Shown piece after piece: positions 1 through 34,748 of a DNA stretch of 34,748 nucleotides (position 1 is the first letter of the stretch; each line of letters begins with the position of its first letter). Source of the stretch: Campylobacteraceae bacterium. GTDB lineage: Bacteria; Campylobacterota; Campylobacteria; Campylobacterales; Sulfurovaceae. Location of the stretch: the NCBI GenBank assembly GCA_027038295.1, contig JALVXD010000186.1, forward strand, positions 1-34,748. Reading direction: 5' to 3'. The translations under genes were made by a program, and so were the position numbers. The notes beneath the pieces are model-generated. The model searched no databases. It worked only from the letters and a program-made list of their open reading frames with translations, and was not told where the DNA came from.

Positions 1-806
1 TGTACCTCTATATTTTGAATAAATTTAAAATTTTTATCATAAACCATGACAGCATTGTCACCTACAGCAGGTATAAAAGTTTTATCATCACTAAGCGACC
101 AAAAACCAAAATGGGGGACTTTTAGTACAGGTTTATTCCCCTTAGCTGTTACTTTTATCTCTGAAAATTTCATGGTATCTAAGTCTATAACACCAAATGC
201 TTTGGTTAAAAAGAATCCAACGATATAAGTATTGTCTTTTATCATCGCATCAAAGGGCATTTCACCTACTTTAAACTCTTTAAACTTTTTAAATTTAGGA
301 GTTTTTTTACCATAGTTTTCATCTTTTAAAACCATTACTTTGTCGTTGTCCATCTCTGCAAAAACAAGCATATTTTTATAGATTTTAATCCCTACATTTT
401 TAGAACCTGTTTTTATTTTATCTATTGGTTTTAGGTCTCGTGTTAAAATATCTACCGATTTATCATCGTAATTAGCAACGGCTATATAGTTTTTACCTAT
501 CACAAACCCAATAGCAGATTTAGAGGTTTTGTACTCATTAAGTACTTTTTCAGTTTCAGGGTTAAAATGCACCACATAACCATCACGAGAAATCAGATAC
601 GCATCATCACCATCAAATTTGATAATTCCATGGTTCATGTTGTGCATGTTTTTCATGTATCTTTTGGTCAGTCCATCTTCAATAATCGCTAACGATTCAC
701 TCTCACGCTCTACTACAAATATTTTCTCTTTTACAGTAGAATTTACTGCAAATAGTGTAGTTGCTAACGTTGCACAAGTTAGCAGACCTAAAATTATTTT
801 TTTCAT
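1..806 (-). CDS. nirF: Heme d1 biosynthesis protein NirF (3' end outside window)
   Basis: This reading frame is not interrupted from its ATG at 806 to the left edge, giving about 268 residues of a family usually near 400, so the C-terminus is missing. It opens with a signal peptide (MKKIILGLLTCATLATTLFA) and continues as a beta-propeller-like cytochrome d1-type fold. Family-like stretches include MNHGIIKFDGDDAYLISRDG, PFDAMIKDN followed by GFFLTKAFGVIDLDT, and PHFGFWSLSDDKTFIPAVGD. NirF acts in the periplasm in the last steps of heme d1 synthesis for cytochrome cd1 nitrite reductase. A good ribosome site (AAAAGGAAAAAAG) precedes the ATG. It lies 85 bp behind nirJ on the same strand, so it is probably the third gene of that operon. 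NirN is a related alternative, but the single propeller without an N-terminal heme site favours NirF. Confidence 0.85.
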   Translation of the reverse strand, partial: MKKIILGLLTCATLATTLFAVNSTVKEKIFVVERESESLAIIEDGLTKRYMKNMHNMNHGIIKFDGDDAYLISRDGYVVHFNPETEKVLNEYKTSKSAIGFVIGKNYIAVANYDDKSVDILTRDLKPIDKIKTGSKNVGIKIYKNMLVFAEMDNDKVMVLKDENYGKKTPKFKKFKEFKVGEMPFDAMIKDNTYIVGFFLTKAFGVIDLDTMKFSEIKVTAKGNKPVLKVPHFGFWSLSDDKTFIPAVGDNAVMVYDKNFKFIQNIEV

Positions 807-891
807 ATCTTTTTTCCTTTTACATGTTTCGTATTAAAAATACAAGTTTTTATTTATTTCAAGCATAATTTGACGTTTGACATAGTCAGAC

Positions 892-2013
892 CTACGATAT
901 TTGCTCTTCCGTCAAATAACATGATGGGTCTTCTGCCCATATGTCACCATGTATGGCGTAGGCTCTGCTTCGTGAACCACCATTACAAATTTCTAAATAT
1001 TGACACGTGGCACACTTTCCACCCAAAACTCTAGGATGAACCCGTAACTTTTGTAACAATTCTATCGGTTTATCTGTCCAAATGTCTGAAAAGTCTTGTT
1101 GAAAAATATTTCCTATAATACTTGGAAAAAATGGGTCAGGTTTTACATTACCCTCTGCATCAATATTGAGCAATTTTCGCCCTGCTGAGTTTCCACCCCA
1201 TGTAACGAGTCGCTCTTTCATCTCATCTGCATGTTGTGGGTATTTTTCTACAAACCTGTCATAAAACAAAATTGCATCCATCTCCATATTTCCTGTCACT
1301 ATCTCAATATCACGCTTGGTTTCATGGTACTCAAAAGCTTTGTCTAAAATGTAATTAACAGCTGTAATTCTCTGCTCTTTGCTTAAGTCCATCTCCAAGT
1401 TGTCCAGTCCCCTACCCGAATAGACCAAATGAGAAATATAAACTTTAGGTATGTTGTGCTTCTCTGCCAAGTCAAATATAAATGCCAAATCATCATAGGT
1501 ATCTTTGGTAATCGTAAAACGAATACCTACTTTTGTTTTACCATAAGAGTTAAGCAAGTCAACAGCCTTCATAGAGGCTTCAAAAGAACCTTCAAGCCCA
1601 CGAAATTTATCATGCACCTTTTCGCTTCCATCAATGCTAATACCAATGTAGTTAAAGGTCTCTAAAATCTTCTCTGCGTTGCTCTTTTTCACATAGAGTC
1701 CATTGGTAGAGAGGTAGGTAACAATGCCCAACTCTTTACAACGCCCTGCGATGTCGTAGATGTCATGACGCGTTAAAGGTTCACCACCAGAAAAGATAAG
1801 AAATTTTACCCCATTGGCTTTTAACTTAGGTAAAGTATCCATGATTTTTTCTGTACTTAAGGTATCGACCGAATCAAGTTCTGCTTTAGAGTAGCAGTGC
1901 AGACAGGAGAGGTTACAACGGTTGGTAAAGTTCCAAATAGCGATGCTTCCATCAAGAGAACGAGCAGGTTTCCCCTCGGTTACGGTTTTTAAAAGGTTTG
2001 AGAGTCTAAACAT
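892..2013 (-). CDS. nirJ: Radical SAM heme d1 biosynthesis protein NirJ
   Basis: This 373-residue cytoplasmic enzyme removes the two propionate side chains of the heme d1 precursor, a reaction known for the NirJ family. The radical-SAM cluster motif CNLSCLHC is at residues 33-40 (C33, C37, C40), followed by the SAM-binding GGEP in FSGGEPLTRHD. The C-terminus carries an additional cysteine set (GGKCATCQYLEICNGG and PSCYL), as in SPASM/Twitch-type NirJ. The length is normal for the family. Its ATG overlaps the stop of the upstream cytochrome c gene by one base (TAATG), which indicates translational coupling. The nirF gene follows downstream, so the gene order supports NirJ over other radical-SAM maturases such as AhbD or PqqE. 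Confidence 0.92.
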   Translation of the reverse strand: MFRLSNLLKTVTEGKPARSLDGSIAIWNFTNRCNLSCLHCYSKAELDSVDTLSTEKIMDTLPKLKANGVKFLIFSGGEPLTRHDIYDIAGRCKELGIVTYLSTNGLYVKKSNAEKILETFNYIGISIDGSEKVHDKFRGLEGSFEASMKAVDLLNSYGKTKVGIRFTITKDTYDDLAFIFDLAEKHNIPKVYISHLVYSGRGLDNLEMDLSKEQRITAVNYILDKAFEYHETKRDIEIVTGNMEMDAILFYDRFVEKYPQHADEMKERLVTWGGNSAGRKLLNIDAEGNVKPDPFFPSIIGNIFQQDFSDIWTDKPIELLQKLRVHPRVLGGKCATCQYLEICNGGSRSRAYAIHGDIWAEDPSCYLTEEQIS

Positions 2014-2426
2014 TATTTTAACTCCTTTAGTAGAGAGGCAACATTGCTATTTGTCTCCTCTATAATTGTTTTATTGACCTCTAATGTACTGTTACTTTCT
2101 GTAGTTATATTACTCTCAGGCTTATAAGACAAAATATACTCTGTAATAACCGTTAAGTTGTCATCAGAAAGTTGAAAACTTGGCATTGCATTTCGTTTGT
2201 AGCCAAAAATTTTAGATACAGAGGCTGGGTCAGTAATCATTGCTTTAATCTCTTCAGCACTTCGCTTAGAGGCTATCTCCTCAAAAGGTGGACCAAAAGC
2301 AACAGCTGTTTGATGATGACAACCCCAACAATAGGTTTCAAAAACTTTTTTACCACTTGTTGCATAAAGTAAAGAGCTTGTTAATCCAAGAGTAACTATA
2401 GCTAAAAAAATAATATTTTTTTTCAT
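2013..2426 (-). CDS. Small periplasmic c-type cytochrome of the nir operon (NirC-like)
   Basis: This 137-residue protein has an N-terminal signal peptide (about residues 1-22), one heme c site CWGCH at residues 33-37 and a likely Met ligand in NAMPSF. A short Asn/Glu/Thr-rich C-terminal tail follows. Monoheme cytochromes in nir operons donate electrons to cytochrome cd1 or take part in heme d1 synthesis (NirC, NirM), and the position directly before nirJ fits either. The gene is the first of the operon, with an FNR-like box centred about 64 bp upstream of its ATG. It is clearly paralogous to the divergent cytochrome at 2620-3060 (shared FGY..NAMP motif). The exact electron partner cannot be read from the sequence. 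Confidence 0.82.
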   Translation of the reverse strand: MKKNIIFLAIVTLGLTSSLLYATSGKKVFETYCWGCHHQTAVAFGPPFEEIASKRSAEEIKAMITDPASVSKIFGYKRNAMPSFQLSDDNLTVITEYILSYKPESNITTESNSTLEVNKTIIEETNSNVASLLKELK

Positions 2427-2455
2427 AATCTACCTTTATTATTTTGCTTAAGAGA

Positions 2456-2461
2456 ATCATA
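2456..2461 (-). promoter_or_regulatory. Likely -10 element of the cytochrome c-nirJ-nirF operon
   Basis: On the minus strand the sequence reads TATGAT (5 of 6 to TATAAT). It implies a start near 2449, 23 bp before the ATG at 2426. The FNR-like box at 2484-2497 would then be centred at -41.5, the usual class II activator position. The start site is inferred, not observed. Confidence 0.5.
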
Positions 2462-2483
2462 ACACTCTTTGTTTTTTTAATAC

Positions 2484-2497
2484 TTGATTTGAAACAA
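2484..2497. promoter_or_regulatory. FNR/NNR-type operator in the divergent cytochrome intergenic region
   Basis: The sequence TTGAT-TTGA-AACAA matches the FNR/DNR/NNR consensus TTGAT-N4-ATCAA at 9 of 10 positions. The symmetry extends outward to ACTTG...CAAGT. CRP/FNR-family regulators with this site control denitrification genes in many bacteria. It lies between two divergently transcribed c-type cytochromes and is best placed to activate the minus-strand nirJ-nirF operon. Confidence 0.6.
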
Positions 2498-2619
2498 GTT
2501 GTAAAATGTTCTTTTTTATTTAATTGATAACTTTTTCATAACCAGAAATCAATTAAGAGTAATTTTATCCGATTTAGCCTATTATGCTTCAACTTATAAA
2601 AATTATAATGGAGCATAAT

Positions 2620-3060
2620 ATGAAAAAGTTAATACTATCGCTAACATTTTTAACAGCTACAACATTAATGGCAGACGTAAAAGCAGGAGAAAAAGTCTAC
2701 AAAGAAAACTGTGCCATCTGTCATACTGTTAATGGTGGTTCAGCCCTTGGACCAGATTTTAACATGGTTGCTTATTCACGACATAAGGAAGAGATAGAGC
2801 ATTATGCTAAAGACCCTTACTCTTTTTTTAAAGCATTTGGATACAGTGCAAATGCCATGCCTACGCTACCTCTTGAAGATAAACAGTTTAAAGATGTGGC
2901 TGATTATATCTCCTCTTTACAGCCTTTTAAAAAGTGGATGATAAAGAAGAAAGTAGTAGTTGCACAAGAAGAAGCGAATGCAACTAAAGAGAATAATCAG
3001 ACTCAAGAAAATAATGAGACGAATGAGACCAAAGAGAAGAGTAAAAAGAAAGAAGAGTGA
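2620..3060 (+). CDS. Periplasmic monoheme c-type cytochrome
   Basis: Starting at the ATG at 2620, the product has 146 residues. This start is preferred over an in-frame ATG 36 bp upstream because a GGAG lies 6-7 bases before it and translation then begins with a normal signal peptide (MKKLILSLTFLTATTLMA). The single heme c motif CAICH is at residues 31-35 and a Met ligand is likely in NAMPTL. After the cytochrome fold, from about residue 108, comes a hydrophilic Lys/Glu/Asn/Thr-rich tail that is probably disordered. It is a paralogue of the nir-operon cytochrome at 2013-2426 and is transcribed away from it. A role as electron carrier to the nitrite reductase is plausible but inferred from context. 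Its stop is 6 bp from the convergent hemerythrin gene. Confidence 0.82.
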   Translation: MKKLILSLTFLTATTLMADVKAGEKVYKENCAICHTVNGGSALGPDFNMVAYSRHKEEIEHYAKDPYSFFKAFGYSANAMPTLPLEDKQFKDVADYISSLQPFKKWMIKKKVVVAQEEANATKENNQTQENNETNETKEKSKKKEE

Positions 3061-3066
3061 TAGAAC

Positions 3067-4050
3067 TTACTCCCAATCCAACAACCTCTGCTCACCCTCT
3101 AACTCACGGACATGGGTCACATCTTGGCTCATCTCTATGACTCCACGGTAAGTTCTGTCAGGGTCACGTACGGCAAAGTATTGAATGTGGATAAATTGCC
3201 CTTTAAAGTTTATCCAAAACTCGGCTAGGTCTTGGGTTCCTGCTTTAAACGCTTCGAGTATCTTAATTACTTGGTCAACACTCTTGGGTGGATGACAAAA
3301 CTTAACCTCACGACCAATAATCCCTGCACTTCGTGGAAATACTCTGTCGTCACCACGGTTATAGAAGACCACTTGGTCATGCTCGTTTACATAGGTGATG
3401 TCTACAGGTAAGATTCTAAAAATGGAGTTGACCTGTTCAGGGGTTAGGTAGCCCTCATCGTAGTGGGTTTTGTCCTCTATACCAAAAGGAAGTTTTCGTT
3501 TTTTGGTGTCAAGGCTTGGGTGAATGTACTCATCAGCAGGATAAGGTGTTGGTGTTTTCTCCAACATCCAACCTATCTCTTTGTCACCCTCTTTAAACTC
3601 TTTCCACTCATCTTCGGTGAGCATTCCCATGGCTCTTGGAAAAAGTCTCTGCTCCTCTACGTTTATAATCTGCTCTAAAAATTTAAAAAGCTGTTGCGTC
3701 TCTATTAATGTGGTCATGACATTTCTACCAGCCAACTCTTTACGCACCAACTTTACTTGGTCACGTATCTGGTCATGAAACGTCCACATACCTTGTGAGG
3801 GGCTTGTCCAGCCATATTTTTCTAAGTAAGGAAAAAGTTGGTTCTCTTTACGTGTAAAGTGCAAATCTACCTTGGCAAGTTTTTCAAAAATGGCTTTAAA
3901 AAGCTCAAACTCTTCATTGATGTTGGTACTCTCCAACTGAGCCATAAGCTTACGAATAAGAAGGTTCTCTTCTAAGTAAGTACGGACAGGGTGTCCATCG
4001 GGGTACTGCCCCTCAAATGGAGAGGTCTCATTGTTTAAAAATTCGCTCAT
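3067..4050 (-). CDS. Hemerythrin-PAS domain protein (DUF438-like)
   Basis: This 327-residue protein has no signal peptide and is predicted to be cytoplasmic. The N-terminal half (about residues 15-160) looks like a hemerythrin HHE helical bundle, with metal-ligand-type motifs PDGHPV, VDLHFTRKENQLFP, TFHDQ and VEEQRLFP. The C-terminal part (about 205-320) is a PAS domain (EQVNSIFRILPVDITYVNE through DVTHVRELEGE). This is the domain order of DUF438-type proteins. Such proteins are thought to sense or handle oxygen or nitric oxide through a di-iron centre. An FNR-like box at about -41.5, plus neighbouring nir genes and cytochrome c peroxidase, suggest a role under nitrosative or microoxic conditions. 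No output domain is visible, so any signalling partner is unknown. Confidence 0.8.
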   Translation of the reverse strand: MSEFLNNETSPFEGQYPDGHPVRTYLEENLLIRKLMAQLESTNINEEFELFKAIFEKLAKVDLHFTRKENQLFPYLEKYGWTSPSQGMWTFHDQIRDQVKLVRKELAGRNVMTTLIETQQLFKFLEQIINVEEQRLFPRAMGMLTEDEWKEFKEGDKEIGWMLEKTPTPYPADEYIHPSLDTKKRKLPFGIEDKTHYDEGYLTPEQVNSIFRILPVDITYVNEHDQVVFYNRGDDRVFPRSAGIIGREVKFCHPPKSVDQVIKILEAFKAGTQDLAEFWINFKGQFIHIQYFAVRDPDRTYRGVIEMSQDVTHVRELEGEQRLLDWE

Positions 4051-4076
4051 GTAGATTGTCCTTATTTTTTTTATAA

Positions 4077-4082
4077 AGAATA
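4077..4082 (-). promoter_or_regulatory. Likely -10 element of the hemerythrin-PAS gene
   Basis: The minus strand reads TATTCT (4 of 6 to TATAAT), giving an inferred start near 4070, 20 bp before the ATG at 4050. It is supported mainly by its spacing from the FNR-like box at 4105-4118, which then sits at -41.5. Confidence 0.4.
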
Positions 4083-4104
4083 ACCTAATGAGCAGAGATA
4101 TTTA

Positions 4105-4118
4105 TTGAGTTAAATCAA
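4105..4118. promoter_or_regulatory. FNR/NNR-type operator of the hemerythrin-PAS gene
   Basis: TTGAG-TTAA-ATCAA matches TTGAT-N4-ATCAA at 9 of 10 positions. It lies in the 108-bp gap between the cytochrome c peroxidase stop and the hemerythrin-PAS start, so its target is almost certainly the latter gene. It is the second such box within 1.7 kb, which suggests a shared regulator with the nir operon. Confidence 0.6.
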
Positions 4119-4158
4119 GCGATTAATAATAGATAGGCTCTCTTAAAAAGCTTTCATT

Positions 4159-5241
4159 TTACTTTATTTCATACTCTACAATCTCACCATCAAGGGTCTT
4201 TAGGAATGCTACCACTTCGTCTATCTGTTTGGGGGTAAACTCATTACCTAGTTGATACTTACTCATGATTCTTACCACCTCTTTTAACTCTTTTACTGCA
4301 CCATTATGAAAATAGGGAGCTGTTCTTGAGATGTTTCTAAGTATCGGTACACGAAACTTCAGCCTCTCATCCTTTCCAAGAAATCCACCCTCATTTGGAA
4401 AAGGAAACGGACTCTCTTTTATACGTAAATCTGGCTCAAATATCATCCCCATATAGTCAGAGAGATAGCGTCTAAGAGGAAAGTACTGAACCGATTGTCC
4501 ACCCACCGACATACCTGTATGACAACCCTTGCACCCTTTGGTCATAAAGAGTGTCATCCCTCGTTTGGCTTTGGCACTCAGAGCAGAGTTGTCACCCTCT
4601 AAAAATTCATCATACGCTCCATGAGTCAAAAGTATTCGCTCATACGCCCCAATGGCTTTTCGAACATTTTCAAAACTTATAGTAGCACCAAAAACCTCTT
4701 GAAACTTGCTCACATAGGCAGAAACAGCATTTAATCTCTCTACCACTTCATGAGGTTTCATATTCATCTCAAATGAAGCCTGAATGGGTCCCCCTGCTTG
4801 TTCCTCTACATCTTTAGCACGAGCATTCCAAAATTCTGCCTTTGCCAAAGCAGCGTTAAGTACCGTAGGAGAGTTTAAGTGAAAAGGATTTGCTCTACCA
4901 TGAAAACCAATTGCTGTGGGTAAATTGTCATCTCCCCCTTTGTCCAATAGGTGACAAGAAGCACAAGCGATATCTTTATCTTTTGACATCAACTTCTCAT
5001 TAAACAGTTCTTTACCCAAAGCAATCTTTTTGGCTGTCATAAGGTTCTGAGGATTATCTACCACTTTTAAAAGTTCATTGTATGTTTTAGGGGTAGGCAA
5101 CATATTGGTAGAGATGGCTCTTTGTCTTAACGCCTCATCTGTCAGAATCTTTACAGCTTTAGAGGGCAAAATAGAAGGCAATAGAAATATAAAAGTAACA
5201 ACAAAAAGTGTAATGGTTACAGGGTGGAATAGTTTTTTCAT
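4159..5241 (-). CDS. Diheme cytochrome c peroxidase (CcpA/MauG family)
   Basis: This 360-residue periplasmic enzyme reduces hydrogen peroxide to water with electrons from small cytochromes c. An N-terminal membrane or signal segment covers about residues 8-27. Two heme c motifs are visible, CASCH at 93-97 and CKGCH at 237-241. The family stretch FWNARAKDVEEQAGGPI and the C-terminal RNISRTAPYFHNGAV are both present. Length and domain order are normal. The hydrophobic N-terminus has no clear cleavage site, so it could stay membrane-anchored. The start has a strong AAGGAG site. A candidate promoter and a pair of direct repeats lie just upstream. It is on the same strand as the hemerythrin-PAS gene, but that gene seems to have its own promoter. 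Confidence 0.9.
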   Translation of the reverse strand: MKKLFHPVTITLFVVTFIFLLPSILPSKAVKILTDEALRQRAISTNMLPTPKTYNELLKVVDNPQNLMTAKKIALGKELFNEKLMSKDKDIACASCHLLDKGGDDNLPTAIGFHGRANPFHLNSPTVLNAALAKAEFWNARAKDVEEQAGGPIQASFEMNMKPHEVVERLNAVSAYVSKFQEVFGATISFENVRKAIGAYERILLTHGAYDEFLEGDNSALSAKAKRGMTLFMTKGCKGCHTGMSVGGQSVQYFPLRRYLSDYMGMIFEPDLRIKESPFPFPNEGGFLGKDERLKFRVPILRNISRTAPYFHNGAVKELKEVVRIMSKYQLGNEFTPKQIDEVVAFLKTLDGEIVEYEIK

Positions 5242-5259
5242 TGTAAACTCCTTATAGCT

Positions 5260-5288
5260 ATCATAGGATAAAGTTATGATAAATACAA
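5260..5288 (-). promoter_or_regulatory. Candidate sigma70 promoter of the cytochrome c peroxidase gene
   Basis: On the minus strand TTGTAT (5283-5288) is separated by 17 bp from TATGAT (5260-5265). The implied start, near 5253, leaves a very short leader that almost cuts into the AAGGAG ribosome site, so the true start may be a few bases earlier. Confidence 0.45.
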
Positions 5289-5293
5289 GAGTT

Positions 5294-5330
5294 TTTTAGC
5301 AGAGGAGGAATTTTGTTTTAGCAGAAGAGG
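5294..5330. repeat. Two 15-bp direct repeats 22 bp apart upstream of the peroxidase promoter
   Basis: TTTTAGCAGAGGAGG (5294-5308) recurs as TTTTAGCAGAAGAGG (5316-5330), with one mismatch and a 22-bp period (two helical turns). The repeats abut the candidate -35 of the peroxidase gene, the geometry of a tandem activator site. Confidence 0.6.
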
Positions 5331-5412
5331 GTTTTTTATACTCAAAGCATATCACTATTTTACGAATCTAAAGCAACTTTAACTTCAGAAAATATTCTAA
5401 ATATTTATGAAA

Positions 5413-5460
5413 AACATTAATTAATAAATTAATTTAAATTTTTTATTATTAAATAATGTT
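5413..5460. repeat. Imperfect AT-rich inverted repeat upstream of the SdrD-like gene
   Basis: Arms at 5413-5427 and 5446-5460 pair over 15 bp with one mismatch around an 18-base AT-rich spacer. The repeat ends 23 bp before a TATAAT at 5484-5489. It may be an operator or only a consequence of AT richness. Confidence 0.35.
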
Positions 5461-5483
5461 GTTTTGATATACTATTATAGTTA

Positions 5484-5489
5484 TATAAT
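5484..5489 (+). promoter_or_regulatory. Likely -10 element of the SdrD-like secreted protein gene
   Basis: A perfect TATAAT lies 29 bp before the ATG at 5518, with an AAAGGA ribosome site between. No convincing -35 at 17 bp is seen, which is common for Campylobacterota promoters. Confidence 0.45.
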
Positions 5490-5517
5490 GTTTAATTAAA
5501 ATCAAAGGATTTTCACA

Positions 5518-7791
5518 ATGAATAAAAAACAAAGTATTGGACTCTGTTCACTACTCTTGACATCTGCTATTGCAAATGCGAATGTAAGTGGTACAGTATA
5601 CCAAGATTTACCTTTAAATGTGGCTAATTTAAACACATTTGGGACAAAAGACAGTAATGAAAAGGGAGTAGCTGGGATTACAGTCAAAGCTTATTCTGAT
5701 TCAGGTACTACTACAACTACAACCGACGCAAATGGTTTATGGTCTTTAGCATCTACAGGTAAAGTAAAAGTAGAGTTTACAAACATTCCCTCTTATTTAA
5801 AAGAGAGTGCTGGTCAATCATCCGTACAGTTTATTGATGATGGTGCAAGTACAGTAGATTTGGCACTTTACAACCCAGCAGAATATGCAGACTCTGCTTC
5901 AAACAATGTTGCCATGACACTTCAACCTAACTCAGCATACCCTGGTGTAGTTTCACTTAAAATACTTAATAAAGATGATATACCTACAGGGGATAATGGT
6001 ACCAATCCAACAACAGCGAATGATACTCCTCTATCACAAACTGGTTCGATATGGGGTCTTGCCTACGATAGCTCTACTGAGATATTTTATGCTTCAGCAG
6101 TAGTAAGACGACATGCAGCTATGGGAGACGAAGGATTAGGTGCTATTTATCAAATAAAAGATGGGGTAGCTACTCTTTTTACAAAAGTTGAAAATGTAGG
6201 AACCATTCCATCAAATATAGATAGAGCAATAGCAACTCAACAAAATCACGACTCTGTTTTTGATGAAGTAGGACGTGTAGGACTGGGTGATATAGATATA
6301 AGTGCAGACGGTACAAAACTTTATACTATAAACTTAAATACCAATCAGCTTGTAGAGATAGATATAAAAACTAAAGCAAAAACTACTCATGATATTGGAA
6401 ATCCATTTCAAAATTGTCCTTCTAATGATGTGAAATCATGGGGTATCGGTCAAAACAGTGCTAAAGTTTATGTGGGTTCTATTTGTACATCAAACACTAC
6501 ACAAGGTGCATACATTTCAGAATTTAACGGTAATACATTTACTCCATTCCATCATATACCATTAGATATGAAAGGGGAAAATTCAGTAGATACTCAGCAT
6601 GCAGGAAATACCTTAGCCAACAATAAAAGATGGGGAAAATGGATTATAAACCCAACTGACTTATTTAAAGGTGTTCCATACCGTTCTAGTTTAGCAGCAC
6701 CAATACTATCTGACATTGTTTTTGATGAAAACAACAATATGATTATAGGTTTTACCGATCGTACTGCACTACAATCAGGAACAAGAAATTTTAGTCCAGA
6801 TACAAATGATAATAATCCTTATAAATATGACTCAGCTGGTGATATCTATAAGGTATGTAATATATCTGGAAATTATGTTAATGAAGGAGAAGCAGGATGT
6901 ACCCAAAATGATGCTAATGCAGTCGCACCAGCTTATCCTGAATTCTTTACAGATGAAGAGTGGAATACTGGAAGACACAAAGAGACAGCATTAGGTGGAC
7001 TGGCTTATCTACAAGGTTCACATTCCCTTATAAGTTCTTCTTTTGACCCTACAAGTTTAGATGATACTACCTACAATACTTCTGGTCTAATTTGGATGAA
7101 TACTCAAAATGGACATAAAACTTCAGGACAAAGAATGGTTGGAGGGCCAACTGACATTAGTTATCAAGGTAAAGCAGGAGGAATAGGAGATATTGAAATT
7201 TTAACAGCTTCAGCTCCAACAGAAATAGGAAACAGAGTTTGGTTTGATGAAAACAAAAACTGTGTTCAAGATGCCAATGAATCAGGTATTGCAGGAGTAG
7301 AAGTTAGCTTATATGCCTCTACAGATTGTACAGGTGTAACTGAAGGAACAGCAACTACAGATGCAAATGGTAGATATTTATTTCCTGTTAAGGCTGGTAA
7401 AGATTACAGTGTATGTATTAACAATATAGCTGGTCAATCTGTACTCAATGATAAAAAATTAACCTGTAATACAAAGGGCACATCTATCAACAACAGTGAT
7501 GCTATAGTTGATGGTAATGATGCTAAAATAGCTGTTGCTCCATTAACAACGGGTGCCAATAATCACGCATTTGACTTTGGATTTGTTAATAAAGATGCTA
7601 ACATTCCTACCCCTGTGGTAGTACCAGAACAAAACAACTCAGTAAACGATGTAAATAATTCATGTGATTGTAATAGTTATACAGAAGACTCATCTCCTGC
7701 ATTAAACGTATGGAGTGCAATGTTGCTTATAACTTTAACATCTTTTATGGCTTTTCTTTTCAGAAAAGAACTTGAACAACCAAGTAAATAG
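5518..7791 (+). CDS. Secreted SdrD_B/beta-propeller protein with IPTL-like C-terminal sorting tail
   Basis: This 757-residue protein has a signal peptide ending near residue 21 (IANANVSG). The first domain (about 22-125) is a prealbumin-like SdrD_B/carboxypeptidase-regulatory fold (GVAGITVKAYSDSG, TTTDANGLWSL). The middle (about 125-565) looks like a beta-propeller, with recurring blocks such as GSIWGLAYDSSTEIFYASAV and GLGDIDISADGTKLYTINL. A second SdrD_B domain runs from about 568 to 690 (EIGNRVWFDENKNCVQDANE, then ATTDANGRYLFPV). The final 30 residues resemble a sorting tail: PALNVWS, a hydrophobic helix, then RKELEQPSK. This is close in pattern to IPTLxxWG-CTERM or PEP-CTERM signals handled by exosortases, but not an exact match. 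It is probably a surface or envelope protein; ligand and function are unknown. It is monocistronic, with a terminator hairpin after it. Confidence 0.75.
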   Translation: MNKKQSIGLCSLLLTSAIANANVSGTVYQDLPLNVANLNTFGTKDSNEKGVAGITVKAYSDSGTTTTTTDANGLWSLASTGKVKVEFTNIPSYLKESAGQSSVQFIDDGASTVDLALYNPAEYADSASNNVAMTLQPNSAYPGVVSLKILNKDDIPTGDNGTNPTTANDTPLSQTGSIWGLAYDSSTEIFYASAVVRRHAAMGDEGLGAIYQIKDGVATLFTKVENVGTIPSNIDRAIATQQNHDSVFDEVGRVGLGDIDISADGTKLYTINLNTNQLVEIDIKTKAKTTHDIGNPFQNCPSNDVKSWGIGQNSAKVYVGSICTSNTTQGAYISEFNGNTFTPFHHIPLDMKGENSVDTQHAGNTLANNKRWGKWIINPTDLFKGVPYRSSLAAPILSDIVFDENNNMIIGFTDRTALQSGTRNFSPDTNDNNPYKYDSAGDIYKVCNISGNYVNEGEAGCTQNDANAVAPAYPEFFTDEEWNTGRHKETALGGLAYLQGSHSLISSSFDPTSLDDTTYNTSGLIWMNTQNGHKTSGQRMVGGPTDISYQGKAGGIGDIEILTASAPTEIGNRVWFDENKNCVQDANESGIAGVEVSLYASTDCTGVTEGTATTDANGRYLFPVKAGKDYSVCINNIAGQSVLNDKKLTCNTKGTSINNSDAIVDGNDAKIAVAPLTTGANNHAFDFGFVNKDANIPTPVVVPEQNNSVNDVNNSCDCNSYTEDSSPALNVWSAMLLITLTSFMAFLFRKELEQPSK

Positions 7792-7796
7792 AAGAT

Positions 7797-7828
7797 AAAG
7801 GGCTATGGATACTCTGTCCATAGCTTTT
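7797..7828. terminator. Bidirectional hairpin terminator
   Basis: GCTATGGA (7802-7809) and TCCATAGC (7817-7824) form a perfect 8-bp stem around TACTCTG. It is followed by TTTT on the plus strand and preceded by AAAG, so it can serve both the plus-strand secreted protein gene and the convergent polysaccharide operon. Confidence 0.8.
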
Positions 7829-7838
7829 AACCTAATCT

Positions 7839-9308
7839 CTATCTAAACTCTTGCTCAAAACTTCTAAACTTTTTATCTAACTCTTCAATTTTATTGTGAT
7901 TAACAAAACTATCTTTTTCTAATGAGTAAGGATGCCACTCTACTTTATGGAAAAAACTTTGCCAATAGCAGTACGTTTCATAATTATAGACACTGTCCCA
8001 AGAAATAAGATTAGACACTTCAAAAGTCTCCACGGTATAATCATACTCATTTTTTAAAATTTCAATAAGCTCTTTATCTTCTAATCTAGTTGATATTTTA
8101 TTAAATATTTCTAAATTACGACTATAGACCGTACCAAATGGCTGACCATGAGAGGTAAAAACAATAATATCCGTAGCATCATTATTAATCAGTGACAAAT
8201 ACTTATCTTTATTATAAACAATACTCTTGTCATAAGAACTAAAAAGAATAGAAGCGTTTTCATCTAAAAAACTTAATTTTTTATCACTACTTATGGTAGC
8301 ATTAGGATACTCTTCTTTTAACAACTCTACTAAATCTTTATTTTTAAGATGTTCTTTTGAAAGTAAAAAAACATTTTGTTCGCTACTTGGCATAGAGTTA
8401 AGTACTTGTATAATCATCGGTTTCCCTGAAATCTCAAGAAAAGGTTTTGATTTACTGTACTCTTTGTAGCCAACTTTTTCAAACTCTATACTCTTATCAA
8501 GTAGTGAAATAATATTTACACTATTGCCTTTAGCTAAAGACTCTTGTGGCTCTTTGATTAAACCAGCAAAATAATCAGACCAGTAGTTATAATCTTCTAC
8601 CTCTTCAGGAACTCCCCACTGCAACATATGGTGAATATTATAAATAGAGACCTTTAAATTATCTTTTACTAATAAATTATAAACCAATGAAACATAATAT
8701 TCATCATTATAGGTAATTTTTTTATCAATTAGCTCTTTAAAGTACTTCTTTAAAATGCTACCTTTTTTAAAATAGTATGTTCCATTAGAGACATACTTCT
8801 CCATAGCCTCATCAATAGGCTCCTTCTCTTTAATCTCATCCATCCACTGCTCTGTATCGGTAGAGAGGGCATAGTTGGTACCACTAAACATGTGAGGATG
8901 AAACTTCTTATAGGAGACAACTGCACCATCAGCATCTCTGTCTCGTGTATGTTTTAAAAAATCTTCATAATCCCAATAAATTCCAAAGTCACAATAGTTA
9001 ATAATAATCTCTTCATCATCCTCTATCAAGTCCAATATTTGTAAAACTGTATATACTGGTCCTTCAGTATGGTTTGGGATTTCTATAACATTTGCATGGG
9101 GTTGAATTTTTAGCAACTCTTCTCTCATGTTTGTCTCTGCCAAGTGTTTAGCATTGCAGATAAAAGTAAACTTTGTCTCACTTGGAAAGATATCACAAGC
9201 ATGACCTACAATAGTTTTACCATTAATTTTGATTAATGGTTTTGGTTCTTTGTATCCTGCTCGAACAAACCTATTTCCCACTCCAGCCATAGGTATAACT
9301 ATATGCAT
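7839..9308 (-). CDS. Sugar-phosphate nucleotidyltransferase with a degenerate second copy of the domain
   Basis: This 489-residue cytoplasmic protein begins with a classical nucleotidyltransferase signature (MHIVIPMAGVGNRF, then EPKPLIKINGKTIVGHA). The first domain covers about residues 1-250. The second half (about 265-489) looks like a diverged repeat: SKPFLEISGKPMIIQVLNSM parallels the pyrophosphorylase KPLIKINGK segment, and both halves end in aromatic-rich motifs (WGVPEEVEDYNYWSDYFAG and SWDSVYNYETYCYWQSFF). The second half lacks the glycine-rich GxGxR loop, so it is probably not catalytic. The family transfers a nucleotidyl group to a sugar phosphate or similar phosphate. It is the last gene of the polysaccharide operon and follows the HAD phosphatase by 19 bp. 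Substrate and nucleotide are unknown. Confidence 0.75.
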   Translation of the reverse strand: MHIVIPMAGVGNRFVRAGYKEPKPLIKINGKTIVGHACDIFPSETKFTFICNAKHLAETNMREELLKIQPHANVIEIPNHTEGPVYTVLQILDLIEDDEEIIINYCDFGIYWDYEDFLKHTRDRDADGAVVSYKKFHPHMFSGTNYALSTDTEQWMDEIKEKEPIDEAMEKYVSNGTYYFKKGSILKKYFKELIDKKITYNDEYYVSLVYNLLVKDNLKVSIYNIHHMLQWGVPEEVEDYNYWSDYFAGLIKEPQESLAKGNSVNIISLLDKSIEFEKVGYKEYSKSKPFLEISGKPMIIQVLNSMPSSEQNVFLLSKEHLKNKDLVELLKEEYPNATISSDKKLSFLDENASILFSSYDKSIVYNKDKYLSLINNDATDIIVFTSHGQPFGTVYSRNLEIFNKISTRLEDKELIEILKNEYDYTVETFEVSNLISWDSVYNYETYCYWQSFFHKVEWHPYSLEKDSFVNHNKIEELDKKFRSFEQEFR

Positions 9309-9327
9309 TTTTTTCCTTTTTTATAAA

Positions 9328-10002
9328 TTAAATTTTTATCTCTTCAAATGAATGAACTTCTGTTACAATATTAGTATTATATAGTTTATTTTCCTTTTTT
9401 AAATTAATCCAAATGGCATCTATTCCTAAATTGGAAGCACCAACTATGTCTTTGTTAAAACTATCCCCTATCATACAAACTTCATCTGCATTTAGATTCA
9501 TTTTTTTTAATGCAGCCATAAACATATAAGGGTGAGGTTTTTCTCTACCTGCCTCTTCACTTGTTACCATAAGAAAACTATATTGGTCTAATTTTAACTC
9601 TTTTATTTTTCTATGTTGTATATGTGCTGTTAAATCTGTTACGAAACAAATTCTATTTTTATATTTTTCTAAAAACTCATAAATTCCATTAAAAGGTTTC
9701 ATGGAAGCTAGAAATGTGTCCCAATATAAGTCATAAACTATTAAACCATATATTAGAGGATTAGCCTCTAACAGCTCTAACATTTTTTGAAAATAGAGTA
9801 GTCTGTTATGTGATGCAGCCGTATGTCCCAATTCAATTTGAACCAAATTTCTTGCTTTTGTATAGGCTTCATTTAGCTCTTTTTCTGATAGAAAAAACTT
9901 TTCTTTTAGAAACGTTATAACTCTATTTAAAGCTATTTTATGGCTATTATCATAATCGTATAATGTATTGTCAATATCGAGTAATATGCCTTTATACTTC
10001 AT
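9328..10002 (-). CDS. HAD-family phosphatase
   Basis: This 224-residue soluble protein has the four HAD motifs: DIDNT (residues 9-13, nucleophile Asp), VTD in CFVTDLTAH, the Lys-containing EKPHPYMF, and MIGDSFNKDIVGA for the Mg-binding acids. The alpha-helical cap between motifs I and II is typical of subfamily IA phosphatases (phosphoglycolate phosphatase/YjjG-like). It lies 3 bp after the GT-C/kinase gene and 19 bp before the nucleotidyltransferase. A dephosphorylation step in making a nucleotide-activated precursor is a plausible role, similar in logic to GmhB in heptose synthesis. That role is inferred from gene order only. Confidence 0.85.
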   Translation of the reverse strand: MKYKGILLDIDNTLYDYDNSHKIALNRVITFLKEKFFLSEKELNEAYTKARNLVQIELGHTAASHNRLLYFQKMLELLEANPLIYGLIVYDLYWDTFLASMKPFNGIYEFLEKYKNRICFVTDLTAHIQHRKIKELKLDQYSFLMVTSEEAGREKPHPYMFMAALKKMNLNADEVCMIGDSFNKDIVGASNLGIDAIWINLKKENKLYNTNIVTEVHSFEEIKI

Positions 10003-10005
10003 CTT

Positions 10006-11997
10006 TTATCTATCCTCTTTTAATTTCTCACTGATAAGTAAAACCAACATAAATTGAACAAAACCATCATAACCATGTTTCCATCTTGCATTTTTATCAA
10101 TAATTTGGTCAACATTCAAAATAAAATTTTTCGATAAATGTGTATAATTATTCGTTGGTGCTTCTCTTAACTCTATATATTGTGTTAATAAGTCTTCATT
10201 GTAATCCCAAGTATAATTTGCTTTTAAATTTTCTAGAATATGTTCAATATTAATACTCGCATCAAAAGTAATTTTTACACCATGTGCAACCTTTTCTGTT
10301 TCACCTAGGCTAAAGTCATGCAATGGGAAATAGTGAATAATAACATCAGCAAACTTTTTTTGAGGGTAAATGTACTTGGTTGTATCTTCAAGTCGTGTAC
10401 TAATTTGTTCTAAAATTTTCTCTTTACTATAGCCTCTATTTTTTGTATCACGTAAAATCTTCCAATGCTGTCTAAGTCTTTCATCAGTATCCATATAAAC
10501 TTTTATATCTATTGTTTTTCGAAGTTTAGGTAAGTAAAATGGATGCAGTCCCGAAATAACAATAATCTCTTTTGGTAACAGTTTTGAAGGGGTCGTAAAC
10601 TTACCAGTATCATGGTCATATTCACTTCTATAAATGGCTCTATTTTGCTTTAATTCATTTATCCCCTCTGCCTGTTTATGAATATAATTCGCTTTTGGAT
10701 CTAAATGCGTAAATTTGTCCCAATTTTTATCTCCTCTTTCCCATTTATGCTCTCCATCACCCTCTATTTCCAATAAATTATCTCTAAAAATTAAAGTTAA
10801 ATTTGTAAGAAGCAAACTTTTTCCAACACCACTATCTCCACCAATCCCTATCGCCAAATTTTTCTTTTGTCGATACATGGAGTTCATTCCAATACTATAA
10901 CCATATGCAGCTACGGTAATAAGCGTCATTACTTCAAGAAATGTATAAGCGATATCTCTAAAAGTTGTATTGTAGACTTTAAAACCAATAGGCATTTCTA
11001 AAAATTGTATGCCTAAATCTTTTTCTTGATAAAAGAAGATAAAAAAGATAAAATAAAAGACAGTAAATAGAGAGTAAAAAGAAAGAGATTTCTCTTGATT
11101 TTCATGTTTTATAAGATAAATTGATAAATAAGGAACCATATAGACATACAGTTCAGGACGAGGGAAAATAAACAGTATACTAACGCTAAATAATAGACCA
11201 AAATACAAATAAAGTAACTGCTCATTCACTTGTTTTTGATTGAAAAAATAATAATAAACCAACAATATGGAAGATAAAGAAGCCAATATTTTTAATTCTC
11301 CTATAGCAAAAGATGCTCCTGCAAATGATTCTTTTAATAATAGAGTAACCATAGTAACAAACTCACCATTCAATAGATAAGGTATATTAAGTACTATAAA
11401 TATAAACAGAGTAATAAAGATGTATCTAACGGATTCTTTCAGATTTTCTTTAGTATAAATAAAATAAAAAATAATAGGTAACACAATTATCATATATATT
11501 TCTGAAGCCATTGCTAGTCCCATAAATAGAGCTGAATACAATAGATTCTTTTTTACGGTTAGCATATAAGCAGTTGAGAGTAATAGTGCCGTAGAGATAA
11601 TAGTAAAATGAACATTTACATAGGTTATATAAATAATAATGGGATTAAGGAAGTAATAAATATATATTTTTTTTCTATATTCCACAAAAAAATGAACTAA
11701 AATATAAAGAATTATATAGTCACTAAGAAGTAATGGCAATTTAAAAATTATATTGATTAAAATCATAGAATCAATATTAAAAAAGTTTATTATAGAAGCT
11801 AAAAAGGAGTATATATATATCAATAATGAATGAAATGGATATATTAAAAATTCATTGTTAAAATAAGACTCTCCTCTATTAGTAGCTTCTAAAAAAGTCA
11901 TAAAAATACTATCTGTATAACTTGAGCTAAAGAGAGCAAGAAATGCTACTTTTATTAACAACATAATACCAATTTTCATACTAAATACTTTTAACAT
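10006..11997 (-). CDS. Membrane GT-C-like domain fused to a phosphoribulokinase/uridine-kinase-like domain
   Basis: This 663-residue protein joins two parts. Residues about 1-375 are a polytopic membrane region with around ten helices. A first periplasmic loop (YTDSIFMTFLEATNRGESYF, then YPFHSLLIYIY) and FLNPIIIYITYVNVHFTII recall GT-C mannosyl- or glycosyltransferases. Residues about 380-600 are a P-loop kinase: Walker A GDSGVGKS at 387-394, IEGDGEHKWERGDK, THLDPKANYIHKQ, ISGLHPFYLPKLR, HWKILRDTKNRGYSKE and YIYPQKKFADVII. These follow the order of motifs in phosphoribulokinase/uridine kinase enzymes. The Glu usual in EGLHP is Ser here. The ATG at 11997 has a weak GGAA about 12 bases upstream. 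I know of no characterised protein with this fusion; the substrates of both halves are unknown. Confidence 0.72.
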   Translation of the reverse strand: MLKVFSMKIGIMLLIKVAFLALFSSSYTDSIFMTFLEATNRGESYFNNEFLIYPFHSLLIYIYSFLASIINFFNIDSMILINIIFKLPLLLSDYIILYILVHFFVEYRKKIYIYYFLNPIIIYITYVNVHFTIISTALLLSTAYMLTVKKNLLYSALFMGLAMASEIYMIIVLPIIFYFIYTKENLKESVRYIFITLFIFIVLNIPYLLNGEFVTMVTLLLKESFAGASFAIGELKILASLSSILLVYYYFFNQKQVNEQLLYLYFGLLFSVSILFIFPRPELYVYMVPYLSIYLIKHENQEKSLSFYSLFTVFYFIFFIFFYQEKDLGIQFLEMPIGFKVYNTTFRDIAYTFLEVMTLITVAAYGYSIGMNSMYRQKKNLAIGIGGDSGVGKSLLLTNLTLIFRDNLLEIEGDGEHKWERGDKNWDKFTHLDPKANYIHKQAEGINELKQNRAIYRSEYDHDTGKFTTPSKLLPKEIIVISGLHPFYLPKLRKTIDIKVYMDTDERLRQHWKILRDTKNRGYSKEKILEQISTRLEDTTKYIYPQKKFADVIIHYFPLHDFSLGETEKVAHGVKITFDASINIEHILENLKANYTWDYNEDLLTQYIELREAPTNNYTHLSKNFILNVDQIIDKNARWKHGYDGFVQFMLVLLISEKLKEDR

Positions 11998-12038
11998 ATT
12001 GCTATACTATTCCTTCTATATATTCTTATAATTCTTTT

Positions 12039-13307
12039 TTAATTGTTTAAGTTATAAAATTTATTTTCTATCTTAGTTTTTTTCTTCTCTATTTGATTCC
12101 CATTTTTATCCTCTACTATTGTATAGTGAAGCATTATCGTTATCCAAAAAAGTGGATATAAAAAATATGTTTCAGAGGTTAATAAAAGTAATATAAGTAA
12201 TACTATCGAAATTCCCATATAGTCACCATTTTTCCAGTGATATCTACTGTACGTTGAAAATGATTTGTACATAAAAAAAAGTATTAGCATAAAAAATGGA
12301 AGACCAAATCGTACAATTAAATCTGTACTTCCAACCGTTCTAATATCATTTGTAAGTCCAGAACTATACATTGTCGTAAATCTAGTAAGTTTATTTGGAC
12401 CACGACCAATTATTTCGTGACCTTGAAAATCACGCCAATCTTTAAGCATACTAGCAAACCTATCTGTACTCGCACCTTCCAAATTTGGTGAGTTCATTAA
12501 TTCACGAGCATCTTCAAACTGTTTTTCAATTTTTTTACCTAAAAAATCTAAATTTGTATAGGCGACATATCCTATAGATATTAGTGAAAAGAGCAATATT
12601 ATTTTTAATAAAATATTTTTTACTTCTCGATTAAATATAAAGGTTAAAAACAAAAGTAATGCAATGTAAGCTGTTGAGGACTGTGTTGTTATGATAGCTA
12701 TAATTAAAACTATATTTGTTTTATTATTTAATTCTGGGTTAGTTAAATAATTAATCATTAATGACAAAAGTAAAAACCCTCCAAATGCTCCCATCTCCCA
12801 AAATGGTCCTGGATTCCTCATTTCATATCCAGGAACAATAGTATATAGCCCCATAATACTATATCTTGATTGCATGTAGTCTCCTTCTTGTACATATAGA
12901 AGGAGTTTCTCGATTAAGACATCACTAAAGTCTGGTATCAATAGAACTGGTATGTAAAAAACAAAACTTATTAAGGCAATATAATACATTACTTTGACAA
13001 ATTTATCAGGAAAATCTACAACACTTTTTAAAATAAAATAGGCAAGCAAAATCCTAACAAAAACTCCTAAAAAAGTGATGATTGGAAAAAAATCAAATTT
13101 AAATGTTTGCAAAATAAATATAACCATTAGTCCTATAAGAAAATAAACAAAACTGACATCAAATTTACTTCTTCTATAAAAAAACAACCCTGTTGCTAAT
13201 ATAAAACCTGTAAATAAGGCTATTTTATTTTGATTAAATAGAATACTCCCAGATATAAAAATAAGTGCTGTAACCATGAAATAGTCTATGATTGTATTAA
13301 TACGCAT
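12039..13307 (-). CDS. O-antigen polymerase/ligase family membrane protein (Wzy-like)
   Basis: From the ATG at 13307 the product has 422 residues. This start is preferred over one 90 bp further upstream because GGAGCGAG precedes it, the N-terminus becomes a clean membrane helix, and overlap with the flippase gene disappears. About ten to twelve membrane helices are visible. One large periplasmic loop (about residues 265-345) contains NLEGASTDRFASMLKDWRDF and EIIGRGPNKLTRF, the loop type of the Wzy/WaaL superfamily. It would join repeat units delivered by the flippase on the periplasmic side. Polymerase and ligase cannot be told apart from sequence alone. The flippase gene ends 34 bp upstream. 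Confidence 0.78.
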   Translation of the reverse strand: MRINTIIDYFMVTALIFISGSILFNQNKIALFTGFILATGLFFYRRSKFDVSFVYFLIGLMVIFILQTFKFDFFPIITFLGVFVRILLAYFILKSVVDFPDKFVKVMYYIALISFVFYIPVLLIPDFSDVLIEKLLLYVQEGDYMQSRYSIMGLYTIVPGYEMRNPGPFWEMGAFGGFLLLSLMINYLTNPELNNKTNIVLIIAIITTQSSTAYIALLLFLTFIFNREVKNILLKIILLFSLISIGYVAYTNLDFLGKKIEKQFEDARELMNSPNLEGASTDRFASMLKDWRDFQGHEIIGRGPNKLTRFTTMYSSGLTNDIRTVGSTDLIVRFGLPFFMLILFFMYKSFSTYSRYHWKNGDYMGISIVLLILLLLTSETYFLYPLFWITIMLHYTIVEDKNGNQIEKKKTKIENKFYNLNN

Positions 13308-13341
13308 TATAACTCGCTCCTTTGATTTAAACTCAATATAA

Positions 13342-14583
13342 CTATTGTATTTTATGCAATTGCTTTTGCTTAATATAATATACTCTAAAAGCAACACTGG
13401 CTAAAGTATACACTACCAGTGAAAATGATACGATATAAATATCTTTTGTTACATACGCTGCTACTGTTATAAAGACAACATATATTATTGATGCATATAT
13501 CAAACTAATATTAGCCTCTTTTATATAGCCAAATGCAGCCAATAAGGGATAACCTATTAAAGCATTAATAACACCAAATAGCGTACCTGAAAACATTATT
13601 AAAAATATATCACCCATTATCTCATTATTAATATTAAAAACTAATAATAAAATTTCTTTATAAAAATATATTATAGGAATTAACAAAGCTATTGATGCTA
13701 AAACAACAAGTAAAAAAGCTTTTTTGAAAAAAACAATATTTTTTGTTCTACTCATATAAGGATAAATGGTTTGTGCAACAATCCCTCCTAAGCTCATAAA
13801 AGCATAGTAAAGTTTTTCAATCATAGAGTAATACCCAACAACAACATTTCCAAAAATCATACCAATAATAGTAATAGCATAATACCTACTTCCATCATTG
13901 GCTACACGAGATAAAAAGAAGGCATAACTCTCTTTTAAATGTAAAATAAAATCTTCACGACTTGGCATAACAATCTTAATTTTATATAAACTAAATACCA
14001 ACCATAGAGAATATAGCCCTCCAATAACAGTACCAAGCGTATTTAAGAGAGGTACATATATATAATCATCACGCTCTTTTACGAGAACAAAAATTAAGAT
14101 AGTAAATAAAACCCTAGAAACAAAATTAATATAGGTTATATATTTCATTCTCTCCATCCCCTGAAAGAACCATGTAGGGAACAGTAAATTACCAAATACA
14201 AAACCAAATGTTACATAGTAAAGTGCTACATGTTCACCTAGTCTATCTACAAAGATTAGTAATAAAGTAAGAACTATATAAGAAAAGATAAATAATAAAA
14301 TTTTAATTAACATAACTGTTGAAAATATTTTTGATACTTTTTCTAAATTGTCTCTATTTATAGATATCTCTCTTGTTGCAGAGAGTTCAAATCCGAAACT
14401 TACCAAAATATTAAAATACATTATAATTGAGAGAGAAAAACTTACCAATCCAAAATTTTCAGCACCAAGTATCCGTACTAAATAAGGTAAGGTAAATAGA
14501 GGTAGAAACATATTTAACGCTTGTAACACGGAGAGTGAAAAGAAATTTGATATTAACGCTTTTTTATCCTCCAATGATGCCAT
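13342..14583 (-). CDS. Polysaccharide flippase (Wzx/MATE-like, oligosaccharide export)
   Basis: This 413-residue integral membrane protein has about twelve helices. It begins with the usual SLSVLQALNMFLPLFTLPYLVRILGAENFGLVSF stretch (split here: NMFLPLFTLPYLVRILG, then AENFGLVSF), typical of Wzx flippases. It would move undecaprenyl-linked repeat units across the inner membrane for the adjacent Wzy-like protein. The start codon lies 10 bp after the fcl stop, so both belong to one transcript. The repeat-unit structure it carries is unknown, though fucose is likely given gmd and fcl. The family assignment is firm and the substrate is not. Confidence 0.88.
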   Translation of the reverse strand: MASLEDKKALISNFFSLSVLQALNMFLPLFTLPYLVRILGAENFGLVSFSLSIIMYFNILVSFGFELSATREISINRDNLEKVSKIFSTVMLIKILLFIFSYIVLTLLLIFVDRLGEHVALYYVTFGFVFGNLLFPTWFFQGMERMKYITYINFVSRVLFTILIFVLVKERDDYIYVPLLNTLGTVIGGLYSLWLVFSLYKIKIVMPSREDFILHLKESYAFFLSRVANDGSRYYAITIIGMIFGNVVVGYYSMIEKLYYAFMSLGGIVAQTIYPYMSRTKNIVFFKKAFLLVVLASIALLIPIIYFYKEILLLVFNINNEIMGDIFLIMFSGTLFGVINALIGYPLLAAFGYIKEANISLIYASIIYVVFITVAAYVTKDIYIVSFSLVVYTLASVAFRVYYIKQKQLHKIQ

Positions 14584-14593
14584 CTGTTCTCTC

Positions 14594-15646
14594 TTACCTT
14601 TGCCCTATGTACCACGAGTACATCTTCTTTATACCATCTTCAAGCTCAACCTTATGCTTCCAACCCAAAGCATGAAGCTTAGATGGGTCTGTTAACTTAA
14701 TCATCGTACCATCTGGCTTCTCTGTATTAAAATAGAACTCACCTTTAAACCCAATAATATCTTGAATAATATAAGCCAACTCTTTAATAGAAATATCAAT
14801 ACCTGTACCAATATTGATATGCGTATTTCGTATCTCTTTATCATCTGAACTATAAGTATCTTTAAAATCTCTGTTTTCAAGCAAGTAGACACAAGCATCT
14901 GCCATATCTTCACTGTATAAAAACTCTCTTCTTGGATTACCTGTTCCCCAAATTTCAACTTTTTTAGCATCTACCCCAAAAGCAGCTAAATACTCTTTGG
15001 CTTCTTCTATAGTATTTAGAGCTAAATCAGCCATAACCTCCTCATCTTTACCCTCATTAAGCAATTTTGCCAAATGAATTTTACGAATAAGTGCAGGTAA
15101 AACATGAGATTTTTCCAAATCAAAGTTATCATTTGGACCATAAAGGTTGGTAGGCATTACGGAAATAAAGTTGGTTCCATACTGGATATTATAAGACTCA
15201 CACATCTTAATACCTGCTATTTTAGCTATGGCATAAGGTTCATTGGTATATTCTAATGGAGAAGTTAAAAGAGAATCTTCAGGCATAGGTTGTGGTGCAT
15301 TTTTAGGATAGATACACGTTGAACCAAGAAAAAGTAATTTTTCAACACCAGACTTATACGCCTGATGAATTACATTGTTCTGAATTTGAAGGTTTTCATA
15401 AATAAAATCTGCTCTATAGACATTATTTGCGACAATACCACCTACTTTTGCAGCAGCTAAAATAACATATTCAGGTTTTTCTACTTGAAAAAACTCCTCT
15501 ACAGCATTTGCATCTAAAAGGTTTAATTCTCTATGTGTTCTATAAACAAGATTGGTATAACCTTTTGCTTCTAAATTTTTAACAATAGCAGAACCAACTA
15601 AGCCTCTATGTCCTGCTATATATATCTTACTCCCTTTCTCCATCAT
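14594..15646 (-). CDS. fcl: GDP-L-fucose synthase
   Basis: This 350-residue short-chain dehydrogenase-type enzyme performs the 3,5-epimerisation and 4-reduction of GDP-4-keto-6-deoxymannose to GDP-L-fucose, using NADPH. The N-terminal nucleotide loop is IAGHRGLVGSAI, AAAKVGGI follows, and the catalytic set is LGSTCIYP (Ser) plus YAIAKIAG (Tyr, Lys). It is about 30 residues longer than the E. coli enzyme, owing to an insert around residues 200-230 (NEGKDEEVMADLALNTIEEA) before WGTGNPRREFLY. Two consecutive ATGs start the gene (15646 or 15643); AGGA lies 4 and 7 bases before them. It is 6 bp behind gmd and works directly after it. Confidence 0.93.
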   Translation of the reverse strand: MMEKGSKIYIAGHRGLVGSAIVKNLEAKGYTNLVYRTHRELNLLDANAVEEFFQVEKPEYVILAAAKVGGIVANNVYRADFIYENLQIQNNVIHQAYKSGVEKLLFLGSTCIYPKNAPQPMPEDSLLTSPLEYTNEPYAIAKIAGIKMCESYNIQYGTNFISVMPTNLYGPNDNFDLEKSHVLPALIRKIHLAKLLNEGKDEEVMADLALNTIEEAKEYLAAFGVDAKKVEIWGTGNPRREFLYSEDMADACVYLLENRDFKDTYSSDDKEIRNTHINIGTGIDISIKELAYIIQDIIGFKGEFYFNTEKPDGTMIKLTDPSKLHALGWKHKVELEDGIKKMYSWYIGQR

Positions 15647-15652
15647 GCAATC

Positions 15653-16774
15653 CTACTCAAAGTAATTCATAATGGTATAACCACCATCTTTAAGATACTG
15701 ATCTTTTGTCATAAGTTTCAAGTCACTTTCCATCATATCATTTACCAATGATTCAAGTTTATACTCACGTCTCCAACCAAGTTTAGTTTCAGCTTTCGTT
15801 GGGTTACCAAGAAGTAAATCGACCTCTGTTGGTCTGAAGTATTGAGGGTCAACTGCAACTACTTCTCTTCCAATCTCTAGTTGATAGTTAGGATTAGAAC
15901 AAGATACCACATAACCTTTTTCATCAACACCTTCCCCTTTAAATTCTAGCTCAACACCAGCATAAGCAAATGACATTCTTACAAAATCTCTTACTGTAGT
16001 CGTTGTACCTGTAGCAATAACCCAATCTTCTGGCTCATCAGCTTGAAGAATTAACCACATCATTTTTACATAATCTTTTGCATGACCCCAGTCTCTTTTT
16101 GCATCTAAGTTTCCAAGGTAGAGTTTATCTTGTAATCCAAGTGCTATTTTAGAAGCTGCTCTTGTGATTTTTCTAGTTACAAAAGTCTCCCCTCTCACAG
16201 GTGACTCATGGTTAAATAAAATACCATTACAGGCAAACATACCATATGCTTCTCTATAGTTAACGGTAATCCAGTAAGCATACATTTTAGCTACAGCATA
16301 AGGACTTCTTGGGTAGAAAGGTGTCGTTTCACTCTGTGGTGTTTCTTGAACTTTTCCAAATAGTTCAGAGGTACTTGCTTGATAGATTCTAGTTTTTTTA
16401 GCAAGACCAAGTAATTTAACAGCCTCTAAAATTCTAAGTGTTCCTGTACCATCAGCATTTGATACATACTCTGGAGTCTCAAATGAAACAGCAACATGAC
16501 TCATTGCAGCCAAGTTATAAATCTCATCGGGTTGTGTCTCTTGAATAATTCTTGTGATATTCATAGAGTCAGTCATCTCACCATAGTGTAAAATAAGGTT
16601 TCTGTTTTCCACATGTGGGTCTTGATATAAGTGGTCGATTCTATCTGTATTAAAAAGAGAAGATCGTCTCTTCATTCCATGAACGATATAACCTTTTTTA
16701 AGTAAAAATTCTGCTAAATAAGATCCATCTTGTCCTGTAATTCCTGTAATTAGTGCTACTTTTTGTTTTGTCAT
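15653..16774 (-). CDS. gmd: GDP-mannose 4,6-dehydratase
   Basis: The product converts GDP-D-mannose to GDP-4-keto-6-deoxy-D-mannose, the first committed step to GDP-L-fucose. Family motifs are complete: [18 protein letters not shown] (NADP loop), ASTSELFG (Thr/Ser), [16 protein letters not shown] (catalytic Tyr-x3-Lys), and the GDP-binding [17 protein letters not shown] place the start at the ATG at 16774 (373 residues), because GGA lies seven bases before it. An ATG 12 bp upstream has no ribosome site. It lies between manC and fcl, giving a complete GDP-mannose to GDP-fucose route. The phosphomannomutase that feeds ManC is not in the window. Confidence 0.93.
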
Positions 16775-16812
16775 TGTTTTTTCCATATTGTTTTGTTTTT
16801 ATATTATATAGT

Positions 16813-18180
16813 TTATCTCTGAAAATCATCTTCAATTCTAACGATATCATCTTCACCTGTGTACTCTCCAACCTGTGCTTCTATAAGCACCACTGGTATT
16901 TTACCTTCATTTTCTAATCTATGTATTTCCCCCATCTTAATATATGTTGACTCATTGGGTCGTATAAGCTTTTTCTCATCCCCAACCGTTACTGTTGCTG
17001 TACCACTTACTACTATCCAATGCTCATTTCGATGAAAATGTTTTTGCAAAGAGAGCCTTTTCCCCTGATTAACAATTATTCTTTTAATCTTATATTGGTC
17101 TGTAGAGAGTAACACCTCATAAGTTCCCCATGGTCTATGTGCTAAAGTATGTATTTTGGTTAAATCAGAATTCTTCTTTTTTAATTCAGCTACAACATTT
17201 TTTACTTTTTGTGTTGATTCTTTTTTAGAAATTAGTAAAGCATCATCCGTATCAATAATAACCAAATCTTCTATATCTATGGTTGCTACTTGTTTATTAG
17301 AGATAATAAGATTATTTGAAGAATCAATAGCTATTGGTTTAGAATCCAAAGGAGTCATCTCTTCAATTTCATTAGATAGAGCATTAAAATCACCTAAATC
17401 ACTCCACATTATATCAGACGGAATCACTTTGACTCTATCAGACTTCTCCATTACAGCATAATCAATACTATCTTCTGGAATATTTAACATATCATCTGTT
17501 TTAATTTTAAACTGCTTATCTGAGATATTTAACTTTTTAGAAAATGCTACTTCTGATGTTTTATATATTTCTGGTGAGTATTTACTTAGCTCTTCTAAGA
17601 AAATACCTGCTTTAAACATAAACATTCCACTATTCCAATAGTAATTCCCTTGTTCAATATAAGATTTTGCTGTCTCTAAATTAGGTTTCTCTTTAAAACT
17701 TTTAACATCTAAACCTTCTGCCTCTATATATCCAAATCCTACCTCAGGATAAGAGGGCGTAATTCCAAAAGTAACTAAGTTGTTATTTTTTACTTCTTCC
17801 TTAGCTTTTAAAATTACTTTTTCATAGGCTTCTTCATCTTTAATTAAATGGTCAGAAGGTGTTATTAACACGATTTCTTCTGCATCTAATGCCATACAAG
17901 CTAAAGCAATAGCTGGAGCTGTATTTCGTCCTACTGGTTCTAGTAAATAAGAAGAACTATTTTGTTTCTTTAAAACCTCTTCTTCTTGCTCTAATGCTAA
18001 GAAATACTGTTCACTATTTGAAACAATAAAGTTTGAATCACAAAGAAGAGAATTTCTCTCTAAAGTGAGCTGAAACAATGACTTATCATTGAATAACTTT
18101 ATAAATTGTTTTGGATATAAAGTCCTACTTAAAGGCCAAAGTCTCGTTCCTGAACCACCACATAAAATAATATTTGTCAT
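16813..18180 (-). CDS. manC: Mannose-1-phosphate guanylyltransferase/mannose-6-phosphate isomerase (bifunctional)
   Basis: This 455-residue two-domain enzyme has an N-terminal nucleotidyltransferase with the signature LCGGSGTRLWPLSR, then YPKQF. It makes GDP-mannose from mannose-1-phosphate and GTP. EPVGRNTAPAIALACMAL, FKEKP and YYWNSGMFMF are also present. The C-terminal cupin (about 340-455) is a type II phosphomannose isomerase, with metal-site residues in QKHFHRNEHWIVVSG and GEIHRLEN. Length is normal for the ManC/AlgA family. It is the first gene of the operon that ends at 7839, and a TATAAT lies about 95 bp upstream. It supplies GDP-mannose to Gmd and Fcl, which follow. Confidence 0.93.
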   Translation of the reverse strand: MTNIILCGGSGTRLWPLSRTLYPKQFIKLFNDKSLFQLTLERNSLLCDSNFIVSNSEQYFLALEQEEEVLKKQNSSSYLLEPVGRNTAPAIALACMALDAEEIVLITPSDHLIKDEEAYEKVILKAKEEVKNNNLVTFGITPSYPEVGFGYIEAEGLDVKSFKEKPNLETAKSYIEQGNYYWNSGMFMFKAGIFLEELSKYSPEIYKTSEVAFSKKLNISDKQFKIKTDDMLNIPEDSIDYAVMEKSDRVKVIPSDIMWSDLGDFNALSNEIEEMTPLDSKPIAIDSSNNLIISNKQVATIDIEDLVIIDTDDALLISKKESTQKVKNVVAELKKKNSDLTKIHTLAHRPWGTYEVLLSTDQYKIKRIIVNQGKRLSLQKHFHRNEHWIVVSGTATVTVGDEKKLIRPNESTYIKMGEIHRLENEGKIPVVLIEAQVGEYTGEDDIVRIEDDFQR

Positions 18181-18274
18181 CTTGCTCTCACCTATTTACT
18201 TTGAATTATTTTTTAATTTTTTATATTTATTTTAATGATTTAATACTAAAAAATTTTAATTTATTATTGAAGTT

Positions 18275-18280
18275 ATTATA
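18275..18280 (-). promoter_or_regulatory. Candidate -10 of the polysaccharide operon
   Basis: The minus strand reads TATAAT, 95 bp upstream of the manC ATG, in a 156-bp gap after the antiporter gene. No -35 is evident. A leader of nearly 90 bases would result. Read-through from the antiporter gene is an alternative. Confidence 0.35.
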
Positions 18281-18302
18281 TCTCCTATATTCTTAAATTC
18301 TG

Positions 18303-18333
18303 TTAAATATTAATTAAAAAAATTAATATTTAA
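18303..18333. repeat. Perfect 13-bp inverted repeat made only of A and T
   Basis: Arms TTAAATATTAATT (18303-18315) and AATTAATATTTAA (18321-18333) surround AAAAA. It begins 3 bp after the antiporter stop codon on the minus strand. It may act as a weak terminator or end-protecting hairpin, or as a protein site before the manC operon. Confidence 0.5.
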
Positions 18334-18336
18334 AAG

Positions 18337-19482
18337 TTATTTTTTTAATAAAATTTTTATACTCAGCATAGAGATAATAACCTCTAAAAGACTCGCTAAA
18401 ATAACAGAATAATAGTCATAATCACTTATCATCTCTTTTTCTACACCAATCGTTGCAACAGCAATCATAAGTGTCAAAGGCATAGAGAGAGCCAATCCAC
18501 TTAAAAGAGCATCTCTTTTTCCAATAAGAGAAACCAGCATATATGCAGCTATTATTCTAATAATAAACATTAATCCCAATAAAATGGTTGTGCTTATAAT
18601 AACTTGTGGTATAAAAATATTCTCTAAACCAAATGAGGCTCCAACATGTACAAAAAAGATAGGCACTAAAAATCCAAATCCAAAACTCGACATTTTCTCT
18701 TCAAGTTCATGCTTATGATGAAAGAAAGTAGAGATAAAAAGCCCAGCAATAAATGCACCAAAAGCCAACTCTAAATGTAACTGTTTCATAATAGCAATCA
18801 TAATAAAAAAAACACCCATTGCCAATCGTATATCCTGATATTTTCCATCATCATTTGGCATTAATATATTTTTAAACTCAGGATACCACCAAAAAAGTAG
18901 TCTAAAGAAAAGATAGAGTGCTATAATCACCACCATAAAACCAAAAAGTTGAATGATTTTATAGAGAAGTTCTTCTCCAAAACCAACCAAGCTGGATGCT
19001 TCAAAAATAGTTAAAGCTAAAATACTAATAACCTCTCCTATGGTTCCAACTAAAAAAGCTATCTTTATCCATCTCTCCTCTTTACCATACTCCTTAGATA
19101 GAGTAGCTAAGATTCCTATAGATATAAGAGGTAAAACGACTATTAATATCATGTGTAAATGAAAAATCAAACCAAAAAGTAGTGCCAAACCCCAAAGAAT
19201 GAATACAAAATATAGAGACTGTCTAATGTAAACTTTAGGCATTTTCATAATACTTTTTAAGTTAACCTCTAATCCTGCTAAAAACATCAAATATAAAAAT
19301 CCAATTTGTGCCACCAGTTCAAAGTTACTCTCTTTGGCTTCTAGTACTCCTAAAAAAGCTAAAAGAGAACCTATTATAATTTCTATGGGTGCAGTAGGTA
19401 GACGAAAGAGTCGTGATAAATGGGGAGAGAGTACTAAAACCAATGATAGTGTTAAGATAGAAACAACTACAGAATTACTCAT
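18337..19482 (-). CDS. CPA2-family cation/proton antiporter (Kef-type membrane domain)
   Basis: The product has 381 residues from the ATG at 19482, which overlaps the bioB stop by 8 bp. An upstream ATG at 19503 is possible but overlaps more. Around twelve membrane helices fill the protein, beginning LTLSLVLVLSPHLSRLFRLP and IEIIIGSLLAFLGVL, the usual start of Na+/H+ or K+/H+ exchangers of this family. Family-like internal stretches are FLYLMFLAGLEVNLKSI and LELAFGAFIAGLFIS. It ends without the cytoplasmic TrkA-N domain of KefB/KefC, so nucleotide gating is not expected. It exchanges monovalent cations for protons across the inner membrane; the ion is not predictable here. Confidence 0.87.
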   Translation of the reverse strand: MSNSVVVSILTLSLVLVLSPHLSRLFRLPTAPIEIIIGSLLAFLGVLEAKESNFELVAQIGFLYLMFLAGLEVNLKSIMKMPKVYIRQSLYFVFILWGLALLFGLIFHLHMILIVVLPLISIGILATLSKEYGKEERWIKIAFLVGTIGEVISILALTIFEASSLVGFGEELLYKIIQLFGFMVVIIALYLFFRLLFWWYPEFKNILMPNDDGKYQDIRLAMGVFFIMIAIMKQLHLELAFGAFIAGLFISTFFHHKHELEEKMSSFGFGFLVPIFFVHVGASFGLENIFIPQVIISTTILLGLMFIIRIIAAYMLVSLIGKRDALLSGLALSMPLTLMIAVATIGVEKEMISDYDYYSVILASLLEVIISMLSIKILLKK

Positions 19483-20323
19483 GACAAGATGTTGCCACTC
19501 CATATCCTAACTGCTCTAACATTTGTCTATCTTTCATAGGAGCATCACCAACGGTAGTTAAGTAATTACCAATAACCATAGAGTTGGCTCCTGCTTCAAA
19601 CATAAGCTCTTCATAACCATCAAAAAGAAGCTCTCGTCCAGCTGCAACCATTAGTAGTTTGTTTTCACCTAAAAGAGTTCTTGATTTTTTAACTATTTCT
19701 AAAGCTTCATCGCGTGAGATATTTCTACTTTTTATAGGTAAAGCTTCATTTGGGTGATAAAAGTTTAATGGCGTTGACTCAGGGTTCAGAGAAGCAATAG
19801 CGTTTAAGAGTGAGTCCCTATCTTCAGCAGACTCACCCATACCAAAAATGCCACCAGTACAGAGCTGTAAACCTACCTCTTTTGCATTTTGACAGGTTTC
19901 ATAACGCTCAGACCATGAATGTGTAGTACAAATAGTTTTATAATAGTTCTCAGAAGTTTCAAGATTATGGTTATAACTATCTATTCCATGCTCTTTTAAG
20001 TACTTTAACTGCTCTTTGTTTGCTGTACCATTACAAGCAATGAGATTAATATTATCAACCTCTGCTTTAATCGCCTCTGCAGCTCTGGCTACAAAGTCAA
20101 CTTTTTTATCATCTAAACCTTTACCTGCTGTCACCAAACAGTAACCCAAAGCACCATGAGACTTTGCTCTCTTCGCTTCTTTAACAATGGTCTCAATAGA
20201 CTTATAATTATAACGTTCTATATCAGCATGATAACGTACACTTTGTGTACAAAACTTACAATCTTCTAGGCAAGTACCAGACAAAATGTTATTGATGGCA
20301 CATAAAAATATCTCTTTTTTCAT
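19475..20323 (-). CDS. bioB: Biotin synthase
   Basis: This radical-SAM enzyme inserts sulfur into dethiobiotin. The 4Fe-4S motif CLEDCKFC is followed by the conserved TQS; further BioB motifs are YNHNLETSENYY, CTGGIFGMGES and the C-terminal MVIGNYLTTVG. I place the start at the ATG at 20323 (282 residues, beginning MKKEIFLCAINN), which matches how short Campylobacterota BioB proteins begin. An in-frame GTG 57 bp upstream would add a non-conserved N-terminus. No ribosome site precedes 20323, and a TATAAT at 20330-20335 would put the transcript start at about the ATG itself. It lies after the acyltransferase gene and overlaps the antiporter gene. Confidence 0.93.
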   Translation of the reverse strand: MKKEIFLCAINNILSGTCLEDCKFCTQSVRYHADIERYNYKSIETIVKEAKRAKSHGALGYCLVTAGKGLDDKKVDFVARAAEAIKAEVDNINLIACNGTANKEQLKYLKEHGIDSYNHNLETSENYYKTICTTHSWSERYETCQNAKEVGLQLCTGGIFGMGESAEDRDSLLNAIASLNPESTPLNFYHPNEALPIKSRNISRDEALEIVKKSRTLLGENKLLMVAAGRELLFDGYEELMFEAGANSMVIGNYLTTVGDAPMKDRQMLEQLGYGVATSCHE

Positions 20324-20329
20324 AAAAGT

Positions 20330-20335
20330 ATTATA
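20330..20335 (-). promoter_or_regulatory. Possible -10 of a leaderless bioB transcript
   Basis: The minus strand reads TATAAT ending seven bases before the bioB ATG at 20323, so transcription would start at or next to the start codon. No -35 consensus is seen and no ribosome site exists, consistent with a leaderless message. Confidence 0.35.
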
Positions 20336-20346
20336 ATAGAGTTTGC

Positions 20347-20386
20347 TGAATAGTGGTTTGCCTTTTAGAAATAGAGACACTATTCA
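20347..20386. repeat. 9-bp inverted repeat upstream of bioB
   Basis: TGAATAGTG (20347-20355) and CACTATTCA (20378-20386) are perfect complements separated by 22 bases, directly upstream of the proposed bioB -10. It does not resemble the BirA operator. It may be a regulator site or an RNA hairpin. Confidence 0.5.
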
Positions 20387-20393
20387 CTCTTTC

Positions 20394-20409
20394 TGTAGAT
20401 TATTCTACA
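20394..20409. terminator. Small hairpin at the acyltransferase stop codon
   Basis: TGTAGA (20394-20399) and TCTACA (20404-20409) form a 6-bp stem around TTAT that includes the stop codon of the acyltransferase. There is no U-run after it on the minus strand, so termination would be weak. Confidence 0.3.
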
Positions 20410-22220
20410 TTATGACTCTCTATAATTTCATGAAATAGCCCACTTAAGTAACGACTTCCTGTTAAGGTTAAATGCCCATTGTCAAAATAGAGTGGCACAC
20501 CCCCTTCATTGACATAAGCACACTCATTTTTACAAAACAGAGGAGCAGTCTCATAAATTTTAAAATTTTTAGATTTTATTTTTGATAAAAAAGCAAAATT
20601 TTCTCTATTTTTCAACCTATACTCCTTTTTTGTTTGCACAGGCAATGCCACTCCATCATGTTTATGCTCCCACAAGGTTTTAGGAATATTTATTTTATCC
20701 CAATAGGGAACAGGCATAATAAAGTCTACATTAATATGGTGTTTATCTGCTAAAATAGTTAAAGTTTCGATATTTTTTAATACTCTAGGAAGTTTAGAAA
20801 ACGAGTAATGCAAGACAATCGTATCTATCTTATAGTCTACGGCATCCTCAATAATCTCTTTAGGTCCAATTTGCCCTTTAAACATTGGTTCATTAGGGAC
20901 AATAAAAAAAACTTCACTGTTTAACTTCTCTGCCTCTTTTGCAAATGTCTGCTTAATACTATCAGCATGACTGTTACCAATAAGCATAATTTTCTGTTTT
21001 ACCAAGTCATCAGATAAATCGGTTAGTTTGCAATAGTGACTGTTTGGTTCCAAAATACGTTTCAGTTTACCACAACGATAAACATCTCTATCTTTAAATG
21101 CATTAGCAATCATTAACTCTTTTTTAGAGTATAAACTTTTTTGAATGCTTAGACCTCCAAATGCCATAGAGACAATGAGTAACGGAGCAACCCATAAAAA
21201 AGCTAAAAGATGTTTTATCTTTTTAGAACCCAGTTCTACGAGATGATACATCGCTACTGATGCCAAAACAATCAATATAAAAAGTATGCCCCTATCAACC
21301 ATACTCTCTGGTTTTAGTTTTGTACCAGAAAAAGGTATATAAAGATAGAGAACAATAATAGGAAAGTGTACCAAATAGATAGAGTAGGAGTATTGTCCAA
21401 GCTTTTCAAGGATTGTACCTACTTTTGAGAACTCTAAACTTTTCAAAAGTCCAAAAGCAAGTACCAGCCCTGTAGCCAAAGCAATAACAAGTGCATGTAG
21501 TCCAGGGTGTCCATCCATATAATTCATCGCTTCCCCATCGACATGAAGAAGAGGTATAGAGAAGATAATAATAAAGCCAATAGTACCTAAATATCTGTAT
21601 CTCTCTTGACGAATATTACCTGAGTTCGTAAAGTAGTGAGCAATTCCATAACCAATCAAAAACTCCCAAATTCTCAAAGGCATCATAAAAAATGAAGTTT
21701 TTGGAGAGATACCTAAAAGAGTAAAACAGAGTAGCAGTGAGCTTAGTAAAATAAGCATAAAAAAATAGCGATTTAATTGAAAGAAGAAAAAGAGTATAGG
21801 TATAATCAGATAAAATTGAATCTCAACACCCAATGACCACAAATGCAAAAGAGGGTTAAACTCAGATTTACTAAAATAGGAATTTTGTAACCAAAACCCT
21901 ATATTTGAGCTAAAACTACTGGCATAGATACTTTGCGAAAAGACCTGAGCATACTCATTTGGGGTTACTATAAAAATGGCTAAACAGACAGTTAAAAAGG
22001 TTACCACAAAATAGGCAGGAAGTAGACGTTTTGCTCTACGTGCAAAAAATGCTTTTTTATTGTCATGAGTATAAAGTATTGCCATAAGGAATCCACTAAT
22101 AACAAAAAATACATCCACACCTAAAAACCCACTTTGAAAGAGCGTAAAGCCCAAGTGAAATAGAACCACAAGCATAACAGATATGCCTCTTAATATTTGT
22201 ATATCTTTTCTATAATGCAT
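20400..22220 (-). CDS. Acyltransferase 3 with C-terminal SGNH domain (OafA-like)
   Basis: This 606-residue inner-membrane protein O-acetylates surface glycans in related systems. Residues 1-350 form the ten-helix acyltransferase-3 domain, with the conserved RGISVMLVVLFHLG (Arg and His), GVDVFFVISGFLM, HLWSLGVEIQFY and YSIYLVHFPI. Residues about 395-606 are a periplasmic SGNH domain: LIGNSHADSI carries the catalytic Ser, and FDNGHLTLTGSRYL carries the Asp and His. Length and layout are normal for OafA/YrhL proteins. A TTGTTA-N17-TATAAT promoter lies just upstream. A link to the fucose-containing polysaccharide is suggested by proximity only. Confidence 0.9.
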   Translation of the reverse strand: MHYRKDIQILRGISVMLVVLFHLGFTLFQSGFLGVDVFFVISGFLMAILYTHDNKKAFFARRAKRLLPAYFVVTFLTVCLAIFIVTPNEYAQVFSQSIYASSFSSNIGFWLQNSYFSKSEFNPLLHLWSLGVEIQFYLIIPILFFFFQLNRYFFMLILLSSLLLCFTLLGISPKTSFFMMPLRIWEFLIGYGIAHYFTNSGNIRQERYRYLGTIGFIIIFSIPLLHVDGEAMNYMDGHPGLHALVIALATGLVLAFGLLKSLEFSKVGTILEKLGQYSYSIYLVHFPIIVLYLYIPFSGTKLKPESMVDRGILFILIVLASVAMYHLVELGSKKIKHLLAFLWVAPLLIVSMAFGGLSIQKSLYSKKELMIANAFKDRDVYRCGKLKRILEPNSHYCKLTDLSDDLVKQKIMLIGNSHADSIKQTFAKEAEKLNSEVFFIVPNEPMFKGQIGPKEIIEDAVDYKIDTIVLHYSFSKLPRVLKNIETLTILADKHHINVDFIMPVPYWDKINIPKTLWEHKHDGVALPVQTKKEYRLKNRENFAFLSKIKSKNFKIYETAPLFCKNECAYVNEGGVPLYFDNGHLTLTGSRYLSGLFHEIIESHNVE

Positions 22221-22229
22221 ACTTTTTCC

Positions 22230-22252
22230 TAATAATTTTCAAGCAATTATTA
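22230..22252. repeat. 8-bp inverted repeat at the acyltransferase leader
   Basis: TAATAATT (22230-22237) and AATTATTA (22245-22252) flank TTCAAGC. It overlaps the -10 and the predicted transcript start and ends just before the AGGA ribosome site, so it could form an operator or a 5' hairpin. Confidence 0.35.
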
Positions 22253-22277
22253 TACTAAAATAAACAAAATTTAACAA
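22249..22277 (-). promoter_or_regulatory. Sigma70-type promoter of the acyltransferase gene
   Basis: The minus strand has TTGTTA (22272-22277), a 17-bp spacer, and TATAAT (22249-22254). The inferred start near 22242 gives a leader of about 21 bases with AGGAAAAAG before the ATG at 22220. Confidence 0.6.
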
Positions 22278-22290
22278 ATAAAAATAGTAT

Positions 22291-22797
22291 TTAAATGTCT
22301 ATTTCTCGTTCTTGCCAACTATTTTTTGAAAATTCCCTAAAGTAATGCTTTACTTTATAATTATTATCAACTATCTCTATGACAGCACACTCTGTCAAAG
22401 GCTTCTCTCTAGCACACACTTCACCAGGGTTTAAATAGAGCGTATCTCCTGTTTTTGAACAAGCAAACATATGGGTATGTCCAGAGATAACAATATCAGT
22501 ATCTGAAGATAAATAGTAAGGCAGATGCATCATCTTAATTTTATGCTCTTTTATTTTAAAGTAGTAAGGCTCTTGATAAATATTATATTTTTGTTGAAGA
22601 GAGATTAAATTGGCATCATTATTACCAAAGACACAAACATAAGGAACAGGAGCATCTTCTAACATTTGAAGATGCTCTTCAAGCATAATATCCCCTGCAT
22701 GAAGAAGATAGTCCACACCAAGACCAAGAAGATGTTCTATTGCCTCTTTATGCAAAGCAGTTTGGGCATGACTATCCGATAGTACACCCAGCTTCAT
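22291..22797 (-). CDS. YfcE/MJ0936-family metallophosphoesterase
   Basis: This 168-residue soluble protein has the full set of calcineurin-like phosphoesterase motifs in order: GVLSDSHA (Asp, His), LHAGDI, VFGNND, VISGHTHM, and LNPGE. These bind two metals. The YfcE group hydrolyses phosphodiesters in vitro, but its natural substrate is unclear. Its ATG lies one base after the topA stop, so the two genes are co-transcribed and probably translationally coupled. Length is normal. Confidence 0.88.
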   Translation of the reverse strand: MKLGVLSDSHAQTALHKEAIEHLLGLGVDYLLHAGDIMLEEHLQMLEDAPVPYVCVFGNNDANLISLQQKYNIYQEPYYFKIKEHKIKMMHLPYYLSSDTDIVISGHTHMFACSKTGDTLYLNPGEVCAREKPLTECAVIEIVDNNYKVKHYFREFSKNSWQEREIDI

Positions 22798-22798
22798 A

Positions 22799-25081
22799 CT
22801 ACTTCGCCTCTTCTTTAGTTGTCTCTTTTTTATTATCTGTCTCTTTCTCTGCTTCGGTTGGTAAACCTTTTAATTTATCAGCAGGTACAGGCTCTTTAAA
22901 CTTACATTTTTTCTCTATACATTCATAAACTTCTCCAGTTTTTAGCACTTTATGTACTATCATGCTTTCACATTCTGGACACTTACGCTCTTGTGGTTCA
23001 CCATTTGAAATAAAACGACATTTAGGATAGTTAGAACAACCATAAAACTTACCACGCTTCCCCTCTTTTTCATGCAGTTTAGAACCACACTTAGGACAAG
23101 GAATAGCCAACTCTCGTGGTGGGACTAAAGGCTGTGCATTTTTACATTTTGGGTAAGCAGAACAGGCATAAAACTTACCACGACGGCTATCTTTTATCAC
23201 CATCATTTCACCACATTTTTCACATGGTCTGTCTGTCTTTTCAGGTTCAGGTGGTGCATTTCCCTCTAAGTCGGTAGTATATTTACACTTCGGAAAGTTT
23301 CCACATGCTATAAATTCACCAAAACGCCCTTTTCTTCTAAGAAGTTCATGCCCACATTTTGGACACATCTCTCCTGTAGGAATCGCCATTTTTTTACTTT
23401 TAATGTTCTCTTTTCCATCCAGAATTTTTTTCATAAATGGCTCATAGAAATCCGACAAAACCTTTTGCCAATCTAACTTACCATCATCAACCTCATCAAG
23501 TTTCGCTTCCATATTCGACGTAAATGCAGAGTCAACAATCTCAGCAAAATGTTCTTCAAGCATCTCTATAACCGTAAAAGCTACTTCCGTAGGGTGAATT
23601 CTCTTTTTCTCAATCTCAATATATTTTCTAGTTTGTAAAATAGTAACTGTAGGAGCGTAGGTACTTGGTCGCCCTATTCCTAGAGACTCAAGCTTTTTAA
23701 TAAGACTTGCCTCATTATAACGTGCTGGTGGTTCGGTAAAGTGTTGCTCTGGTTTAATATCATCCAAAATAACCTTTTGACCTTTTTTAAGTTCTGGTAA
23801 AAGTTTATCTTTTTCATTGTACCCTGTCACTCTATAAAAACCATCAAAAAGAAGTTTTCTACCACTCGCTTTAAAAATAGACTTTTCACCTTTAAAAAGA
23901 AGTGTTTGCGACTCAAGTCTCGCCTCTGTCATTTGACATGCGAGAAAACGGTTATAGATAAGACGATAAAGTTTAAACTCATCTGCCCCCAAATAGTCTT
24001 TTGCAACCACTGGTGGGAAATCTACTCTTGTAGGACGAATCGCTTCATGAGCCTCTTGAGCCCCTTTTGACTTGGTGTTGTAGTTTTTAATTTTGGCAGG
24101 CAAGTAGTCATCACCAAAATTGCTCTGAATATACTCTCTAGCACTCTGTACTGCCTCTTTCGCTAAGTTCAAACTATCGGTTCGCATATAGGTAATTACC
24201 CCCATATTTCCTTTGTCTGTTTTAACACCTTCATAGAGTTTTTGAGCAACCATCATGGTCTTCTTAGGAGAGAAACCTAACTGTGTAGAAGCTGCTTGTT
24301 GTAGAGTAGAGGTCATAAATGGTGGTGGAGTTTTACTTTTACGCTCTCTTTTTTCCAAAGACTCAACAATAAAGTTCTCTTTCACAGCCGACTGAACAAT
24401 CTCTGTAGCCATTGCTTCATTTTTGATACTCATTTTATCGAGCTTATTACCCTCAAAAGAGTAGATACTAGAATCGATATTTTTTTCAAAGAGGCCATCA
24501 ATGGTCCAATACTCTTCAGGTTTAAAGGCTTTTATTTCACGTTCTCTGTCAACAACAATTTTAAGTGTTGAACTCTGAACACGCCCTGCACTCAAACCTT
24601 TTTGAATTTTACTGGCTAAAAGTGGTGAGAGTTTGTACCCAACGATTCTATCAAGCAGTCGTCTTGCTTGTTGTGCATTAATAGAATCCATATCAAGTTT
24701 TCTAGGGTTGTCAAGGGCATGTTGAATAGCAGTTTTAGTAATCTCATGAAAAACAATTCTAGGTAAAGATTCTGGCTCTTTCTTAATTGCCATTGCAATA
24801 TGATAACCAATCGCCTCACCCTCACGGTCTTCATCGGTCGCGATATAGATAGTCTCTGCCTCTTTTGCCAACTTCTTTAACTCTTTAACAATAGGATTTA
24901 CATCTCTAGAAATAGAGTACTTAGGCACAAAAACACCATCTTCATCTACTGTAATTCCAAATGAACTCTTAGGCAAATCTCTAATATGACCTTTTGAAGC
25001 AATAACTTTATAATTTTTTCCAAGAAAAGCAGAGATGGTTCTGGCTTTTGCTGGGGACTCAACGATAATTAAATTTTTCAT
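22799..25081 (-). CDS. topA: DNA topoisomerase I
   Basis: This 760-residue type IA topoisomerase relaxes negative supercoils. The N-terminal Toprim domain begins MKNLIIVESPAKARTISAFLG, with the acidic ATDEDREGEAIGYHI motif. The active-site Tyr lies in GVITYMRTDSLNLA. The C-terminus contains four zinc-ribbon units, starting CPKCGHELLRR, CEKCGEMMV, CPKCGSKLHEK and CPECESMIVHK. It ends in a hydrophilic Lys/Glu-rich tail. Four zinc units are within the family's range. The yfcE-like gene follows immediately. The 129-bp gap upstream holds a divergent promoter region. Confidence 0.97.
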   Translation of the reverse strand: MKNLIIVESPAKARTISAFLGKNYKVIASKGHIRDLPKSSFGITVDEDGVFVPKYSISRDVNPIVKELKKLAKEAETIYIATDEDREGEAIGYHIAMAIKKEPESLPRIVFHEITKTAIQHALDNPRKLDMDSINAQQARRLLDRIVGYKLSPLLASKIQKGLSAGRVQSSTLKIVVDREREIKAFKPEEYWTIDGLFEKNIDSSIYSFEGNKLDKMSIKNEAMATEIVQSAVKENFIVESLEKRERKSKTPPPFMTSTLQQAASTQLGFSPKKTMMVAQKLYEGVKTDKGNMGVITYMRTDSLNLAKEAVQSAREYIQSNFGDDYLPAKIKNYNTKSKGAQEAHEAIRPTRVDFPPVVAKDYLGADEFKLYRLIYNRFLACQMTEARLESQTLLFKGEKSIFKASGRKLLFDGFYRVTGYNEKDKLLPELKKGQKVILDDIKPEQHFTEPPARYNEASLIKKLESLGIGRPSTYAPTVTILQTRKYIEIEKKRIHPTEVAFTVIEMLEEHFAEIVDSAFTSNMEAKLDEVDDGKLDWQKVLSDFYEPFMKKILDGKENIKSKKMAIPTGEMCPKCGHELLRRKGRFGEFIACGNFPKCKYTTDLEGNAPPEPEKTDRPCEKCGEMMVIKDSRRGKFYACSAYPKCKNAQPLVPPRELAIPCPKCGSKLHEKEGKRGKFYGCSNYPKCRFISNGEPQERKCPECESMIVHKVLKTGEVYECIEKKCKFKEPVPADKLKGLPTEAEKETDNKKETTKEEAK

Positions 25082-25159
25082 ATATCTCTATCACCCATTC
25101 AATAATTTTTTGAATTGTAACAGAATTTTTTTATAAATAGCAACCATTACTAACGATAA

Positions 25160-25179
25160 ATATCAAAATTTGATATAAT
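25160..25179 (+). promoter_or_regulatory. Extended -10 promoter overlapped by a 17-bp palindrome
   Basis: TGA followed by TATAAT (25171-25179) forms an extended -10 for the gene at 25211. A perfect odd palindrome, ATATCAAA-A-TTTGATAT (25160-25176), covers it, which is the position of a repressor operator. Confidence 0.5.
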
Positions 25180-25210
25180 AATAATTAAAAATTGGGAGAA
25201 GATACTAATT

Positions 25211-26209
25211 ATGCATGAAATTATAGGATACATTGCACTTGCTCTTGCAGGAATCGTACTAATAGTCTTACTTAGCTTTGTTTTAATACTGATACAAATG
25301 AAACTGACCAAACAAACTACAGTACTGTCAAATAAAGCTGCCTGTAGAAAAGTAAAGAGAGAAATTTTCATACGCAATTGGACCGATTTCTTTTGGTCAA
25401 ATAGTATGAGGTTTGCATGGATAACGCTTGGTCTATTTACCATAATTACATATAGTTATGTTATGTATGTAAAATTCCATGTAACCATCGGAGTCTTTAT
25501 TAGTATACTTTTTTCGTTTATTACAATAGCATTCTTTTACTTTTCTCGTAAAAGTTATTATGCTTTTGAAGCGAAAGCAAAAGCAAAACTTACTGAGTTT
25601 GAAAATGCTATTAAAGCTGGTATAGAAAAAGAGATTAGTTTTGAAGGAGATCCGATACAGATTTTTGCTAAAGAGAGTGAGAATATAAGTACAGATGAAG
25701 TTGTATTCTATTTTCCTGTTGGTACTAAAAAAATAGCTTATCCTCTTTTTCAATCAAACCCAAAGAAACAGCCAATTATTTCAGAGAGAAAACTAGAAGC
25801 TCTGATTCTATCACGTGAATACTTCAGCATTTGTCAATTAGCAACTCCATTTAACCTTTTAGCACCAAAGCTAGGGGGAGTTCCTAAAAAATGTGCACCA
25901 GTTAAGGCATCTGGAGAGTGTGTGGAGCGTTACTATTCTCAAATGAGAAACGTTCTATATAAAGATGATGCCATTCAGATTATCTTTGAAAATGGAGATG
26001 ACAATGTAGTTTTTAAATGTCCTAAAGCAGCTCCTAACAGAAAACCTGCAATGAAAGCATTAAAAGAGAAACTACGAATAACAGAAAGACAAAGAATGGC
26101 TAAAATGCAAGAACAGAAATGGTACGAAGATCTTAAAAATAAAGAAAAAGAAGATCCTAATATAGAGGATGATGGAGAAGAGATAGAAGTATCTGAAAAT
26201 AAAGAGTAG
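25211..26209 (+). CDS. Hypothetical membrane protein
   Basis: I do not recognise this 332-residue protein. One membrane helix spans about residues 5-29, followed by a basic stretch with Cys45. Two more helices are at about 68-90 and 92-110. The rest is soluble: a Lys/Ala-rich segment (YYAFEAKAKAKLTEFENAIKAG), a probable folded region (about 135-270, including Cys206, Cys222 and Cys231), and a charged helical C-terminus (KALKEKLRITERQRMAKMQEQKWYEDLKNKE is the core of it) ending in an acidic tail. A GGGAGAAG ribosome site and extended -10 precede it, and a hairpin terminator overlaps its stop. It is divergent from topA. Function unknown. Confidence 0.75.
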   Translation: MHEIIGYIALALAGIVLIVLLSFVLILIQMKLTKQTTVLSNKAACRKVKREIFIRNWTDFFWSNSMRFAWITLGLFTIITYSYVMYVKFHVTIGVFISILFSFITIAFFYFSRKSYYAFEAKAKAKLTEFENAIKAGIEKEISFEGDPIQIFAKESENISTDEVVFYFPVGTKKIAYPLFQSNPKKQPIISERKLEALILSREYFSICQLATPFNLLAPKLGGVPKKCAPVKASGECVERYYSQMRNVLYKDDAIQIIFENGDDNVVFKCPKAAPNRKPAMKALKEKLRITERQRMAKMQEQKWYEDLKNKEKEDPNIEDDGEEIEVSENKE

Positions 26210-26237
26210 AAGAAAGAACTTCTACTCTAATATAAAT
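26203..26237. terminator. Hairpin terminator between convergent genes
   Basis: AGAGTAGAAG (26203-26212) and CTTCTACTCT (26219-26228) form a perfect 10-bp stem around AAAGAA. On the minus strand it is followed by TTTATTTT, a usable U-rich run, so it best serves the DUF302-like gene. It also overlaps the plus-strand stop codon. Confidence 0.75.
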
Positions 26238-27271
26238 TAAGCAGCTTTTTTAGCAGGTGCTTCCTTTTTAACAGGAGCTTCTTTTTTAGCATCAGATGCA
26301 TTTTCAAGTTCAAAACCTAAACTTTTAAATGTTTCAACAACCTTTTTATCAATCTCTTCAATACTCTTTCTCATAGCCTCATCTTTTATTCCAGTCGTTG
26401 CTAACCAGTTTTTAACATTGGCATAACCTACGTGAAGTTCTTTTGAACCTTTTGGAACATAAAAATAGATTGAACATGGGGCAAAAAGACCAGCTTGTGG
26501 TTCACCATGGTTAAAAATTGAGTTAGAGAATTTAAAATGACACAGTGAAGAAACCCAATAAGCATCATATTTAGAAAACTCTTTTTCTGCATCATCATAC
26601 TCTAATTTAAAATCTAGGAAACCAGCAATAATAAACTCATTTTTCACAAAAGCACCATCATGAATCTCAACCCAATTTTCTGTCCATTCAGTAATGGCAT
26701 CAGTATCTTTCAAACTATCAGGTAATTTCATAACCATTTTAGTTAAAGGTTGCTCTGGGAGCTTATCTGTATACTCAAGTTTTTTAGACTCTGTTGGTTT
26801 CAACTCTTTCATCGCTACTTCATCTAAACTTGCAACCATATCTTTAAAAGTTTTTCTATTTGCTTCATCTTTTTCACCAATAATATTTAACATTAAATCT
26901 GCATCAAGGTGTCCAAACCATGTGGTTTTCTCTTTCGAATCTAAGAGTTTATAAAAAAGCATATTATATGGAGCATAAGCACCAAAATCTGGATTTTTAA
27001 GAAGAAGCTCTCTCATAACATCTAAGTTTGTTACCGTAAAGAAACTCAAAAGATCAAGGTTTTTATCATGAAATTTTTTAAAATAAGGAATTTGAATATT
27101 ATCATTCCCTGCCCATTGAAACCCAACTGCATCAATTTTTTTTAAAAATTCTTTTGATTGTGCATCTGCATTTCCTTTTACCCCATGAAGTTCTGCTGTT
27201 AAATCTGCCTGTGCAATACCTACTGTTAACAATAATCCTGCTAATACCTTAGAAAGTTTTCCAAATTTCAT
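26237..27271 (-). CDS. Secreted protein with two DUF302-like domains
   Basis: This 344-residue protein has a signal peptide (MKFGKLSKVLAGLLLTVGIAQA) and two segments with a DUF302-like pattern. The first lies at about residues 70-135 (LLSFFTVTNLDVMRELLLKN, then YAPYNMLFYKL). The second lies at about 235-290 (GLFAPCSIYFYVPKGSKELHVGYANV). A Lys/Ala/Pro-rich tail (KKEAPVKKEAPAKKAA) ends it. DUF302 proteins are small, often periplasmic, and of unsettled function; they recur near sulfur and metal genes. It is divergent from the sox cluster across a 587-bp gap. The AAAGGATAAGA ribosome site supports the start. The domain assignment comes from pattern recognition only. Confidence 0.65.
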   Translation of the reverse strand: MKFGKLSKVLAGLLLTVGIAQADLTAELHGVKGNADAQSKEFLKKIDAVGFQWAGNDNIQIPYFKKFHDKNLDLLSFFTVTNLDVMRELLLKNPDFGAYAPYNMLFYKLLDSKEKTTWFGHLDADLMLNIIGEKDEANRKTFKDMVASLDEVAMKELKPTESKKLEYTDKLPEQPLTKMVMKLPDSLKDTDAITEWTENWVEIHDGAFVKNEFIIAGFLDFKLEYDDAEKEFSKYDAYWVSSLCHFKFSNSIFNHGEPQAGLFAPCSIYFYVPKGSKELHVGYANVKNWLATTGIKDEAMRKSIEEIDKKVVETFKSLGFELENASDAKKEAPVKKEAPAKKAA

Positions 27272-27289
27272 TCTTATCCTTTTTGTTGT

Positions 27290-27305
27290 ATGTGAGTGTT
27301 CACAT
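27290..27305. promoter_or_regulatory. CRP/FNR-like 14-bp palindrome in the DUF302-gene leader
   Basis: ATGTGA-GTGT-TCACAT is a perfect inverted repeat with the four-base spacer used by FNR-type sites but CRP-like TGTGA half-sites. A TATAGA on the minus strand (27313-27318) would start transcription near 27306, so the repeat would be the first bases of the mRNA: either a repressor site or a 5' hairpin. Confidence 0.4.
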
Positions 27306-27388
27306 TTTTTATTCTATATGCTAAATCTATCTAATAAATTTAACTTATAAAATATGATAATAAAAATAAAATTAATAAATGATTAATT

Positions 27389-27517
27389 TTAAAGAATTAT
27401 GATTCTTCGTACCAAAAGAAGTATAAAAAGAACATATTGGTAATCATATCCATACCCATTATAAATATTTAAGTAAATAAGTGAGATATTAAAACATTTG
27501 AAAACACTTTCAAACAC
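27389..27517 (-). CDS. Possible 42-residue small protein with strong ribosome site
   Basis: A GTG at 27517 is preceded by AAAGGAGG six bases upstream, the best ribosome site on this strand of the gap. The frame encodes 42 residues ending in a hydrophobic stretch with basic residues (YVLFILLLVRRIIIL). I know no similar protein. The first third overlaps the TTTGAAA inverted repeat, so the site may instead be purely regulatory. Confidence 0.2.
   Translation of the reverse strand: MFESVFKCFNISLIYLNIYNGYGYDYQYVLFILLLVRRIIIL
27497..27514. repeat. TTTGAAA inverted repeat upstream of the sox genes
   Basis: TTTGAAA (27497-27503) and TTTCAAA (27508-27514) are perfect complements around ACAC. It lies about 276 bp upstream of the soxC -35, and could be a regulator site for either flanking gene. 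Confidence 0.4.
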
Positions 27518-27772
27518 ACTTAACCTCCTTTAATGTTTCATTTATACACAAGGAGACAAATCACTTATATTCATAAAAATGAAATTAATCTATCAAATTC
27601 TTTTATAATAAACTGCTTTAAAGAGAGCAATTTAAACTATTTTATCCTCTAGTGAATAGATTTACACCACTTTACATCAAAAATAGTTATTATAATAATA
27701 AGCATTTAATATAAACAATAAAAATTAGATTTATATATGATTCTTATTCATTTGAAATATAAATTGAATCAC

Positions 27773-27801
27773 TTGACATTTAAAATCTTATTACATATAA
27801 T
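27773..27801 (+). promoter_or_regulatory. Consensus sigma70 promoter of the soxCD operon
   Basis: TTGACA (27773-27778), a 17-bp spacer, and TATAAT (27796-27801) match the sigma70 consensus at all 12 positions. The inferred start near 27808 leaves a leader of about 50 bases ending in AAAGGAGG before the soxC ATG at 27859. Such a strong promoter is unusual in this genome type and suggests control by a repressor or by constitutive need. Confidence 0.8.
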
Positions 27802-27814
27802 CGTCATGTTCCGA

Positions 27815-27838
27815 GTATTGCAGATAATTATGCAATAC
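27815..27838. promoter_or_regulatory. 8-bp inverted repeat in the soxC leader (operator or hairpin)
   Basis: GTATTGCA (27815-27822) and TGCAATAC (27831-27838) are perfect complements separated by GATAATTA. It lies at about +8 to +31 of the inferred transcript, where a bound repressor would block the consensus promoter. Confidence 0.55.
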
Positions 27839-27858
27839 CAAATCTAAAAGGAGGATAA

Positions 27859-29202
27859 ATGAATAATACTTCGCAAATAGAGTTAGACACTATGGCTGAA
27901 CAAGCTGCAGAGCTAACCAGTAGAAGAGATTTTTTCAGAAAAGCTGCTGCCTATTCAGCAGGTGCTGTTGTAGCTACAACTGTTCTTGCTGATGCTAGTG
28001 AGCATACAAAAGCAAACCCTGAAGATGATAAAAACATCTTAGAGGAGAAACCTTGGAGTTTAGAACTGGGTGATCCTGTAACTAAAAACAGATATGGTAT
28101 GCCATCTCCATATGAGCATAATGTAACTAGAAGAACTACAGATATCTTGTCATCGGGAAACATGCAAGCGTCAATTGCTGTAACACCTATTCAAGACTCA
28201 TGTGGAATCATAACACCAAATGGTCTTTTCTTTAATAGATGTCATGGTGGTACACCTACTATTGACCCTAACCAACATAGACTTATGATTCATGGTCTTT
28301 TAGAAAAACCTATTGTACTTACAATGGATGAGCTTAAGAAATATCCTAATGTTTCTAGGGTTCACTTTATTGAGTGTCCAGCAAATGGTGGACCAGAGTG
28401 GAGAGGACCTCAGTTTAACTCTATTCAGTTTGCAAAAGGCTTTATGTCAAATGCAGAGTGGACAGGTGTATACATTAAAGACATCATTAAAGAACTGGGT
28501 CTTAAAAAAGAAGCATTATGGATGCTTGCAGAAGGTATTGACAACTCTCACATGGGTAGAACCGTACCAGTTGACAAAGTTCTTGATGATGCAATGATTG
28601 TTTGGGGACAAAATGGTGAAGCATTACGTCCAGAGCAAGGGTACCCTATTAGATTACTTGTTCCAGGTTGGGAAGGTAACTTATGTGTTAAATGGTTATG
28701 TAGACTTGAGTTTGCAAAAGAGCCATTCTATGCAAAAGAAGAGACTGCAAAATATACAGCTCTTACAAAAACTGGTGGAAAAGCAATTCAACACTTCTAT
28801 GCAAATGAAGTAAACTCTGTTGTTACTTCTCCATGTCCAGAAAAACCATGGAAAGACTTGAAAAAAGGTGACTTAGTAGAGATAGAAGGTCTTGCTTGGT
28901 CAGGTATGGGAACCATTAGAGGTGTTGATATCTCATTTGATGGTGGTAAAAATTGGGAAGAAGCTTCTCTAAAAGGTCTTGTTCTTGAAAAATCATGGAC
29001 AAGATTCTCTTACATTTATAAATATGAAGGTAAAGATTTACTTCTATCAACTCGTGCAAGAGATGATGCAGGACATATTCAGCCATCAGTAAAACAAGAG
29101 AGAGATACCGTTGGTGTTGAAGGTGTTTACCATAGAAATGGTATACATACATGGGCAGTATCAGCAAAAGGAGACGTAACTAATGTACAAATCTTATCTT
29201 AA
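27859..29202 (+). CDS. soxC: Sulfane dehydrogenase subunit SoxC (molybdenum enzyme)
   Basis: This 447-residue periplasmic molybdoprotein forms SoxCD, which oxidises the sulfane sulfur bound to SoxY by six electrons. A twin-arginine signal is visible (SRRDFFRKAAA, residues 21-31) with processing near the ADASE region. The sulfite-oxidase fold includes RCHGGTPTIDP and HFIECPANGG, whose Cys173 is the expected molybdenum ligand. RLLVPGWEGNLCVKWL and the C-terminal dimerisation domain (IRGVDISFDGGKNW) follow. Length is normal for the family. The gene has an AAAGGAGG ribosome site and a consensus promoter. The soxD start overlaps its last 20 bases, so the two subunits are translationally coupled. 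Confidence 0.95.
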   Translation: MNNTSQIELDTMAEQAAELTSRRDFFRKAAAYSAGAVVATTVLADASEHTKANPEDDKNILEEKPWSLELGDPVTKNRYGMPSPYEHNVTRRTTDILSSGNMQASIAVTPIQDSCGIITPNGLFFNRCHGGTPTIDPNQHRLMIHGLLEKPIVLTMDELKKYPNVSRVHFIECPANGGPEWRGPQFNSIQFAKGFMSNAEWTGVYIKDIIKELGLKKEALWMLAEGIDNSHMGRTVPVDKVLDDAMIVWGQNGEALRPEQGYPIRLLVPGWEGNLCVKWLCRLEFAKEPFYAKEETAKYTALTKTGGKAIQHFYANEVNSVVTSPCPEKPWKDLKKGDLVEIEGLAWSGMGTIRGVDISFDGGKNWEEASLKGLVLEKSWTRFSYIYKYEGKDLLLSTRARDDAGHIQPSVKQERDTVGVEGVYHRNGIHTWAVSAKGDVTNVQILS

Positions 29203-30385
29203 AAAAATTGTATCATCTTCAATTGTTGCTTCAGTAGTACTTTTAGGTACTACATGTAATGCATCAAGTGACGATGCTAAAAAAGTAGCAAAGAGTTCAA
29301 ATTCTGTAGGTCCAGCGAAAGCTGAAGTTTCAGATTCTGTAAAAAGAACCTATGCCAATGGTAAAAAAGTTATTGATGGTGGTGTAACTTACCCTATCGT
29401 TAATGGAAAAACAGGAGCATATGCTACAAATGAAAAAGCACATAAAGCAGCTGTTAAATTTGGTAAACCAGCCACTGCAAATGAGATTAAAGCTTGGGAC
29501 ATTGATGTAATGCCAGATGGTACAGGTCTTCCTGAAGGTTCAGGTTCTGTAGAAGATGGAGAAGAGCTTTACGAAGAAAAATGTGTATCTTGTCATGGTG
29601 ACTTTGGTGCAGGTTCTGGTTCATACCCTAAACTTACAGCTGGAAATGCTTATGAAATGCAAAAAACTTTAACAAATCAACGTGTTAATGGCAATGACGA
29701 AGGTCCAAAACGTACCTTTGGTTCATACTGGCCGAATGCTAGTACACTTTGGTGGTATATTAAAACGGGTATGCCTCACCCAGCACCAATGTCATTAACA
29801 GATAATGAAGTTTATGCAATCTCTGCATATATTCTTAACATTAATGAAATGGAAATTGATGGTGAATTAGTAGAAGATGAATATGTTCTTAATAGAGAAA
29901 AGTTCTTAAAAATAAAGATGCCAAATAAAGATGGTTTTATTCCAAAAATTGATGGTCCAAAAGGTCCAGACAATGTACGTGCATTCTATGATGATGTAAG
30001 TAACTATGGTAATGGTACAAGATGTATGAAAAACTGTTTTGATGGTGAAGCAAAAGTTCAAAAAATCAAACTGGCGATATCTGATTTTACCCCACCTTTA
30101 AGTAATGAAAAATCTCTTCCTGCTGCACCAAAAGGTGCAAAAACTGAACATCCAGGTAAAGCAGGTTATGAGAAGCATTGTGCTATCTGTCATGGTACAG
30201 ACTCTATGGGTGCACCAGTACTAGGAAACAAAGCAGCTTGGACAAAAGTACTTAAGCAAGGAAAAGACACTGTCTACTCTAATGCTATACATGGTAAAAA
30301 TGGTATGCCTCCAAAGGGTGGAACATCTTTAGCTGATGATAAAATCAAGGAAATTATTGACTATATGATAGAAGAAGCTAAGTAG
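29183..30385 (+). CDS. soxD: Sulfane dehydrogenase diheme cytochrome subunit SoxD
   Basis: This 400-residue periplasmic cytochrome takes electrons from SoxC. A signal peptide covers about residues 1-27. Two heme c motifs are present, CVSCH at 134-138 and CAICH at 333-337, each in a typical cytochrome c fold. SYWPNASTLWWYIKTGMPHP is characteristic of SoxD and related sulfite:cytochrome c cytochromes. A CMKNC pair lies near residue 281. Its ATG lies inside soxC with GGAGA nine bases before it. A hairpin and a candidate internal promoter separate it from soxY. Confidence 0.93.
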   Translation: MYKSYLKKIVSSSIVASVVLLGTTCNASSDDAKKVAKSSNSVGPAKAEVSDSVKRTYANGKKVIDGGVTYPIVNGKTGAYATNEKAHKAAVKFGKPATANEIKAWDIDVMPDGTGLPEGSGSVEDGEELYEEKCVSCHGDFGAGSGSYPKLTAGNAYEMQKTLTNQRVNGNDEGPKRTFGSYWPNASTLWWYIKTGMPHPAPMSLTDNEVYAISAYILNINEMEIDGELVEDEYVLNREKFLKIKMPNKDGFIPKIDGPKGPDNVRAFYDDVSNYGNGTRCMKNCFDGEAKVQKIKLAISDFTPPLSNEKSLPAAPKGAKTEHPGKAGYEKHCAICHGTDSMGAPVLGNKAAWTKVLKQGKDTVYSNAIHGKNGMPPKGGTSLADDKIKEIIDYMIEEAK

Positions 30386-30403
30386 TTTTTAATTACACAA
30401 CCT

Positions 30404-30435
30404 ATCCACAATAAGTACCTATACTTCTTGTGGAT
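30404..30435. terminator. Two-part hairpin between soxD and soxY
   Basis: ATCCACAA (30404-30411) pairs with TTGTGGAT (30428-30435), and inside it AAGTA (30413-30417) pairs with TACTT (30422-30426), a 13-bp stem with one mismatch. No U-run follows, so it is more likely an mRNA processing or stabilising structure, or a partial terminator, than a full stop. Confidence 0.55.
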
Positions 30436-30489
30436 TGACAGCGAAGTATGATTTAAATTTATAGTTCAAATCATATTGAAAGTTATAAT
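30435..30489 (+). promoter_or_regulatory. Candidate soxYZ promoter region with inverted repeat
   Basis: TTGACA (30435-30440) has TTTATA 17 bp downstream, and a separate TATAAT lies at 30484-30489. An 8-bp inverted repeat, TATGATTT (30447-30454) and AAATCATA (30468-30475), lies between them. Either -10 could serve soxY; evidence is moderate. Confidence 0.4.
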
Positions 30490-30561
30490 AAACAACAAAT
30501 TTAACACAATTTTTATTTAAAATCGTGTTTTCAATTTAACCACAAATGAAAGGATTCCAAT

Positions 30562-31011
30562 ATGGAAAGAAGAAAATTTTTAGGTTTAGGTCTAGTTGCA
30601 GTAGCACTAGTACCAGCAAGTTTAAGTGCTTTTGATTTTAGAAAAGATAAACCAGATACATGGAAAGCAAAAAAAGTAGATGAAGCGATTAAAGCACTTT
30701 ACGGTGATATTAAACCAGAGGAATCAGGACTTACTATTAATGTTCCAAAAATTGCATCAAATGGTGGAGCTATCCCTGTTGGTATGAAAAGTGATGTTCA
30801 ACTTAAATCTTTAGCCCTTTTCCAAGATGCTAACCCAGAAGCTGCAGTAGCTGCATTTACTATTCCAGCTGATGTTAAAACAGTTAATTACATGACTAAA
30901 ATCAAAATGGCAAAATCTGGTGAAATTACTTTAGTTGGAGAAGGTACCGATGGTAAATTTTACAAAGTAAGTAAAAAGCTGGACGTTGCTCTTGGTGGTT
31001 GTGAAGGTTAA
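30562..31011 (+). CDS. soxY: Sulfur carrier protein SoxY
   Basis: This 149-residue subunit carries sulfur intermediates on a C-terminal cysteine during thiosulfate oxidation and pairs with SoxZ. The N-terminus is a twin-arginine signal (MERRKFLGLGLVAVALVPAS). The SoxY fold follows, and the protein ends in LGGCEG. The usual swinging arm is GGCGG, so the carrier Cys is kept but the next-to-last residue is Glu. The gene is followed 61 bp later by soxZ. The signal peptide implies export of the folded SoxYZ complex, with SoxZ carried along. Presence of soxC and soxD here implies complete oxidation to sulfate. Confidence 0.92.
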   Translation: MERRKFLGLGLVAVALVPASLSAFDFRKDKPDTWKAKKVDEAIKALYGDIKPEESGLTINVPKIASNGGAIPVGMKSDVQLKSLALFQDANPEAAVAAFTIPADVKTVNYMTKIKMAKSGEITLVGEGTDGKFYKVSKKLDVALGGCEG

Positions 31012-31072
31012 TCCCTTTTCAACATAAATTGATTTTATAATAATTACAAAGATAGAACAGAAAGGAATAAAC

Positions 31073-31390
31073 ATGGCAAACATGAAAATTAAAGCAAAAG
31101 TTAAAGGTGACACTCTTAAGTGTAAAGTTCAAATGAAACACGATATGATTACATATAATATCGCAAAGAAAAAAGGTGTTGATGCAAACTTTATCACTTA
31201 TGTAACAGGTAAAATTGGAGACAGAATTGTATTTGAAGCATCAACAAGTCAATTCTTATCAAAAAACCCAATTATTAAATTTGAAGCACCTTCTGAGGGT
31301 GTTAAAAAGGGTGATGAACTTACAATGTACTGGAAAGACCTTTCAGGTAAAGAAGTTACTGAAGCTAAAAAAGTTAAGGGACTTAAATAA
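31073..31390 (+). CDS. soxZ: Sulfur oxidation protein SoxZ
   Basis: This 105-residue beta-sandwich protein binds SoxY and presents its cysteine arm to the other Sox enzymes. It has no signal peptide, as expected, since it is co-exported with SoxY. Family-like stretches are KVQMKHDMITYNIAKKKG and IIKFEAPSEGVKKGDELTMY. An AAAGGAATAAAC ribosome site precedes the ATG. The gene shares the transcript with soxY. It is a standard-length SoxZ with nothing odd. Confidence 0.94.
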   Translation: MANMKIKAKVKGDTLKCKVQMKHDMITYNIAKKKGVDANFITYVTGKIGDRIVFEASTSQFLSKNPIIKFEAPSEGVKKGDELTMYWKDLSGKEVTEAKKVKGLK

Positions 31391-31400
31391 GTCTATCCTT

Positions 31401-31414
31401 CTCCCTATAGGGAG
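31401..31414. terminator. Weak hairpin after soxZ
   Basis: CTCCC-TATA-GGGAG is a perfect 14-base palindrome 10 bp after the soxZ stop. The following bases are TTGGTTC, only partly U-rich, so termination would be weak and some read-through into the MOSC gene is likely. Confidence 0.4.
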
Positions 31415-31514
31415 TTGGTTCAAGCTACTGAATTAATAGAGTTCATAACAATGAATTATTTTAATTTAGAATTTTTCTAAAAATCACTCTAACTCACAAA
31501 AAGACTCTTTTAAA

Positions 31515-31985
31515 ATGAAAAGCAATATTTCGGATACAAAAAACCAGCATAATCAAGTAGTCGGTAAAGTCATAAAACTGTTTATTTCACAAGCAAATAA
31601 TTCTAGTAGAGTTCTCAAAAAAAACTTATCTCTTGATAGTGCTGGTGTTCTAACTGATAAGTTTTATAATAAAGATACCAATCGTTCTGTACTCATTAGC
31701 TCCAATGAGAGTTACAATATAGCCTTAAATCATAATATATCTATGGAAGATGGTGCATTAGGTGAAAATATACTCATAGACTATAATCCTTACCATCTAC
31801 CTGTTGAAACGCAGATACAAATAGGAGAAGTTATCTTAGAAATAACTCAAAATTGTACACTCTGTAAAAGTTTAACCAAAGTAAATAATAAATTACCAAA
31901 AATTCTAAAAGATGATAGAGGAATATTCGCAAAGGTAGTTACATCAGGCTATATATATATAGGAGATAAAATAACTATTCTTTAA
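31515..31985 (+). CDS. MOSC domain-containing protein
   Basis: This 156-residue soluble protein fits the MOSC domain, found in molybdenum cofactor sulfurases and related proteins that bind the cofactor or carry sulfur. The core GALGENILIDYN, the following IGEVILEITQNCTLCKSL with its conserved cysteine, and the C-terminal GIFAKVVTSGYIYIGDKI are all in the family order. It is 124 bp after soxZ with only a weak hairpin between. SoxC contains molybdopterin, so a role in its cofactor supply is plausible. That link is inference. It has no clear ribosome site. Confidence 0.8.
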   Translation: MKSNISDTKNQHNQVVGKVIKLFISQANNSSRVLKKNLSLDSAGVLTDKFYNKDTNRSVLISSNESYNIALNHNISMEDGALGENILIDYNPYHLPVETQIQIGEVILEITQNCTLCKSLTKVNNKLPKILKDDRGIFAKVVTSGYIYIGDKITIL

Positions 31986-31996
31986 TGATATCCTAA

Positions 31997-33382
31997 TTAT
32001 GGTCTTAAATACCCTCCATTATGTCCATCTTCTACTGCCTCTTTTAATACATCTAACAACTCACCTAGGGCTTCTATTCCTCTTAAATTCATTAAAGGCT
32101 CTTCTGAACCTGGTTTTAAAAATATTAATGTAGGAGTAGATTCTATCCTTATGCCATAAGGTACATCATCATAATCACCATTTATCTTAACAACTTCAAA
32201 ATACTTATTTAAAATATTTTTTACAGAATCATTAGTAGCAATTACAGAATCTAACTTATCACAATATTTACATGTTGTTGAACGTACCTTTAAAAAGATT
32301 ATTTTATTTTTAGATTTTGCATTTTTTATAGCTGTAGGGAAAGAAACATATTTAACATTCTCTACTTTTTTCTTAACATTCTTTTTTGGCTTAAGCTTAA
32401 CTGTCTTTTTTTTAACTTTTACTGTCTTTTTTGATTTCTTCTCTACAGAAGTAATAATTTTAGAGAGAGTATTTATTTTCAGTTCTTTTTTCTTTTTAAG
32501 TTCATCATAAACAGAAGCAACATTACGATGATGCCAATAGCTATAAAGTTTATCTTCACTAAATGCAGGAAGCTTTATATTTTTAATAGCATCTTCCCTA
32601 CTTTCGCCATTCAAAAGACTACTTTGAACTTCACTCTTTAAAAGTGCTAAGTAACTTTGTGTATTCTTTAAAGCACTTCGTCGGGTCATGTATCCATGAG
32701 CACTAACGATATCCTCCCAAGAGAGTGATTGTAATAATTTTAATCCCTCTTGCCAAACCAGTATTGAACGATTATTTTTAAATGCAACTATTCTATTATT
32801 AAAAATCATATCACCTGCAAAAACTATTTTTTTACGAGGAATATATACTATAAGATGTTCATTATCATTCTTTATTTTTTTAATATCTACTTTTAAATCA
32901 TCTAAAAATATAGTCCAATCGTTTTCTAAATACTTATCTAAAGGTATTAGTTTTGTATTCAATAAAGCATCTTTTGAAATTTTATCAGAAATTAGAAGTT
33001 TTTTATTTTTAATCAAATATTTTTCATAATTTTTGGAACCAATTAGTAGTGCACCTTGTTCTTTAAAAAAATCATTACCTAAGATATGTACTTCATCAGA
33101 AGATGTATTAATAACATATTTTACAGGTAAATTTTTCTTATTTTTCATTATTGCATATGTAGATTGAGCATAACTATAGGTAGGTCCACTATCAATAACA
33201 ATATAACCATCTTTTGTTTCAATATAACAACTATTAATCATATTTCCACCATTCTCTTCTGAAATATTAGAAGGTAGCCCAAAAAAACAGTTTATTCCAT
33301 CACTTATGGTATACGGCTTTAAATGATAGTCAAATCCAAATAGATAAAAAGTAAAAAATATAAAACTTATTAAATAACGCAT
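31997..33382 (-). CDS. Secreted metallo-beta-lactamase-fold protein fused to a thioredoxin-like domain, metal site degenerate
   Basis: This 461-residue protein has a signal peptide (about residues 1-16). Residues 20-240 are a metallo-beta-lactamase fold of the SoxH type, with DGYIVIDSGP, KIVFAGDMIF (Asp191) and SAHGYMT (His229). The usual THxHxDH motif reads TSSDEVH at 93-99, keeping only the last His, and the next ligand position (HTxGD) is lost too. A Lys-rich linker (about 295-341) leads to a thioredoxin-like domain with CKYC at 371-374. Secreted thioredoxins (SoxW, SoxS) maintain SoxYZ in other bacteria, and this gene converges on the sox/MOSC block. A similar role is possible; enzyme activity of the first domain is doubtful. 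Confidence 0.8.
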   Translation of the reverse strand: MRYLISFIFFTFYLFGFDYHLKPYTISDGINCFFGLPSNISEENGGNMINSCYIETKDGYIVIDSGPTYSYAQSTYAIMKNKKNLPVKYVINTSSDEVHILGNDFFKEQGALLIGSKNYEKYLIKNKKLLISDKISKDALLNTKLIPLDKYLENDWTIFLDDLKVDIKKIKNDNEHLIVYIPRKKIVFAGDMIFNNRIVAFKNNRSILVWQEGLKLLQSLSWEDIVSAHGYMTRRSALKNTQSYLALLKSEVQSSLLNGESREDAIKNIKLPAFSEDKLYSYWHHRNVASVYDELKKKKELKINTLSKIITSVEKKSKKTVKVKKKTVKLKPKKNVKKKVENVKYVSFPTAIKNAKSKNKIIFLKVRSTTCKYCDKLDSVIATNDSVKNILNKYFEVVKINGDYDDVPYGIRIESTPTLIFLKPGSEEPLMNLRGIEALGELLDVLKEAVEDGHNGGYLRP

Positions 33383-33411
33383 CTTACTCCTATCTATATA
33401 AATATAAAGTC

Positions 33412-33420
33412 AGTATAGCA
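33412..33420 (-). promoter_or_regulatory. Extended -10 promoter of the MBL-thioredoxin gene
   Basis: The minus strand reads TGC followed by TATACT (5 of 6), an extended -10. The start would be near 33405, 23 bases before the ATG at 33382, which has AGGAG in front of it. Confidence 0.5.
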
Positions 33421-33430
33421 TATTATTATT

Positions 33431-33476
33431 TTAATATTAATTATTTATTTTAATACTAATTATTTATTTTAGTATT
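33431..33476. repeat. 19-bp tandem repeat, 2.4 copies, across the prfB stop codon
   Basis: Two 19-base units (33431-33449 and 33450-33468), identical except for one base, are followed by an 8-base partial third copy with one difference. All are AT-rich. The array overlaps the last codons of prfB and its 3' end. Confidence 0.6.
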
Positions 33477-34562
33477 TTGACTTATCAATACGCCCTCTAT
33501 TATCTTATCAATATCCCCATCCAATATCTCATCAACATTTGAATAAGGTATATTAGAACGTACATCTTTTACTTGTTGATAAGGAGCCATAACATAGGAA
33601 CGTATTTGATGTCCCCAACCAATATCACTCTTCTCTACACCATCCAAAGTAGCTTGTTTTTTTTCCATTTCATATTCATAAAGACGTGACTTTAACATCT
33701 TCATCGCCGTTGCTTTATTTTTATGTTGACTACGCCCATTTTGACACTGTACAACAATGTTTGTCTCTAAATGAGTAATCCGAATAGCACTCTCCGTTTT
33801 ATTAACATGTTGTCCACCCGCACCAGAAGCTCTATAAGTATCAATACGAATATCTTTATCTTCAATCTCTATATCAATTTCGTCATCAATTTCAGGTGAA
33901 ACCATTACCGAAGAAAAAGATGTATGTCGTTTAGCATTAGAATCAAAAGGAGAAATTCGTACCAAACGATGAACCCCATTTTCAACTTTTAAATAACCGT
34001 AAGCATTTTGCCCTTTAATAATAAAACTCACATCCTTAATACCTGCTTCATCACCAGCCTGATAATCAAGACCTTCAACCTTAAACCCTTTACGCTCAGC
34101 CCAACGTAGATACATTCTATAGAGCATACTTGCCCAATCTTGAGACTCAGTTCCTCCTGCACCAGGATGAATAGATATTATTGCATTATTAACATCATGT
34201 TCTCCACTTAGCATCATGCTAACTTCTAAAGCATTTATATTATCTTTTAAACTCTCTGCATCCATATATAATATCTCCAAAGTCTCTTCATCTCCCTCAG
34301 ATTTTGCCATATTAAAAAATGCTAATGCATCTTCAAGAGAAGACCTTGCTTCTTCATACTTAATAAGAGAACGCTCTTTTTTAGTTTTTTCTTGAGAAAT
34401 GATAGATGCATTATTAGCATCATTCCAAAAATTAGATTCTTTTTGCATCTCTTCTATAACTAAGAGTCGAGTTTTAATCTCATCTGGATTAAGAATATTT
34501 TTTATATTTTCTATTTTTATTGTAAGTTGTTTTATTAACTCACCATATTCGTACGCATCCAT
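33456..34562 (-). CDS. prfB: Peptide chain release factor 2
   Basis: RF2 reads stop codons UAA and UGA and releases the peptide from the ribosome. The SPF stop-recognition tripeptide is in [15 protein letters not shown], and the catalytic GGQ is in [16 protein letters not shown]. Length from the ATG at 34562 is 368 residues. I prefer this start ([13 protein letters not shown]) over an ATG 12 bp upstream because GGA sits seven bases before it and it matches related RF2 starts. There is no programmed frameshift; the frame is continuous. The last codons overlap a tandem repeat. Confidence 0.95.
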
Positions 34563-34588
34563 CATATATTCCATTACATTAAATTAGT

Positions 34589-34748
34589 TCATATTTTATC
34601 TAAAATAAAAACAATAAAGCAAAAAAACCAAATAAAAGAAAGAATAAAAACTAAAAAAACAAAGAATAGTGCTATAAATAAGTAAGTAAGTAAAAATAAA
34701 AAACAGTAAAGGGAAAAAAAGAAATAAGAAAAAGAAAGAAACTCAAAG
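34589..34748 (-). CDS. Possible 3' end of a hydrophobic protein gene (cut by right edge)
   Basis: On the minus strand the frame stays open from the right edge to a TGA at 34589-34591, giving about 52 residues very rich in Phe, Leu and Ile that end in FCFIVFILDKI. It lies 27 bp before the prfB start. The stretch is extremely T-rich on this strand, which makes stop-free hydrophobic frames likely by chance. It may be the C-terminal helices of a real membrane protein, or nothing. The other two frames are closed. Confidence 0.2.
   Translation of the reverse strand, partial: FEFLSFSYFFFSLYCFLFLLTYLFIALFFVFLVFILSFIWFFCFIVFILDKI

Follow-up and report, generated by a model that had tools for sequence, protein, structure and literature searches.

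The succession of a kinase, a HAD phosphatase, and a nucleotidyltransferase is an established route to GDP-heptose. In haloarchaea, a ribulose-1,5-bisphosphate (RuBP) phosphatase and a ribulose-1-phosphate aldolase form a known pair (PMC9700705). On the side of sugar transfer, O-antigen glucosylation by Gtr systems uses GtrA, GtrB, and a type-specific GT-C glycosyltransferase, while Citrobacter youngae O1/O2 adds a pentofuranose by means of a GT136 system (PMC11127046). Among GT-C enzymes, the C. glabrata Gpi14 contacts its donor through Glu140, Lys173, Tyr319, and Trp322 (PMC12653191).

It was found that a GT-C membrane domain and a phosphoribulokinase (PRK)-type kinase are encoded by one gene in a Campylobacteraceae bacterium of the Sulfurovaceae (GCA_027038295.1, contig JALVXD010000186.1). 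The window, that is, the whole stretch of DNA analyzed, is 34,748 nucleotides in length and belongs to a draft genome of 2.8 Mb in 293 contigs (96.6% complete), which has a single copy of the fusion gene. The gene (10006..11997, minus strand) is one ATG-to-stop frame of 663 amino acids, and stop codons are abundant on the plus strand across the same span. A sequence-only reading of this DNA had proposed an uninterrupted gene with exactly these coordinates and a series of kinase motifs (GDSGVGKS, THLDPKAN, GLHPFY, WKILRD..RGYS, and YIYPQ..AD), every one of which was found in the translation. It had also pointed out that a gene split in all close relatives would make the fusion a local artefact; the gene is one ORF in the sister species (91% identity) and in more distant genomes at 51, 48, and 34% identity, so the fusion is not such an artefact. 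Full-length fusions were found in genomes of Campylobacterota, Lachnospiraceae, and Alphaproteobacteria, on a plasmid of E. coli, and in contigs of temperate phages. In one Lachnospiraceae locus (L097, 8375-10466), the GT-C first part is a separate overlapping ORF, probably due to a frameshift. The product is almost certainly a two-part protein, in which a membrane domain of the GT-C kind is followed by a cytosolic, full-length PRK-type sugar-phosphate kinase.

The assignment of the C-terminal half to the PRK family was borne out by profile and fold comparisons. The kinase core (residues 377-560; 10318..10869, minus strand) matched PF00485 over residues 383-561 with 121.7 bits (E-value 4.5e-35, cut-off 22). 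The nearest NCBIfam model was PRK07429, at 185.5 bits and under its own cut-off of 236, and the closest PDB chains by sequence were phosphoribulokinases. An AlphaFold model of residues 371-663, built from 14 related sequences, had a mean pLDDT of 90.9, and its best PDB matches were PRKs over about 300 columns (TM 0.81 over 307 columns for 9qkp). Because the match extends this far, the conserved C-terminal domain of about 100 residues (residues 561-663; 10009..10317, minus strand) corresponds to the C-terminal half of PRK, and residues 371-663 are modeled as a complete PRK fold. The equivalents of the PRK residues for ribulose-5-phosphate and ATP (D42, H45, R49, Y98, H100, K165, R168, D169, and R173) are present as D414, H417, R421, Y460, H462, K513, R516, D517, and R521, which are identical across the kinases of the gene cassette described below and PRKs. 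Work on MhPRK assigned several of these residues to binding the phosphate of ribulose-5-phosphate (PMC5241800), and all the checkable PRK residues reported to bind ribulose-5-phosphate are conserved in the cassette kinases. H417, R421, and H462 are absent from the uridine kinases in the comparison, and the fold match to uridine kinases reached a TM-score of 0.54, far below that for PRK; a uridine kinase was therefore rejected.

On the other hand, Trp426 is invariant among the cassette kinases and not in PRK, and an HKWERG-type loop also distinguishes the former from the latter. The equivalent of PRK Glu131 is Ser482 in the window (codon 482, 10552..10554, minus strand; SGLH for EGLH). This replacement had been noticed in the sequence-only reading, where it was taken as a possible mark of a different substrate. 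The Ser itself was confirmed. The position is Ser, Ala, or Cys among the GT-C fusions, Cys in a phage group whose kinases begin with a 'GYLR' domain, and Glu in the remaining groups. Since Glu-bearing kinases exist in the same cassette, the Ser is a subfamily mark and poor evidence of a different substrate. In the kinase tree, the fusion types cluster cleanly; the GT-C fusions fall on two branches, with the root unsure.

The membrane domain (residues 1-370; 10888..11997, minus strand) gave no match when searched alone against Pfam. A ten-member family profile matched the PDB entry 23gx (GPI mannosyltransferase 1, Gpi14/PIG-M) with an E-value of 1.5e-8, and homologues of the domain matched ALG3 (8e-6) and GT87 (2.7e-4). 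By hydropathy, the window domain has 11-12 membrane segments, instead of the roughly ten first proposed, and a 31-residue loop, in line with the 7-13 helices and the loop after helix 1 of GT-C proteins. From these sequence comparisons, residues 1-370 are assigned to the GT-C glycosyltransferase family. Most homologues have 12 membrane segments by topology, which places the kinase in the cytosol. A full-length AlphaFold model was poor (pLDDT 50) and was set aside, and hhalign gave no match between the membrane domain and the other GT-C-like protein of the cassette.

The residue spacing in the matched PDB chain fits the donor-contact positions of Gpi14. Its Glu140 and Lys173 map to D132 and K166 of the family inside the significant alignment, while Tyr319 and Trp322 map to W283 and W286 less securely, through a weak second alignment. 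D, K, W, and W are invariant at these positions in the compared homologues outside the genus, including three further Lachnospiraceae. In contrast, the window gene has Thr at codon 132 (11602..11604), Glu at codon 166 (11500..11502), and Leu and Tyr at the ends of codons 283-286 (11140..11151), all on the minus strand; the window and sister species together have T, E, L, and Y/F. The window copy thus lacks the donor-site residues of the family. Among all homologue-invariant columns, 12 of 24 are changed in the membrane domain versus 5 of 45 in the kinase (Fisher p 8e-4). GT-C activity has probably been lost in the window genus.

The genes around the fusion lie on the same minus strand. Three bases downstream is a HAD phosphatase gene (9328..10002), whose nearest NCBIfam model is ribulose-1,5-bisphosphate 5-phosphatase, below cut-off. 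It is followed by a tandem nucleotidyltransferase gene with an intact domain 1 of the IPMAGxGxRF type (8544..9308) and a degenerate domain 2 that has lost the GxGxRF and NGEY motifs (7839..8543). About 40 bases upstream of the fusion is a gene for a Wzy/ligase-like membrane protein (12039..13397; a weak Pfam match below cut-off), and further upstream are a Wzx-type flippase gene (Polysacc_synt; 13342..14583) and the GDP-sugar genes for a GDP-L-fucose synthase-like protein (fcl), gmd, and mannose-1-phosphate guanylyltransferase (manC) (14594..18180). The Wzy-like ORF begins with GTG and shares 56 bases with wzx (13342-13397), and its true start is probably a later ATG. The window also encodes a large secreted-looking protein beside the cassette (5518-7791), which combines an SdrD B-like domain with a membrane segment at its C terminus, and an acyltransferase-3 fused to an SGNH domain (20400-22220), likely a surface-glycan acetylase.

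Is the fusion a curiosity of one genome? A recurring cassette was found, consisting of two nucleotidyltransferase domains, GtrA, a GT2 glycosyltransferase, a GDPD-like enzyme, the fusion, a HAD phosphatase, and a class II aldolase. The relatives at 51% (G142) and 48% (G091) and a Lachnospiraceae MAG have the fusion, a tandem nucleotidyltransferase, GtrA, GT2, a GDPD-like protein of 200 amino acids, and the aldolase; a HAD gene was observed at the G142 and G091 loci. Another Lachnospiraceae locus (L096) has the full gene complement, and in two Lachnospiraceae genomes the nucleotidyltransferase domains are encoded as separate genes. Across 27 distinct loci located via the kinase, including those with kinases fused to HAD or aldolase rather than GT-C, the kinase, aldolase, nucleotidyltransferase, and GDPD occur together in 26, the exception being at a contig end. 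GtrA and GT2 accompany the GT-C fusion in all eight GT-C loci among those listed.

The cassette is also found on mobile elements. The E. coli IncR plasmid NZ_CP145712.1 (L031, 6022-14984) carries it whole, with an IS26 transposase nearby, and among 5426 E. coli genomes the cassette occurs in 2. It was also found on a plasmid of Hirschia baltica and, intact, on plasmid p5 of Azospirillum brasilense. Two IMG/VR contigs have it, one with a CI-like repressor on one side and tail genes on the other, the second close to a terminase gene, as expected for lysogenic conversion. No further cassettes were found among annotated phage records. The window fusion thus very probably belongs to a mobile cassette, of which it is one form. 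The fusion partner of the kinase varies: it is HAD in Campylobacterales genomes, and an aldolase or an N-terminal domain of unassigned type in phage contigs. The fusions to HAD and aldolase tie the kinase to soluble sugar-phosphate enzymes. Viral contigs L059-L079 have a compact form with the kinase (often aldolase-fused), nucleotidyltransferase, GDPD, and a mini-HAD, where the aldolase, GDPD, and nucleotidyltransferase are PHROG families of unassigned function; in L068-L071 and L076, HAD and nucleotidyltransferase domains share one ORF (about 11400-12800). In one relative (L054, G466:C1:2264000-2283900), several stops break the fusion, GT2, and GDPD frames, which indicates that the cassette decays in some lineages. 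PADLOC gave no defence-system match for five proteins, and a defence system was rejected.

Some parts of the cassette are missing in the window genus. The locus has neither GtrA, as checked at the locus level, nor GT2, and neither a close GT2 nor a GDPD-like orthologue was found in the two draft genomes of the genus; the window genome has other GT2-type genes at low similarity. The three components of a Gtr system are therefore not together in the window. Because both genomes are drafts, the absence of GT2 and GDPD from the genus is only probable. The class II aldolase lies on a different contig of the window genome (65%) and is retained in both genomes. In nucleotidyltransferase domain 2, 28 of 44 homologue-invariant columns are changed versus 5 of 52 in domain 1. 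Pairwise dN/dS estimates between the window and sister species, a single genome pair, were 0.056 for the kinase, 0.02 for its C-terminal domain, and 0.05 for nucleotidyltransferase domain 1; that of the membrane domain was 0.20, which is still purifying selection, so some function may remain there. The missing GDPD, GT2, and GtrA and the degenerate domain 2 suggest that the genus has lost the half for lipid-linked transfer and kept the sugar-making half. This division is weakened by Campylobacterales cassettes, which retain domain 2 with no GT2 or GtrA nearby; the idea that domain 2 is tied to GT2/GtrA loses ground for the same reason.

With a probability of about 0.6, I consider the cassette to be a Gtr-like system for glycosylation that brings its own arm for sugar synthesis, and the window protein to be mainly a membrane-anchored kinase of a soluble pathway. 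The kinase would convert an already phosphorylated, ketopentose-like sugar to a bisphosphate, the HAD enzyme would take off the other phosphate to leave a sugar-1-phosphate, and the nucleotidyltransferase would activate the product to a nucleotide-sugar. The class II aldolase might make, cleave, or epimerise the ketose phosphate in the same route; both this reaction and any role given to the GDPD-like protein are guesswork. Where relatives have an intact cassette, GT2 would attach a sugar to undecaprenyl phosphate, GtrA would flip the lipid-linked sugar, and the GT-C domain would transfer it to a surface glycan on the periplasmic side. In the window genus, the soluble set would comprise the kinase, HAD, the aldolase on another contig, and nucleotidyltransferase domain 1. 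The synthesis route is modeled on GDP-heptose-type routes and the haloarchaeal phosphatase/aldolase pair, and by this analogy the chances that the bisphosphate chemistry of the kinase and HAD is right are about equal to the chances that it is not. The transfer half is likened to multi-component glycosylation systems (PMC8035078; PMC11127046).

Might the enzyme be a true phosphoribulokinase of carbon or nucleoside metabolism, converting ribulose-5-phosphate to RuBP, which HAD and aldolase then split via ribulose-1-phosphate into dihydroxyacetone phosphate and glycolaldehyde? The conserved PRK residues and fold, the similarity of the HAD to RuBP 5-phosphatase, a weak ribulose-1-phosphate aldolase match in a phage copy, and the known haloarchaeal route (PMC9700705) are all in its favor. 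However, the nucleotidyltransferase and polysaccharide genes adjoin, Trp426 and the HKWERG loop separate the cassette kinases from PRK, and no RuBisCO was found in the six genomes searched, where controls matched. The last result speaks against a Calvin-cycle role, which had not been expected, and the whole explanation is unlikely, even though such chemistry could still be the first steps of the cassette route. It had also been proposed that the kinase acts on a glycan or lipid precursor, perhaps at the membrane face. The glycan-precursor context is supported by the cassette and the polysaccharide neighbors, whereas a lipid- or polymer-linked substrate, with the fusion as a delivery device, is a poor candidate: fusion to a membrane domain across many taxa and a topology that puts the cytosolic kinase at the membrane speak for it, but HAD::kinase and kinase::aldolase versions have no membrane part. 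Since these partners are soluble and the phosphate-binding residues of PRK are conserved, a soluble sugar phosphate fits better as the likely substrate.

The remaining explanations concern the fate of the window locus. The GT-C domain of the genus may still be active with a changed donor preference, served by a GT2 or a flippase with a gene elsewhere, as its purifying selection and the other GT2-type genes of low similarity would allow; this touches the membrane half only and is compatible with the preferred view of the kinase. It is rather doubtful, because D132, K166, W283, and W286 are all altered together and changes at invariant columns are concentrated in the membrane domain. Complete loss of function, with the entire locus decaying as a remnant, would agree with the degenerate domain 2 and GT-C donor site and with the broken G466 cassette, but the low dN/dS values of the kinase, its C-terminal domain, and nucleotidyltransferase domain 1, together with the retained aldolase, make this very improbable.

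In the Gtr-like reading that I prefer, a PRK-type kinase operates outside carbon fixation and is tied to surface-glycan synthesis across several phyla and phages. This points to a sugar-activation route for which no description was found in the freely accessible journal papers searched. It is an even question whether five enzymes, namely the kinase, the HAD phosphatase, the class II aldolase, the GDPD-like enzyme, and the nucleotidyltransferase of the IPMAG type, constitute a pathway that has not been described, leads to a new nucleotide-activated sugar, and is disseminated by phages and plasmids. The PRK-type kinase would then be its hub, joined to the transferase, phosphatase, or aldolase according to the host version. 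The cassette may account for unassigned sugars of bacterial surface glycans. The ketose capsules of Campylobacter jejuni HS1 were considered as a product and rejected, since the available part of the source names a fructose transferase and no such cassette was seen in it. The cassette is a small, defined gene set, and expression of four or five enzymes could reveal its product. The lineage of the window amounts to a natural dissection of the sugar-making half from the lipid-transfer half.

How does the cassette compare with the described systems? The kinase shares with cyanobacteria-specific PRK (9qkp/9qko/9qkn) the whole-module fold, the P-loop, and the DxxH...R, Y.H, and K..RD...R motifs. 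It differs in the Ser/Ala/Cys of the GT-C-fused kinases at the Glu of EGLH, in the invariant Trp426 and the HKWERG-type loop, and in occurring with polysaccharide genes and no RuBisCO. The haloarchaeal pair likewise has a phosphatase and an aldolase after pentulose bisphosphate formation, while it serves nucleoside degradation and has no nucleotidyltransferase or glycan genes (PMC9700705). With Gpi14/PIG-M, ALG3, and GT87, about 130 residues align (window residues ~50-200), and intact homologues retain the acid and the lysine that contact the donor; in contrast to Gpi14, which has DxD in the first extracytoplasmic loop, the family has no invariant acid there, the fusion adds a C-terminal kinase, and the donor residues of the window copy are changed. 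The C. youngae system, in the parts of its description available, has in common a lipid-linked donor, a flippase, a GT-C, and a fusion-tied HAD phosphatase; its donor is made from PRPP by a polyprenyl phosphoribose synthase and its flippase is of the MATE type, where the cassette has GT2, GtrA, and nucleotidyltransferases, and no PRK-type kinase was seen in those parts (PMC11127046). As in Gtr glucosylation, intact cassettes hold GtrA, GT2, and GT-C, and two of them are on temperate-phage contigs. Unlike in Gtr, the donor site of the window GT-C is lost, the GT-C of the cassette bears a kinase, and the cassette brings its own sugar-synthesis set of kinase, HAD, aldolase, GDPD, and two nucleotidyltransferase domains.
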